Source of the DNA: an uncultured Clostridia bacterium
GTDB lineage: Bacteria > Bacillota > Clostridia > Christensenellales > Borkfalkiaceae
DNA: 51,837 nt
Assembly: GCA_944367465.1 (NCBI GenBank)
Contig: CALVWO010000003.1
Coordinates: forward strand, 1-51,837
Direction of reading: 5' to 3'
Positions 1 through 51,837 of this stretch are shown here, one piece after another. The stretch's first letter is position 1; each line of letters opens with the position of its first letter. Below the pieces are notes generated by a model. That model worked only from the letters and a program-made list of their open reading frames with translations, searched no databases and was not told the origin of the DNA. The position numbers and the translations under genes were made by a program.

Positions 1-75
1 AATGAGCCCGGTTGGGTACCGAACTCATTCCCATACAATCTAATATTTTTTGTCCAAACTTTGGGGTTCACTTCA
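1..75. mobile_element. Possible IS3-family end remnant with hairpin
   Basis: Positions 1-29 form an imperfect hairpin (AATGAG at 1-6 with CTCATT at 24-29, CGGT at 9-12 with ACCG at 18-21). Positions 50-70 read TTGTCCAAACTTTGGGGTTC, which resembles terminal repeats of IS3/IS150-type insertion sequences (complement GAACCCCAAAG...GGACAA). A related motif lies at 2068-2095. No transposase is visible, so this is either the edge of an element beyond the window or a remnant. The IS assignment rests on recall of such ends, not on a search. Confidence 0.35.
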
Positions 76-114
76 AATTGTGCGGCGGCGTCCTTTTTGC
101 ATTTCATGCGGGCA

Positions 115-663
115 TCAAAGCGCCGCGCCGAGCTCGAGGCGGACTTCCCCGCGCGCGATATCCTCGTTGGAATAACAGCAGGTATCCAGCCCGATGAGCG
201 AAAGCCCCTCGTGCAGATAGAACGCTATGGCGTCGGTGTTGCACGACTGCGTTTCGAGCACGAGCGCGCGGCGCCCCTCGCGCCGCCCCTCTTCGCGCGC
301 GAATGCGAGCAGGCGGCTGCCCAGCCCGCGGCGGCGGTACCCTTCGCGCACCCACAGCTCGGTGACGCGCATGCGGTTGTTCCACGATTCGGGGCAAAGC
401 TCCATGACCGCGGCGAGCGTTTCGCCGTCGAACATCCCGTAGGCGCGGGCGTCCGCGAAGTGATCGGCATACAGGCGGTCGGGGGACGCGTACATCTCGG
501 GCGTGAACGTGCGCGGCGCGGGGAGCGGACGCCTTTCGATCGAGACGGCAAACCCCGCGGGCGTCCGTTCCATGCTGACCGCATAGTGTTCGCGGGCGGT
601 GTACTGCGGCATGGGCAGGATATACCCCTTCCACCGCTCTTTTTCAAGCAATACGATGCGCAT
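115..663 (-). CDS. GNAT-family N-acetyltransferase, streptothricin-acetyltransferase-like
   Basis: Predicted cytoplasmic acetyl-CoA-dependent acetyltransferase of 182 residues. The GNAT acetyl-CoA loop is visible as YRRRGLGSRLLAFA at about residues 107-120, preceded by the strand MRVTELWVREG and followed by LVLETQS and the C-terminal pattern AIAFYLHEGL typical of the fold. The tail (GLDTCCYSNEDI) resembles streptothricin acetyltransferases, but the true substrate cannot be read from sequence. I chose the ATG at 663 because GAAGGAG lies 5 bases upstream; an in-frame GTG at 666 would be too close to that site. It lies 24 bp downstream of the lipoprotein gene on the same strand and probably shares its transcript. 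Confidence 0.85.
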   Translation of the reverse strand: MRIVLLEKERWKGYILPMPQYTAREHYAVSMERTPAGFAVSIERRPLPAPRTFTPEMYASPDRLYADHFADARAYGMFDGETLAAVMELCPESWNNRMRVTELWVREGYRRRGLGSRLLAFAREEGRREGRRALVLETQSCNTDAIAFYLHEGLSLIGLDTCCYSNEDIARGEVRLELGAAL

Positions 664-687
664 CACATCTCCTTCGGACGGCAGCCA

Positions 688-1758
688 TCAGGTATGCGTC
701 GAATTCAGAACGTATATTTCCAGTTTCTGCGCATCGGAGATAAAGGAAAGTTCCTTATCCACATACTGATTGAACCCCGTCTCGGACGAGCCGGTCCCGA
801 CGCATTTAGAGAGATCGTGATAGGTGATCTTCCCATCCTGATCCGCAACGCCGAAGGAGAGCAGGTATTTCTGCCGCGCGACGTACTCGATCTCGACCGT
901 GACCTTATCGTCCACCGCCTTCAGATCGTCGAAAGACTGATACCCTTCCTGCATCGTATCGGCGATCATCAGATGAACGTGATAAACCGTATCCTCATCC
1001 ACGCCGCGCAGCGCGGATACGTCGAAGACGAGCGTTTCCCGCCACGTTTCCACAGTCACGCTCTCCGCGACCGTGATCTTCACGACGATCGTCCCGCGCT
1101 GAGAGGAGCTGTTGCCGCTGAAACTCATCGTGATCCAGGTGGAACCGAGGGATACTTTGGAAGTATCGATGTCGATTTTAAGCTGTTCGATGCTGTTCGA
1201 GCCCGACGAACCGACCAGATCGGAATTTTTTACCACGTCGTATTCGATCGCGCTCTCGGGAATGACGCTTTCATCGGAAAAAACGATTTCTTTATCCAGC
1301 GACGTCAGCCAGCTCGCACGGAAGTTTATCTGAAGCGTTGCCGTACCAGAATCCTTCGCGATCGTCGTAAGATTGGAGGAATCAAACGTCGCCATGCCGT
1401 CCGTGAGGACTTCCTCGTACGTTCCGAGCTGAACGGCGAGCGTGACGTTCTCGGCGGGCATGGTAAAGGTATAACTGCCGTCCTCCCCGCTGCATGCCTT
1501 GCCGTTGTAGGTAACGCCTTCGAGATAACTGTCTTCGTCGCGCACCGTGACGGTGACGCTGACGCTGTCCCCCTCCTTGGCGGAGGCGGGCGCGGTCACC
1601 CGATAGTCCTCCGATTCGGGCGCAGCAATGGTATACGTCTGTCCGGACGCACTGCCGTCGCCGTCCCCAGCGCCATCTCCCGAACCGTCGCATGCGGTGA
1701 GGAGCGCAAGCCCCGCCGCCGCTGCAAGCATGAGTGCAAACAATCCTTTCATTTTCAT
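688..1758 (-). CDS. Secreted lipoprotein with InlB-B-like repeat, function unknown
   Basis: A 356-residue exported lipoprotein. The N-terminus is a classic signal peptide (KMK, hydrophobic run, lipobox LLTAC with Cys23), followed by a short Gly/Ser/Asp linker. Residues about 45-110 (SVTVTVRDEDSYLEGV, NGKACSGEDGSYTFTMPAEN) look like a divergent InlB B-repeat or bacterial-repeat domain, a small beta module common in surface proteins. The remainder (about 115-356) is beta-rich, acidic and not recognised. The start is fixed by AAAAGGAG upstream of 1758. It has its own promoter with an inverted repeat in the spacer and is followed 24 bp later by the acetyltransferase gene. Confidence 0.85.
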   Translation of the reverse strand: MKMKGLFALMLAAAAGLALLTACDGSGDGAGDGDGSASGQTYTIAAPESEDYRVTAPASAKEGDSVSVTVTVRDEDSYLEGVTYNGKACSGEDGSYTFTMPAENVTLAVQLGTYEEVLTDGMATFDSSNLTTIAKDSGTATLQINFRASWLTSLDKEIVFSDESVIPESAIEYDVVKNSDLVGSSGSNSIEQLKIDIDTSKVSLGSTWITMSFSGNSSSQRGTIVVKITVAESVTVETWRETLVFDVSALRGVDEDTVYHVHLMIADTMQEGYQSFDDLKAVDDKVTVEIEYVARQKYLLSFGVADQDGKITYHDLSKCVGTGSSETGFNQYVDKELSFISDAQKLEIYVLNSTHT

Positions 1759-1814
1759 ATTCTTTTCTCCTTTTGCGGCTCCTGCCGTACATGCGTCGGC
1801 AAGACCGCGGTTTC

Positions 1815-1842
1815 ATTATATCATATTCCGAAGAATATGCAA
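1815..1842 (-). promoter_or_regulatory. Sigma-A promoter of the lipoprotein gene, with inverted repeat in spacer
   Basis: On the minus strand TTGCAT (1837-1842), 16 bp, TATAAT (1815-1820). The spacer holds a perfect inverted repeat, CATATTC/GAATATG around a 4-base centre (1822-1839), placed where a bound repressor would block RNA polymerase. Confidence 0.65.
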
Positions 1843-2035
1843 TACTGTAAGGGAAAAAAAGTTGTATCCGGAAGGCGGCGGCATCGGAACGCCTTCCGGG
1901 CAGGATCGCGCTATGCTTCGCCCTTCCGCCCGCCCGTTGCGGGCATTGCTGCCGGTTCGCGGGCTTTCCCGGCGCCTGCCGCCCGCAGACGGAATGCCGC
2001 ACGGCTCCGATTCCTGCACATCATGCAGGCGAGCG

Positions 2036-2119
2036 AAAAAAGCCCGCGGCGGATCTGAAATGCACCTCCAAAAGTTTGTCCAACTTTTGGGGTCCATAGC
2101 AATCGCCTGCGGGCTTTTT
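2036..2119. terminator. Composite bidirectional terminator beyond glyA, with IS-end-like hairpin nested inside
   Basis: The outer arms GCCCGC..GGCG (2042-2051) and CGCC..GCGGGC (2104-2114) are complementary; T-runs flank both sides (2036-2041 read on minus, 2115-2119 on plus). Nested inside is a perfect 9-bp hairpin CCAAAAGTT/AACTTTTGG (2068-2076, 2082-2090) whose sequence GGACCCCAAAAGTTGGAC resembles IS3-type ends and the motif at 50-70. The rest of 1843-2140 shows another small hairpin (CCTGCA/TGCAGG, 2012-2028) and no convincing gene. Confidence 0.5.
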
Positions 2120-2140
2120 GCATCTGTTCTCGGAATGCGC

Positions 2141-3391
2141 TCAGAGGATATCGTTCTCGTAAATGGGGAATTCCTCACAGAGCGCTTTGACCTTGGCGGA
2201 GACGTCGGGGATCGCCTCTTCGCGGCTCTCGATGATCTCCGTGACGAGGTCGGCGATCCTGATCGCCTCCGTCTCCTTCATGCCGCGCGCCGTGATGGAA
2301 GGCGTTCCGATGCGCACGCCGCTCGTGATGAAGGGCGAAGTCGTTTCGAAGGGAATGGTGTTCTTGTTCGCCGTGATGTGCGCACGGTCGAGGAGCGCCT
2401 CCAGCTCTTTGCCCGTGAGTCCCTCCTTTCTCAGATCGACGAGCATGAGGTGGTTATCCGTCCCGCCGGAGACGAGGCGCACGCCGTTGTTGGTAAAGCG
2501 CTCCGCCATTGCCGCGGCATTCTTTACGATCTGCTGCTGATAGACCTTGAACTCGGGAGAGAGCGCCTCTTTGAAGGCGACCGCCTTCGCCGCGATGACG
2601 TGCATCAGCGGGCCGCCCTGCGTGCCGGGGAAAACGGCTTTATCGATCGCTTTCGCGTACTGCTCTTTGCACATGATCGCGCCGCCGCGCGGTCCGCGCA
2701 GCGTTTTGTGCGTGGTCGTCGTTACGAAATCCGCAACGGGAACGGGATTGGGATGCAGCCCCGCCGCAACGAGCCCCGCAATGTGCGCGATATCCACCAT
2801 CATGAGCGCGCCGACCTTATCGCAGATCTCGCGGATGCGCTTGAAATCGATGATGCGCGGATAGGCGCTCGCGCCCGAGACGATGAGCTTGGGCTTGCAC
2901 TCCAGCGCGATCTTCTCCATCTCGTCGTAATCGATGGTCTCCGTCTTTTCGGAGACGCCGTAAGGGACGATGTTGAAGTAGCTGCCCGAGATGTTGACGG
3001 GAGAGCCGTGGGTGAGATGCCCGCCGTGCGAAAGATTCATGCCCATGATCGTATCGCCCGGTTTGAGCATGGCAAAATACACCGCAAAATTCGCCTGCGC
3101 GCCCGAATGCGGCTGTACGTTGGCATGGTCGCACCCGAAGATCTCCTTCAGCCTGTCGCGGGCGAGGTTCTCCACAACGTCGACAAATTCACAGCCGCCG
3201 TAATAGCGCTTTCCGGGATATCCCTCCGCATACTTGTTTGTGAGGTGGCTCCCCATTGCCGCCATGACGGCGGGCGAGACGATGTTCTCGCTGGCAATGA
3301 GCTCGAGATTTCCGCGCTGGCGCGTAAGTTCGCGCTCCATCGCCGCGCATACTTCGGGGTCGGTGTTTCTGATGGTGGTAAGATCGATCAT
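2141..3391 (-). CDS. glyA: Serine hydroxymethyltransferase
   Basis: PLP enzyme of 416 residues interconverting serine and glycine while charging tetrahydrofolate with a one-carbon unit. The family is unmistakable: N-terminal [39 protein letters not shown], and the PLP-lysine motif [13 protein letters not shown] near residue 225-237. Length matches bacterial GlyA. Start at 3391 has GGGAG upstream. It has its own consensus promoter (3421-3449) and is separated from trx by a strong terminator, so it is monocistronic. Confidence 0.98.
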
Positions 3392-3420
3392 GATAGCTCC
3401 CGTATTGATTGTTTTTGAAT

Positions 3421-3449
3421 ATTATAGCAGAACTTGCGCGAAATTGCAA
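3421..3449 (-). promoter_or_regulatory. Sigma-A promoter of glyA
   Basis: Minus strand TTGCAA (3444-3449), 17-bp spacer, perfect TATAAT (3421-3426), about 30 bp ahead of the glyA start. Confidence 0.8.
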
Positions 3450-3481
3450 GGGCTGTCCCCCCTATTTTTCCCGCAGGAAAT

Positions 3482-3516
3482 GAAAAATGCGCGCCGTACG
3501 GCGATGTACGGCGCGC
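3482..3516 (-). terminator. Rho-independent terminator of the trx operon
   Basis: Stem GCGCGCCGTAC paired with GTACGGCGCGC (3489-3516), then a T-run on the minus strand (3483-3487). It ends the long operon that finishes with trx. Confidence 0.85.
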
Positions 3517-3526
3517 GTTTCCGCGC

Positions 3527-3847
3527 TCAGAGATTCTGTTCGAAAAACGCTTTCAGCGTTGCGGCGGGCACGAACCCGAGGCTCTTCGCCGCAGGCGCGC
3601 CGTTCTTGAACACGATGACGTCGGGAATGGACATTACGCCGTATTTTTGCGCGATCTCGCCGTTGGCGTCCACGTCGACCTTGACGAATACGGCTTTATC
3701 GGCAAACCCGCCCGCGACCTCGTCGAGCACGGGCGCGAGCATGCGGCAGGGGCCGCACCAGCTTGCCCAGAAATCACATACGACCGTATTTGTTTTGATG
3801 AGTTCCTCGAGCTCCGCGCCCGAAACTTCTTTCACGTTTTTTGCCAT
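3527..3847 (-). CDS. trxA: Thioredoxin
   Basis: Small cytoplasmic disulfide reductase of 106 residues, standard for the family. Active site WASWCGPCRM with the redox Cys pair at residues 31 and 34; the cis-proline region MSIPDVIVFKNG follows. Start at 3847 is supported by AAAGGAGAATG upstream. It starts 2 bp after the hisS stop and is the last gene of a long minus-strand operon. Confidence 0.97.
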   Translation of the reverse strand: MAKNVKEVSGAELEELIKTNTVVCDFWASWCGPCRMLAPVLDEVAGGFADKAVFVKVDVDANGEIAQKYGVMSIPDVIVFKNGAPAAKSLGFVPAATLKAFFEQNL

Positions 3848-3849
3848 GG

Positions 3850-5106
3850 TTACATTCTCCTTTGTATATATTTTGCAAGTTCTTCGAATTTTACGCGTTC
3901 GGAGGAAGAATTCCGCATATCCTTGACCTCGGCAGCCCCCTCTTCGAGCTCGCGCTCTCCGAGCACCGCCACGAATTTCGCGCCCGTTTTATCGGCATAC
4001 TTGAACTGCGATTTGACGGAGCGCTCCATCAGATCGACCTCGCAGGAGATCCCCTGTCTGCGCAGCTCTCCGGCGAGCAGGAACGCCTTCTCGCGCGAGG
4101 GCGCGTCCATGCCCGCGAGATAACATGCGGCACCCATGTCTGCGGGAGGCAGGCAGTTTTCCGCCTCCATCACCATCAGGAGCCGCTCCATGCCCGCGGC
4201 AAAGCCGACCGCCGGCACGCTCTTGCCGCCCACCTGTTCGAGGAGCGTATCGTACCTTCCGCCCCCGAGCACGGTACCCTGCGCACCCGCCGCCGCGGAC
4301 ACGAACTCAAACACGGTACGGCTGTAATAATCGAGCCCGCGCACGATGGAGGGATCGACGGCATAGCTTACGCCCGCCTCCGAAAGAAGGCGCTTTACCT
4401 CCTCGAAATGCGCGCGGCAGTCGTTGCAGAGATAGTCGAGCATGCGCGGCGCGCCCGCGGCGATCGCCTTGCAGCCCTCCTCCTTGCAGTCGATGATGCG
4501 CATGGGGTTCTTTTCGAACCGGGAACGGCAATCGGCGCACATGACGCCGATGTGGGGCGCGAAATAGTTCTTCAGCGCCTCGTGATAGCGCGCGCGGCAC
4601 GTTTTACAGCCGATGGAATTGATGCGGAGCGCGACCTCTCTGAGCCCGAGCCGGCGCAGGAACGCATCGGCAAGCGAGATGACTTCCGCATCCGCCGCCG
4701 CGCCCGCCGCGCCGTAGAGCTCGCATCCGAACTGATGGAATTCCCTGAGGCGCCCTGCCTGCGGGCGCTCGTAGCGGAACGCCGAAATGAGATAGTACGC
4801 CTTGAACGGGAGCACGCCGCCCGCGAGCCCGTGCTCGAGAAAGGCGCGCGCAACGCCCGCCGTGCCCTCGGGACGCAGCGTTACGGAGCGCCCGCCCTTA
4901 TCGAGGAAGGTGTACATCTCTTTGTTGACGATGTCGGTGGTATCGCCCACGCCGCGCGAAAAGAGCTCGGTATGCTCGAACACGGGCGTGCGGATCTCTC
5001 TGAATGCGTACGCCTCGGCGACGGCGCGCGCCGTATCCTCTACTTTGTGCCACGCATATACCTGCGAGGGCAGAACGTCTTTACAGCCTTTGGGGATCTG
5101 GATCAT
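3850..5106 (-). CDS. hisS: Histidyl-tRNA synthetase
   Basis: Class II aminoacyl-tRNA synthetase, 418 residues, charging tRNA-His. Visible motifs: N-terminal IPKGCKDVLPSQ, motif 2 FRYERPQAGRLREFHQFG, histidine-binding RGLDYYSRTVFEF, motif 3 GFAAGMERLL, then a C-terminal anticodon-binding domain ending SERVKFEELAKYI. A Cys-rich stretch at about 195-260 (CKTCRAR, CADCRSR, CKEEGCKAI, CNDCRAHF) looks zinc-ribbon-like, as in some Clostridia HisRS. An upstream in-frame ATG at 5190 exists, but 5106 has AAGGAA at good spacing and the family's usual N-terminus. A repeat element fills the gap to hslU. Confidence 0.97.
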   Translation of the reverse strand: MIQIPKGCKDVLPSQVYAWHKVEDTARAVAEAYAFREIRTPVFEHTELFSRGVGDTTDIVNKEMYTFLDKGGRSVTLRPEGTAGVARAFLEHGLAGGVLPFKAYYLISAFRYERPQAGRLREFHQFGCELYGAAGAAADAEVISLADAFLRRLGLREVALRINSIGCKTCRARYHEALKNYFAPHIGVMCADCRSRFEKNPMRIIDCKEEGCKAIAAGAPRMLDYLCNDCRAHFEEVKRLLSEAGVSYAVDPSIVRGLDYYSRTVFEFVSAAAGAQGTVLGGGRYDTLLEQVGGKSVPAVGFAAGMERLLMVMEAENCLPPADMGAACYLAGMDAPSREKAFLLAGELRRQGISCEVDLMERSVKSQFKYADKTGAKFVAVLGERELEEGAAEVKDMRNSSSERVKFEELAKYIQRRM

Positions 5107-5142
5107 GGTAAATTCCTTATTTGAATATTCTCGCGCAGTTTC

Positions 5143-5430
5143 CGTTTTCTCCGCGTCAGTTCGCGGAAAAACGTGCAAACCCGTTTTCAATCACTCGCGC
5201 AAGCAGGATTGCCCTGCTTAAAAATGGTTGCAAAAGGCGTCACTTGTTATGCCTTTTGCGCCCTTAATCGTTGCGCAAGCAACTTCTGCGGAAAGGTGAG
5301 CCGCCGCGTGCTATACTGTTGCGAAACAGCGGCGGCGAGGAAAACCGAATGCAGAGCCACAGGCGAACATTGGGTTTTCCTTCCCCTCACGGAATTTCTT
5401 TTTGTCAGTTCAAAAAGAAATTCGTGAACA
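5143..5430. repeat. Modular stem-loop element A (hisS-hslU gap), single-arm copy
   Basis: Fills nearly all of the 325-bp gap between hslU and hisS. From left: hairpin 5143-5173 with loop TCAGTT; hairpin AAGCAGG/CCTGCTT; a 35-base hairpin starting GTTGCAAAAGGCG (5227-5261); a GTTGC/GCAAC hairpin; core hairpin GCCGCCG/CGGCGGC (5298-5338) enclosing TATACTGTTGCGAAACAG; hairpin GGAAAACC/GGGTTTTCC; terminal hairpin 5387-5427 (TCAC, 13-bp stem, loop TCAGTT, GTGA). The last hairpin ends a few bases from the hslU stop codon. The same modules in the same order recur in elements C, D, E and F. Confidence 0.85.
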
Positions 5431-5431
5431 T

Positions 5432-6742
<1,311 letters not shown>

Positions 6743-6762
6743 AGTTATTTCTCCTTATATTT

Positions 6763-6806
6763 GTTCACACTTTTTCTTTCAAACTGATGAAAGAAAAAGC
6801 GTGAAC
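6763..6806. repeat. Solitary terminal hairpin of the element family (hslV-hslU gap)
   Basis: GTTCAC (6763-6768), stem CTTTTTCTTTCA (6770-6781), loop AACTGA, stem TGAAAGAAAAAG (6788-6799), GTGAAC (6801-6806): an 18-bp stem with one mismatch. From 6763 to 6799 it is identical to the left end of element C ahead of clpX. No T-run follows on the minus strand, so it does not look like a terminator. Confidence 0.8.
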
Positions 6807-6810
6807 CCTT

Positions 6811-7344
6811 TTACACCGTTTCGCAGATGATATGATCGTTCGTGTACACGCAGATCTCGCTTGCGATCTTGAGCGACTTGCGCGCGATCTCCTCCGCGGA
6901 AAAATCGGTGTTCTGTGCGAGCGCGCGCGCCGCGGCGAGCGCATAGTTGCCGCCCGAACCGATGGCGCAGATGCCCTCGTCCGGTTCGATGACTTCGCCC
7001 GTGCCCGAGAGGATGAGGAGCGTATCCTTATCCGCCGTGATCATCATGGCGTCGAGCTTGCGGCCGATCTTGTCGCTCCGCCACATATCGGCGAGCTCCA
7101 CCGCCGAGCGCATGAGATTGCCCGCGAACTTGTTGAGCATGCCCTCGAAGCGCTCCGAAAGCGCGAAGGCGTCCGTTACCGAGCCGGCAAAGCCTAAAAT
7201 GACCTTGCCGCCGTAGATGCGGCGCACCTTGATCGCCGTGTTCTTGAAGACGACCGACTCGCCCATCGTGACCTGTCCGTCGCCTGCGATCGCCGTAACG
7301 CCGTTTCTCTTGACGGCGCAGATCGTCGTACCGCGAAATTCCAT
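6811..7344 (-). CDS. hslV: HslV, peptidase subunit of the HslUV protease
   Basis: Proteasome-like threonine peptidase of 177 residues (ClpQ). The catalytic Thr becomes N-terminal after removal of MEFRG, leaving TTICAVKR. Conserved [20 protein letters not shown] and the Gly-rich [17 protein letters not shown] are present, plus the C-terminal [20 protein letters not shown]. Length is typical. It begins 12 bp after trmFO and is followed by hslU. Confidence 0.97.
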
Positions 7345-7356
7345 ATATTTCCTCCT

Positions 7357-8643
7357 TTATGCCCCGTATGCGGCTTGAAAACGTGCGATCTCTTCGAGCG
7401 CGCGCTCCGCCATGAGGCGTTTCTTTTCCTGTTTATCTCGGATATCCTGCCCGCGCATGATCCCGTAATTGGCGTTCATGGGCTGGAAATGTTTGTTCGG
7501 GCTTGCGATATAGCGCGAGAGCGCCCCGCAGACGCTCATATCTTCGGGGATAACGATCTCCCGTCCCCTCTTTTTCTGCAAAAAGTGCATGGCGGCGAGC
7601 AATCCGCTCATCGCGCTCTCGACGTAGCCCTCCACGCCCGTGATCTGCCCCGCAAAAAAGAGCATGGGTGCGTCTTTTGCGGAAAAATCGGCGTTGAGCA
7701 CCTCGGGCGCGTCCAGAAAGGTATTGCGGTGCATCACGCCGTAGCGCTCGTATTCGGCGTTTCTGAGCGCGGGAATGATGCCGAATACCCGCCGTTGTTC
7801 GCCGAATCTGAGATTGGTCTGGCAGCCGACGAGCCCCAAAAGCGTTCCCTCCGCGTTCTCGCGGCGCAGCTGCAGCACTGCGTACGGGCGCTTTCCGTCC
7901 TCCCCCGCAAGCCCGACGGGCTTGAAAGTGCCGAAGCGGAGCGCGTCTTTCCCGCGGGACGCCATGACCTCGACGGGCATGCAGCCCTCGAAGATCTCCC
8001 GCTTTTCGAATTCGCGCAGCGTCACCTTCTCGGCGGCGAGCAGTTCCTGAACGAACAGCCCGTACTCCTCCTTGGTGAGCGGACAGTTGATGTAGTCGCC
8101 CGTTCCCCTTCCGTAGCGGTCGCCCGTAAAGGTGTGGGCAAGATCGACGCTCTCGGCGGTGACGACGGGCGCGGTCGCGTCGTAAAAGTGCAGACCGCCG
8201 CCGAAACGCGCCCCTATGGCGGCGTACAGCGCGCCTTCCGTGAGCGGACCCGTGGCAACGATGCCCGCCTCGGGCAGTTCCGTCTCCTCGCGCACGACAA
8301 TATGCACGTTGGGATGCGACCTGAGTTTTTGCGTGACGTATGCGGAAAACTCATCGCGGTCGACGGCAAGCGCGCCGCCCGCGGGAACGCGCGTGTGCGC
8401 CGCCGCCTCCATGGTGAGCGAACCCAGCCGCCGCAGCTCCTCTTTCAGGAGCCCGCAGGCGTTGCCGGACGCATCGTCGCTCTTTAAGGAGTTGGAACAG
8501 ACGAGCTCGCAGAAGTCCGCGCTCTTGTGCGCGGGCGAAAAGCGGAGCGGTTTTTGCTCGATGAGCTCCACCTGTTCGCCGCGGTTTGCAAGATACCACG
8601 CCGCCTCGCTGCCCGCGAGCCCTGCTCCGACGACTTTAATCAT
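7357..8643 (-). CDS. trmFO: TrmFO, folate/FAD-dependent tRNA (uracil-54-C5) methyltransferase
   Basis: Makes ribothymidine at position 54 of tRNA using methylenetetrahydrofolate and FAD; typical of Firmicutes in place of TrmA. 428 residues. FAD-binding Rossmann motif VVGAGLAGSEAAW at residues 4-16, then LIEQKPLRFSPAHKS, ELVCSNSLKSD, and the C-terminal PMNANYGIM motif. The ATG at 8643 overlaps the topA stop by 8 bases (ATGATTAA) and gives the usual MIKVVGAGLAG start; an ATG at 8658 is a less likely alternative. It sits between topA and hslV, a common Firmicutes order. Confidence 0.96.
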   Translation of the reverse strand: MIKVVGAGLAGSEAAWYLANRGEQVELIEQKPLRFSPAHKSADFCELVCSNSLKSDDASGNACGLLKEELRRLGSLTMEAAAHTRVPAGGALAVDRDEFSAYVTQKLRSHPNVHIVVREETELPEAGIVATGPLTEGALYAAIGARFGGGLHFYDATAPVVTAESVDLAHTFTGDRYGRGTGDYINCPLTKEEYGLFVQELLAAEKVTLREFEKREIFEGCMPVEVMASRGKDALRFGTFKPVGLAGEDGKRPYAVLQLRRENAEGTLLGLVGCQTNLRFGEQRRVFGIIPALRNAEYERYGVMHRNTFLDAPEVLNADFSAKDAPMLFFAGQITGVEGYVESAMSGLLAAMHFLQKKRGREIVIPEDMSVCGALSRYIASPNKHFQPMNANYGIMRGQDIRDKQEKKRLMAERALEEIARFQAAYGA

Positions 8644-10888
8644 CTTTCTCGTCCGCATCTTTCTTATCCGCGGGGGCGGATTTTTCCTGCTTGGGCGCAG
8701 GGATGCGGTATTTGCAGTCTTTGTTGGAACAGCGGATCGCCCCGCGCGCCGTTTTTACGAGCGCGCCGCCGCACTCGGGGCATTTTTCGCCGGTGGGCTC
8801 GTCCCAGCTGCGGAAATCGCATGCGGGGTAGCCGCTGCACCCGTAGTAGAACTTGCCCGTTTTGGTGCGCAGTTTTTTGGTGGGCTTGCCGCAGACCGGA
8901 CACTTGCCCTCGTACACGGCAGGCTGCGCGCTCTCGCCGTAGGGAAGCGTGGATTTGCAGGTCGGATAGTTGGGGCAGGCGAGGAATTTGCCGTACCGCC
9001 CGCTCTTGACCACCATCATGGCGCCGCACTTGGGGCAGGGCGTATCCGACGTCTCCAACCCGCCCTCGCTGATGATGTTGGAGCAGGCGGGATAATTGGA
9101 ACATGCGAGATAGGTGCCGTATTTTCCGTTCTTGCGCACCATGGGATGCCCGCACTTGGGGCACATCACGTCGGTCACTTCGTCGCCGTCCGTCTTGGCA
9201 AAACGCAGCTTTTCGGCGAAGGGCGGATAGAACGCCGCGATCACGGCGTGCCAGTCCTTGCCGCCGTCCTCGATCTCGTCGAGCTTGGACTCCATGTCCG
9301 CCGTGAAACCGACGTCCATGACGTCGGGGAAATATTTGACGAGGAGATCGGTGATGCGGTAGGCGACCTCGGTGGGCTTCATGTACTTGCCCTCTTTTTC
9401 GACGTACTTGCGCTTGTTGAGAACGGAGATGATTGTCGCATACGTCGAGGGACGCCCGATGCCCTTATCCTCCATCGCCTTGACGAGGGAAGCATCGGTA
9501 TAGCGCACGGGCGGCTTTGTGAACTTCTGCTCGGGCTTGACGGAGAGGCAGACGAGCGGATCGCCCTCCGCGAGCGGAGGCAGCAGCCCCTTCGTCTCCT
9601 CCTCTTCGCTGCCGGCGGGCTTGGATTCCTGCCAGACGGCGGTGAACCCCGCGAACTTCAGCGCCCTGCCGCTCGCTTTGAGCGAATAGTCGCCGTTCTC
9701 GATCTCGATCTGCATCGAATCGTACAGCGCCTCCGCCATCTGCGAGGCGATAAAGCGCTCATAGATGAGTTTGTATACGTTATAGTGCTTTTTATCGAGC
9801 AGTTTTTTTACGGACTCCGGCGTGCGCGTGAGGTCGATGGGTCTGATCGCCTCGTGCGCGTCCTGCGCGCCCTTCTTGGAGGCGTAGAAATTGGGTTTGG
9901 CGGGAAGATACTCCTTGCCGTAGTTCGCCTCGATATACTGCCTTGCCGCCGCCTGCGCATCCGACGAGACGCGCGTGGAGTCGGTACGGATATAGGTGAC
10001 AAAGGCGATGTGTCCGATCCCCTCCACGTCCATACCTTCGTAGAGGTGCTGCGCCATGAGCATGGTCTCGGGCGCGGTCATGCCGAGTTTGTTGGAGGCG
10101 TCCTGCTGGAGCGTGCTCGTGGTGAAGGGCGCGGGCGCGTGCGACTTTGCGACCGTCTTTTTGACGGAGGCGACCGCATACTTCCCCGCCGCGAGTGCGG
10201 CGAGCGCGGCGTCGGCCTGCTCCTTGTTGCCGATCTTGAGCTTTTTGCCCCTGTACTTTTCGAGCGCCGCCCTGAAGGGAGAGAACTTTCTCTCCTCGTC
10301 CTGCAATTCGACGCCGATCGTCCAGTACTCTTCGGGCTTGAACGCCTGGATCTCGCGCTCGCGTTCGACGACGAGCCTGAGCGCCACCGACTGCACGCGC
10401 CCCGCCGAGAGACCGTTTCCGATCTTATCGTTCAGAAGCGGCGAGAGCTTGTAGCCCACAAGGCGGTCGAGGACGCGGCGCGCCTGCTGGGCGTCGACGA
10501 GGTTATAGTCGATGGTGCGCGGGTGTTCGAGCGCCGCCTCCACGGCTTTGGGCGAGATCTCGTTGAATTCGATGCGGTTTTTGCCCGCCTTGTCCAGCCC
10601 CAGCACCGTCTGCAGATGCCAGGAAATGGCTTCGCCCTCGCGGTCTGGGTCGGTTGCGAGGTATACTTTTTCCGCGCGCGCGGATTCGTCGGCGAGGCGT
10701 TTGATGACCGCCTCCTTCCCGGGAGAATCGACATAGCGCGGCTCGTAATTATTGTCGATGGCAACGCCGAGTTGCTTCTGAGGCAGATCGCGGATGTGTC
10801 CGCCCGAGGCGTCCACATGATACTTGCCCTTTAAGTAGCGTGAGATCGTCTTTGCCTTGCTCGGCGACTCCACAATAATGAGATCCAT
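8636..10888 (-). CDS. topA: DNA topoisomerase I
   Basis: Type IA topoisomerase of 750 residues that relaxes negative supercoils. N-terminal Toprim domain (DLIIVESPSKAKTISRYL, DPDREGEAISWHL), the active-site tyrosine in TYIRTDSTRVS, and the domain II/III arch between. The C-terminus carries Cys4 zinc ribbons: CPKCGHPMV..CSNYPAC, CPKCGAMMV..CPNYPTC, CPVCGKPTK..CSGYPAC and CPECGGALV..CSNKDC, then an acidic/lysine tail. The fourth ribbon is the most divergent. It lies 42 bp downstream of dprA. Confidence 0.98.
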   Translation of the reverse strand: MDLIIVESPSKAKTISRYLKGKYHVDASGGHIRDLPQKQLGVAIDNNYEPRYVDSPGKEAVIKRLADESARAEKVYLATDPDREGEAISWHLQTVLGLDKAGKNRIEFNEISPKAVEAALEHPRTIDYNLVDAQQARRVLDRLVGYKLSPLLNDKIGNGLSAGRVQSVALRLVVEREREIQAFKPEEYWTIGVELQDEERKFSPFRAALEKYRGKKLKIGNKEQADAALAALAAGKYAVASVKKTVAKSHAPAPFTTSTLQQDASNKLGMTAPETMLMAQHLYEGMDVEGIGHIAFVTYIRTDSTRVSSDAQAAARQYIEANYGKEYLPAKPNFYASKKGAQDAHEAIRPIDLTRTPESVKKLLDKKHYNVYKLIYERFIASQMAEALYDSMQIEIENGDYSLKASGRALKFAGFTAVWQESKPAGSEEEETKGLLPPLAEGDPLVCLSVKPEQKFTKPPVRYTDASLVKAMEDKGIGRPSTYATIISVLNKRKYVEKEGKYMKPTEVAYRITDLLVKYFPDVMDVGFTADMESKLDEIEDGGKDWHAVIAAFYPPFAEKLRFAKTDGDEVTDVMCPKCGHPMVRKNGKYGTYLACSNYPACSNIISEGGLETSDTPCPKCGAMMVVKSGRYGKFLACPNYPTCKSTLPYGESAQPAVYEGKCPVCGKPTKKLRTKTGKFYYGCSGYPACDFRSWDEPTGEKCPECGGALVKTARGAIRCSNKDCKYRIPAPKQEKSAPADKKDADEKDD

Positions 10889-10930
10889 AAGACTCCTTTT
10901 TACGGACGCACGTCCGTTTTTCTGCTTATT

Positions 10931-12004
10931 TTACAGCGGGGCGTAGCGGTTGCCGCCCGATCTGACGGCGAGCCCCTTGAGTTCCAGCGAGGAAAGGTAT
11001 GCCTGTACCTCGCAGACGGACATGCCCGCACGCTCGGCGACGACCGCCGCATGCAGTTCCCCCGTCTCTCTGAGCACCGACAGAACGCGCGTTTCTCCGT
11101 CCGAGAGGACGGGCGCTCTGCGCGCCGGCGCCTGCATGCCGAACGCGGCGAAAATATCTTCCGCATCCGTGCAAAGATACGCGCCCTTTTTGATGAGTTC
11201 GTTGCACCCGACGCCCTGCGCCGCACCGACGTTGTGCGGGAGCGCGAACACTTCCCTGCCGTATTCGAGCGCGCAGTCCGCCGTGATGAGCGTACCGCTC
11301 TTTCTGCCGGCGGCGAGCACCAGAACGCCCTCCGAGAGCCCCGCCAGGAGGCGGTTCCTCGCGTGAAAGGAATACTTCTGCACGCCGGTTGCGGGCGGGT
11401 ATTCCGTCAGGAGCAGTCCCTTTTTTGCGACATCGCGCCTGAGCTGCGCGTGCGAGGCGGGATAGCAGACGTCCAGCCCGTTCGGCAGAACGCAGATGAG
11501 CTTTCCCGAAGGGAGCGCGCCCGCGATGGCGGCGCTGTCGCCGCCATCGGCAAACCCCGTGACGACGGCAAAGCGCTGCGTGAGCGCCTCGGAAATGCTC
11601 CTTCCCGTCTTTTCCGCCCACGGCGGAAGGACGCGGGAGCCGACGACGCAGAACTTCCGTTCCGCAAGCAGCGCCCTGTTTCCCGCCCCGTACAGAACGA
11701 GCGGCGGATCGTAGACGTGCCCGAGCGCCGCGGGATAGTCGGCGCTCGCCGCCGTAACGGCGAAATATCCCTTTTCCCGGAGCGCGGCGACCAGGTTTTC
11801 CGCCTCGCGCCCGCGGGACGAGCGGTCACCTTTATATAACCCGTTTTGGGGCGGATGTATCACCTGAGAACAAATTTTTTCGAAATCGGAAAAAATGCGC
11901 GCGGGATCGCCCGACGCCCGCAGCAGCGCGGCGCGCGTGCGGCTGTCGAATTCCGGACGGCTGCACAGCCATATAATCGCCTTTTCCGCGGCGGAATACT
12001 CCAT
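10931..12004 (-). CDS. dprA: DprA/Smf-family DNA-processing protein
   Basis: Single-strand-DNA-binding, RecA-loading protein family that acts in natural transformation. 357 residues: N-terminal SAM-like region, Rossmann domain from about residue 85 (KFCVVGSRVLPPWAEKTG), and a C-terminal winged helix (GELHAAVVAERAGMSVCEVQAYLSSLELKGL). Family signatures are present but divergent: the usual SGLARGID..AH reads TGFADGGDSAA, while LPNGLDVCYPASH, LLTEYPP and FHARNRLLAGLSEGVLVL are good. ATG at 12004 chosen because AAGGGGG precedes it; an ATG at 12082 would overlap a hairpin and lacks homology. It follows comM, which suggests a competence cluster. Confidence 0.9.
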   Translation of the reverse strand: MEYSAAEKAIIWLCSRPEFDSRTRAALLRASGDPARIFSDFEKICSQVIHPPQNGLYKGDRSSRGREAENLVAALREKGYFAVTAASADYPAALGHVYDPPLVLYGAGNRALLAERKFCVVGSRVLPPWAEKTGRSISEALTQRFAVVTGFADGGDSAAIAGALPSGKLICVLPNGLDVCYPASHAQLRRDVAKKGLLLTEYPPATGVQKYSFHARNRLLAGLSEGVLVLAAGRKSGTLITADCALEYGREVFALPHNVGAAQGVGCNELIKKGAYLCTDAEDIFAAFGMQAPARRAPVLSDGETRVLSVLRETGELHAAVVAERAGMSVCEVQAYLSSLELKGLAVRSGGNRYAPL

Positions 12005-12049
12005 GGCGCCCCCTTTTTTGCAGATTTTCCCGTATGAAGGAACCGCAGG

Positions 12050-12080
12050 GCTTTTTCCGCGCCTGTGCGCGGAAAAAAGC
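12050..12080. repeat. Degenerate solitary terminal hairpin (comM-dprA gap)
   Basis: GCTTTTTCCGCG (12050-12061), loop CCTGTG, CGCGGAAAAAAGC (12068-12080), then ATGAAC, matching the CGCGGAAAA-type stems and GTGAAC flank of the family, though the loop has drifted from TCAGTT. It stands 8 bp from the comM stop codon, the same relation to a stop as the other copies. Confidence 0.5.
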
Positions 12081-12088
12081 ATGAACGG

Positions 12089-13609
12089 TTACATTTTATC
12101 GTAAAGGCGGTAGGATACCGCCTCGAAGACGTGCGCGGGCAGGATCTCTTCGCTGGCGGCGAGATCGGCGATGGTGCGCGCGACCTTGACGATGCGGCTG
12201 CGCGCGCGGGCGGAGAGCTGCATGCGCTCGAACGCCTCGCGGAGGATCGCGTCGCTCTCCCTGCCGAGCGGACAGAACGCCTCGAGTTCGCGTTCGCCCA
12301 TTCCGGCGTTGACGGAGACGGCGCTCCCCTCGAACCGGCTGCGCTGAATGCGGCGCGCCATATCCACGCGCTCCTTGACGGCGGCGGAACTTTCGCTCGC
12401 CGCCGCGGACGCGAGATCGTCATACGCAACGTTATCCACTTCCACCTGAAGATCGATGCGGTCGAGGAGCGGGCCGGAGATCTTGCGGCGGTAACGCCTG
12501 ATCTCGGCGGGCGTACAGGTGCATACGCGGTCGGCAGACCCGTAATTGCCGCACGGGCAGGGATTCATGCTCGCGCAGAGCATGAACCGCGCCGGAAACG
12601 AGACGGTGCCGCTCGCCCGCGAAACGGTGATCCTGCCGTCCTCCAGGGGCTGACGGAGTGCCTCGAGCGCCGAACGGTGATATTCGGGGAGTTCGTCGAG
12701 AAAGAGCACGCCGCCGTGCGCGAGCGAGATCTCGCCCGGGCGCACCGCGCGGTTTCCCCCGCCGCACAGCGCGACGACCGTGGCGGTGTGATGCGGCGTG
12801 CGGAAGGGACGCTCCGTGACGATGCCCTCCTCCCCCAGCGTACCCGCGACGGAGTGGATCTTGGTGATCTCGAGCGCCTCCTCGAAGGTGAGATCGGGCA
12901 TGACGGTGGGCAGACAGCGCGCGAGCATCGTCTTGCCCGTGCCGGGCGGCCCCACGAGGAGCAGGTTGTGTCCGCCCGCGACTGCGATCTCGAGCGCGCG
13001 GCGCGCAACGGGCTGACCTTTGACGTATTTGAGATCGGCGCCGCCCTTTCTGGAGGGATGCGGAACGAACTTCTGCGCCGCGACGGGCGCGATGGGAGAA
13101 ATGCCCTTGAGATGGCGCACCACCTCGGAAAGCGTGGAAGCGGGGCATATCTCCGCCCCGCCCAGAAAACTTGCCTCCCGCGCGTTTTCCGCGGGAACGA
13201 TAAAGCGCGAAAAGCCGTGGCTCTTCGCCGAAATGAGGATGGGCAGCAGCCCCGCGATGGGACGGATCGCGCCGCTCAGCGCGAGCTCGCCCAGAAATAC
13301 GATCCCGTCGGTATCGGCGCCGACGAGCTGTTCGCTCGCCTTGAGCAGGCTGACGGCGACGGCGAGATCGAAGGAGGCGCCCTCTTTGCGGATATCCGCG
13401 GGCGCGAAATTGATGGTGATCTTATTCATGGGGAAGAGGAGCCCGCTGTTTTTGAGCGCGGAACGTACGCGCTCTTTGGACTCCTTCACCGCCGTATCGG
13501 GCAGTCCGACCATCTCATAGGCGGGAATGCCGCGGTTGACGTCCGTCTCCACTTCGACGGGAACGCCATCCAGCCCGTTCAGGGCATAGCAGACGACCTT
13601 CGAGACCAT
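12089..13609 (-). CDS. comM: YifB/ComM-family Mg-chelatase-like AAA+ ATPase
   Basis: 506 residues. N-terminal ChlI-like domain (VPVEVETDVNRGIPAYEMVGLPD, NSGLLFPMNKITINFAPADIRKEG), a central AAA+ module with Walker A GPPGTGKTMLAR and Walker B GGVLFLDELPEY, then MNPCPCGNYG and the C-terminal Mg-chelatase domain (SARARSRIVKVARTIADL). ComM is a branch-migration helicase in transformation of some bacteria; in Firmicutes the role is less defined. ATG at 13609 has GGGAGGGGGGAAG upstream; longer open frames are artefacts of high G+C. Located 17 bp after the membrane protein gene and just ahead of dprA. Confidence 0.95.
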   Translation of the reverse strand: MVSKVVCYALNGLDGVPVEVETDVNRGIPAYEMVGLPDTAVKESKERVRSALKNSGLLFPMNKITINFAPADIRKEGASFDLAVAVSLLKASEQLVGADTDGIVFLGELALSGAIRPIAGLLPILISAKSHGFSRFIVPAENAREASFLGGAEICPASTLSEVVRHLKGISPIAPVAAQKFVPHPSRKGGADLKYVKGQPVARRALEIAVAGGHNLLLVGPPGTGKTMLARCLPTVMPDLTFEEALEITKIHSVAGTLGEEGIVTERPFRTPHHTATVVALCGGGNRAVRPGEISLAHGGVLFLDELPEYHRSALEALRQPLEDGRITVSRASGTVSFPARFMLCASMNPCPCGNYGSADRVCTCTPAEIRRYRRKISGPLLDRIDLQVEVDNVAYDDLASAAASESSAAVKERVDMARRIQRSRFEGSAVSVNAGMGERELEAFCPLGRESDAILREAFERMQLSARARSRIVKVARTIADLAASEEILPAHVFEAVSYRLYDKM

Positions 13610-13626
13610 ACTTCCCCCCTCCCTTC

Positions 13627-15675
13627 TCAGCCGAACAGCCTTGTGATGAGCGCCGCGGGAAGCGGGAATCCGACGGAGAAGACGAAGTACAGCACGAACA
13701 TGGCGGCGAGCAGCCCGAACAGCACCCACGCCGTTACGCGCATCGCTTTGCCGAACCTGCCCGGCGCCTCCGTGAGCGTCCGCACGCCGCTCGCGGCGAG
13801 CGCGAACGCGAAGAAATAGACGAGGAGCACGAAGACGTAGGCATCCTTTGCGACGAGCGCCGCGATCACGCACAGGAACGCGCCCGCAAGCGGGATGGCG
13901 GTTTCGCGGACGATCCTGCGCTCCGCCTTCCCCCATTCCTTCGCCAGCATCACGCGCACGATGCCGCGCACGATCCAGAGGACGGCGAAGGCGAGCGCCA
14001 AAAGGCAGACGGGATTGACGAACGCGCCCCATACCGCCGAATACGCCGCGCCGTCCGCACGGGAAATGACGCGGAAGATGCTCCATGCGGAGCCGGAAGC
14101 GACGCCCGCGTTCACGCCGACGAATCCGCCCGCAAATACCTTCCACATGAGCGTGAAGATGTTGAGCGACGGCGCCGCGGGATTATCGTACAGTTTGACG
14201 TAAGCGAAATACGAGGGCAGGATGGCGAGGATGGCGAGGATGAACGCGCCGATGACGAGGCTCGCCGCGAACGACGCGACCGCCGCCGCGTTCTTGTAAC
14301 GGTACTCCGAGACGACCTCGGCAACCTTGCGCTTTGCGGGAGAGAGCTCTTCCGCCGCCTGCGCGTCCGCGGGGGCGGGCTGCTCGGGCTGAGCCTCCGC
14401 CTCCCCGATCGCCTTATCGAGATAGTACCTTCTTGCGCGGAACTGGCGCACCATGCCCAGAGCAAAGAGCACGGCGACCCCCGCCACGGGGATGACGAAC
14501 GCGCCGTGCACGCAGACCGCGCACGCGCCGAAGAGCCCCGAACCGATGAGGGGCAGACAGCCGACGAACCCCGTTTTCTGCATGCCGCGCGCATAGAAAC
14601 GGTGGCACAGATCGAGCGATGCGGCGAAGAAGAACACGCCGAGCATGAGGGGCGTGCCCAGCCCGCCCAGCGCGAGCGTGAACCCCGCGAGCGCGAACAG
14701 GATCGCAAAGATCATGCCCGCCTTTTCGCTCCCGGCGAACCGGCGCACGAAGGACGCGCCGAACAGCAGCGCGCCGAACGCGGCGAGCATGGAGAAAAAG
14801 CGCAGTCCGAAGGGGCTCATCCCGAAGATGAGCGTTCCGAGCGTGAGGATATCCGTCCCGAGCGCGCCGTAGACGCGCTCGCCCTCGTACACATTCCCTT
14901 CGCCGTAGGTGCTGCCGAGCCTGATCTCGGAGATCAGCGAGAGCACGGAGCGCTCCTCCGCCGAATAGCTGAAAAAGCGGAACCCGCTCACCGTGGGGAT
15001 GGAGTTCTGACGGTCGAGCAGAGCGCCGGCGGCGCCGACGGCGTCTTCGGAGCTCTCCCCCACGAGCGGCGTGGCGGAATATACGGCGGCGGGGATGACG
15101 CACAGGTTCCCCGTGCGCTCGCCGTCCGAATCGAGTTTTTCGCCGACAAAGACGATCTCGTTCACGAGCACGCCGCTGCCGCGCGCGGTGAGCTGCACAT
15201 AGCTGTAACTGCTCACGCTCCAGCCGTCCTCCGGAATGGGGAACGCAGCCCAGTTATAAAGCTGCGCCACAGCCGCATCCTCGTCCGTTCCGGAATCGGC
15301 GGTGAAATTTTCAAAGACGAGATCGGCGCGGCGGAGCGTGGAATTGAACGTCGTGCCGCCCGACCAGATGATGCGGAGCGAGGCGCTCTCGCCCGCTTCC
15401 TGATAGACCGCGCCCGCGTTGACGTACACCGCGACGACGCGCAGCCGCACGGACGTCGTCTCCCCGTCGACCTCTTCGGTGACGGACGTGGGGAGTTTGA
15501 ATACCACGGAGGGCTGCTCCGCGTCGCTCTCGCCCTTCGTCCTCAGTTCGTAGGCGCTGCCCGTGCCGCGGAAGGAGCCGAGGCAGGCGAGCCCCACGAC
15601 AAGAAAGATGAGCGCGACGATGAGCGTCACGCGGGTGAAAACGGAGTATTTTTTGCCTTTTGTTCTGTTGTTCAT
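13627..15675 (-). CDS. Multi-spanning membrane protein, GT-C/PMT-like glycosyltransferase (tentative)
   Basis: 682 residues. One N-terminal membrane anchor (about 15-35) is followed by a large extracytoplasmic beta-rich region (about 40-235; pieces such as YVQLTARGSGVLVNEIVFVG recall a discoidin-type sandwich), then many membrane helices. The block from about 265 (YEGERVYGALGTDILTLG, FSMLAAFGALLFGASFVRRF) resembles bacterial dolichyl-phosphate-mannose mannosyltransferase-like (GT39) proteins, but I do not see the acidic catalytic motif of the first loop, so activity is uncertain. A charged cytoplasmic linker (EAEAQPEQPAPADAQ) splits the membrane part. It is the first gene of the operon, with its own promoter. 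Confidence 0.6.
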   Translation of the reverse strand: MNNRTKGKKYSVFTRVTLIVALIFLVVGLACLGSFRGTGSAYELRTKGESDAEQPSVVFKLPTSVTEEVDGETTSVRLRVVAVYVNAGAVYQEAGESASLRIIWSGGTTFNSTLRRADLVFENFTADSGTDEDAAVAQLYNWAAFPIPEDGWSVSSYSYVQLTARGSGVLVNEIVFVGEKLDSDGERTGNLCVIPAAVYSATPLVGESSEDAVGAAGALLDRQNSIPTVSGFRFFSYSAEERSVLSLISEIRLGSTYGEGNVYEGERVYGALGTDILTLGTLIFGMSPFGLRFFSMLAAFGALLFGASFVRRFAGSEKAGMIFAILFALAGFTLALGGLGTPLMLGVFFFAASLDLCHRFYARGMQKTGFVGCLPLIGSGLFGACAVCVHGAFVIPVAGVAVLFALGMVRQFRARRYYLDKAIGEAEAQPEQPAPADAQAAEELSPAKRKVAEVVSEYRYKNAAAVASFAASLVIGAFILAILAILPSYFAYVKLYDNPAAPSLNIFTLMWKVFAGGFVGVNAGVASGSAWSIFRVISRADGAAYSAVWGAFVNPVCLLALAFAVLWIVRGIVRVMLAKEWGKAERRIVRETAIPLAGAFLCVIAALVAKDAYVFVLLVYFFAFALAASGVRTLTEAPGRFGKAMRVTAWVLFGLLAAMFVLYFVFSVGFPLPAALITRLFG

Positions 15676-15713
15676 GCCGGATCGTATTCCCTATTATTAT
15701 TGTGCCGTTCCCT

Positions 15714-15742
15714 ATTGTAACCGATAAACGGAAAATTGTAAA
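15714..15742 (-). promoter_or_regulatory. Sigma-A promoter of the membrane protein-comM-dprA-topA operon
   Basis: Minus strand TTTACA (15737-15742), 17 bp, TACAAT (15714-15719), about 40 bp from the start codon in an AT-rich stretch. Confidence 0.7.
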
Positions 15743-15830
15743 CGGTTTTTTGTTATTTTTGATAAAATTTTTCATACGGAGGCGATCCCGCGCGGGCAAA
15801 GGCGCGGACGCCCTGCCGCGCATACACGCA

Positions 15831-15865
15831 ATACGGGCGGGTCGGCTGAGCCGACCCGCCCGTAT
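15831..15865. terminator. Strong hairpin, probable terminator after the 50-residue gene
   Basis: A perfect 15-bp stem ATACGGGCGGGTCGG / CCGACCCGCCCGTAT around CTGAG. No long T-run follows, so termination is inferred from stem strength and position 25 bp beyond the small gene's stop. Confidence 0.5.
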
Positions 15866-15889
15866 ATGTTCCGCGCCGCGGCGGGAATA

Positions 15890-16042
15890 TTACCGCTCTT
15901 TTTCGGAGTCCTTCTCCTCGCGGTGTTCCTCGCCCGCCATCTCGGCGATCGCCTCGCGTTCGCGGCGGCGGCGTTCCTCTTCGCGCTCGTACGCGTCCCG
16001 GTCGACGCGGTCGGCGTTGTCCTGTTCCTTCTTCATACGCAT
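15890..16042 (-). CDS. Small highly charged protein, function unknown
   Basis: A 50-residue protein dominated by Glu, Arg, Lys and Asp (ADRVDRDAYEREEERRRREREAIAEMAGEEHREE), predicted to be a single charged helix or coiled coil. It is probably real: AAGGAAGGGGG precedes the ATG at 16042, and a near-perfect sigma-A promoter lies directly upstream. It stands between the CotF-like pair and the operon starting at 15675. No family recognised. Confidence 0.6.
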   Translation of the reverse strand: MRMKKEQDNADRVDRDAYEREEERRRREREAIAEMAGEEHREEKDSEKER

Positions 16043-16065
16043 GCCCCCTTCCTTATCATGACACC

Positions 16066-16094
16066 AGTATACCACGCCCGCGCGGCACTGTCAA
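16066..16094 (-). promoter_or_regulatory. Near-consensus sigma-A promoter of the small charged gene
   Basis: Minus strand TTGACA (16089-16094), 17 bp, TATACT (16066-16071). It gives a short leader of roughly 15-20 bases to the ATG at 16042. Confidence 0.8.
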
Positions 16095-16103
16095 GACCGC
16101 ATT

Positions 16104-16394
16104 TTATTCGGCGATCTGTTTTTTCACCTTGGAAAAGGTCTCCGTCTTCTGATCGATCATCATCTTCTCGGCGGGCATGACCTCGTAATATCCGCGCGCG
16201 AGCATCTGTTCGAACACCAGAAACTGCGTATCGGCATGCTCGCCGTAAAGTTTGAGGATCTTTTTGCGGAATCCCGCGCTGCTCCCCTCCGCGAGCGCCG
16301 TCGCGTAATAGTTCATGAGCAGCTTTTCCGCGTCGAGAAGATCCTGAAGAGCGTCTTTTTCGTTGAGCGACGTATCGCGTTTGCTCTGTTTCAT
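16104..16394 (-). CDS. CotF-family spore coat protein
   Basis: 96-residue helical protein matching the CotF coat family: NEKDALQDLLDAEKLLMNYYATALAE near the N-terminus, HADTQFLVFEQMLARGYYEVMPAEKMMIDQ near the C-terminus, the ferritin-like half-bundle of this group. The ATG at 16394 overlaps the stop of the preceding small coat gene by four bases (ATGA), so the two are translationally coupled. Family members are found in the spore coat of Firmicutes; localisation here is inferred. Confidence 0.8.
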   Translation of the reverse strand: MKQSKRDTSLNEKDALQDLLDAEKLLMNYYATALAEGSSAGFRKKILKLYGEHADTQFLVFEQMLARGYYEVMPAEKMMIDQKTETFSKVKKQIAE

Positions 16395-16585
16395 GCCTTG
16401 CCTCCCAGAATGGTGTAAAGCGCCGCGAAGCGCTCCGCGTGCGCCTTGGAGATGTTCGCCATCTCCCCTGCGAGCGCCGCGTCCATGAGCGTGTTCGAAT
16501 AGATCTTCGCCTTCTTGCACGCCATCTCCTCGCCGGTGAGCAGATGCGTGAGCACCTCCACGTCTTTTGCCGTAAGATTGTTCAT
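16391..16585 (-). CDS. Small CotF-like spore coat protein
   Basis: 64-residue helical protein (LTAKDVEVLTHLLTGEEMACKKAKIYSN, then HAERFAALYTILGG) that resembles short ferritin-like coat proteins usually paired with a CotF gene. Its AAAGGAGG ribosome binding site lies inside the descending arm of a terminator hairpin whose T-run abuts the ATG at 16585, an unusual arrangement. It overlaps the next coat gene by four bases. Confidence 0.75.
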   Translation of the reverse strand: MNNLTAKDVEVLTHLLTGEEMACKKAKIYSNTLMDAALAGEMANISKAHAERFAALYTILGGKA

Positions 16586-16626
16586 AAAAAACCTCCTTTA
16601 CGCAGATTGCGCAAAGGAGGTTTTTT
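16586..16626 (-). terminator. Terminator-like hairpin that also sequesters the coat gene's ribosome binding site
   Basis: A perfect 14-bp stem AAAAAACCTCCTTT (16586-16599) / AAAGGAGGTTTTTT (16613-16626). Read on the minus strand it follows nth by about 22 bp and ends in six T. The Shine-Dalgarno AAAGGAGG is the 3' arm, and the T-run separates it from the ATG. Confidence 0.8.
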
Positions 16627-16647
16627 CATACGCCGCAATACGGCGCG

Positions 16648-17271
16648 TTATCCCTGATGGAAATATTTACAGAGGGGCGCGAGCGTGCAGTGCGCGCAGT
16701 CGGGTCTCTGGGAGTGGCACACCTGCCGCCCGTGGTAGATGAGCCAGTGATGCGCGCGCGACCAGAGCTCCTTGGGGATAACCCTGCACAGCCCCTCTTC
16801 CACCTTTTCGGGCGTGCTGCCGGCGGCGAGCCCGAGACGGTTGGAGACGCGGAACACATGCGTATCCACGGCGATGGCGTCGCCGCCGAACGCGACGGCG
16901 TACACCACGTTCGCCGTCTTTCTTCCAACGCCCGCGAGCGTGCGGAGCTCCTCGAGCGAGGAAGGGACTTCCCCGCCGAATTTTTCGAGGATATCGCGCG
17001 TGGCGGAGAGGATATGCGCCGCCTTGTTGTGGTAGAACCCGCACGAGTAGATGTACTTTTCCAGCTCCTCCTGCGAGAGGCGCAGCATCTTTTCGGGCGT
17101 GTTGTATTCTTTGAAGAGTTCCGCCGTCACTTTGTTCACTCGCTCATCCGTGCATTGCGCCGAGAGGATGACGGCGACGAGAAGTTCGTAGGGCGAGCGG
17201 AACGAGAGCGCGGGAACGGCATCGGGATACAGGCGCCCGAGTTCGCGCAGGATTTCATCGGTCGTGTTCAT
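16648..17271 (-). CDS. nth: Endonuclease III
   Basis: Base-excision-repair DNA glycosylase/AP lyase of 207 residues removing oxidised pyrimidines. Helix-hairpin-helix EELRTLAGVGRKTANVV with the catalytic lysine, the catalytic aspartate in VDTHVFRVSNRLG, and the C-terminal [4Fe-4S] cluster Cys-X6-Cys-X2-Cys-X5-Cys (CHSQRPDCAHCTLAPLC). Length is standard. It has its own promoter and is followed by the hairpin leading into the coat genes. Confidence 0.97.
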   Translation of the reverse strand: MNTTDEILRELGRLYPDAVPALSFRSPYELLVAVILSAQCTDERVNKVTAELFKEYNTPEKMLRLSQEELEKYIYSCGFYHNKAAHILSATRDILEKFGGEVPSSLEELRTLAGVGRKTANVVYAVAFGGDAIAVDTHVFRVSNRLGLAAGSTPEKVEEGLCRVIPKELWSRAHHWLIYHGRQVCHSQRPDCAHCTLAPLCKYFHQG

Positions 17272-17279
17272 ATACGCAC

Positions 17280-17308
17280 ATTATACACCCGCGCGCGGAA
17301 AAAATCAA
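17280..17308 (-). promoter_or_regulatory. Sigma-A promoter of nth
   Basis: Minus strand TTGATT (17303-17308), 17 bp, TATAAT (17280-17285). The -10 is within 10 bp of the annotated ATG, so the transcript would be nearly leaderless, or translation starts slightly downstream. Confidence 0.6.
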
Positions 17309-17326
17309 GCCGCGGGCGCGGAAAAT

Positions 17327-17569
17327 TCAGCAGCGCGTGTATGCGCCGCCGCAGCAGCGCAGATAGCCCCACATCGCCGAATAGCGGCGGGCGGAAAGAA
17401 GCGCGCGCACCCGCGGGAGGAATTTTCCCTCGAACCTGACCGAGATCCCGCAGCCGACGCCCGCCTCTTTGGGGGTGGAGACCGCCTGCGCGGGCACGCC
17501 CGCCCCCCTCAGGAGCGTGAGCGCGTCGAGCGCCTGCGCGCGGGAACGGAAAACTGCCAGCATTGTCAT
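17327..17569 (-). CDS. DUF3343-type putative Se/S carrier protein
   Basis: 80-residue protein of the DUF3343 type: MLAVFRSRAQALDALTLLRGAGVPAQAVSTPKEAGVGCGISVRFEG, with CGIS as the family's reactive cysteine site, ending in YLRCCGGAYTRC. Such proteins are annotated as putative selenium/sulfur carriers and often sit next to NifS-like desulfurases. That holds here: a cysteine desulfurase-family gene diverges from it after 31 bp. Start at 17569 has AGGAAG upstream. The extra Cys pair at the C-terminus is worth noting. Confidence 0.75.
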   Translation of the reverse strand: MTMLAVFRSRAQALDALTLLRGAGVPAQAVSTPKEAGVGCGISVRFEGKFLPRVRALLSARRYSAMWGYLRCCGGAYTRC

Positions 17570-17600
17570 GTTTGCTTCCTCGATTTCGTAGAATATAGGT

Positions 17601-18728
17601 ATGATATACCTCGATAACGCCGCGACGGGCGGCGAAAAGCCCGCCTCAGTCGTAAGCGCCGTGCTTGCCTCGATGCAGGGCTGCGCCAACCCCGGACGGA
17701 GCGGACACCGCCGTTCCGTCGCCCTCGCCGAACGCGTGCTCGCATGCAGAAGGCTGCTGAGCGACCTCTTCGACGGCTACGGGTTCGAGCGCGTCGCGTT
17801 CACGAAAAACTGCACCGAGGCGCTCAACATCGCCATTCTGGGCACGCTCCGTGCGGGAGATCACGTTGTAACGACCTGTCTGGAACACAATTCGGTGCTC
17901 CGCCCCCTCGAATATGCGAAAAAGACGCGCGGCGTGACCTATTCCGTGACCCCGCTCGTGGAGGGCAGGATCCTGCCCGAGACGGTCGCCTCGCTCGTAA
18001 GACCCGAAACAAAGCTCTGCTGCGTGACCTCCGCCTCCAACGTGACGGGCGAAATGCCCGACCTGTTCTCCATCCGCGCACGCCTGCCCGAACGCGTGCT
18101 CTTTGCCGTGGACGGCGCGCAGGGCGCGGGACACCTGCCCCTGAAAATGCGCGCGGCGGGCATCGATCTTCTGGCGCTCGCCGGGCATAAGGGACTCAAC
18201 GCCATCCAGGGCGCGGGCGCGCTCCTCTTTTCCGAACGCGTCTGTCCCGATCCCGTCTTATTCGGCGGCACGGGGAGCGAGAGCTTCAGCCTCGACATGC
18301 CCGCCTTCTACCCCGACCGCCTGGAGAGCGGAACGCTGTCCTATCCGGCGATATGCTCCCTTTTTGAGGGGGCGCTCACCGTTCAGGCGCGGCGCAGCGA
18401 GGGCGCGCGCAGGCTCATCGCCGTTACGGGGGCGGTGCTGGAAGGGCTCGGCGCCCTGCGCGGCTACAAGGCGTACTTTTCGCCCAACCCGTGCGGTATA
18501 TGCGCATTTGCGCATGCGAAGATCCCCTCCGAGGAGCTTGCGGGGATCCTCTCCGAAGAGTACGACATCGCCGTACGGGGCGGACTGCACTGCGCGCCCC
18601 TCGCGCACAGGGCGCTCGGAACCTTTCCCGAAGGGCTCGTGCGCGCCTCGTTTGCTCCGACGCAGGGCATGCAGGAGGCGAACACCCTGCTGGACGCGCT
18701 CAGAAAGATCGCCCGCGCAAGGAGCTGA
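17601..18728 (+). CDS. Cysteine desulfurase-family PLP enzyme (class V aminotransferase fold)
   Basis: 375 residues. Starts MIYLDNAATGGEKP, the class V signature; THF-type PLP pocket with ALAGHKGLNAIQGAGAL (Schiff-base lysine in GHK) and the substrate region DRLESGTLSYPAICSL. A cysteine in RGGLHCAPLAHR near the C-terminus is the position used for persulfide in this subgroup. It should release sulfur (or selenium) from cysteine or selenocysteine; the adjacent DUF3343 gene is the likely acceptor. The stop abuts the stop of the next, convergent gene with no gap. Confidence 0.88.
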   Translation: MIYLDNAATGGEKPASVVSAVLASMQGCANPGRSGHRRSVALAERVLACRRLLSDLFDGYGFERVAFTKNCTEALNIAILGTLRAGDHVVTTCLEHNSVLRPLEYAKKTRGVTYSVTPLVEGRILPETVASLVRPETKLCCVTSASNVTGEMPDLFSIRARLPERVLFAVDGAQGAGHLPLKMRAAGIDLLALAGHKGLNAIQGAGALLFSERVCPDPVLFGGTGSESFSLDMPAFYPDRLESGTLSYPAICSLFEGALTVQARRSEGARRLIAVTGAVLEGLGALRGYKAYFSPNPCGICAFAHAKIPSEELAGILSEEYDIAVRGGLHCAPLAHRALGTFPEGLVRASFAPTQGMQEANTLLDALRKIARARS

Positions 18729-18992
18729 TCACATTTTTTTGAGCTCCGCGGCGATCTTATACAGCTTTTTCCGCCTGGCGGCGTCGAGCATGGGCGCGAG
18801 CTGCGCGCAGAACGCGTCGATCTGCGCATTCGTGAGCGTTCCGTTCCGCTTGCCCTCCGCCGCGCGGGCATAGACGGAGCGCAGTAGCTCGCTCTCGTTC
18901 CTGCCGTCGTACGCGGCGGCGATCTTCTGCGCCTCCTCCAGAAGCTGACCGGGATCGCCTTCCCCGCCCGTAAAACTTGCAAAATCCTTCAT
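18729..18992 (-). CDS. Conserved-looking small protein, function unknown
   Basis: 87 residues, helical and charged (EEAQKIAAAYDGRNESELLRSVYARA, NAQIDAFCAQLAPMLDAARRKKLYKI). Start at 18992 is set by AAAGGAGGTGCCC. No family recognised. It is convergent with the desulfurase gene (adjacent stop codons) and divergent from the small plus-strand ORF at 19055. Confidence 0.65.
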   Translation of the reverse strand: MKDFASFTGGEGDPGQLLEEAQKIAAAYDGRNESELLRSVYARAAEGKRNGTLTNAQIDAFCAQLAPMLDAARRKKLYKIAAELKKM

Positions 18993-19054
18993 GGGCACCT
19001 CCTTTCCCATACTATGAGCGGAACGCCCGTTTTGCGCACGGCATACGATGAGAT

Positions 19055-19297
19055 ATGCAACCCCTTGCCATACTCGTCGTACTCATGATGATGCAGCAGC
19101 CCGATTTCGGGACGTCCGTGCAGAAATTTTTGCAGTTTTACCGCGAGAACCGCGCGCTCATCGCAGCGATCGCAGGCGATACGGCAGCGGACGATACGGC
19201 GCCGCCGCCCGCGGACGAAAAAAGCAGCCGCCCCGAAGGGGGCGGCGCCGAAAAGAACATATTGGAGGAATACCTGAAAAATGCCTGCGTGCGTTAG
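19055..19297 (+). CDS. Possible small protein, function unknown
   Basis: 80 codons with codon use like neighbouring genes. The N-terminus is short, hydrophobic and Met-rich (LAILVVLMMMQQPDFG), then an amphipathic stretch (FLQFYRENRALIAAIAGD), a Pro/Glu-rich linker and EEYLKNACVR. No good ribosome binding site is visible for the ATG at 19055 or the ATGs at 19085-19091. Its second half overlaps the minus-strand terminator of the S41 protease gene and its stop overlaps that gene by four bases, so it may be fortuitous. Confidence 0.4.
   Translation: MQPLAILVVLMMMQQPDFGTSVQKFLQFYRENRALIAAIAGDTAADDTAPPPADEKSSRPEGGGAEKNILEEYLKNACVR
19218..19246 (-). terminator. Terminator of the S41 protease gene
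   Basis: Stem GCCGCCCC/GGGGCGGC (19227-19246), then six T on the minus strand (19218-19223), about 50 bp past the protease stop. Confidence 0.8.
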
Positions 19298-20664
19298 TCC
19301 GCAAGATCGGCGATGACCTGTTCGAGGAAGGTATCCGTCTCGCCGGGGATCAGGGGCGCAGTGACGGCGACGGCGCCGTCCTCGGGCGTGACGCCCGTGC
19401 CGTGGATGCTCCTGCCGTTCGGCCAGAAGATCTCGGCGACGGTGAGGCGGAACGCGTCGCCCGACAAAGAGGTGAACGTGGACTGCATCACGCCCTTTCC
19501 GTAAGTGCGGCACACGCCCGTTTCCTCGTCGCGGCGGATGTAGATATCGCCGTAGCCGATGGTTCCGTAGTCCACGAGCGCGCCGATGAGGCATTCGGAC
19601 GCCGAGGCGGAATTTTCGTCCGCAAGCACGGTGACGCGGCTCTCCTCGGTGAAATATTCGCTGAAATCGTTGCCCGTCGCGCGGTAGGTGTTTCTGCTGC
19701 CGTCGCGGTAGACGGCGATCGCGACGGCGGGATCGCTGCGCTCCGCATTGCGGAGAAGATGGGAAGCGATGGATTGCAGGGACGTCATATATCCCCCGCC
19801 GTTGCCGCGCAGGTCGATGATGAGGTTCGTTCTGCCGCGCTCCTTCATGAGGGCGAGACATGCCGCAAATTCGCTCGCGCAGTTGCCGTCGAACCCGTCG
19901 AGACGGATATACGCCGTATCCTCGTCCAGCCCGGTGAGCGCGCCCTCCGTCCCGGTCACGTCGGTGAGCGTGAGGGAAGTTTCGCCGCGGAACGCGTACG
20001 TCGATCCGCTGTCGCGGTAGAGGCAGTACGCCGCAAGATATTCGCTCTTTTTTACCGTGTACGCATTCTCCGCCGAGGCCGTCCCGTCCGACGAATGATC
20101 GGCATACAGCACGAAATCTCCGTCCTGCGCGGAGATAAACGCGCTCAGCTCCTCGACGCTGCCCGAGGAGACTTCGCCGCCGACCTCCGACCAGCCGAGA
20201 ATGTACATGCCCTTTTCCAGCCCCGCGAGGCAGGCAGGCGAATTTTCGACGACGGAATAGAGCCGGGTGCTCCCGTCCTCCTGCAGCATGCTGACGCCCA
20301 CGCCCTCGTTCTGCCCTTCGCTTTCGGCGACGAGACGGTCGTACTCCGCCGCGGTATAAAAGTAGGAAAAGCGATCGGGCACGACGGCGTCGTAGAGCTC
20401 GTCGTACAGCGCGTCGAGATCGACGTCCTGATAATAGTTATCTTCCAGCGTATCGATGAGCCAGGAAAGTTTCCTCAGGCGGGCGTCGCGCGAATACCAG
20501 CTCCCGAGCCACCCCGCGAGGAATCCGACCGCGGCAATGACGACGGCGAGCACGACCGCAACCGCGCGTTTTTTGTTTTTGCCGTGCTTTTCGGGCGAGG
20601 CGGACGCCGCCTGCGCGGCCTCCGCGGGCGACTGTTCCAGGGGATCTTGTTCTGTGTTCTGCAT
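19294..20664 (-). CDS. S41-family (CtpA-like) carboxy-terminal processing protease
   Basis: 456 residues. A charged cytoplasmic tail, one transmembrane helix (VAVVLAVVIAAVGFLAGWLGSW, in two overlapping parts), an extracytoplasmic PDZ-like region (EGVGVSMLQEDGSTRLYSVVENSP) and the S41 catalytic core: LIIDLRGNGGGY, the nucleophile in DENSASASECLIGAL and the lysine in TYGKGVMQS. The ATG at 20664 has GGAG nine bases upstream; an in-frame ATG at 20682 overlaps the stop of the upstream regulator by four bases (ATGA) but lacks a ribosome binding site. Expected to trim secreted or envelope proteins. Confidence 0.9.
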   Translation of the reverse strand: MQNTEQDPLEQSPAEAAQAASASPEKHGKNKKRAVAVVLAVVIAAVGFLAGWLGSWYSRDARLRKLSWLIDTLEDNYYQDVDLDALYDELYDAVVPDRFSYFYTAAEYDRLVAESEGQNEGVGVSMLQEDGSTRLYSVVENSPACLAGLEKGMYILGWSEVGGEVSSGSVEELSAFISAQDGDFVLYADHSSDGTASAENAYTVKKSEYLAAYCLYRDSGSTYAFRGETSLTLTDVTGTEGALTGLDEDTAYIRLDGFDGNCASEFAACLALMKERGRTNLIIDLRGNGGGYMTSLQSIASHLLRNAERSDPAVAIAVYRDGSRNTYRATGNDFSEYFTEESRVTVLADENSASASECLIGALVDYGTIGYGDIYIRRDEETGVCRTYGKGVMQSTFTSLSGDAFRLTVAEIFWPNGRSIHGTGVTPEDGAVAVTAPLIPGETDTFLEQVIADLAD

Positions 20665-20678
20665 ATTCTTTTTCTCCG

Positions 20679-21638
20679 TCATGACTGCATGAGTTTATAG
20701 AGCACCGAGAGGATGCGGAAGGTGACCGCATCCGAAAATTTGCGGATGTTGAGCCCCGTGACACGCTCGATCTTATCCAGACGGTACATGAGCGTGTTGC
20801 GGTGCATGAAAAGATTGCGGCTCGTCTCCGAAACGTTGAGGCTGCTTTCGAGGAACGCCTCGGCTGTCTCCGTCATCTCCTCGTCTTCGAAGATCTCCTC
20901 CGCACTCTCCGCACGGAACTGTTCCAGATATTCGCGCATGCGGCTCTTGGGCAGATCCTCCAGGAGCTTGACGAGCAGATATTCGCGGTAAGAATGTACC
21001 TCGCCGACGTTATGGAAGATGGCGCTCACCCGCACCGCCGTGACCGCCTGCAGATAGGAACGGGCGATATCGGCAAAGGAGGCGGTCTCGCACCCGATGC
21101 CGATGCTGGCGCGGATGCCGAGCTCCTCGTAGAGCGACCCGCGCAGAAATTCGCCGAATTCGTAGGCGCTCTGTTCGCCGTCTGCAAAGTGTACGACGGC
21201 GACGCGGTTATCGTCCATGCGCACGACCATATCCTGCGATTCCGAGAGGGTGCGCTCGAGCTGCGTGAACGCCTCGGACAGGCGTTTATCGGGCACGACG
21301 TCCAGCGCGACGCACGTGCCGTCCGCCAGATTGAACTTCGTCATAAAGCGGAATGCGTACCAGCCGCCCCCCTCGCCCAGCAGGATGGTGCGGAGCGCAT
21401 CCTCCTTTGCGGGGATGAGCGTGCGCGAATCGGCGTTTTCCACGAGATAGGAAATGAGTTTCGCCTCGCGCGCGGCGTCGTCGCCCGCGCCGTCGATCCA
21501 TGCGTCGATGCGTTCGCCGCAATATGTGAGGACGAAATGCGTCTCTCCTCCGCCGCGGGGCGAGAGGCGCACTTCCGCGCCCGTTTTTTCGAGAATTTCG
21601 GCAAGCAGTTTCTTCAGCTGTGCAAGCGCCGCTTTCAT
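20679..21638 (-). CDS. PucR/CdaR-type helix-turn-helix regulator
   Basis: 319 residues. The last 60 residues are the PucR-type DNA-binding domain (ETAEAFLESSLNVSETSRNLF, MHRNTLMYRLDKIERVTGLNI). The middle resembles the GGDEF-like CdaR regulatory fold (DMVVRMDDNRVAVVHF, IRASIGIGCETASF). The N-terminal sensor part is not recognised. It is the first gene of a two-gene unit with the S41 protease, so regulation of that protease or of its own promoter is plausible. GGAAGGGGG precedes the start. Confidence 0.82.
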   Translation of the reverse strand: MKAALAQLKKLLAEILEKTGAEVRLSPRGGGETHFVLTYCGERIDAWIDGAGDDAAREAKLISYLVENADSRTLIPAKEDALRTILLGEGGGWYAFRFMTKFNLADGTCVALDVVPDKRLSEAFTQLERTLSESQDMVVRMDDNRVAVVHFADGEQSAYEFGEFLRGSLYEELGIRASIGIGCETASFADIARSYLQAVTAVRVSAIFHNVGEVHSYREYLLVKLLEDLPKSRMREYLEQFRAESAEEIFEDEEMTETAEAFLESSLNVSETSRNLFMHRNTLMYRLDKIERVTGLNIRKFSDAVTFRILSVLYKLMQS

Positions 21639-21691
21639 ATATGAGATCCCCCTTCCGCCGATATGGATATTTTTACCCGTACCATGCCATA

Positions 21692-21720
21692 ATTATACCA
21701 TCTGAAAACGGAAATATCAA
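21692..21720 (-). promoter_or_regulatory. Sigma-A promoter of the PucR-type regulator
   Basis: Minus strand TTGATA (21715-21720), 17 bp, perfect TATAAT (21692-21697). It is divergent from the promoter at 21826-21854. Confidence 0.8.
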
Positions 21721-21825
21721 GGCTTTTTGCGAAAACGACCCACCCATGTCCGCTTTTTTATCAGATTTTCACGCGGTCGGCACACAAAAAAAGTGCACAA
21801 AAATCTCTTTTTTACGGTATCTGTA

Positions 21826-21854
21826 TTGACACCCCGTACATGGTATGGTATAAT
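21826..21854 (+). promoter_or_regulatory. Perfect-consensus sigma-A promoter of the 574-residue membrane protein
   Basis: TTGACA (21826-21831), 17 bp, TATAAT (21849-21854): full consensus at both boxes, implying strong constitutive expression unless repressed. Confidence 0.85.
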
Positions 21855-21922
21855 GTAGTCAACCATGGAAAATTGTGCGGTATTCCGCATTTTTTACAAA
21901 TTCTTTCCCGGAGTGTGAAATT

Positions 21923-23647
21923 ATGAGCGACTATCGGAACGAGCAGGCAATTGCCGCTGAGGCGCCCGAGCAAAGCGTATCCGCAGGCGGATATCGCGCA
22001 CTCGCGGTCATCTCCTTCGTCCTTGCGGCGGGCGGGCTCTTTTTGGGGCTCCTCGTCAAATGGACGGATATCTTCACCCATTGGATGTACACGGCCTCCC
22101 AGGGCGCCGCGCTGAGCGGATCGCTGATCGATTACCTGATCGAGTACGCGAAGTCCGTCTACGAAGTGGGCGTATGGACGTATATCAAGGGGCTCTTCGG
22201 CAACCCGTTCAACGTGGCGGGACTTTCCCAGTTCCTCGCTGCGCTGATGACTGCCGCGGCGGTCGTGATCGCCCTCGTCACCCTCGTTGTGAGTTTCTGC
22301 TCGCGCAAAGCGGCGAAAAACTGTGCGATGACGAGCCTTGTGTGCGTTCTGCTCGGCTACGGCGGGCTCTTCGCCTATGCGTTCTTCACGGCGCGTTTCC
22401 TCATCGGGGGGAACGGATTCTCCCGCATGATGTTCGACATCCCCACCGCGATCGTGGCGGGCGTTGCGCTCATCTGCCTGGTGATCGCCGCGCTTGCGCG
22501 CCACAAGGGAATGGGGCTTCTGAACTTCGTCCTGTTCCTGCTCACCGCGCTCTGCATCTACTCCCTCTGCAACTCGCGCTCCGCGATGGTGCTTCTGATG
22601 GCGACGGACATCAAAGAAGAGATCTTCTTCTCCATCTCCGCGATCGCCCTGTTCGCCCTCCTCTCGCTCAACTTCCTCGCATCGTCCGTCCGTCTGACCG
22701 CGAAAAAGGCGTATGTGTTCGACGCGGTACGTTACGGACTGCTGCTCGCCGCGGCGGTCTGCACCGTGATCTCCTACGGGCTCATGCTCGAATGGACGAA
22801 CTTTAAAGAAGATCTCCTCAACACCGTTCTGCTGCTTGCGGCTCCCCTTGCGGCGTTCCTGCTCTCCATCGTCATCGCCATTGCGCAGGCGTCCGCCGCC
22901 CGCAGAATGGAAGCGGAGGAAGAGAGCAAAGCCATCAGCGCCGCATATACGCAGCCTCAGCCCGCAGCGCTTCCCGCAGCGGCTCCCGCCGCCGCGAGCG
23001 GCGTGGTCACGGAGGGCTCGCAGGACGTTGCAAGAAACGTGACGGTGAACGTGCAGCCCAAGCCCGCCGAGGCGCAGACGCCTCAGAACGTGACGGTGAA
23101 CGTGACGCCCGCGATGTACGGTCAGCAGCCGATGATGCCCTTCTACCCGATGCCCTATTACACGGCTCCCGCGCAGCAGCAACAGCCCGTACAGGCAGAG
23201 CCCGCGGCGCCCGTTCCCATGCCCGCGCCTCAGCCCCAGGCGGAGACGCCCATGACCGAATTCGAACGCAGCATGGCGGCGCTTGCGAAGGGCATCGAAC
23301 CCGAGCCCGCGCCCGAATCCGCTGCCGCCGCGGCGACGACCTATCAGTCCACGCCTGCGCCCGTCTTTGCGCAGCCCGCGCCCGCACCGGCGCCGGCGCC
23401 CGCGTACGACGCTTCGCAGTATACCTACGATTCCTTCATCAACAGCCTTACGCCCCAGGAAAAGAACGAGTTCGGCGACCTGTTCATCGCGAACAAGTAC
23501 GGCGATCTTGCCTACCTGCCCGGCTATGTGATCGGCGGCGATAACCGCGAATTCTTCTCGAAAGTGTTCATCTACTTCGGCAGATTCCGCGGACACATCT
23601 CCTCCGCCCTTCTCGACAAGCTGTACAGCTACGTCTGCCGCAACTGA
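21923..23647 (+). CDS. Polytopic membrane protein with Pro/Ala-rich linker and C-terminal domain, function unknown
   Basis: 574 residues. About eight membrane helices fill residues 25-315 (for example LAVISFVLAAGGLFLGLLV and LLNTVLLLAAPLAAFLLSIV). A long low-complexity Pro/Ala/Gln region follows (about 330-500), containing two NVTVNV motifs and a Met/Pro/Tyr patch (MMPFYPMPYY). The last 75 residues form a compact domain (YDSFINSLTPQEKNEFGDLF, NREFFSKVFIYFGRFRGHIS). No known family recognised. Start at 21923 has GGAGTG; an ATG at 21875 is less likely. Strong promoter and terminator make it monocistronic. Confidence 0.85.
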   Translation: MSDYRNEQAIAAEAPEQSVSAGGYRALAVISFVLAAGGLFLGLLVKWTDIFTHWMYTASQGAALSGSLIDYLIEYAKSVYEVGVWTYIKGLFGNPFNVAGLSQFLAALMTAAAVVIALVTLVVSFCSRKAAKNCAMTSLVCVLLGYGGLFAYAFFTARFLIGGNGFSRMMFDIPTAIVAGVALICLVIAALARHKGMGLLNFVLFLLTALCIYSLCNSRSAMVLLMATDIKEEIFFSISAIALFALLSLNFLASSVRLTAKKAYVFDAVRYGLLLAAAVCTVISYGLMLEWTNFKEDLLNTVLLLAAPLAAFLLSIVIAIAQASAARRMEAEEESKAISAAYTQPQPAALPAAAPAAASGVVTEGSQDVARNVTVNVQPKPAEAQTPQNVTVNVTPAMYGQQPMMPFYPMPYYTAPAQQQQPVQAEPAAPVPMPAPQPQAETPMTEFERSMAALAKGIEPEPAPESAAAAATTYQSTPAPVFAQPAPAPAPAPAYDASQYTYDSFINSLTPQEKNEFGDLFIANKYGDLAYLPGYVIGGDNREFFSKVFIYFGRFRGHISSALLDKLYSYVCRN

Positions 23648-23657
23648 AACAAAGCAT

Positions 23658-23693
23658 AAAAGAGAGCTCCGCCCGTGCGGAGCTCTCTTTTTT
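23658..23693 (+). terminator. Terminator of the membrane protein gene
   Basis: Stem AAAAGAGAGCTCCGC / GCGGAGCTCTCTTTT around CCGT, followed by T residues; it begins about 10 bp after the stop. Confidence 0.9.
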
Positions 23694-23736
23694 CCCGCAT
23701 ACGGTCACGGATCGGAAAGACGCGCCGCGACCGCTG

Positions 23737-23764
23737 AAAAAGCCGCCCCGAAGGGCGGCTTTTT
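23737..23764. terminator. Bidirectional terminator, end of the sigma-factor operon
   Basis: AAAAAGCCGCCC / GGGCGGCTTTTT around CGAA. On the minus strand it closes the partner-switching operon about 28 bp after its last stop; on plus it is a second stop signal for the membrane protein gene. Confidence 0.85.
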
Positions 23765-23791
23765 TGCGTCCGGAGACCGGACAGAAAACGA

Positions 23792-24154
23792 TCAGATGAG
23801 TTTTACGAGGACGCAGATACCCTCTTCGTCGCTGTATGCGCGCGACTCGCTGAGCGCATCGACGAGGAAGAGCCCGCGCCCGCGTTCGGAGGTGACGTCC
23901 GAACAGCACGATGTTTCGGGCGGACGGAACCTGACGACGCTGCGCACGCTGATGCGGAGCAGATCGCCCTCCCGCCGTACGCCGAAGGACGCGCTCCCGC
24001 CCCCGTATTCGAGCGCGTTGACGAGGAGCTCGTTCGCAACGAGCCGGCAATTGAACACCGCGTCGTCGGGAACGTCCTCGCGCGTGAGCGCGTCGCACAT
24101 GCGCGCCAGCGCACGCCGCAGCGCGTCATAACCGTCCACTTCGAAATCCATCAT
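23792..24154 (-). CDS. RsbW/SpoIIAB-like anti-sigma ATPase
   Basis: 120-residue GHKL-type ATP-binding protein expected to bind or phosphorylate partners in sigma-factor switching. N-box NCRLVANELLVNALEYGG (with the Glu and Asn), and a G2-like loop SERGRGLFLVDALS. The usual G1 motif DxGxG is not seen: the equivalent strand reads ISVRSVVRFRPP. It is shorter than B. subtilis SpoIIAB (about 146). Its start overlaps the sigma gene by four bases; it is the last gene of the operon. Confidence 0.8.
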   Translation of the reverse strand: MMDFEVDGYDALRRALARMCDALTREDVPDDAVFNCRLVANELLVNALEYGGGSASFGVRREGDLLRISVRSVVRFRPPETSCCSDVTSERGRGLFLVDALSESRAYSDEEGICVLVKLI

Positions 24155-24879
24155 TCCACCATCGTCTTTTTAAGGTTATCCTTTAATTTCTGCAAAATTT
24201 TGCGTTCCATGCGCGAAACGTTCATCTGCGAAACGCCCATGCGCTTTGCCGTCTCCATCTGGGAGAGTTCCTCGCCGAAACGATACCTGACGAGCTTGCG
24301 CTCCTCCTCGGAGAGGTTTTTCAGCGCGGCGTGCACGGCGTCGCGGTTCTCCACATCTTCGAACACGTTTTCCTCGGCGGGGAGAACGTCGTAAAGGCTC
24401 ATATTGTCGCCGTCGCGGTCGACGGGACCGTCGAGCGAGACGACGCCGCCCGCCTCCGAACAGCGGAGCACGTCTTCCTCGCTTACCCCGAGACGCGCGG
24501 CAAGTTCCTTGGCGGTGGCGTTCCTGCCCGTTTCCGCCAGGAATTTTTCCGCCTCGCGCTTGATGCTCACCCGCAGTTCGCTCACTTTGCGCGGCAGGTG
24601 GACGAGACGGGAGCGGTCGCGGAAGTAATTCTTGATCTCGCCCGTGATGGTCGGGGTGATGAACGTGGAAAATTTAAGCCCCTTCCGCTCGTCGAACCGC
24701 TCGACGCCCTTGATGAGCGCGAGCGAGGCGACCTGATAGAGATCGTCGTACTCCACGCCCCGCCCCACAAATTTTTTTGCAAGGACGGATGCTATGTAGA
24801 GGTACTTCTCCACGATCTGATTGCGGATGGCGATATCACCCGTTTCGCGGTATTTGCGGAAAAGTTCTTCTTCGTTCAT
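24151..24879 (-). CDS. SigB/SigF/SigG-family RNA polymerase sigma factor
   Basis: 242 residues with regions 2, 3 and 4: region 2 (YLYIASVLAKKFVGRGVEYDD, DLYQVASLALIKGVERFD, KFSTFITPTITGEIKNYFRD), region 3 (VSELRVSIKREAEKFLAETG, LAARLGVSEEDVL) and region 4 (LSEEERKLVRYRFGEELSQ, ETAKRMGVSQMNVSRMERKI). The length and region 2 pattern fit the stress/forespore group; sequence alone does not choose between SigB-like and SigF-like. All junctions in this operon are four-base ATGA overlaps, implying coupled translation and fixed stoichiometry with the anti-sigma proteins. Confidence 0.9.
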   Translation of the reverse strand: MNEEELFRKYRETGDIAIRNQIVEKYLYIASVLAKKFVGRGVEYDDLYQVASLALIKGVERFDERKGLKFSTFITPTITGEIKNYFRDRSRLVHLPRKVSELRVSIKREAEKFLAETGRNATAKELAARLGVSEEDVLRCSEAGGVVSLDGPVDRDGDNMSLYDVLPAEENVFEDVENRDAVHAALKNLSEEERKLVRYRFGEELSQMETAKRMGVSQMNVSRMERKILQKLKDNLKKTMVE

Positions 24880-25244
24880 GCCTGTTTCCCGAATGTGAAG
24901 GAGACCGCCGAGACCGTTCCGCCGGAACGGCGCATCTGCACGTTCTGCGCGAGCGCGTTGATGAGCGCGAGCGCGATCTCGTCTTCGTCGCTTTCTGCGC
25001 CGCCCTGTGCCGTACCCTCGCCCTCGACGCGGACGGAGAGCGCTTCGCCGTCTGAAAAGACGACGTTCGCACGCGCGTAACCCCCGCGCAGGAGCAGCAG
25101 AAGGCTCTCCGTGACGCAGACCTTGCAGTCCTCGCCGTCATCGTAACTGAGGGAGAGCAGCGAACAAATGCCTCCCGTGGCAAGCCGTACCGTTGTCATC
25201 ACGTCGGGACCGAGCGCGACGCGTAAACTGAGAACTTCCATCAT
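24876..25244 (-). CDS. Degenerate RsbW-like (HATPase-fold) protein
   Basis: 122 residues. The N-terminal pattern VALGPDVMTTVRLATGGICS and YDDGEDCKVCVTESLLLLL aligns in shape with anti-sigma ATPases (compare ..DDIEDIKVAVSEACTNAV..), but the N-box Asn is replaced by leucines and no G1 or G2 glycine motif is visible. The acidic loop ESDEDEIALALINALAQNV follows. Probably an inactive paralogue that binds partners without kinase activity. It lies between STAS and sigma genes with four-base overlaps on both sides, where spoIIAB/rsbW normally sits. Confidence 0.65.
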   Translation of the reverse strand: MMEVLSLRVALGPDVMTTVRLATGGICSLLSLSYDDGEDCKVCVTESLLLLLRGGYARANVVFSDGEALSVRVEGEGTAQGGAESDEDEIALALINALAQNVQMRRSGGTVSAVSFTFGKQA

Positions 25245-25543
25245 TCTATCTCCATGATCCTGTCGAGCGCACAGATGACGAAGAGCTTTCTGATGCGGTC
25301 GCTCAGACCCCTGATCGTGAGCGAATGCCCGTCCGTTTTTACCATTTTGAGGATCTTCACGAACGTGCCGAGCGCCGTCGAATCGATAAATTCGAGCCCG
25401 TCGCACGCAAAGACGATATCGGACGGCGACGCATCGTAAAAGGATCTGACGGTGAGGTAGAACTCCTCGGAGTTCGCTGCGTCAAGTTCTTTTCGGAGCG
25501 CGATCGTCAGGGGAGACCGGCTGAGCAATGTTACTTCTTCCAT
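25241..25543 (-). CDS. STAS-domain anti-sigma factor antagonist
   Basis: 100 residues, RsbV/SpoIIAA-like. Beta-alpha STAS fold with the phosphorylatable serine motif LEFIDSTALGTFVKIL near residue 55. In the family the unphosphorylated form binds the anti-sigma ATPase and frees sigma. Start at 25543 is preceded by GGCGGAGG. First gene of the four-gene module. Confidence 0.9.
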   Translation of the reverse strand: MEEVTLLSRSPLTIALRKELDAANSEEFYLTVRSFYDASPSDIVFACDGLEFIDSTALGTFVKILKMVKTDGHSLTIRGLSDRIRKLFVICALDRIMEIE

Positions 25544-25581
25544 AATTTCCTCCGCCGCGCGGAACGCGGCTCTTCTTTCTT

Positions 25582-25613
25582 TATTTTTACCACCTTTGCG
25601 GGGTCGTTCAAAC
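25582..25613 (-). promoter_or_regulatory. Possible alternative-sigma promoter of the partner-switching operon
   Basis: On the minus strand GTTTG (25609-25613), 17 bp, GGTAAAAATA (25582-25591). The -10 fits the SigF/SigG form GGnnAnAnTR and the -35 is SigB/SigF-like, though spacing is a little long. No clear sigma-A promoter is seen here. It would imply autoregulation. Confidence 0.35.
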
Positions 25614-25617
25614 GCTT

Positions 25618-26400
25618 TCAGAAAATTTCGTCGAGACTTTTCAGGACGAGGTCGGGTCGGTCGGGGAAATTTTTCATATTCTCCGCCGTCGTTTCGCCGG
25701 AAAGCACGAGCAGCGTATGCATGCCGTTGGCGTTGCCGAAGCGGATATCGGTGTGCATCCTGTCGCCCACCATGCAGGTGCGCGCGGCAGGCACGCCGAA
25801 CGCCCGCGCGACGCATTCCCCCATGACGGTATACGGCTTGCCGCAGACGACGTCGGGCATGCGCCCGCAGGAACGCCCGAACAGCGCGATGAAGGAGCCG
25901 ACGTCGGGCATGGGAACGCCCGCGGTCGGGCAGACATCGTCGGGATGAGTGGCGATGTACACCGCGCCGCCCGCGAGGAACTCGTTGAACCGCTTCATCT
26001 TGGCAAAGTCGAGGGTCACGTCGTAGGCGAGCACGCACACCTCGGGCGACACGTCGTCGAGGATCACGCCCGCCCTCCCGAACTGCGCGCGCACAGCGTC
26101 GGTGGCGAGCACATGCACGCGCGCCCCTCCGTAATGCGCCGAGAGATACTCGATCGCCGCCATGGCGGAGGTATACACGCCGTCCCCCTCCTCCCACAGT
26201 CCGATGCGGCGGAGTTTGCCGACGTACTCCTCGGGCGTTTTCGAGGAGTTGTTGGTGAGATATACGAGCTTTTTCCCGCAGGCGCGGAGCCGCGCGAGCG
26301 TGTTCTTCACATCGCCGATGGGCGTCTCGTCCAGATAGACGGTGCCGTCGAGATCGAGCAAGAACAGATCGGTATCCTGAAGTAATTGCTGTTTCGTCAT
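25618..26400 (-). CDS. HAD-superfamily IIA hydrolase (NagD-like)
   Basis: 260-residue phosphatase-type HAD protein. Motif I LFLLDLDGTVYLDETPIG, motif II VYLTNNSSK, C2-type cap in the middle (HPDDVCPTAGVPMPDVG), motif III CGKPYTVMG, motif IV MVGDRMHTDIRFGNANGM. The IIA subgroup includes NagD, PLP phosphatase and 4-nitrophenylphosphatase; the substrate is not predictable. It starts 1 bp before the end of the next gene upstream, in the hisC operon. Confidence 0.9.
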   Translation of the reverse strand: MTKQQLLQDTDLFLLDLDGTVYLDETPIGDVKNTLARLRACGKKLVYLTNNSSKTPEEYVGKLRRIGLWEEGDGVYTSAMAAIEYLSAHYGGARVHVLATDAVRAQFGRAGVILDDVSPEVCVLAYDVTLDFAKMKRFNEFLAGGAVYIATHPDDVCPTAGVPMPDVGSFIALFGRSCGRMPDVVCGKPYTVMGECVARAFGVPAARTCMVGDRMHTDIRFGNANGMHTLLVLSGETTAENMKNFPDRPDLVLKSLDEIF

Positions 26401-26401
26401 A

Positions 26402-27463
26402 TCAAAAATCCATCAGCCCGAAATCGCGGATGACGGAGGAAAGCCCTCCTTCCGCCCGTTCGGGCAGCGTTTTCAGTTTGTGTACGTCCGTTCCCGCCGC
26501 TGGAAGGACTCCGTATGTACGCAGCGCGCGCTCATAGGCGTTTTTCCGCGCGGCAAGTGCGCGCAGTTCGGCGAGCAGCTCTCCGCGCACCCGTTCCAGC
26601 CGCAGGGCGCGGGCGGCATATTCCTGCCGCGAGGGCAAACAAAGTTCCGCATAGGATACGCCCGCCGCCTTCGCGCGGGCGGCATAGTCGGGCACGGCAT
26701 AGCGGCGCGGCTTCCCCTTGGCAAAAAAAGCAAGATACAGCCCCAGGAGCAGCCGCCAGCTCTCGTATGCGGGAATACCGAGGACGATCCCCTCCCCGCG
26801 CGGCACGCCGCCGTCTTCGAGCACGCGCAGGCGCGCGTTGCGCCGCACGATCTCCTCGGGCGGGAGCTCCCCCGTCATGCCGGAGAGGGCAAACGCCTCC
26901 TCGTACCCGGCGCCGCCGAAGGGTCTGCGGCAGAGGAGCCCCACGGCCCTCGCCTCGAAGAGCGCCAGGCGGGAGAGCATGAGCCGCGCATACCCCTCAG
27001 ACAGCGACCCGCGCAGAAAAGCGCAGTCGCAGAACACCTCCGCGGGAGAGAGCGGAACGCGGATGCGGTTTGCGTTCACAGAGACCTCTCCGCGCGGGGA
27101 AAACGCGCCGTCGAGCGCCGCGCCTGCCGGAAAGAGCGCGCAGGGCACGCCCCGCACCGCGGCAAAGAACCGCGCCGCCTGCAATACTTCTTTTCCGCCC
27201 GCGGCGAGCACGCCGCTCACTTCGGGCATGGCAAACAACGGGAGCGCGTCCCCCTCCCACAGAACGGAGACGGCGCGCGGAAGGCGCACGGCGGGCAGCA
27301 TTGCCGAAAACGCCGAGTCTTCGGCGAGCGCGAGCACTTTGCCCGCGCGTCCGCGCAGAAACCGCGAAGCGCCCTCCTCCACAGAACAGAAGGAAAGCCC
27401 GCCTCCTCCGTACGCACCGCCGTCTGCGGGTTTTATCTTCGGTACGGATGAGTCGAGCCGCAT
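26402..27463 (-). CDS. Uncharacterised protein, weakly like glycerol-1-phosphate/iron-type dehydrogenases
   Basis: 353 residues. The segment VSGVLAAGGKEVLQAARFFAAVRGVPCALFPAGAALDGAFSP (in parts) recalls the NAD-binding GGGxxxDxAK..PT..S..DG..SP pattern of the dehydroquinate-synthase-like/iron-ADH superfamily, but the aspartate is missing and metal histidines are not evident in the second half, which is Arg/Leu rich. It may be a degenerate paralogue. GGGAGGAG precedes the ATG at 27463. It lies 11 bp after hisC and 1 bp before the HAD gene. Confidence 0.6.
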   Translation of the reverse strand: MRLDSSVPKIKPADGGAYGGGGLSFCSVEEGASRFLRGRAGKVLALAEDSAFSAMLPAVRLPRAVSVLWEGDALPLFAMPEVSGVLAAGGKEVLQAARFFAAVRGVPCALFPAGAALDGAFSPRGEVSVNANRIRVPLSPAEVFCDCAFLRGSLSEGYARLMLSRLALFEARAVGLLCRRPFGGAGYEEAFALSGMTGELPPEEIVRRNARLRVLEDGGVPRGEGIVLGIPAYESWRLLLGLYLAFFAKGKPRRYAVPDYAARAKAAGVSYAELCLPSRQEYAARALRLERVRGELLAELRALAARKNAYERALRTYGVLPAAGTDVHKLKTLPERAEGGLSSVIRDFGLMDF

Positions 27464-27474
27464 GGGTCTCCTCC

Positions 27475-28536
27475 CTATAATAGAATCTGATGCAGTTGTT
27501 TTATGAGAATTTCGTTCTCCGCGGGCGATCCCACCGTGATGCGGCAGAAATCGCGCAGGACGGGTTTATCCCAGAACCGGACGAGCACGCCCGCCTCTTT
27601 GAGCCGTTCGTAGATCTCTTTGCCGCCCTTCGCCGCACGCCCTGCGAACAGGAAGTTCGCCTTGCTCTCCGGCACGGTAAAGCCCATTTTCAGGAGCTCT
27701 GCCCGCACGCGGGTGCGTTCGGCGACGATCCGTGCGACCGTATCCGCATGATACGCCTCGTCCGAAAGCGCGGCGATACACACCGCCTCGGCGACGGCGT
27801 CGACGGGATAGGAATTGAAGCAGTCCTTCATGCGGAAGAGCCCGCCGATGAGCGCGGGCGCGCCCACCGCATAGCCGCAGCGCATCCCCGCGAGCGAATA
27901 GCTCTTGGAAAAGGTTCTGACGACGAGCAGATTGCCGTACTTTTTGGTGAGCGGCACCAGGCTCTCGCCGAAAAAGTCCATATACGCCTCGTCGGCGACG
28001 ACGATCCTATCGGGCACGGAAGCGATGAACGCCTCCATCTCGCCGCGCCCGATGCCGATGCCCGTGGGCGCGTTGGGGTTGGCGATATAGTAGCCCTGGC
28101 AGTCCGCCGCACGCATGGCGGCAAGATCGAGCGTGAAATCGCTGCGCAGCGGCACGACCTTTTTCGGGATCCCGAAAAAGGCGGCGAAGACCTCGTAAAA
28201 GGAATAGGTGATATCGGCAAAACAAGCGCCCGCGCCGTCGCCGTCAAAAAAGGCGGGAAAACTCAGCGCGAGCACTTCGTCCGACCCGTTCCCGCAGAAG
28301 ACGTTCTCTTCGCCGACGCCCTCGCGCGCTGCAATGGCGGCGCGGAGCCTCCCCGCATCGGGGCGGGGATAACGGCGGAGATCGTCCCCTTCGACCGCTG
28401 CGAGCGCCCGAAGGACGCACGGCGAGGGCGGGTACGGATTTTCGTTGGTATTGAGTTTTGTATAAACCTTATCGCGCAGCTGTTCGCCCGCCGTATAAGG
28501 CAGGATCGCGCGCGCCTTGCGGCTCAGAAAGTTCAT
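27475..28536 (-). CDS. hisC: Histidinol-phosphate aminotransferase (HisC-like class I/II aminotransferase)
   Basis: 353-residue PLP enzyme. KLNTNENPYPPSP at the N-terminus, NPNAPTGIGIG, VVADEAYMDFF, and the PLP-lysine segment RTFSKSYSLAGMRCGYA all fit HisC, which converts imidazole-acetol phosphate to histidinol phosphate. Some orphan HisC-like proteins act in Cobalamin or aromatic amino acid metabolism, and no other his genes are visible here, so the pathway is inferred. ATG at 28536 has GGAGGG; in-frame upstream ATGs lie in the promoter. Confidence 0.85.
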   Translation of the reverse strand: MNFLSRKARAILPYTAGEQLRDKVYTKLNTNENPYPPSPCVLRALAAVEGDDLRRYPRPDAGRLRAAIAAREGVGEENVFCGNGSDEVLALSFPAFFDGDGAGACFADITYSFYEVFAAFFGIPKKVVPLRSDFTLDLAAMRAADCQGYYIANPNAPTGIGIGRGEMEAFIASVPDRIVVADEAYMDFFGESLVPLTKKYGNLLVVRTFSKSYSLAGMRCGYAVGAPALIGGLFRMKDCFNSYPVDAVAEAVCIAALSDEAYHADTVARIVAERTRVRAELLKMGFTVPESKANFLFAGRAAKGGKEIYERLKEAGVLVRFWDKPVLRDFCRITVGSPAENEILIKQLHQILL

Positions 28537-28564
28537 GTCGCCCTCCGCTGAGGATATCGCTATC

Positions 28565-28593
28565 ATTATACCCCGCGGAAGCAGATTTGTCAA
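28565..28593 (-). promoter_or_regulatory. Perfect-consensus sigma-A promoter of the hisC operon
   Basis: Minus strand TTGACA (28588-28593), 17 bp, TATAAT (28565-28570). Confidence 0.85.
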
Positions 28594-28614
28594 TGATACG
28601 CCGCGCAAAATCCG

Positions 28615-29571
28615 TTACAGAACGATGGGCGGGAGCGCGAGCTCCACGCCGTTCGAGGCATACCCCGCGGCAATGCCGAGCACCAGAAGCCCCGCGACGA
28701 TGAGAAGGTTGCGCCTCCAGTCCTTTACGTTGCGGAAGAGCACGAGAACGCCCAGCCCCGTATTGACGATGAGCCCCGCCAGACAGCTCCCGAAGGTGAT
28801 CCCGCCCATCGCGTACACTTCGGCAAGGATGACGGAGGAACCGCAGTTCGGCACCAGCCCGAGCACCGCGCAGATGAGCGGCTGATACCAGAATCCGCTC
28901 CCGCGCAGGAAACTGATGACGTTATCCTCCCCCACGAAGAAGAAGAGGAACCCGAACAGCAGATTGATGGCGAGCACGAACGCGGCGACTTTGAGTGCGT
29001 GCAGGAGCGGCGATACGATGTACAGAAAGAACCACTTTTCGGCGTGGGCATGTTCGCAGGCGGTGTACGCGCCGTCGCCGTCGGGAAGATGTTCCTCCTC
29101 ATCGTCGTGGACATGGGTATGCCCGTGTACGTCGTACTCGGGCAGAGGGCGGACATGGTCGCCCCCTTTTCTGTTCGCAAGGAGATCGACGAGGTAGCCG
29201 ATCCCCGCGCCGAGCGCAAGTTTTACGCCGCACATGGAGAGGATGGAGACGAGCTTATTGAGCCACGACATATCGGAGACGAGCATGACGAGGAACGCCT
29301 CGTCGCTCGTGGCGATGAACACGGCGAGCAGTGTGCCGAGCGTGACGTGCCGGCGCTCGTACAGCTTTGCCGCCATCACTGAAAATCCGCACATGGGGAT
29401 GAGCCCCGTGGCGCCTCCGACGAGGGGCGCCCACTTCCCCGAGAGCGCGCGGTTTGCACGCCCAACCCCCGTGTTGTGCTCCATGAGCTCGATGAGGACA
29501 TAGAGAAGGAACAAAAACGGAAAGAGCTTGAGCGTATCGAGCAATGCGTCGAGAACAACGTCCCACCACAT
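28615..29571 (-). CDS. Putative heavy-metal exporter (ArsP_2 / putative manganese transporter family)
   Basis: 318 residues, about ten membrane helices in two halves of similar design: GGATGLIPMCGFSVMAAKLYERR in the first, CAVLGLVPNCGSSVILAEVYAMG in the second, each with a conserved Pro-Cys pair inside a helix (PMCG, PNCG). The cytoplasmic or external loop between holds a His/Asp/Glu-rich stretch (VHGHTHVHDDEEEHLPDGD) and CEHAHAEK, a likely metal sensor or ligand. Family members are annotated as ten-helix heavy-metal or manganese exporters. ATG at 29571 has AGGAGGAGG. Own promoter upstream. Confidence 0.82.
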   Translation of the reverse strand: MWWDVVLDALLDTLKLFPFLFLLYVLIELMEHNTGVGRANRALSGKWAPLVGGATGLIPMCGFSVMAAKLYERRHVTLGTLLAVFIATSDEAFLVMLVSDMSWLNKLVSILSMCGVKLALGAGIGYLVDLLANRKGGDHVRPLPEYDVHGHTHVHDDEEEHLPDGDGAYTACEHAHAEKWFFLYIVSPLLHALKVAAFVLAINLLFGFLFFFVGEDNVISFLRGSGFWYQPLICAVLGLVPNCGSSVILAEVYAMGGITFGSCLAGLIVNTGLGVLVLFRNVKDWRRNLLIVAGLLVLGIAAGYASNGVELALPPIVL

Positions 29572-29616
29572 ATTATATTCCTCCTCCTGTAAAATTTCTT
29601 CGTCCGAAGTTGCATT

Positions 29617-29645
29617 ATCATACCGTTTTTCACGGAATTTGTCAA
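29617..29645 (-). promoter_or_regulatory. Sigma-A promoter of the metal exporter gene
   Basis: Minus strand TTGACA (29640-29645), 17 bp, TATGAT (29617-29622). The leader between it and the start is about 40 bases; I could not identify a metal-regulator operator with confidence. Confidence 0.75.
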
Positions 29646-29713
29646 CGATTTCGGCACCCCCGCGGGAAAAATTCACAGAATGCCGCAAAGCCGCCCCGCC
29701 ATGCGGACGCCCG

Positions 29714-29745
29714 AAAAAATGCCCGCTGCCACCGGCAGCGGGCAT
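29714..29745 (-). terminator. Terminator of the ugpC-type gene
   Basis: Stem ATGCCCGCTGCC / GGCAGCGGGCAT (29719-29745), then a T-run on the minus strand (29714-29719). Confidence 0.9.
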
Positions 29746-29759
29746 CTGATGTCATTGGT

Positions 29760-31145
29760 TTACTCTTCGTCCTTCTTCTCTTCTTCGGGCTTCTCGCCTG
29801 CGGCCTCTGCGGCAGCGGCGGCAGCCTTGCGGCGTGCCTCCATCTTCGCATCGTGCTTCGCCTGCTTCTTCATTTCCTTGGTGACGACGCGCGCCTTGTC
29901 GATCATCTCCTGCATCTCCTGAGGTGTAGGAGGAACGAACGCGGCACCTTCCGCATTCTCGGGGATAACGTCGTAGTGCTCGTCGCGCTCAAGCATCGTC
30001 GCCTCAGTGTAACCGTCGAACAGGTGGATGTGCTTGGCGTCGAACGCGAGCTCGACGATCTCGCCGAGATTGACCGTCGCACGGGAGGAGATCTTTGCGA
30101 TCATCTGCGCGGCGTTGTCGACGATGGTGTTCTTATCGTTCTCGTAGTCGAGGTCGCAGTAGATCTGCGTCTCGGCGCCGAGTTTTTCGATGACGTCGAT
30201 GCGGGCTTTGACGATGGTATCGGGCGAGTTGGAGATGAACAGGTCGTCCTCGTGGATATCCTCGGGACGGACGCCGAGCGTGACCGCCTTGCCCGTGTTC
30301 TTATAGTCGTTGAGGTTCTTGATCTTGGAGACCATCGACTTGGGAAGCAGGATCTTGTTGCCGCCGATGAAGTTGACGTAGACCTTTCCGCCCTCTTCGG
30401 TGATGGTGGAGTTCTTGAAGAAGTTCATCTGAGGGGTGCCGATGAAACCTGCGACGAAGAGGTTGATGGGATAATCGTACAGGTTCTGAGGCGTATCCAC
30501 CTGCTGCATGAAACCGTCTTTCATGACGACGATACGCGTACCCATCGTCATAGCCTCGATCTGGTCGTGCGTGACGTAGATGAACGTCGTTGCGAGGCGG
30601 ACGTGGAGCTTGGAGATCTCCGTTCTCATCTGAGCGCGGAGCTTAGCGTCGAGGTTGGACAGAGGCTCGTCCAGAAGGAATACCTTGGGCTCGCGGACGA
30701 TAGTTCTGCCGAGCGCGACACGCTGGCGCTGACCGCCGGAAAGAGCCTTGGGCTTACGCGAAAGGTAATCGGTGATGCCGAGGATCTCCGCCGCAGCCTT
30801 GACTTTCTCGTCGATGACGTCCTTGGGCACTTTGCGCAGTTTGAGACCGAACGCCATGTTGTCGTACACGGACATGTGGGGATAGAGCGCGTAGTTCTGG
30901 AAGACCATGGCGATATCTCTGTCCTTGGGAACGACGTCGTTGACGAGCTTGCCGTCGATGTAGAGTTCGCCCGAAGAGATCTCTTCGAGACCTGCGATCA
31001 TACGCAGCGTCGTGGACTTACCGCAGCCGGAGGGACCGACGAATACGATGAATTCCTTATCGCGGATGTCGAGGCAGAAGTTGAAAACCGCCTGGTTGCC
31101 ACCCGGATAGATCTTGTTGATGCCTTTGAGCAAAAGACCGGACAT
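29760..31145 (-). CDS. ugpC: Sugar ABC transporter ATP-binding protein (UgpC/MsmK type) with charged C-terminal tail
   Basis: 461 residues. Walker A GPSGCGKSTTLRM, Q-loop VFQNYALYPHMSVYDNMAFG, signature LSGGQRQRVALGR, Walker B VFLLDEPLSNLDAKLR, H-loop THDQ, then the OB/TOBE regulatory domain of carbohydrate importers (LGVRPEDIHE, LFDGYTEATML). The typical length is about 370; here about 80 extra residues follow, rich in Lys, Glu and Ala (KQAKHDAKMEARRKAAAAAA, GEKPEEEKKDEE). No permease genes adjoin, which fits a shared ATPase serving several sugar importers. Substrate unknown. It has its own promoter. Confidence 0.92.
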   Translation of the reverse strand: MSGLLLKGINKIYPGGNQAVFNFCLDIRDKEFIVFVGPSGCGKSTTLRMIAGLEEISSGELYIDGKLVNDVVPKDRDIAMVFQNYALYPHMSVYDNMAFGLKLRKVPKDVIDEKVKAAAEILGITDYLSRKPKALSGGQRQRVALGRTIVREPKVFLLDEPLSNLDAKLRAQMRTEISKLHVRLATTFIYVTHDQIEAMTMGTRIVVMKDGFMQQVDTPQNLYDYPINLFVAGFIGTPQMNFFKNSTITEEGGKVYVNFIGGNKILLPKSMVSKIKNLNDYKNTGKAVTLGVRPEDIHEDDLFISNSPDTIVKARIDVIEKLGAETQIYCDLDYENDKNTIVDNAAQMIAKISSRATVNLGEIVELAFDAKHIHLFDGYTEATMLERDEHYDVIPENAEGAAFVPPTPQEMQEMIDKARVVTKEMKKQAKHDAKMEARRKAAAAAAEAAGEKPEEEKKDEE

Positions 31146-31184
31146 AATTTCCTCTCCTTATTAAGAAAACTTTTTTATACAGAT

Positions 31185-31213
31185 ATTTTACTACAAACCG
31201 CGTCAGACTGCAA
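31185..31213 (-). promoter_or_regulatory. Sigma-A promoter of the ugpC-type gene
   Basis: Minus strand TTGCAG (31208-31213), 17 bp, TAAAAT (31185-31190). Confidence 0.65.
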
Positions 31214-31306
31214 TAGGCAAACCCCACAAAATCCCCGCGCGATATTGTATAAATTGCCCAAAATTTTACAGCTGAATAAAAATACCGTCCGCGCCTGCCC
31301 CTCCGC

Positions 31307-31335
31307 AAAAAAAGAGGACGGCGCACAGCCGTCCC
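31307..31335 (-). terminator. Terminator of the tig-clpP-clpX operon
   Basis: Stem GGACGGC/GCCGTCC (31316-31334), then seven T on the minus strand (31307-31313), about 15 bp after the clpX stop. Confidence 0.88.
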
Positions 31336-31350
31336 CGGTCAGATCCATAT

Positions 31351-32586
31351 TTATGCAGATTTTTTGAACACGAGGCGGGGTTTATCCCCCTTCGTCACGC
31401 AGTCGCGCGTGATAATGACCTCTTCCACATTCTTCTGCGAAGGGATATCGTACATGACGTCCGTCATGAGCCCTTCAATGATGGTGCGCAGTCCCCGCGC
31501 GCCCGTCTTTAAGCGGATGGCGGTGTTCGCGATCTCGCGCACGGCGCCCTCCTCCACCGTGAGCTTTACGCCGTCCAGCCCCACAAGCTTCTGATACTGC
31601 TTGATGATGGCGTTTTTCGGCTCGGTGAGGATGGAAACGAGCGCGTTTTCGTCGAGCGGCTGCAAGGAAACGACAATGGGGATACGCCCGACAAACTCGG
31701 GGATCAGCCCGAATTTGGTCAGATCCTGCGGTTTGACGTCGTCGAGGAGGGAATAATCCACCTCGTTCTCGCCCATGCGCACTTTGCCGCCGAACCCGAG
31801 ACCGGAATCGTCCTTCCGCGCGCCGACGATCTTATCCAATCCGACGAACGCGCCGCCGCAGATGAAGAGGATATTCGTCGTATCGATGCGCATGCAGTCC
31901 TGCTGCGGGTGCTTTCTGCCGCCCTGCGGAGGAACGTTTGCGACCGTGGATTCGATGATCTTCAGAAGCGCCTGCTGCACGCCCTCGCCCGAGACGTCGC
32001 GCGTGATGGAGACGTTCTCCCCCTTGCGCGCGATCTTATCGATCTCGTCGATATAGATGATGCCGCGCTGCGCGCGCTCGATGTCGTAATCGGCGTTCTG
32101 GATGAGTTTCAAAAGGATATTCTCCACATCTTCGCCGACGTAACCCGCCTCGGTGAGCGTGGTCGCGTCGCTCGTGGCGAAGGGAACGTTGAGGATGCGC
32201 GCGAGCGTGCGCGCGAGCAGCGTTTTGCCGCTCCCCGTGGGGCCGAGAAGCAGGATATTGCTCTTTTCGATCTCCACGTCGTCATCGTCCTTCTTGCCCG
32301 CGAGCATGGAATTGATGCGCTTGTAGTGGTTGTACACCGCCACGGAGAGGACGCGTTTTGCCTTATCCTGCCCGATGATGTACTTATCGAGTTCCTCCTT
32401 GATCTCGGCGGGCTTTTTCAGCTCCACCGTTTCGGCTGCGGTGTTCGAAGGCATTTTCGCCATCATGTCGCGGCAGAGCTCGACGCATTCATCGCAGATG
32501 AAAACGCCGTCCGGACCCGCGATCAGCTTTTTTACCTTGGACTTTTCCTTACCGCAGAAGGAACAGTATTGTTCGTATTTTGCCAT
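31351..32586 (-). CDS. clpX: ClpX, ATPase subunit of the Clp protease
   Basis: 411-residue AAA+ unfoldase. N-terminal zinc finger Cys4 ([19 protein letters not shown]), [21 protein letters not shown], Walker [14 protein letters not shown], Walker [14 protein letters not shown], and the sensor region [14 protein letters not shown]-terminus [22 protein letters not shown] is typical. ATG at 32586 has AAGGAG; an ATG seven codons upstream is part of the Shine-Dalgarno region. clpP is upstream, separated by element C. Confidence 0.97.
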
Positions 32587-32601
32587 ATAAACTCCTTCCA
32601 T

Positions 32602-33153
32602 GTTCACACTTTTTCTTTCAAACTGATGAAAGAAAAAGTCGTGATTTTGAGAGACAACCCGCGGGTACGCCTACGGCTGACCGCGTGTTTGTCTCAACCG
32701 CGCTAAGGAACAACGCGGTTTCGGTCACGAAATTGCCGCTGAAAGGGCAATTTCTCAGTTCGCGCATACGCCGAAGCCCCACAGGGGCTGTCGGCATAAC
32801 GTACGCGCTCACCTCTCGCTGCCGCTGTTTCGCAACAGTATAGCACGCGGCGGCTCACTCTTTCCCCGTAAGCGCAGGTATGCGCAAATGCAGGGCGCGG
32901 GCGCAGGGAAACCCTGCTTGCGCAAGAGATGATAGCTTTTGGAAGCTAAAATTCGTTGCAAAAGGCGTCACTTGTTATGCCTTTTGCGCCCCTATTTGCC
33001 GCTCACGCGGTTTACGCAGAAAAGTGAAGGCGGCGTTTATTATGTTGCCATGAACGCCGCCGAGAAAAACCGCGTGCAGAGCGCAAGCGAACACGGGGTT
33101 TTTTTAAGAATCACGAAGATTTTTCCCGTCAGTTCGGGAAAAATCTGTGAATG
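32602..33153. repeat. Modular stem-loop element C (clpP-clpX gap), two inverted arms
   Basis: Occupies almost all of the 571-bp gap. Left terminal hairpin 32602-32644 (GTTCAC, stem CTTTTTCTTTCA, loop AACTGA). Then hairpins GAGACAA/TTTGTCTC, AACCGCG/CGCGGTT, GAAATTGCC/GGCAATTTC, a CCCCACAGGGG stem, and the core module in reverse complement (32815-32855). The centre has CAGGG/CCCTG and AGCTTTTGGAAGCT. The right arm carries GTTGCAAAAGGCG (32955-32989), CCGC/GCGG, core GGCGGCGTT/AACGCCGCC with a different stem, and a right terminal hairpin 33111-33150 (loop TCAGTT). Loop and module order match elements A, D, E and F. No ORF of note. Confidence 0.85.
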
Positions 33154-33157
33154 TTCC

Positions 33158-33757
33158 TCAACGCTTTTCGTACACTCTGTCGATGAGTCCGTACGCGAGC
33201 GCTTCGTCGGCGGAAAGGTAATTGTCGCGGTCGGTATCGCGTTCCACGACGTCCACGGGCTTGCCCGTGTTTTCGGCGAGGATCTTGGTCATCTTCGACT
33301 TGATGCGGAGGATGTGTTCCGCCTGGATCTTGATGTCGCTCGCCTGCCCCTGCGCGCCGCCGAGCGGCTGATGGATCATGATCTCGCTGTTTTTGAGCGC
33401 GAACCGTTTGCCCTTGGCGCCCGCCGCCAGAAGGAATGCGCCCATCGACGCCGCAAGCCCGATGCAGATGGTGGAGACGTCGCACTTGATGTAATTCATC
33501 GTATCGTAGATCGCCATGCCCGCCGAAACGGAACCGCCGGGGCTGTTGATATACAGGCTGATATCCTTTGTGGGGTCCTTCCCTTCCAGATAGATGAGCT
33601 GAGCGACGACGGTATTTGCGACCGCGTCGTCGATCTCGCCGCTGAGAAAGATGATACGATCCTCCAACAGACGGGAGTAAAGATCGTAGCTCCTTTCGCC
33701 GCTCGACGTGCGCTCCACGACGTAGGGAATGAGCACGTTTTTCACGTTCTTATCCAT
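33158..33757 (-). CDS. clpP: ClpP, proteolytic subunit of the Clp protease
   Basis: Serine peptidase of 199 residues forming a double heptamer. Catalytic triad in context: Ser in [11 protein letters not shown], His in [10 protein letters not shown], Asp in [13 protein letters not shown]-terminal [20 protein letters not shown] is standard. GGAGGAAAAGTGATTTC precedes the ATG at 33757 and lies in the end of tig, 4 bp upstream. Confidence 0.98.
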
Positions 33758-33761
33758 GAAA

Positions 33762-35069
33762 TCACTTTTCCTCCGGCTTTGCCGTTACCATTTCGTTGTT
33801 CGCCTGAAGGTAGTCGAACAACTTCGTCACCTTGATATCCCCTTCGATATACTCGAGCTGACGGGGATCCATCGTCTTTTTATACTCTTCGGTCTCTTTG
33901 CCGACGCTCGCAGCCTGCTCGGCGATCTTTTCGTCGATCTCCGCCTGCGACGCCTCGATGTTGAGCTCCTTGATGAGCTTTTCAACGATGAGCTGATGCA
34001 GCACGGTGCGGCGCGCCTCTTCCTCGAAGTGCTTCTTGTACTCGTCGCGCGTCTGATTGACGTACTTGAGATAATCGTCGAGCTTGATGCCCTGATACAT
34101 GAGGCTGTACTCCATTCTCTGCATGGAATACTCCTCCTGCTTTTCGATCATCGCGTCGGGGATCTCAGCCTTGGCGCCTTTGGCGATCTCGGTGATGATG
34201 GCGTTCTCCGTCTCGTTGAGCGAGCGGGATGCAGCCGCCTTTTCGAGGCGCTCGCGCACCTTGGCGCGGTATGCCTCCACGCTGTCGCTGCCCACCTTCT
34301 TGGCAAACTCCTCGTTGAGCTCGGGGAGCACCTTGCCCGTGATCTTGTGCACCGTGACGGTGAAGACGGCGGGTTTGCCCTTGAGGTTCTCCGCCTGATA
34401 ATCCTCGGGGAAGGTGACGTTCACGTCCTTCGTCTCGCCGACGTTCATGCCGACGACCTGCTCTTCGAACCCGCCGATGAACTGGTGGGAGCCGAGCGTG
34501 AGATCGAACTTCTCCGCGCTGCCGCCGTCGAAGGGCTTGCCGTCCATCTTGCCTTCGAAGTCGATGTTCACGGTATCGCCGTTCTGCGCGGGACGGTCGG
34601 TGACCTCCACGCTTTCGGCAAAGCGCTCACGGGTCGCGTCGATGTCTTTGTCGACGTCGGCGTCCGTAACAGTATACTCAAATTTCTCGATTTTTATACC
34701 CGTGTATTTCTCGATCTCCACATCGGGCTTGACGGGCGTCGTTGCAGTGAGCACGACTTTCTCCTCGGAGATCTCCTCCACGGAGAGCGCGGGATCGCCG
34801 ACGGGCATGAAGGCTTCCTTCTCCTTTTCGAGAATGGCGGGATAGTGCTCCGCGAAAAGATCGTTGAGCGCATCTTCGTAGAAGAGCCCCTTGCCGTAGT
34901 ACATCTCGAGGACGTGCTTGGGCACTTTGCCCTTGCGGAACCCGTTGACCGCGAACTTCTTGCGGTTTTCGAGGTACGCCTTGTCGTTTGCCGCCGCCCA
35001 CTCTTCGGGCGTGAAGGTGATGGCGATCTTGACGGTGCTCTTTTCTGCGGGTGTTACTGTGTACTTCAT
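33762..35069 (-). CDS. tig: Trigger factor, ribosome-associated chaperone
   Basis: 435-residue folding helper that binds the ribosome exit. N-terminal ribosome-binding signature [19 protein letters not shown] at about residues 41-59, a middle FKBP-type prolyl isomerase domain ([40 protein letters not shown]), and a long helical C-terminal chaperone domain ([20 protein letters not shown]). First gene of tig-clpP-clpX, an order common in Gram-positive and other bacteria. Confidence 0.97.
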
Positions 35070-35153
35070 GATTTTTTACTCCGGTTTGACTGTGAGATTT
35101 TTTTCAGACGCGATTATTTTACCATATCGGCGCGAGAAAGAAAAGCATTTTCA

Positions 35154-35182
35154 TTTACATTTTGCCTTTTTTCCGCTATAAT
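35154..35182 (+). promoter_or_regulatory. Sigma-A promoter of rqcH
   Basis: TTTACA (35154-35159), 17 bp, TATAAT (35177-35182), 27 bp ahead of the start. The divergent tig promoter is less clear (a TAAAAT on the minus strand near 35121 with a poor -35). Confidence 0.75.
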
Positions 35183-35209
35183 TGTGGAAGATACTTCAAG
35201 GAGCAGGCT

Positions 35210-36859
35210 ATGCCGCAGGATGCTTTTACCCTCCGCCTCACGGCGCGGGAACTGGATACGGCGCTCAGAGGCGGGCGCGTGAACAGGATCAACCAGCCCG
35301 AGCGCGAGGAACTTTCCCTTATAATATACACCGGAAAACGCACGGTTAAACTCACGCTGAACGTAAACGCCTCCGATTGCGGGGCATATTTTTCGGAGGA
35401 CGACAGGGAGAACCCGCTCGTCGCGCCGAATTTCTGCATGCTCCTGCGCAAACATCTGCAGAGCGCGCAGATCCTGGGCGCGGAACAGGTGAAGTTCGAA
35501 CGCATCCTCGCCTTCCGCTTTGCCTGCGTCTCCGATTTTTCCACAGCCGAACGCGTTTTATACGCTGAGATCATGGGAAAATACTCCAACCTCATCCTCA
35601 CGGAGAACGGCGTGATCCTGGGCGCGCTCAAAACGACCTCCGCCGACGAGGCGACGAAACGCATCATCCTGCCCGGCGCAAAGTACGTTCTTCCCGCCCC
35701 GCAGGACAAGACCGACCCCTCCGACCGGGCGGCGCTCGCCGCGCTGTTAAAAAACGCGTCGGGAGATACGGAGCGTTTTCTTTTCACGCACGTGGCGGGG
35801 CTCGCCCCCTGCACGGCGCGGCAGATCGCCGAAAGCTACCGCGGCGGCGACCTTGCCGATCATGTGTACGGATACATCTTTTCGGACGAGGTTTCCCCCT
35901 GCGTGCTCGAGCGGGACGGCGAAGTCGTCGATTTTTACGCGCGGTACACGGAGGGCGCCGTGCGGTTTGCGTCGCTCTCCGAGGCGCAGACCTATTTTTA
36001 TGCGAAACGGCGCGCCCGACAAGGGCTGGAAAACGCCCGCCGCCGCCTCGGGAACGCCGTGAATGCGGCGATCCGAAAACAGGAGAAACGGCTCGCGCAG
36101 ATCCTCGACAAACAGAAGGAGGCGCAGGACTGCGAGACGGTGCGCATAAAGGGCGAACTCCTCACCGCTAACCTGTACGCCCTGGAGCGCGGGATGAAGG
36201 CGTGCGAGCTCGTAAACTATTACGACGAGGCGGGCGGAAAAATCAGGATCGCGCTCGACCCCGTTCTCACGCCCGCGCAGAACGCGCAGGCGTACTTCAA
36301 AAGATACCGCAAACAGAAACGCACGCTGGAGGCGCTCGCTCCGCAGGAGAAGGAGGTGCGCGCCGAACTCGATTATCTGAAAAGCGTGCTGCCCTTCCTC
36401 GCCGCGGCGGCGAACGCGGAAGACCTGAAGGCGGCGGAGGAAGAGCTCACGGACATGAAGCTGCTGAAAGCGCCGCAGGAGCGCGCGAAAAAGAAGCGCC
36501 CCGAGATCCCCTTCCGCGCCTTCGAGAAGGGAGGGTTCCGCATCTTCGCGGGGCGGAGCAACGTGCAGAACGACCGCCTCGTGCGCATGAGCGCCCCCGA
36601 CGACGTGTGGCTGCACGCGCGTAACCTGCACTCCTGCCACGTGGTGATCAGGACGGAGGGACGGCAGGTGCCGGCGGAAGTGCTCGCCTTTGCCGCGGGC
36701 GTGTGCGCAAAGTACTCCGCGGGAAAGGGCGAAAAGATCCCCGTCGACCACTGCCCCGTCCGCCGCGTGAAAAAGCCATCCGGGAGCAAACCGGGGTTCG
36801 TCACATATACGGATTTCGGAACCGTCCTCGGCGATCCCGCCCTTGCGGAAGAGACGTAA
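35210..36859 (+). CDS. rqcH: RqcH, NFACT-family ribosome quality control factor
   Basis: 549 residues. The bacterial Rqc2 homologue that binds obstructed 50S subunits and directs C-terminal alanine tailing of stalled peptides. NFACT-N at the start (AFTLRLTARELDTALRGGRVNRINQPERE, split in the usual way), a helix-hairpin-helix and coiled-coil middle (about 260-420; NARRRLGNAVNAAIRKQEKRL, KRYRKQKRTLEALAPQEKEV), and the C-terminal NFACT-R domain (FRIFAGRSNVQNDRLV, DDVWLHARNLHSCHVVIRT). Start at 35210 has CAAGGAGCAGGCT. Older annotations call the family fibronectin-binding protein. Confidence 0.92.
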   Translation: MPQDAFTLRLTARELDTALRGGRVNRINQPEREELSLIIYTGKRTVKLTLNVNASDCGAYFSEDDRENPLVAPNFCMLLRKHLQSAQILGAEQVKFERILAFRFACVSDFSTAERVLYAEIMGKYSNLILTENGVILGALKTTSADEATKRIILPGAKYVLPAPQDKTDPSDRAALAALLKNASGDTERFLFTHVAGLAPCTARQIAESYRGGDLADHVYGYIFSDEVSPCVLERDGEVVDFYARYTEGAVRFASLSEAQTYFYAKRRARQGLENARRRLGNAVNAAIRKQEKRLAQILDKQKEAQDCETVRIKGELLTANLYALERGMKACELVNYYDEAGGKIRIALDPVLTPAQNAQAYFKRYRKQKRTLEALAPQEKEVRAELDYLKSVLPFLAAAANAEDLKAAEEELTDMKLLKAPQERAKKKRPEIPFRAFEKGGFRIFAGRSNVQNDRLVRMSAPDDVWLHARNLHSCHVVIRTEGRQVPAEVLAFAAGVCAKYSAGKGEKIPVDHCPVRRVKKPSGSKPGFVTYTDFGTVLGDPALAEET

Positions 36860-36867
36860 GCCCCCGC

Positions 36868-36976
36868 CATGTACGGGACGGGAACGCGTTCCGCCTACCC
36901 ATGTACGAAGACGCGCGCAGCATTTTTTGCGGCCCGCACGGCAAGAGCCGCCCGCCTTGAATAAGGCGGGCGGCTC
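36868..36976. other. Paired CATGTACG repeats and a strong hairpin after rqcH
   Basis: Two CATGTACG copies at 36868-36875 and 36900-36907, exactly 32 bp apart, the same spacing as two CATGTCCG copies at 41451 and 41483. A perfect 14-bp hairpin (GAGCCGCCCGCCTT, 36945-36958; complement to 36976) follows; it has no T-run on either side but may act as a terminator between convergent genes. Confidence 0.45.
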
Positions 36977-37002
36977 GTTCGCGCTTGCGCGCGGGAAAAA
37001 GG

Positions 37003-37656
37003 TTACTTCTTGCAGCAGCCCTTGCCCTGCGGGTAGAGCGGCAGCTCGAAGAATCCCGAGCAGATCTCCTGCGAGTATTCCTGCGCGGGGGGAATGGCGC
37101 AATATCCGTAAGAGGGTACGAGGAGCTCGACCTGCATCGCCACTTTGAGGATACAGGTGACGCACGCGCTGACGGTGAACGAATTGTCGCTCTCGTTGAA
37201 CGCGCCCTCGGGCACGACGCAGCTTGCGACCGCCGTCACCGTAAACGGCATGACGGACGCAGACGGAACGTACATGAGCACGTCTTCGCTGAGCGTGATC
37301 GCGGCGTTTGCCTTGCCCTCTCTGCCGGACGCATCGGTATACACGACCTCGACGGGAACGGTGACCGTTGCCTGGACGCGCGCGCAGCAGGAATCGGGCT
37401 GGCGCTCCACGGAAAGATCGGAGACGGCGCCCGTCCCCGTGACGGAGCGCGCGCTCACGAAGGTGAGCGGATATGTAGGGTCTGCCGGAGTGAGATCGGT
37501 GAGCGTGAGGGTGTAGTTTTCGAGACGGGTCTGGATAATGCCCGCGTCGAAGATCTTTTCCGCCTGGATGCACACCTTCTCGCAAAGGCCGTTCAACGGA
37601 TTGCCCGTGATGGGCCCCGGACAATGATCAGAAGAAAAATTGGAAAAAAACGACAT
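37003..37656 (-). CDS. Cys-rich beta-type protein, possible spore-surface protein
   Basis: 217 residues, no signal peptide. Cysteines cluster at CEKVC (residues 25-29), a CC pair near 90, CVTC near 168, and the C-terminal CC (KGCCKK). The rest alternates in a beta-strand pattern (ARVQATVTVPVEVVYTDASG). The opening (SDHCPGPITGNPLNGLCEKVC) resembles uncharacterised Clostridia proteins I associate with spore outer layers, but I cannot name a family. GGAGG lies ahead of the ATG at 37656. Element D and the LysM gene stand upstream on the same strand. Confidence 0.65.
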   Translation of the reverse strand: MSFFSNFSSDHCPGPITGNPLNGLCEKVCIQAEKIFDAGIIQTRLENYTLTLTDLTPADPTYPLTFVSARSVTGTGAVSDLSVERQPDSCCARVQATVTVPVEVVYTDASGREGKANAAITLSEDVLMYVPSASVMPFTVTAVASCVVPEGAFNESDNSFTVSACVTCILKVAMQVELLVPSYGYCAIPPAQEYSQEICSGFFELPLYPQGKGCCKK

Positions 37657-37795
37657 TGATTACCTCCGTAAAAAGAACGTAGCGTTCTATTCCATGTTAT
37701 GCTGCCGGAATATATTTTGCGCACCCCCCTGCTTACCCACAAGGCGTTTTTCTGATGCACGGTCATTGCATTCTGCGCCAATGTTATAAAATAAC

Positions 37796-38009
37796 GTTGC
37801 AAAAGGCGTCACTGCGTTATGCCTTTTGCGCCTCAATTTGCCGCTCACGCGGCTTTCACGAAAAGGTGAATTCGCGCGAAGTATTGTGGTTGTGCCCTTA
37901 AAATTCGCGCGAAGAGGAAAAACGAACGGTTAGCCTACGGCGTGCCCGTTGGTTTTTCCTCAAATCACGACTTTTTTCCGCGTCAGCTCGCGGAAAAAAG
38001 TGTGAACAT
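37796..38009. repeat. Modular stem-loop element D (upstream of the Cys-rich gene), single-arm copy
   Basis: Begins GTTGCAAAAGGCGTCAC (37796), then a GCCTTTTGC hairpin, CCGC/GCGG, a core module whose stem is TTCGCGCGAA on both sides enclosing TATTGTGG, hairpin GAGGAAAAAC/GTTTTTCCTC with inner AGCCTACGGCG, and terminal hairpin 37965-38005 (ACTTTTTTCCGCG, loop TCAGCT, CGCGGAAAAAAGT) ending near the LysM gene's stop. Upstream 37657-37795 has short inverted repeats (GAACG/CGTTC, GTTAT/ATAAC) and no gene. Confidence 0.8.
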
Positions 38010-38010
38010 T

Positions 38011-38292
38011 TTATATGATTATCTCCTGCCCCGGGTAGAGGGCGCGCGTGCCGTTGCACGCCTCGAACCGCTCGGGGGAACCGCACAGGAGCGCGCGGGA
38101 CTCCCCGCCCCGCACGACGTACCGGTCGCCGGAGGGCGGCAGGACGAGCACCTCCCCCTCTTCGGGTTCCTTGGTGAGATGATTGACGGCGGCGAGCAGA
38201 CGCGCCGTGACGCCGAACGCGCGGGCGATGTCCGCAAGCGACTGCCCGCGCCTGACCCGATAGACCGCAACGCGGTTCAGACGAAGTTCCAC
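38011..38292 (-). CDS. LysM-domain protein
   Basis: 93 residues. One good LysM motif (YRVRRGQSLADIARAFGVTARLL, ending LVLPP) and a second degenerate copy (YVVRGGESRALL..LYPGQEIII). LysM binds N-acetylglucosamine polymers such as peptidoglycan; no signal peptide is present, so a spore-coat or cortex role, as for SafA/SpoVID-type proteins, is plausible. The start is GTG at 38292 with no clear ribosome binding site. A CATAATATA box just upstream with AAC 17 bp before it fits a SigK/SigE-type promoter, but is only suggestive. Confidence 0.75.
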   Translation of the reverse strand: MELRLNRVAVYRVRRGQSLADIARAFGVTARLLAAVNHLTKEPEEGEVLVLPPSGDRYVVRGGESRALLCGSPERFEACNGTRALYPGQEIII

Positions 38293-38348
38293 GCAGCTAT
38301 ATTATGCGCCCGCTCATAAATTTGTTCCGGGCGCGAATACAATACAAC

Positions 38349-39866
38349 ATGAATTTGTACCGCACCGCCGCACTCGTTACCGCATTCTCCGCGGCGGAAC
38401 ACTGCCTCGGCTTTTTATACCGCATCCTCCTCTCGCGCACGCTCGGTCCGGAGGGACTGGGCGTATACCAGGTGGCGCTCACGGTGTTCGCCGTCTTTCT
38501 GACCATCTCCTCGAGCGGGCTGCCCGTCACGCTGTCGCGCACCATCTCCAAACACCGCGCGGACGGCGCGCGCCCGCGCGAACACGCCGCGACAAGCGCC
38601 GCGGTGCTCCTCGCCCTCGCGGTGAGCGTCCCCGCGACCATCCTTCTCTTTCTCCTGCGCACGCCCTTTTCGCGCGTGTTTTCCGACCCGCGCTGCGCCG
38701 ATCTCTTCTACATCGTCCTCCCGGGGCTCGCGTTCACGTCCGTCTATTCCGTCGTCCGCGGGAGCTTCTGGGGGAACAGGCGCTTTCTTGCCTATTCCCT
38801 CGTCGAGCTGTGCGAGGAGATGATCCGCATCTGCGCGGGCGTCATCCTGCTGGTTTTCGTCCAGACGTCGCTCGCGGGCGTCAACCGCGCGGCGTTCGCC
38901 GTGCTGCTTTCCTACCTGTGCTCCTTCGCGCTGGCGCTCGGATATTATTTTTTCAGGGGCGGGAAATTCCGTTCGCCGAAGGGAGAACTGCGCCCCCTCC
39001 TCGCCTCTTCCCTGCCCGTGACGGCGATGCGCACCTCCTCCTCGCTCATGAGTTCGCTCATCTCCGTGATCTTTCCGCTCAGGATGCAGGCAGCGGGGTT
39101 TTCCTCGTCGGCAGCCATGAGCGAATACGGCGTGGTATACGGCATGGTCTCGCCCGTGATGGCGATCCCGTGCGCGTTCATCGGCTCCATCGCGCTCGTG
39201 CTCGTGCCCGAACTTTCGGAAAACTTTTATAAAGGCAGGACGCGGGAAGTGGGCGCGCTCACCGAACGGGCGATCTGCACGACGCTGCTCATCGCGGGAC
39301 TTCTGCTCCCCTTCTATATCGTCTGCGGCGAGGACGTGGGCGTGTTCCTGTACTCCAACGCCCGCAGCGGCGCCATGATCGCGGCGTGCGCGCTCGTGCT
39401 CGTGCCCATGAGCCTGACGCTCATCTCCACCAGCATGCTCAACTCGATGGGATGCGAAAAACATACGCTGGGCATTTTTCTGGCGGGATCGGGCGCGATG
39501 CTCCTGTGCACCGTGCTGCTGCCCAGATACCTCGGCGGCGGCGCGCTGCTTGCGGGGATGGCGTGCGATTCGTGCATCACCGCCCTTCTCTCCCTTCTGC
39601 TGCTGCGCAAAAAGACGGGGCGGCTGCGCATCGGGAAATACTGCCTCCGCCTTCTGGCGGCGGTGCTGCTCTGTGTTGCGCTCGGGCTCCCGGCGCACGC
39701 CTTCTGCGCGCGCTACCTCAGTTACTTCCCCGCCTTCGCCGTCACGATGCTCCTTCTTGCCGCGGCGGAAGTGCTCCTGTTCAGCCTGATGCGGCTCATC
39801 GACGTGCGCACGCTCCTCTGCCGTTTTTTTGCGAAAAAAAGCAAAAAAATTTCCGTTCGGTCTTGA
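38349..39866 (+). CDS. SpoVB/MurJ-like polysaccharide flippase (MOP superfamily)
   Basis: 505 residues and about 14 membrane helices. The N-terminal segment LGFLYRILLSRTLGPEGLGVYQ and the SSSGLPVTLSRTISKH motif are characteristic of the SpoVB group; further on GSIALVLVPELSENFYKG and STSMLNSMGCEKHT agree. Members flip undecaprenyl-linked precursors for peptidoglycan or spore cortex. I chose the ATG at 38349 by homology of the first helix; an ATG at 38304 is in frame, and neither has a strong Shine-Dalgarno. Divergent from the LysM gene. Confidence 0.85.
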   Translation: MNLYRTAALVTAFSAAEHCLGFLYRILLSRTLGPEGLGVYQVALTVFAVFLTISSSGLPVTLSRTISKHRADGARPREHAATSAAVLLALAVSVPATILLFLLRTPFSRVFSDPRCADLFYIVLPGLAFTSVYSVVRGSFWGNRRFLAYSLVELCEEMIRICAGVILLVFVQTSLAGVNRAAFAVLLSYLCSFALALGYYFFRGGKFRSPKGELRPLLASSLPVTAMRTSSSLMSSLISVIFPLRMQAAGFSSSAAMSEYGVVYGMVSPVMAIPCAFIGSIALVLVPELSENFYKGRTREVGALTERAICTTLLIAGLLLPFYIVCGEDVGVFLYSNARSGAMIAACALVLVPMSLTLISTSMLNSMGCEKHTLGIFLAGSGAMLLCTVLLPRYLGGGALLAGMACDSCITALLSLLLLRKKTGRLRIGKYCLRLLAAVLLCVALGLPAHAFCARYLSYFPAFAVTMLLLAAAEVLLFSLMRLIDVRTLLCRFFAKKSKKISVRS

Positions 39867-39891
39867 TATTGCCCCGCGTTTATGCTACAAT
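39863..39891 (+). promoter_or_regulatory. Sigma-A promoter of pgi
   Basis: TTGATA (39863-39868), 17 bp, TACAAT (39886-39891), overlapping the end of the spoVB-like gene. Confidence 0.75.
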
Positions 39892-39928
39892 AGATATAAT
39901 TCTGATGATCGGAGGAAAGGAAAACGGT

Positions 39929-41356
39929 ATGAAACTGACCGAAGAACTGCGCAAAGCAATGCGCGTGACGGTGGACTACACCAACATGACGGATAAGTAC
40001 CTCGGCGACAAAGGTATTTCGGAAAAGACGCTCGACGCACACAAAAAGATCGCAAAAGCGGCGCACGCATACGTTGCCGAAAACCGCGGCAAAGACGAGC
40101 TTTTCATGGGCTGGACGGAACTTCCGTACAACCAGGGCGAGATCGTTGCCGACATTCTGGAAACGGCGAAACTCGTCCGCAAGAAGTTCGATAACTTCGT
40201 CGTGCTCGGCATCGGCGGTTCGGCGCTCGGCCCCACGATGGCGTTCAATGCGCTCTGCCACCTGCACTATAACGACCTGCCCAAGTCCAAGCGCCGCGGT
40301 CCCCGCTTCTTCGTGGAAGACAACGTCGATCCCGTCCGCATGAAGGAACTCCTCGACGTCATCGACGTCAAAAAGACCTGCTTCAACGTCATCTCCAAGT
40401 CGGGTGCGACGAGCGAGACGATGGCGCAGTACCTCATCATCTCCGATCTCCTCAAAAAAGAGGGCATCGACATCAAAGAAAACGTCATCTTCACGACGGA
40501 CGCCGCAAAGGGCAACCTCGTAAAGATCTCCAAAGAGCTCGGCGGCGTGAAGAGCTACGTGCTCCCCGACGGCGTGGGCGGGCGGTTCTCCGAACTCTGC
40601 CCCGTTGGGCTCCTTCCCGCGGCGGTGCTCGGCATCGACATCAAGGCGCTTCTGAAGGGCGCGGCTTACATGGATAAGCTGTGCAAGACGGCGGACCTCA
40701 AAAAGAACCCCGCGCTCCTTACGGCGACGCTGCAGTACATTGCGATGAACGACGGCAAGAACATCGGCGTGCTCATGCCCTATTCGGACAACCTTCGCTA
40801 CGTCTCCGACTGGTACGCGCAGCTCTGGGCGGAGTCGCTCGGCAAGAACGTGACGCTCGACGGCAAGCCCTGCAATGTGGGACAGACGCCCGTGAAGGCG
40901 CTCGGCGTGACCGACCAGCACTCGCAGGTTCAGCTCTATACCGAAGGCCCCTTCGATAAAGTCGTCACCTTCCTCTCGGTGGGCAGCTACAAGGAAAAGA
41001 CGCCCATCCCCCACGGCTGCGAAAGCATCCCCGACGTCTCCTTCCTCGGCGGACATACGATGGAGGAACTCATCCAGGCGGAGAACAAGGCGACGGCGCA
41101 TGCGCTGACGATGGCGGGCAGGCTCAACTACACCATCAACCTTCCCGAAGTCAACGAATTCACGCTCGGCCAGCTCCTGTTCCTCTTCGAACTGCAGACG
41201 GCTTACGCGGGCGCGATGTTCAACATCAACACCTTCAACCAGCCCGGCGTGGAGGCAGGCAAGAAGGCGACCTTCGCCCTTCTCGGCAAGCCCGGCTATG
41301 CGGAAAAGAAGGCGGAGCTCGACGCCGCCGCACCCGATCCCGCATATATCGTATAA
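39929..41356 (+). CDS. pgi: Glucose-6-phosphate isomerase
   Basis: Glycolytic enzyme of 475 residues interconverting glucose-6-phosphate and fructose-6-phosphate. SIS-fold motifs VVLGIGGSALGPTMAFNAL and NVISKSGATSETMAQYL, then VLPDGVGGRFSELCPVGLLP and the C-terminal EVNEFTLGQLLFLFELQTAYAG (in two parts) are diagnostic. The ATG at 39929 follows GGAGGAAAGGAAAACGG. Own promoter and a strong terminator, so monocistronic. Confidence 0.97.
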   Translation: MKLTEELRKAMRVTVDYTNMTDKYLGDKGISEKTLDAHKKIAKAAHAYVAENRGKDELFMGWTELPYNQGEIVADILETAKLVRKKFDNFVVLGIGGSALGPTMAFNALCHLHYNDLPKSKRRGPRFFVEDNVDPVRMKELLDVIDVKKTCFNVISKSGATSETMAQYLIISDLLKKEGIDIKENVIFTTDAAKGNLVKISKELGGVKSYVLPDGVGGRFSELCPVGLLPAAVLGIDIKALLKGAAYMDKLCKTADLKKNPALLTATLQYIAMNDGKNIGVLMPYSDNLRYVSDWYAQLWAESLGKNVTLDGKPCNVGQTPVKALGVTDQHSQVQLYTEGPFDKVVTFLSVGSYKEKTPIPHGCESIPDVSFLGGHTMEELIQAENKATAHALTMAGRLNYTINLPEVNEFTLGQLLFLFELQTAYAGAMFNINTFNQPGVEAGKKATFALLGKPGYAEKKAELDAAAPDPAYIV

Positions 41357-41369
41357 CCCGAAAAACAGA

Positions 41370-41398
41370 AGCCCGCTGCGTTTGCAGCGGGCTTTTTT
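41370..41398 (+). terminator. Terminator of pgi
   Basis: Stem AGCCCGCTGC / GCAGCGGGCT around GTTT, then TTTTTT. Confidence 0.92.
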
Positions 41399-41450
41399 AT
41401 GCGCGGCGGGACATATTCCCCGCCGCGCTCTTTACAGATTTTCCCCGCCC

Positions 41451-41490
41451 CATGTCCGCACAGACATGTGTGAGCGGGTACCCATGTCCG
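41451..41490. other. Paired CATGTCCG repeats, 32 bp apart
   Basis: CATGTCCG at 41451-41458 and 41483-41490, the second preceded by TACC as in the pair at 36868/36900. Between them lies a short CACA..TGTG repeat. Function unknown. Confidence 0.4.
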
Positions 41491-41525
41491 CGCTGCCATA
41501 TTTATGCCGTGCAGGCGCGAAGGCA

Positions 41526-41558
41526 GAAAACCGCGCCGCGGAATTTCCGCGGCGCGGT
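41526..41558 (-). terminator. Terminator of the ylxM-ffh-rpsP-khpA operon
   Basis: Stem ACCGCGCCGCGG / CCGCGGCGCGGT, followed by a short T-run on the minus strand, about 12 bp past the khpA stop. Confidence 0.8.
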
Positions 41559-41569
41559 CGTTTCGTACG

Positions 41570-41812
41570 TTATTCCGCCGGGCGTTCTTTGATCTCGACG
41601 CTGTACTTTTTGGAATCCTTGGGCGTTGCGGCGCGCACAAGGGTGCGGAGCGCCTTGGCGATCTTGCCCTGTTTGCCGATGACCTTGCCCATATCCGAAT
41701 CGGAAAGGAGCACGGTGACGGTGATCGCCTCCTCCGTCTCTTCGACTTCGTAACGGATGTTCGCCTTATCTTCGGCGAACTGTTCCACAACGTATTTGAT
41801 CAGATCCAACAT
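41570..41812 (-). CDS. khpA: KhpA-like KH-domain RNA-binding protein
   Basis: 80-residue single KH domain. The RNA-binding GxxG loop is GKVIGKQGKIAKALRTLV at about residues 44-61, after ITVTVLLSDSDMG. N-terminal MLDLIKYVVEQFAED matches the family, which partners KhpB in several Firmicutes. ATG at 41812 has AATAAGGAGGAAATC. It normally follows rpsP directly; here element E (about 735 bp) separates the two. Confidence 0.9.
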   Translation of the reverse strand: MLDLIKYVVEQFAEDKANIRYEVEETEEAITVTVLLSDSDMGKVIGKQGKIAKALRTLVRAATPKDSKKYSVEIKERPAE

Positions 41813-41834
41813 AATGATTTCCTCCTTATTTGGG

Positions 41835-42569
41835 TTCACGAATTTTCTCGTCCAAAGGGACGACAAAATTCCGTGATTTGAGCAGGAAGTTGCTGACACG
41901 GCACTACGTGCCTACGGAAAAATGCGCTTGTGTATCCTTGGCACCCTCCATGAAGGGCGGCAAGAGATAATTACTCGCGCAAGGAGGCTACGCCTCCGCC
42001 AGCGCCCTACATTTGCGCATACCTGCGCTCGTCGCGACAAGGCGCATTTTGTGGGCATTCGGCTATTCCGAACGCCACACTTTTTACGCCTGTCGCTCCT
42101 CTTCACGAAAATCTTTTCTGCAAAAATATTTTCGTGATTGCTGCGGTACTTTTTTCAAAGAGTGAGCCGCCGCGTGCTATACTGTTGCGAAACAGCGGCG
42201 CCGAGGTGAGCGCGTACGTTATGCCGTCCGACGCAAAGCGGCGCACGAGCGCAGCCGAAGTACCGCCCCTGTGGGGCTTCGGCGTATGCGCGAACTGAGA
42301 AATTGCCATATCAAGGACAATTTCGTGACCGAGGCGGCACACCGCCTTGGTGCCGCCGAGACAACCAAATGCAGAGCCGCAGGCGAACGTTGGGTTTCTC
42401 TTCCCCTCACGACATTATCGTACCGCAGCCCTCGCAAAAAAGATTTCGCAGAAAGATTTTTTGCGAAGAGGAGCGGCGAGTGTTTTAAGCGCGGCGTTCG
42501 GCGCAGCCGAACCGCCCGCAAGATGTGCTCCGCCGCGACGACGTCAGTTCGAAAAGAATTTCGTGAAAT
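41835..42569. repeat. Modular stem-loop element E (rpsP-khpA gap), largest copy
   Basis: Spans almost the whole 760-bp gap. Left terminal hairpin 41835-41876 (stem GAATTTTCTCGTCC, loop AAAG), identical in reverse complement to the right end of element F. Further hairpins: GGCAC/GTGCC near 41900, GGAGGC/GCCTCC near 41980, 42103-42137 (TCACGAAAAT / ATTTTCGTGA), core module at 42164-42205, the GAAATTGCC..GGCAATTTC arm shared with element C, GGCGGCAC/GTGCCGCC, CGCAAAAAA/TTTTTTGCG at 42432-42467, GGTTCGGC-type stems, and a right half-hairpin TCAGTT..GAATTTCGTGAA (42543-42569) whose left partner is lost. It appears to be a nested or rearranged copy. No coding region seen. Confidence 0.8.
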
Positions 42570-42572
42570 ATC

Positions 42573-42863
42573 TTACTTCTTTTTCTTCGTCTTGGTCTTG
42601 GAAGGCGAAAGTTTTGCGGGCTTTTCCATCGCGCCGGCACGGACGAGCAGGCTGCGGACGGTCTCGGTGGGCTGAACACCCTTTGCGAGCCACTCCTTTG
42701 CCTTCTCCACGTCGACGGTGAGCTGCACGGGCTCAGACTTGGGATCGTAGAAACCGATCTTCTCGATGTACTCGCCCGTAGCCGCCTTGCGCGCGTCCAC
42801 AACCACGATACGGTAGACGGGGGACTTCTTGTCGCCCATGCGTACCAATCTCATTTTGACCAT
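42573..42863 (-). CDS. rpsP: 30S ribosomal protein S16
   Basis: 96 residues. VKMRLVRMGDKKSPVYRIVV, DARKAATGEYIEKIGFYDP and KEWLAKGVQPTETVRSLL are the S16 signatures. A lysine-rich tail ends the protein. GGAGGTAGGTATT precedes the start. Downstream of ffh, a standard order. Confidence 0.98.
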   Translation of the reverse strand: MVKMRLVRMGDKKSPVYRIVVVDARKAATGEYIEKIGFYDPKSEPVQLTVDVEKAKEWLAKGVQPTETVRSLLVRAGAMEKPAKLSPSKTKTKKKK

Positions 42864-42902
42864 AATACCTACCTCCGATAAAATGTTTTTCTTGGATTAT
42901 TT

Positions 42903-44219
42903 TCAGAACGGGAGGCGCATTTTGCCCTTTCCGTTTTTGAACTGTTTCATGAGCGCCTTGGTCTGCTCGAACTGCTTTAAGAGCTGGTTGATCTCCTGTA
43001 CCGTCGTGCCCGATCCCTGTGCAATGCGGCGCTTCCGCGAGGAGTTGATGATCTGCGGATTATCGCGCTCTTTGGGCGTCATGGAGAGGATGATCGCGCG
43101 GGTGCGCTCCATCTTCTTCTCGTCGAGATCGCTCTCCTTGATCTTGAGCTTGCTCCCGGGGAGCATGCCCATGAGCGCGGAGGCGCCTCCCATCTTTTTG
43201 AGCGCCTCGAACTGATCGAGATAATCGGCGAGCGTGAAGGAATTTTCGCGCATCTTGCGCTCCATCTCCTTCGCCTGCTGTTCGGTGACCGCCTCCTGCG
43301 CCTTCTCGATGAGGGACAGAACGTCGCCCATGCCCAGAATGCGGGACGCCATGCGGTCGGGATAGAAGGGTTCGAGATCGGTGAGCTTTTCGCCCACGCC
43401 GATGAACTTGATGGGCTTGCCCGTGACCGCCTTGATGGAGAGGCATGCGCCGCCGCGGGTATCGCCGTCGAGCTTGGTGAGGATGACGCCCGTGATCCCG
43501 AGGCGGGCGTTGAACGTCTCCGCGACGGTGACGGCGTCCTGCCCCGTCATCGCGTCCACGACGAGCAGGATCTCGGTGACGGTGACCGCCTTTTCGATCT
43601 CCTCGAGCTCTTTCATGAGCGCGTCGTCGATGTGCAGCCGCCCGGCGGTATCCACCACAACGGTATCGTACCCCATGCGGGTGGCGTATTCCACCGCCTG
43701 TTTCACGGTTTTAGAAGGCGTCTGCGTGCCCTTTTCGAACACCTCGGTCTGCGCCTTTCCGCCCACGACTTTGAGCTGATCGATCGCGGCGGGGCGGTAG
43801 ATATCGCACGCGACGAGCAGAGGCTTTTTCCCCTGTTTTTTGAGCTGAAGCGCGAGTTTTCCGCACAGCGTCGTTTTTCCGGCGCCCTGCAGTCCGCACA
43901 TTAAAATGACTGTGGGCGGCTTGGGGGAAACTTCCAGCTTGGCGTTCCCCGACCCCATGAGCGCGATGAGCTCGTCGTTGACGATCTTGATGACCTGCTG
44001 GGCGGGATTGAGCGATTGCAGAACCTGCTGCCCGACCGCCTTTTCGGAGACCTCGGCGATGAACTGTTTTGCGACCTTTAAGTTGACGTCCGCCTCCAGA
44101 AGGGCGATGCGCACTTCACGCATGGCGGTGCGGATCTCCAGCTCGGTGAGTTTGCCGCGTTTCGTCAGCTTGGAAAAAATGTGATTGAGCCGCTCGGAGA
44201 GCGATGCAAACAATGCCAT
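42903..44219 (-). CDS. ffh: Signal recognition particle protein Ffh
   Basis: 438-residue GTPase that binds SRP RNA and signal peptides. NG domain with GLQGAGKTTLCGKLALQL, DTAGRLHIDDALM, TKLDGDTRGGACLS and GVGEKLTDLEPF, then the Met-rich M domain (MGGASALMGMLPG, with the RNA-binding helix SSRKRRIAQGSGTTVQEIN). Ends in a short basic tail. Follows ylxM at 31 bp. I did not find the SRP RNA gene in this window. Confidence 0.98.
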   Translation of the reverse strand: MALFASLSERLNHIFSKLTKRGKLTELEIRTAMREVRIALLEADVNLKVAKQFIAEVSEKAVGQQVLQSLNPAQQVIKIVNDELIALMGSGNAKLEVSPKPPTVILMCGLQGAGKTTLCGKLALQLKKQGKKPLLVACDIYRPAAIDQLKVVGGKAQTEVFEKGTQTPSKTVKQAVEYATRMGYDTVVVDTAGRLHIDDALMKELEEIEKAVTVTEILLVVDAMTGQDAVTVAETFNARLGITGVILTKLDGDTRGGACLSIKAVTGKPIKFIGVGEKLTDLEPFYPDRMASRILGMGDVLSLIEKAQEAVTEQQAKEMERKMRENSFTLADYLDQFEALKKMGGASALMGMLPGSKLKIKESDLDEKKMERTRAIILSMTPKERDNPQIINSSRKRRIAQGSGTTVQEINQLLKQFEQTKALMKQFKNGKGKMRLPF

Positions 44220-44250
44220 GCGTTACCTCCTTCGATCGTGAGAGCGCAGC

Positions 44251-44622
44251 TTAGAGCGCCTTGCCGTCCGCGAGCGCCCTGCCGACCTCGGCGGAATAGT
44301 CCTTGCTGAGGATCGCCTCGGCCTCGAGCCGCTTTTCTGCGGGCAGCGACTGCGCCCACCGCATGAGTTCCTCCGTGCGGAGAGACTGCGCGAGCGAACT
44401 TTCCGCCGCAAGACGGGCAAAGTGCAGCTTTTCCTCGTACTCCTCCATAAGGCGGCGCGCCTTGCGGAGCGTATCCGAAACGCTCTGGCGGGAACACCCC
44501 TTCTCTTCGGCGATCTCCGCGAGGGAAAGATCGCAGTTGAAATACAGATCGGTGATCTCGCGCTGGTGCTCGGTGAGGAGCGGACTGTAGATATCCCACA
44601 GCCGTAAAAAATGCAGATCCAT
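44251..44622 (-). CDS. ylxM: YlxM-family, sigma-70 region 4-like SRP-associated protein
   Basis: 123 residues with a region-4-type helix-turn-helix: LLTEHQREITDLYFNCDLSLAEIAEE, then CSRQSVSDTLRKARRLMEEYEE. YlxM/p13 proteins sit upstream of ffh in Firmicutes and modulate the SRP pathway in streptococci. Long acidic/helical C-terminal extension (about 65-123). First gene of the ylxM-ffh-rpsP-khpA operon, with a consensus promoter and palindromes upstream. Confidence 0.92.
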   Translation of the reverse strand: MDLHFLRLWDIYSPLLTEHQREITDLYFNCDLSLAEIAEEKGCSRQSVSDTLRKARRLMEEYEEKLHFARLAAESSLAQSLRTEELMRWAQSLPAEKRLEAEAILSKDYSAEVGRALADGKAL

Positions 44623-44645
44623 ACGTCTCCCTCCGAACGCTGTCC

Positions 44646-44674
44646 ATTATAGCAGAGGAGATTCAGCCTGTCAA
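44646..44674 (-). promoter_or_regulatory. Perfect-consensus sigma-A promoter of ylxM-ffh
   Basis: Minus strand TTGACA (44669-44674), 17 bp, TATAAT (44646-44651). An inverted repeat CTGTCAAG..CTTGACAG (44668-44691) overlaps the -35. Confidence 0.88.
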
Positions 44675-44757
44675 GCAAAATTACTTGACAGATGAAATTT
44701 TTTCTTTCCGCAGCCCCGCCGCCCGCCCGGAGCGCGCGGGAAAGGGCGCCGTTTTAT

Positions 44758-44809
44758 TATTTCGAATTTTGTCGAAATATCGGTTTTATATTTCGATATA
44801 TATCGAAAT
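44758..44809. promoter_or_regulatory. Two TTTCGA/TCGAAA inverted repeats upstream of ylxM (possible operator pair)
   Basis: TATTTCGA (44758-44765) pairs with TCGAAATA (44772-44779); then a perfect 20-bp palindrome with half-site ATTTCGATAT (44790-44809). Both use the same TTTCGA core, in an AT-rich island 84 bp or more upstream of the -35. Probably binding sites for an unidentified dimeric regulator; hairpins are an alternative. Confidence 0.5.
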
Positions 44810-44833
44810 ATTTGAATTTTCGGCGTTTTTTGC

Positions 44834-44862
44834 AAAAAAAGCGGCAATTTTGCCGCTTTTTT
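44834..44862. terminator. Bidirectional terminator of the ftsY operon
   Basis: AAAAAAAGCGGCA / TGCCGCTTTTTT around ATTT, with T-runs on both strands, about 45 bp after the ftsY stop. Confidence 0.88.
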
Positions 44863-44906
44863 GAAACTGTATCCGGGCAACGTCCCGCCGCGGGCAGACG
44901 ATGCGA

Positions 44907-45803
44907 TCAGAAAAATCCCTCGACGAACTGCTCGGCGTCGAACAGCTCCAAATCGTCGATCTTCTCCCCCACGCCCGCGAACACGACGGGGATCTTCAGT
45001 TCGCCGCACAGGGAGAACACGAACCCGCCCTTCGCGGTGCCGTCGAGCTTGGTCAGGACGATGCCGTCCAGTTCCACCGCCTCATCGAACACGCGCGCCT
45101 GACTGACGGCGTTCTGCCCCGTGGTCGCGTCGAGTACCAGATATTTGAGGAACTGCGCCTCGGGATATTCGCGCGTGACCACGCGATCCATCTTCTGCAA
45201 TTCCTTCATGAGGTTTTCCTTGACGTGCAGGCGACCCGCGGTATCGACGAGCACCACGTCCGTTCCGCGCGCCTTGGCGGAGGAGACGGCGTCGAAAATG
45301 ACGGCGGAGGGATCGCTCCCGTCCTCGTGCTTGACGATGCGCACCTTGGCGCGGTTCGCCCAGACTTCGAGCTGATCGATCGCCGCCGCGCGGAAGGTAT
45401 CCGCCGCCGCGATGGTCACGCTCTTTTTCTGTTTGACGAACCAGTTTGCGACCTTGCCGATGGTCGTCGTCTTGCCCACACCGTTGACACCCACGAACAT
45501 GATGACGCATGGATACTCGATCTCGGGAACGGGCGCTTCGTTCAGCGTATCTTCGAGGATATCCTTCAGAAGATCGGTGACGAACTGCTCGTCTTTGACC
45601 TTGTTCCCGATCGCCTCTTCTTTGACCTGCTCGACGACATCCTCCGCCGTGCGGACAGAGACGTCCGCGGAGATGAGGATCTCCTCGAGCTCGTCGTAGA
45701 AGGCGTCGCCGATCTTATTTTTGAGGAACAGCTGCCGCATCTTCAGGGCGACGCTGTCCTTCGTCTTTTTCAATGCGTCTCTGATTTTTCCGAAAAGACC
45801 CAT
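44907..45803 (-). CDS. ftsY: SRP receptor FtsY
   Basis: 298-residue GTPase docking SRP at the membrane. N domain helices (LKMRQLFLKNKIGDAFYDEL), then VIMFVGVNGVGKTTTIGKVANW, AADTFRAAAIDQLEVW, VLVDTAGRLHVKENLM, VLTKLDGTAKGGFVFS and FAGVGEKIDDLELFDAEQFV. The acidic A domain of longer FtsY is absent, usual for Firmicutes. It ends the plsX-rnc-smc-ftsY operon; element F separates it from smc. Confidence 0.97.
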   Translation of the reverse strand: MGLFGKIRDALKKTKDSVALKMRQLFLKNKIGDAFYDELEEILISADVSVRTAEDVVEQVKEEAIGNKVKDEQFVTDLLKDILEDTLNEAPVPEIEYPCVIMFVGVNGVGKTTTIGKVANWFVKQKKSVTIAAADTFRAAAIDQLEVWANRAKVRIVKHEDGSDPSAVIFDAVSSAKARGTDVVLVDTAGRLHVKENLMKELQKMDRVVTREYPEAQFLKYLVLDATTGQNAVSQARVFDEAVELDGIVLTKLDGTAKGGFVFSLCGELKIPVVFAGVGEKIDDLELFDAEQFVEGFF

Positions 45804-45814
45804 ACATTACCTCC

Positions 45815-46275
45815 TCACAGATTTTCCGCGAACTGACGCGGAAAATCTTCGTGAATTTTAGGAAAACCCCGCAATCGCTACGCTTTGTGCGCGGTTTTCC
45901 TCGCCGCCGCTGTTCGCAACAGTGTAACCCGCGGCGGCTCACCTTTCCGCAGAAGCGCAAGTATGCGCAAATGTGGGGCGCGGGCGCAGGGAAACCCTGC
46001 TTGCGCAAGTGATTTTATAATATCTCACAAAATTCCTAAAAAAGCTATAAATCACAGATACAAGCAAAATCGCCATTTTGCGCAGTATGCCCCTAATTGT
46101 TGCGCAAGCAACTTTCAGGAAGGAGTGAATTTGCGCGAACTATAAATGTAAGCCCCTAAGGTTCGCGCAAAGAGAGGAAGGCGCGGTCAGGCGTATGCCG
46201 TGCCCGCAGCCGTCCTCTCAGATCACGGAATTTTGTCGTCCCTTTGGACGAGAAAATTCGTGAATGTAGTGTGAA
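45815..46275. repeat. Modular stem-loop element F (smc-ftsY gap), two inverted arms
   Basis: Fills the 476-bp gap. Left terminal hairpin 45815-45854 (AGATTTTCCGCG, loop AACTGA). The left arm, in reverse complement, carries GGAAAACC..GGTTTTCC and the core GCCGCCGCTG..CAGTG..GCGGCGGC (45898-45940). The centre has CAGGG/CCCTG near 45990. The right arm has GCAAAAT/ATTTTGC, GTTGC/GCAAC, a core with stem TTTGCGCGAAC/GTTCGCGCAAA around TATAAATG, GAGAGGAAGG/CCGTCCTCTC, and terminal hairpin 46223-46263 (GAATTTTGTCGTCC, loop CTTT). The gap lies between co-transcribed genes; no ORF of note. Confidence 0.85.
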
Positions 46276-46279
46276 CATT

Positions 46280-49200
46280 TTACGCCATCACCGTATCTCC
46301 GCCCAGTCTTGCCTCGACCTCGGAGAGCTTGACGGAGACGATCTTGCTCACGCCCTTTTCCTCCATCGTGACGCCGAACAGGACGTCTGCCTGGTTCATG
46401 GTGGGCTTGCGGTGCGTGATGACGATGAACTGCGTATCCTTGGAGAACTTTTTGAGATACTTTGCAAAACGGTCGACGTTCGCCTCGTCGAGCGCCGCCT
46501 CGATCTCGTCGAGGATACAGAACGGCATGGGACGCGACTTGAGGATGGCGAACAGGATGGCGATCGCGGTGAAGGCGCGCTCGCCGCCCGAGAGCAGCGA
46601 AATTTTTGTGAGTTTTTTCCCGGGCGGACATGCCACGATCTCGATGCCGGCGTTGAGCGGGTCGTCGCAGTCGGTATAGTCGAGCTGCATCTCCGCCTTG
46701 CCGCCGCCGAACAGCTCGCGGAAGATCCTGGTAAAGTTCTCGTTGATCTCGTTGAACCCGTCGTCGAACTTCTTCTGCATCTCCGCCCTGAGCTCGTCGA
46801 GCACCGTCGTGAGATCGGTGATGCCCTTATCGAGATCCTCCTTCTGCGTGAGCATCTCGTTATACCGCGCGAGCAGGTTATCGTAATCCTCCTCGGCGTT
46901 CTGGTTGATCGCGCCGAGCGAAGTGATCCTGTGTTTTAAGCTGTTGATGCGCGCGGACGCCTGCGTGATATCGTAATTTTCGTCGCGCAGTTCCTGCGCG
47001 CTCTCGTAAGTGAGCCCGTATGCCTCGTCGATGCGCTGCTTCATGTTCTCGAGCGTGACCTCGGCTTTGGAGATCTCCAGCTCGCAGGCATGTTTGACTT
47101 CGCCGAGCGACATCTGCTGCGTGAGCAGCCCGCGCTTTTCTTCGGCGAGCTCCGTCTGCTTTGCGAGAACGGCGCGCTTTTCATCCTCCACCTTTTTGAG
47201 GCGCTCGCGGATTGCGTCGACCGTCCTCTGCTCCTCTTCGGTGAGGGCGACTTTCTCCTCCTCGCGCTTGAGCTGCTCGATCTGCGCCTGCGTCTCCGCC
47301 ATGGCGGCACGGGTCTCGTCCACCTTTTTGAGGAGCGTTGCGCGCTCTTCGCGCATGCGCACGGAGCTCTCTTCGTCCGCCTGGCGCGCCGAGGCGATCG
47401 CCGCCTCCTCTACCCTGAGTTCGCTGAGCTGTTTCGAGAGTTCGTCGCGCTCGGCGCGGAGCTTTTCGCCCTCCGCCTGGCGCGCCGAGGATTCCGCGGC
47501 AGCCTCCGAACGGATCTTGTTGAGGAGCTCCTCGCTCTCTTCGGAAGAGAGCACTTCGCGGCTGAGGTCGTCCGCCGTGCGGGTGAGCCGTTCGAGGAGC
47601 GCGTCGTACTCCGCAACGTCGTTCGCGGCGTCCTGCGCGAGCCCTTCGAGCGTCGCCTCGCGCTGGGAGAGCGCGGCGAACGCCGCCGTCTCTTCCTGTA
47701 CCTTTACGCGGAATTTTTCGTAGGCGGCCTCCGCGTTTTCCAGCTCCGCCTCGCAGTCGGCAAGCGCGGCTTTGAGCTTTTCGAGCGTATTTTTCTTGCG
47801 CGCGATGCCCTCTTCGCACTCCTTGATGTGGCGCTCGCCGGCAAGGAGGTTGCCGCTCTCACGGCGGCGGGAACCGCCCGTCATGGCGCCGCTCGACGCA
47901 ATGGTATCGCCGTCCAGCGTAACGAGTTTGAACGCGCGCGGATACTTTTTGGCGATGCGCGTGGCATTGCCGATGGTATCGCAGATGAGCGTGTTGTCGA
48001 GCAGATATTTTACGATGTTGGAATAGTACGGATCGTACTTGACGAGCTCGTCGGCAAGCCCCATCGCCCCCTCTTCGCGGAGCGCCGCCTGGACGTCGCG
48101 CCCGTTGCCGCGGGGGCGCATCGCATCGGCGGGGAGGAAGGTGACGATGCCGCCGCCCGTGCGTTTGAGATACTCGATAAGCCAGCGTGCGTCGTCCTGC
48201 GTGGCGGTGACGAGATTCTGCATCGCGCCGCCGATCGCCGTTTCGATGGCGACTTCGTACTGCTTGTCCGTGCGGACGATATCCGCAATGGCGCCGCGGA
48301 TGCGCCTGCCGATCTCGGGATCCTTCTGCGCGGTGAGCTGCAGACGGCGCACCGAGTCGCGGTAGCCGTCGAACCTGTTTTTGAGGTTGACGTACATCTC
48401 GAGATTGTTGTTGAGATTGGAAATGGACGTGTTACAGTCCACGATGTCTTCCGAAAGTTTCTGGCGGGACTGGCGGAGCGCCGCGATATCGCCCTGGAGC
48501 GCCTCCTCGCGCGCGGGTTTTGCGTCGAGGAACTTGGTGCAGGCGTCCTTATCCTTGCGGCAGTCCGCAAGCTGGCGCTCGTACTCCTGCCGGCGCACCT
48601 GCGCCTTGCCGATCGCCTCTTTCACCTCGCCGATACGCTCGCTGACCGCGTCGTGCCGGGCGGAGAGGCTCCCCACGTTCGCACGGACGTCGGCAAGGCT
48701 CTCCACGGAACTGAGCTCGCTGGCGCGCTTCTCATCGGAGATGCGGTCGAACGCGACGACCTTCGCGTCCGCCTCGCGCAGTCTGCCCTCGAGCCGCGCG
48801 CATTCCTTGCCGATCTCGGCGGCGCGCCTGCCGTTCTTTTCCGCCCGCGCCGCGCCCGCACGCTCGAGCTGATCGATCTCCTGCGTGCGGCGGAGGGAAT
48901 ACTCCACGTCGTCCGCCGCCGTCTGGAGCTGGCGGCGATAGGAGGCGATGCGCTCGCCGATGACCTTCGCCTCGCCCGTTTTGTGCTCCATGCCCACCTC
49001 GAAAAGGCGGAGCTTTTCGTTGAGCGAACGCAGGTTCTCGTCCGCCTTTACAATGGCTTCGCGCCCCTCCGATTCCTCGGTATCCAGCACCGAGAGCCGG
49101 TCTTCCACCGCGTTCAGGCGGCGGGTCGCATCCTCGATCTTTTCGCGCTGTTTGCCCGTTTCGAATGCAAAATTATCAAAGCGCACGAGGTAGGCGTTGA

Positions 49201-49879
49201 CCTCCTCGTGTTTGAGCTCTTCCGTATAGGCGCGGTACTTTTTCGCCGTTTCCGCCTGCTTTTCGAGGGGACGGAGCTGATTCTCCGCCTCGTCCATACG
49301 CTGCACGAACACGGTAAGATTATCCTTGGCGCTCTCGAGTTTGCGCTCGATCTCGCCCTTTTGCGCCTTGAACTTCATGACGCCCGTCGCCTCTTCGAAA
49401 ATGGCGCGGCGATCCTCGGGCTTGGCGTTCATGATCTGCTCGACCTTGCCCTGCCCGATGATGGAATAGCCCTCCTTGCCGATGCCGACGCCGTGCAGGA
49501 GCGCGACGATATCTTTGAGACGGCAGGACTGCATGTTGAGCAGATATTCGCTCTCGCCCGAACGGTAAAGACGGCGCGTCATGGCGACTTCGTCGTAATC
49601 GATATCGAACATGCGGTTGGTATTATCGAATACGAGGGTCACCTCGCAGTAGGAAAGCGGACGGCGCGCCTCGGTGCCGCCGAAGATGACGTCCTGCATG
49701 GAGGAACCGCGCAGCGTCTTGGCGGACTGTTCGCCGAGCACCCAGCGCACGGCGTCGGCAACGTTGCTCTTGCCGCATCCGTTGGGGCCGACGATGACGG
49801 TGACGCCGTCGTCGAATTTGATGGAGGTCTTGTCCGCGAACGACTTGAACCCCACAAGTTGCATCTCTTTGAAATTCAT
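46280..49879 (-). CDS. smc: SMC chromosome segregation/condensation ATPase
   Basis: 1199 residues. N-terminal head FKSFADKTSIKFDDGVTVIVG with Walker A VGPNGCGKSNVADAVRWVLG, long coiled coil (about 165-490), hinge (about 500-670; VTLDGDTIASSGAMTGGSRR), second coiled coil (about 680-1010), C-terminal head with signature LLSGGERAFTAIAILFAIL and Walker B FCILDEIEAALDEANVDRF. Length is typical. The ATG at 49879 overlaps the rnc stop by four bases and gives the family start MNFKEMQLVGFKSF. Confidence 0.98.
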   Translation of the reverse strand: MNFKEMQLVGFKSFADKTSIKFDDGVTVIVGPNGCGKSNVADAVRWVLGEQSAKTLRGSSMQDVIFGGTEARRPLSYCEVTLVFDNTNRMFDIDYDEVAMTRRLYRSGESEYLLNMQSCRLKDIVALLHGVGIGKEGYSIIGQGKVEQIMNAKPEDRRAIFEEATGVMKFKAQKGEIERKLESAKDNLTVFVQRMDEAENQLRPLEKQAETAKKYRAYTEELKHEEVNAYLVRFDNFAFETGKQREKIEDATRRLNAVEDRLSVLDTEESEGREAIVKADENLRSLNEKLRLFEVGMEHKTGEAKVIGERIASYRRQLQTAADDVEYSLRRTQEIDQLERAGAARAEKNGRRAAEIGKECARLEGRLREADAKVVAFDRISDEKRASELSSVESLADVRANVGSLSARHDAVSERIGEVKEAIGKAQVRRQEYERQLADCRKDKDACTKFLDAKPAREEALQGDIAALRQSRQKLSEDIVDCNTSISNLNNNLEMYVNLKNRFDGYRDSVRRLQLTAQKDPEIGRRIRGAIADIVRTDKQYEVAIETAIGGAMQNLVTATQDDARWLIEYLKRTGGGIVTFLPADAMRPRGNGRDVQAALREEGAMGLADELVKYDPYYSNIVKYLLDNTLICDTIGNATRIAKKYPRAFKLVTLDGDTIASSGAMTGGSRRRESGNLLAGERHIKECEEGIARKKNTLEKLKAALADCEAELENAEAAYEKFRVKVQEETAAFAALSQREATLEGLAQDAANDVAEYDALLERLTRTADDLSREVLSSEESEELLNKIRSEAAAESSARQAEGEKLRAERDELSKQLSELRVEEAAIASARQADEESSVRMREERATLLKKVDETRAAMAETQAQIEQLKREEEKVALTEEEQRTVDAIRERLKKVEDEKRAVLAKQTELAEEKRGLLTQQMSLGEVKHACELEISKAEVTLENMKQRIDEAYGLTYESAQELRDENYDITQASARINSLKHRITSLGAINQNAEEDYDNLLARYNEMLTQKEDLDKGITDLTTVLDELRAEMQKKFDDGFNEINENFTRIFRELFGGGKAEMQLDYTDCDDPLNAGIEIVACPPGKKLTKISLLSGGERAFTAIAILFAILKSRPMPFCILDEIEAALDEANVDRFAKYLKKFSKDTQFIVITHRKPTMNQADVLFGVTMEEKGVSKIVSVKLSEVEARLGGDTVMA

Positions 49880-50517
49880 TGCTCTGAAAGTTTCCCGTAC
49901 AATTTTTTCGCCGCGGACATCTCCGCTTCCTTTTTGCTCTTGCCGGTGCCGCACGCAGACTGCCCCAGCGCGCACACCGTGCTCTCATATCCTCCCGCCG
50001 CCTCCGCAGTCCTGTACACGGGCGTTACGTGCTCGTACTTCTGTACATATTCCTGCAGAGCGGATTTATAGTTATCCGTCTCCGTCTCTTCCAGCGTCCG
50101 CGCGAGAAAGGCGCGCGCCGCCGCCATGCCGCCGTCCAGATAGATCGCGCCGACCGCCGCCTCGAAGAGGTTGGAAGCCGTTTTGCCGCGGAGCGTATCT
50201 TCGCCGCCCGCATAGCGCAAAAAGCGCATGAGCCCCGCACGCGCCTCGGCGCGTTCGAGCGCGCCCTTGGAGACGTATTTTTTGCGCAGTTCGGTGAGCG
50301 TGCCCTCGCGCTCGTCTACGTCGCGGTACAGTTTTTCCGTAACGACCAGCTCGAGGACGGCGTCGCCGAGAAATTCCAGCCGCTCGTTGCTCACCTCGCC
50401 GCTGTTTACGAGCGATGCGTGCGTGAAGCACGTTCTGAGCAGGGCGCGGTCGGAAAACTTATGACCGAGCGCCTCTTCCGCAGCGCACAATTCCTCTTCC
50501 GTCCACTCCGCCGTCAT
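49876..50517 (-). CDS. rnc: Ribonuclease III
   Basis: 213-residue double-strand-specific endoribonuclease. Catalytic signature NERLEFLGDAVLELVV at about residues 44-59, the second acidic site NLFEAAVGAIYLDGG, and a C-terminal dsRNA-binding domain (DNYKSALQEYVQKYEH, GTGKSKKEAEMSAAKKLY). Overlaps plsX and smc by four bases each, a tight coupled set. Its presence matters for the structured intergenic elements, which would be double-stranded RNA in transcripts. Confidence 0.97.
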   Translation of the reverse strand: MTAEWTEEELCAAEEALGHKFSDRALLRTCFTHASLVNSGEVSNERLEFLGDAVLELVVTEKLYRDVDEREGTLTELRKKYVSKGALERAEARAGLMRFLRYAGGEDTLRGKTASNLFEAAVGAIYLDGGMAAARAFLARTLEETETDNYKSALQEYVQKYEHVTPVYRTAEAAGGYESTVCALGQSACGTGKSKKEAEMSAAKKLYGKLSEQ

Positions 50518-51536
50518 CGGACGTCCTCGCCGTCCGTCTGCGCGAACATCGATTCAAGGGTGGGAATGAGCCCGCCGCGGTAGGCGTCGATCGCCTGAAA
50601 GACGGATTGCTTTATGGAAAACGCCTTGGACGATCCGTGCGACTTGATGACGACCTTTTTCAGCCCCAGAAATACCGACCCGCCGAAGCGCGAATAGTCG
50701 AGCGCGCGCGCAAGCCCCTTGACGGGTTTCCGCGCAAAGAGGTAGCTGAGCTTGCTGCCCAGAGAGCGCGTGAACTCCTTTTTGAGCATGGTGGCGACCG
50801 TCTTGCCGCAGCCCTCGATGGCTTTGAGCGCAACGTTGCCAGAAAATCCGTCCGAAACGACGACGTCCACGTCGCCGTACATGATGTCGCGCCCCTCCAC
50901 GTTGCCCGCGAAACGGATGCCCTTCGTCTCTTTGAGCAGCTGATGCGCCTCCTGGTGCAGCGGATCGCCCTTATGCTCCTCGGTGCCGTTGGTGAGAAGC
51001 CCGACGCGGGGCTCCTTCACGCCGTAAGCCGCCTTGGCGTAGGCGGACGCCATCACGCCGAACTGCGCGAGATAGGCGGGCTTGCACTCCGCATTCGCGC
51101 CGCAGTCGCACAGCAGCGTGATCTCGCCGCGCACGTTGGGGATGCCGGGACAGAGCGCGGGGCGCATGACCCCCTTGAGCCTGCCCACGAACATGATGCC
51201 GCCCGTGAGCACGGCGCCCGTGGAGCCCGCCGAGACGAACCCGCCCGCCTCCGCGTCGTTTTTGAGGAGGTTGAGCCCCACGACGAGCGAACTGTCGCGC
51301 TTGGCGCGCACCGCCTGGGTGGGCACGTCGTCGTTGGTGATGACCTGCGTGCAGGCGACGACTTCCACGCGCGAGGCGTCGAAGGTATATTTATCGAGTT
51401 CGCGGTTGACGAGATCCTCGTCGCCCGTTAGTACGAGTTTGAAGTCGGAGCGCTCTTTTACGGCGTCGAGCGCGCCCTTCACGATCTCCGCGGGGGCGTT
51501 GTCGCCGCCCATCGCGTCCACAATGATCTTTAACAT
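50514..51536 (-). CDS. plsX: Phosphate acyltransferase PlsX
   Basis: 340 residues, making acyl-phosphate from acyl-ACP for PlsY-dependent phospholipid synthesis. IIVDAMGGDNAPAEIVKGAL at the N-terminus, SAGSTGAVLTGGIMFVGRL, VGLLTNGTEEHKGD, and VSDGFSGNVALKAIEGCG are diagnostic. First gene of the plsX-rnc-smc-ftsY operon under a sigma-A promoter; an acpP gene usual between plsX and rnc is not here. Confidence 0.97.
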   Translation of the reverse strand: MLKIIVDAMGGDNAPAEIVKGALDAVKERSDFKLVLTGDEDLVNRELDKYTFDASRVEVVACTQVITNDDVPTQAVRAKRDSSLVVGLNLLKNDAEAGGFVSAGSTGAVLTGGIMFVGRLKGVMRPALCPGIPNVRGEITLLCDCGANAECKPAYLAQFGVMASAYAKAAYGVKEPRVGLLTNGTEEHKGDPLHQEAHQLLKETKGIRFAGNVEGRDIMYGDVDVVVSDGFSGNVALKAIEGCGKTVATMLKKEFTRSLGSKLSYLFARKPVKGLARALDYSRFGGSVFLGLKKVVIKSHGSSKAFSIKQSVFQAIDAYRGGLIPTLESMFAQTDGEDVR

Positions 51537-51571
51537 GGCAATCTCCCCGATGATACAATATTCCAGATGCT

Positions 51572-51600
51572 ATTATAACAGATTTATCCGCAAAAGACAA
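51572..51600 (-). promoter_or_regulatory. Sigma-A promoter of the plsX-rnc-smc-ftsY operon
   Basis: Minus strand TTGTCT (51595-51600), 17 bp, TATAAT (51572-51577), about 35 bp ahead of the start; GGGGAG is the ribosome binding site. Confidence 0.78.
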
Positions 51601-51672
51601 TCGTCTGCGCGCAATTTCGCTTATTTTTGAACGATTGCCCGAAGTTTTGCGCGCCGCGGCGCACCGGCGCGC

Positions 51673-51706
51673 AAAAAAGCGCCGCCGCGGTTTTCCGCGG
51701 CGGCGC
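51673..51706 (-). terminator. Terminator of the gene ending at 51751
   Basis: Stem GCGCCGCCGCGG / CCGCGGCGGCGC around TTTT, then six T on the minus strand (51673-51678). Confidence 0.88.
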
Positions 51707-51750
51707 ATTGCCGCACAGATGATGTCCGCGGGTCGCTCCCGCTCCGCACC

Positions 51751-51837
51751 CTACTCCCGTTCCACCGTGACGACGGGCTCGTAATCGCCCAGGATGCGCA
51801 CGGCGCGCTCGATGTCGTTCTGCAGCTCCGCGTCTTT
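51751..51837 (-). CDS. C-terminal fragment of an unidentified protein (cut by window edge)
   Basis: Last 28 codons, in frame to a TAG at 51751-51753: ..ELQNDIERAVRILGDYEPVV and a short charged end. Codon use matches neighbours, and a terminator follows, so it is a real 3' end. Too short to identify. Confidence 0.7.
   Translation of the reverse strand, partial: KDAELQNDIERAVRILGDYEPVVTVERE

Follow-up and report, generated by a model that had tools for sequence, protein, structure and literature searches.

Hairpin mosaics in the intergenic spacers of a Candidatus Gallimonas-like gut bacterium: an apparently genus-restricted family whose copies probably share shuffled hairpins

REP, BIME and REPIN sequences are repetitive extragenic palindromes, which occur in mosaics with REPs in inverted orientation (PMC6006769, PMC3116915, PMC3733652). 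The BOX elements of streptococci consist of boxA, boxB and boxC modules, conserved in sequence and varying in number (PMC3049150), and mitochondrial hairpin elements include the GC clusters of yeast (PMC4478555) and the repetitive hairpin-forming elements of sponges (PMC2800124). Template switching, a source of two-sided stem changes, can create and mend stems in a single event (PMC8794818). We analysed an element, termed F, in the smc-ftsY spacer of a gut bacterium, and on balance we favour reading it as a copy of a non-coding, genus-restricted interspersed mosaic family, with hairpins shuffled between copies and palindromes kept perfect at the DNA level. The open-access literature yielded no description of hairpin or mosaic repeats of this clade.

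The window, a stretch of 51,837 nucleotides, belongs to the 1.585 Mb genome (93% complete) of a Candidatus Gallimonas-like member of the gut Clostridia, and its FtsY shares 98% identity with the FtsY of Candidatus Gallimonas merdigallinarum, which served as the sister species (genome G018). The analysis covered 501 kb of the source genome and, in G018, about 370 kb in stretches together with short loci, and the data were short-read metagenome-assembled genomes (MAGs) throughout. Elements in the window (Table 1) keep their earlier labels A (5.2 kb), B (6.8 kb), C (32.6 kb), D (37.8 kb), E (41.8 kb) and F (45.8 kb). Pfam matches showed that F is flanked by ftsY (44907-45803) and smc (46280-49975), both on the minus strand; a convergent intergenic setting for F, taken from longest-ORF gene orientation, was accordingly dropped. 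All longest-ORF orientations around the elements were discarded, because antisense ORFs mislead in a G+C-rich genome. Element B lies between hslV and hslU and A directly after hslU (window 5432-7344), which places elements inside conserved gene pairs; intercistronic positions were found in hslV-hslU, clpP-clpX and smc-ftsY.

Table 1. Elements of the window and the parts of element F (window positions)
Feature	Position	Strand	Description
Element A	5213-5431	+	one complete arm (S3 5387-5427); decayed S3 at 5143-5173
Element B	6765-6804	-	lone S3 hairpin, hslV/hslU spacer
Element C	32604-33150	.	two arms: S3 32604-32644 (-) and S3 33111-33150 (+); clpX/clpP spacer
Element D	37783-38005	+	single right arm; subfamily unchanged at sister-species site
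Element E	41836-42567	.	complex mosaic; left S3 type II 41836-41876 (-); right end S3 3' half only
Element F	45815-46263	.	two outward-facing three-hairpin arms around a centre
F left S3, terminal hairpin	45815-45854	-	TCAC-GA-AGATTTTCCGC-GTCAGTTC-GCGGAAAATCT-GTGA; 63 bits, covariation
F left S2	45860-45902	-	GAGGAAAACCGCG..GGTTTTCCT
F left S1 and GTGA boundary	45903-45942	-	GTGAGCCGCCGCGG..CACTGTTGCG..GCGGCGGC
F S0 hairpin and inner hairpin	45943-46013	.	S0 GCGCAAGTATGCGC; inner GCGCAGGGAAACCCTGCTTGCGC; 91% identical at same site in sister species
F centre	46014-46076	.	run AAAAAAGCTATAAATCACAGATACAAG common to sister species; 71% identical
F right S0 and GTGA boundary	46090-46128	+	TTGTTGCGCAAGCAAC; sister species has another hairpin, TTTGCCGCTCACGCGGC
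F right S1, type II	46129-46171	+	ATTTGCGCGAAC..GTTCGCGCAAA
F right S2, type II	46172-46219	+	GAGAGGAAGGCGCGG..CCGTCCTCTC
F right S3, type II	46223-46263	+	TCAC-G-GAATTTTGTCGTCC-CTTT-GGACGAGAAAATTC-GTGA; 32 bits

The arms hold three hairpins in the order GTGA-S1-GAG-S2-TCAC-S3-GTGA(A). S3 consists of a TCAC/GTGA foot of 4 bp, an unpaired G that is conserved (GA in shorter alleles), a free stem of 11-12 bp and a fixed loop, which is GTCAGTTC or ATCAGTTT in type I and CTTT in type II. S1 has a free stem of 8-9 bp and, in type I, a loop containing TATAcTGTTGC; S2 is longer and has internal bulges, and S0 and further hairpins lie inward of the arms. Across 67 parsed arms, the stem-allele libraries comprised 10 S1, 14 S2 and 9 S3 clusters, counts that depend on the chosen edit-distance cut-offs. 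The left arm of F, read on the minus strand, consists of S1 GCCGCCGCG.., S2 GAGGAAAACC..GGTTTTCC and S3 GAAGATTTTCCGC, and the right arm consists of S1 TTTGCGCG.., S2 GAGAGGAAGG.. and S3 ..GTCGTCC. The sequence-only reading had aligned the left arm, inverted, with copy A and had described the right arm as the same plan with other stems. Both statements were borne out: the left arm and A (5296-5427) carry the same S1 and S2 allele classes and have most of their sequence in common, and S1, S2 and S3 of the right arm belong to a different class. The resemblances it had reported for C also held, the left arm matching E in inverse orientation (32806-32863 / 42157-42214, 90%; 32652-32791 / 42262-42401, 75%) and the right arm matching D (32947-33027 / 37789-37869).

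We found about 45 intergenic elements of 120-830 bp with the same modules in the 501 kb of source genome. F had 63 genome matches including itself (62 elsewhere; best other E=1e-95), and element E as query had 78. The S3 model identified 52 copies in the source genome and 55 in G018, and it matched 78 of 101 genomes of the genus; a sample of 248 genomes of the order from outside the genus yielded weak matches only, in two genomes of the same family. Within the window, the terminal hairpins of A, B, D, F-left and both ends of C had E-values of about 1e-10 to 1e-13, and those of element E and F-right had 2e-5. Similarities of this size are far beyond chance. F and its modules had no match in plasmid and viral collections, the module pattern used there fitting only 41-nt S3 alleles with a central TT (one window hairpin). 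The hammerhead-like string CTGATGA in one S3 allele was attributed to chance; other alleles do not have it.

The copies are unevenly placed. About 154 kb of the source genome (C1:1-60000, C2 and C6:1-40000) are element-free, reflecting either uneven spread or a foreign contig, and the other contigs carry one element per 5-10 kb. Contigs C23, C32, C33, C43, C54, C62 and C72 end at or inside elements, so that the elements limit assembly. Several copies have unusual structures. At C54:10147 the terminal hairpin is inverted in place relative to its arm, so that its loop GTCAGTTC reads on the opposite strand; recombination between the two halves of one palindrome would give this outcome. A half-S3 alone, joined to module GACGTCGTCGCGGCGGAGC within the conserved loop, occurs at window 42430-42567 and at C4:15440-15565. 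A second repeat family (CCCCTCATCCGTCTGCTTCGCAGACACCTTCCCCC..GGGGGAAGGC, CCTCCCTC..GAGGGAGG) is nested in S2 hairpins at C72:1-137 and C54:2796-3082 and at loci L202, L205, L206 and L214 of G018. Two other Gallimonas genomes (G089:C7:27106-27810; G057:C3:76240-76465) have terminal hairpins repeated in one orientation at intervals of about 165-185 bp, a tandem arrangement not seen in the source genome.

The earlier claim that full elements are inverted dimers held, with one qualification. Ten arm pairs, 353-551 bp apart, were found in the two genomes, and all 10 face outward; this count leaves out two close pairs (one of a different lineage on C8, the other flanking ftsY with one arm on each side). 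Of the 87 arms found, however, only 20 belong to two-armed elements, and most copies have one recognisable arm. Second ends that are decayed or cut are visible in A and E. The accompanying suggestion that one arm was duplicated head-to-head and the two then diverged would explain why the arms are inverted and follow one plan, yet we regard it as highly improbable. The two arms of an element are as unlike as random arms, with a mean similarity of 0.593 within elements and 0.618 between elements (random draws of ten arm pairs: mean 0.619, sd 0.031), and the longest exact stretch common to both is 7-24 nt. Near-identical arms, which such a duplication should leave in at least some elements, occurred in none of the ten. 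No S3 allele was common to both arms in any of the 10 elements, which is not significant alone (random sharing 9%; probability 0.38). The stems that differ are moreover existing alleles rather than diverged copies.

Pairing was nearly complete in the terminal hairpin. In 14 distinct S3 alleles, 99.6% of cells were paired, and 11 of 17 pairs varied, with 52 two-sided changes and no one-sided change. Both stem halves always change together, almost without G-T intermediates: we counted 5 G-T in 957 S3 pairs, most of the other S3 mismatches presumably being the constant G.G of type II, and 1 G-T in 536 S1 pairs, with 62 of 67 S1 stems perfect. S2 had more (39 of 1165 pairs). The near-absence of G-T suggests palindromes maintained at the DNA level rather than an RNA drifting through G-U. 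When S3 loops with TCAC and GTGA borders were scanned with no pairing demand, 67 of 70 had 9-10 of 10 pairs, so selection by the search does not explain the pairing. Two S1 stems (C9:35890 and C24:3995) are hybrids, with halves from different alleles and the break in the loop, and look like unrepaired intermediates. No hybrid S3 stem was seen among the 70 bordered loops.

The sequence-only reading had also proposed that arms recombine among elements. Exchange is supported by linkage and by differences at the same site, but its unit is the single hairpin and not the arm. The refuting result that this reading had named, arm trees in exact agreement with element trees, was not obtained: S3 is in near linkage equilibrium with the other two slots, and a given site can hold different alleles in the two sister species. 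Mutual information was 0.62 for S2-S3 (0.54 shuffled; 78 of 500 shuffles as high) and 0.55 for S1-S3 (0.47 shuffled; 81 of 500 as high), and four-gamete violations occurred in 25 of 100 (S2-S3) and 33 of 100 (S1-S3) allele quadruples; S1 and S2 were partly linked (1.14 vs 0.61). Adjusted mutual information between the two halves of one stem was 0.91, 0.92 and 1.00, compared with 0.44 and 0.11 for halves of neighbouring stems that face each other only a few bases apart. The pattern is opposite to what decay with distance would give, which indicates that the hairpin is an inherited block that either moves whole or has its half-exchanges repaired to match. A dedicated structure-specific recombination system of Gallimonas that swaps whole hairpins as cassettes at fixed sites, reading foot, bulge and loop but not the stem, is an unlikely alternative explanation.

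Comparison with the sister species showed that the sites are mostly old and common to both species, and that hairpins there have been replaced whole by alleles of other loci. For 22 elements both flanks could be placed in G018; one site had no element, and the others, apart from C42, spanned 156-742 bp there. S3 differed in 11 of 15 comparable arm pairs, a set that includes one weak site match (C42, with a G018 gap of 2.2 kb), and where all slots were readable S2 differed in 8 of 12 and S1 in 7 of 12 arm pairs. At C9:35138 the flanks are 98% and 96% identical, yet the right arm is type I in one species and type II in the other. At the F site the neighbouring genes are 91% and 86% identical, and the inner block (91%), centre (71%) and right S3 (100%) are retained; the identity of the centre indicates that both are the same insertion. 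The left S2 (39%), left S3 (66%) and right S2 (67%) differ, each new stem being paired, and the replacing alleles are present at other loci of both genomes.

Chimeras built by short-read assemblers from arms of different copies could in principle imitate such replacements, the genomes being MAGs in which many contigs end in repeats. We consider this artefact very unlikely. The independent MAG L090 carries at smc-ftsY a deleted remnant with the S3 allele of the sister species and the same unique junction, sites D and C24:5568 have an unchanged subfamily in both species, and the repeated modules are, in our judgement, mostly shorter than one read.

In more distant relatives the smc-ftsY spacer measures 6-116 bp or about 180-720 bp, exceeding 1 kb in a few Borkfalkia-type genomes, and the longer spacers examined are hairpin mosaics of mostly other sequence. 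The element is missing at the same site in many relatives, where the site is empty or short. In rabbit-gut relatives (L092, L093, L096, L106, L111, L131, L137, L146) the spacer consists of hairpin mosaics of unrelated sequence, and similarly shaped terminal hairpins (TTCAC or TTTCG..stem..CGTGAG or CGAGG) hold whole other hairpins in their loops.

Selected RNA or DNA structures whose stems drift in place by compensatory substitutions, for instance in intercistronic processing or regulation, would also produce strong covariation with conserved loops and boundaries, and the positions within hslV-hslU, clpP-clpX and smc-ftsY would suit such a role. In-place compensatory drift is nevertheless already disfavoured, and we rate it as quite improbable: G-T intermediates are almost absent, the new stems are near-identical 40-50 nt alleles from other loci, the window had no Rfam match at gathering thresholds, and many relatives are without the element at the same site.

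Searches of two families, Y1 transposases and reverse transcriptases, brought up no mobilising enzyme for the elements. The 93% complete source genome had no PF01797 match (Y1 transposase) at E<=0.01 and no reverse transcriptase. A Y1 gene occurs in 8 of 30 relatives, with no correspondence to where the elements occur. That of G018 was rejected as the mover, being an ordinary IS200 beside a tRNA-like region with no flanking arms. These results bear on an active MITE-like or REP-like transposon whose transposase would recognise folded ends (4-bp foot, bulged G, stem and fixed loop), with insertions in or beside old copies replacing the ends. The constant foot, bulged base and fixed loop around a free stem are what a structure-reading enzyme would need, insertions differ between species, and foreign modules were found inserted in hairpins and loops. 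Most sites are common to both species rather than new, however, and comparison of three sites with counterparts that lack the element or arm showed no clear target duplication, the flanks having diverged. Together with the enzyme searches, these observations make an active transposon rather unlikely.

In the shuffled-mosaic reading that we favour, a full copy has two inverted arms with additional hairpins in the centre between them. The boundaries of the arm hairpins (GTGA, GAG, TCAC, GTGA) and their loops are fixed, and every slot draws its stem from a small allele library. During replication or repair, copies may exchange when strands switch at hairpin boundaries and at the short conserved loops, mismatched hybrid stems may be made perfect by template-switch (quasipalindrome) correction, and selection would remove arms unable to fold. 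As no hybrid S3 was seen, correction must be fast, or S3 moves whole; the DNA downstream of S3 is unique, so that ordinary two-sided homologous conversion of S3 would have few bases of homology there. The main rival to this mechanism would be a hairpin-reading enzyme. Arms within an element would differ because they are independent draws from the allele pool, and identical arms might give long, perfect and unstable palindromes. The element itself was probably dispersed at an earlier time as a passenger of the MITE or REP kind. Where it lies within operons (clpP-clpX, smc-ftsY), transcription would yield a large folded RNA between the cistrons, which may affect the mRNA.

Two-sided stem changes are usually taken to prove that a folded RNA is under selection. 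In these elements they represent wholesale allele replacement between loci at otherwise stable sites, which calls for caution when RNAs are sought by covariation in such genomes. The elements also explain assembly breaks at spacers in these gut genomes, and they offer a natural test case of how bacterial chromosomes copy, swap and keep perfect palindromes.

Like REP, BIME and REPIN sequences, the elements are interspersed, intergenic and hairpin-based, form inverted pairs and mosaics in many copies per genome, and have a bulged hairpin with a fixed tetranucleotide at its foot. They are not REPs or REPINs by two features: the foot is TCAC/GTGA in all bordered S3 rather than GT[AG]G, and the PF01797 search found no Y1 (RAYT/TnpA-REP) gene in the source genome. 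Unlike REPs, moreover, they have three different hairpins per arm, reach several hundred bases, and have stems that vary freely and stay fully paired. Classical MITEs differ as well, since here only TTCAC/GTGAA and the loop are constant at the ends and stems differ among copies. With BOX elements they share a modular, intergenic, folded structure and long fixed sites of changing module content, whereas alternative stems in fixed slots and inverted arm pairs set them apart from the BOX architecture as described (PMC3049150). Mitochondrial hairpin elements are likewise small, dispersed and located in spacers, in another genetic system. They are not known to have inverted three-hairpin arms. Neisserial intergenic mosaic elements (NIMEs) are also composite intergenic elements with shuffled modules; they place a short conserved repeat around variable units and are not known to have the three-hairpin arm plan. 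The feature of BIMEs, inverted units in an intergenic mosaic, was found here in outward-facing form in 10 of 10 two-armed elements, and the family works like a bacterial interspersed mosaic element of the kind represented by BIME, BOX and NIME.
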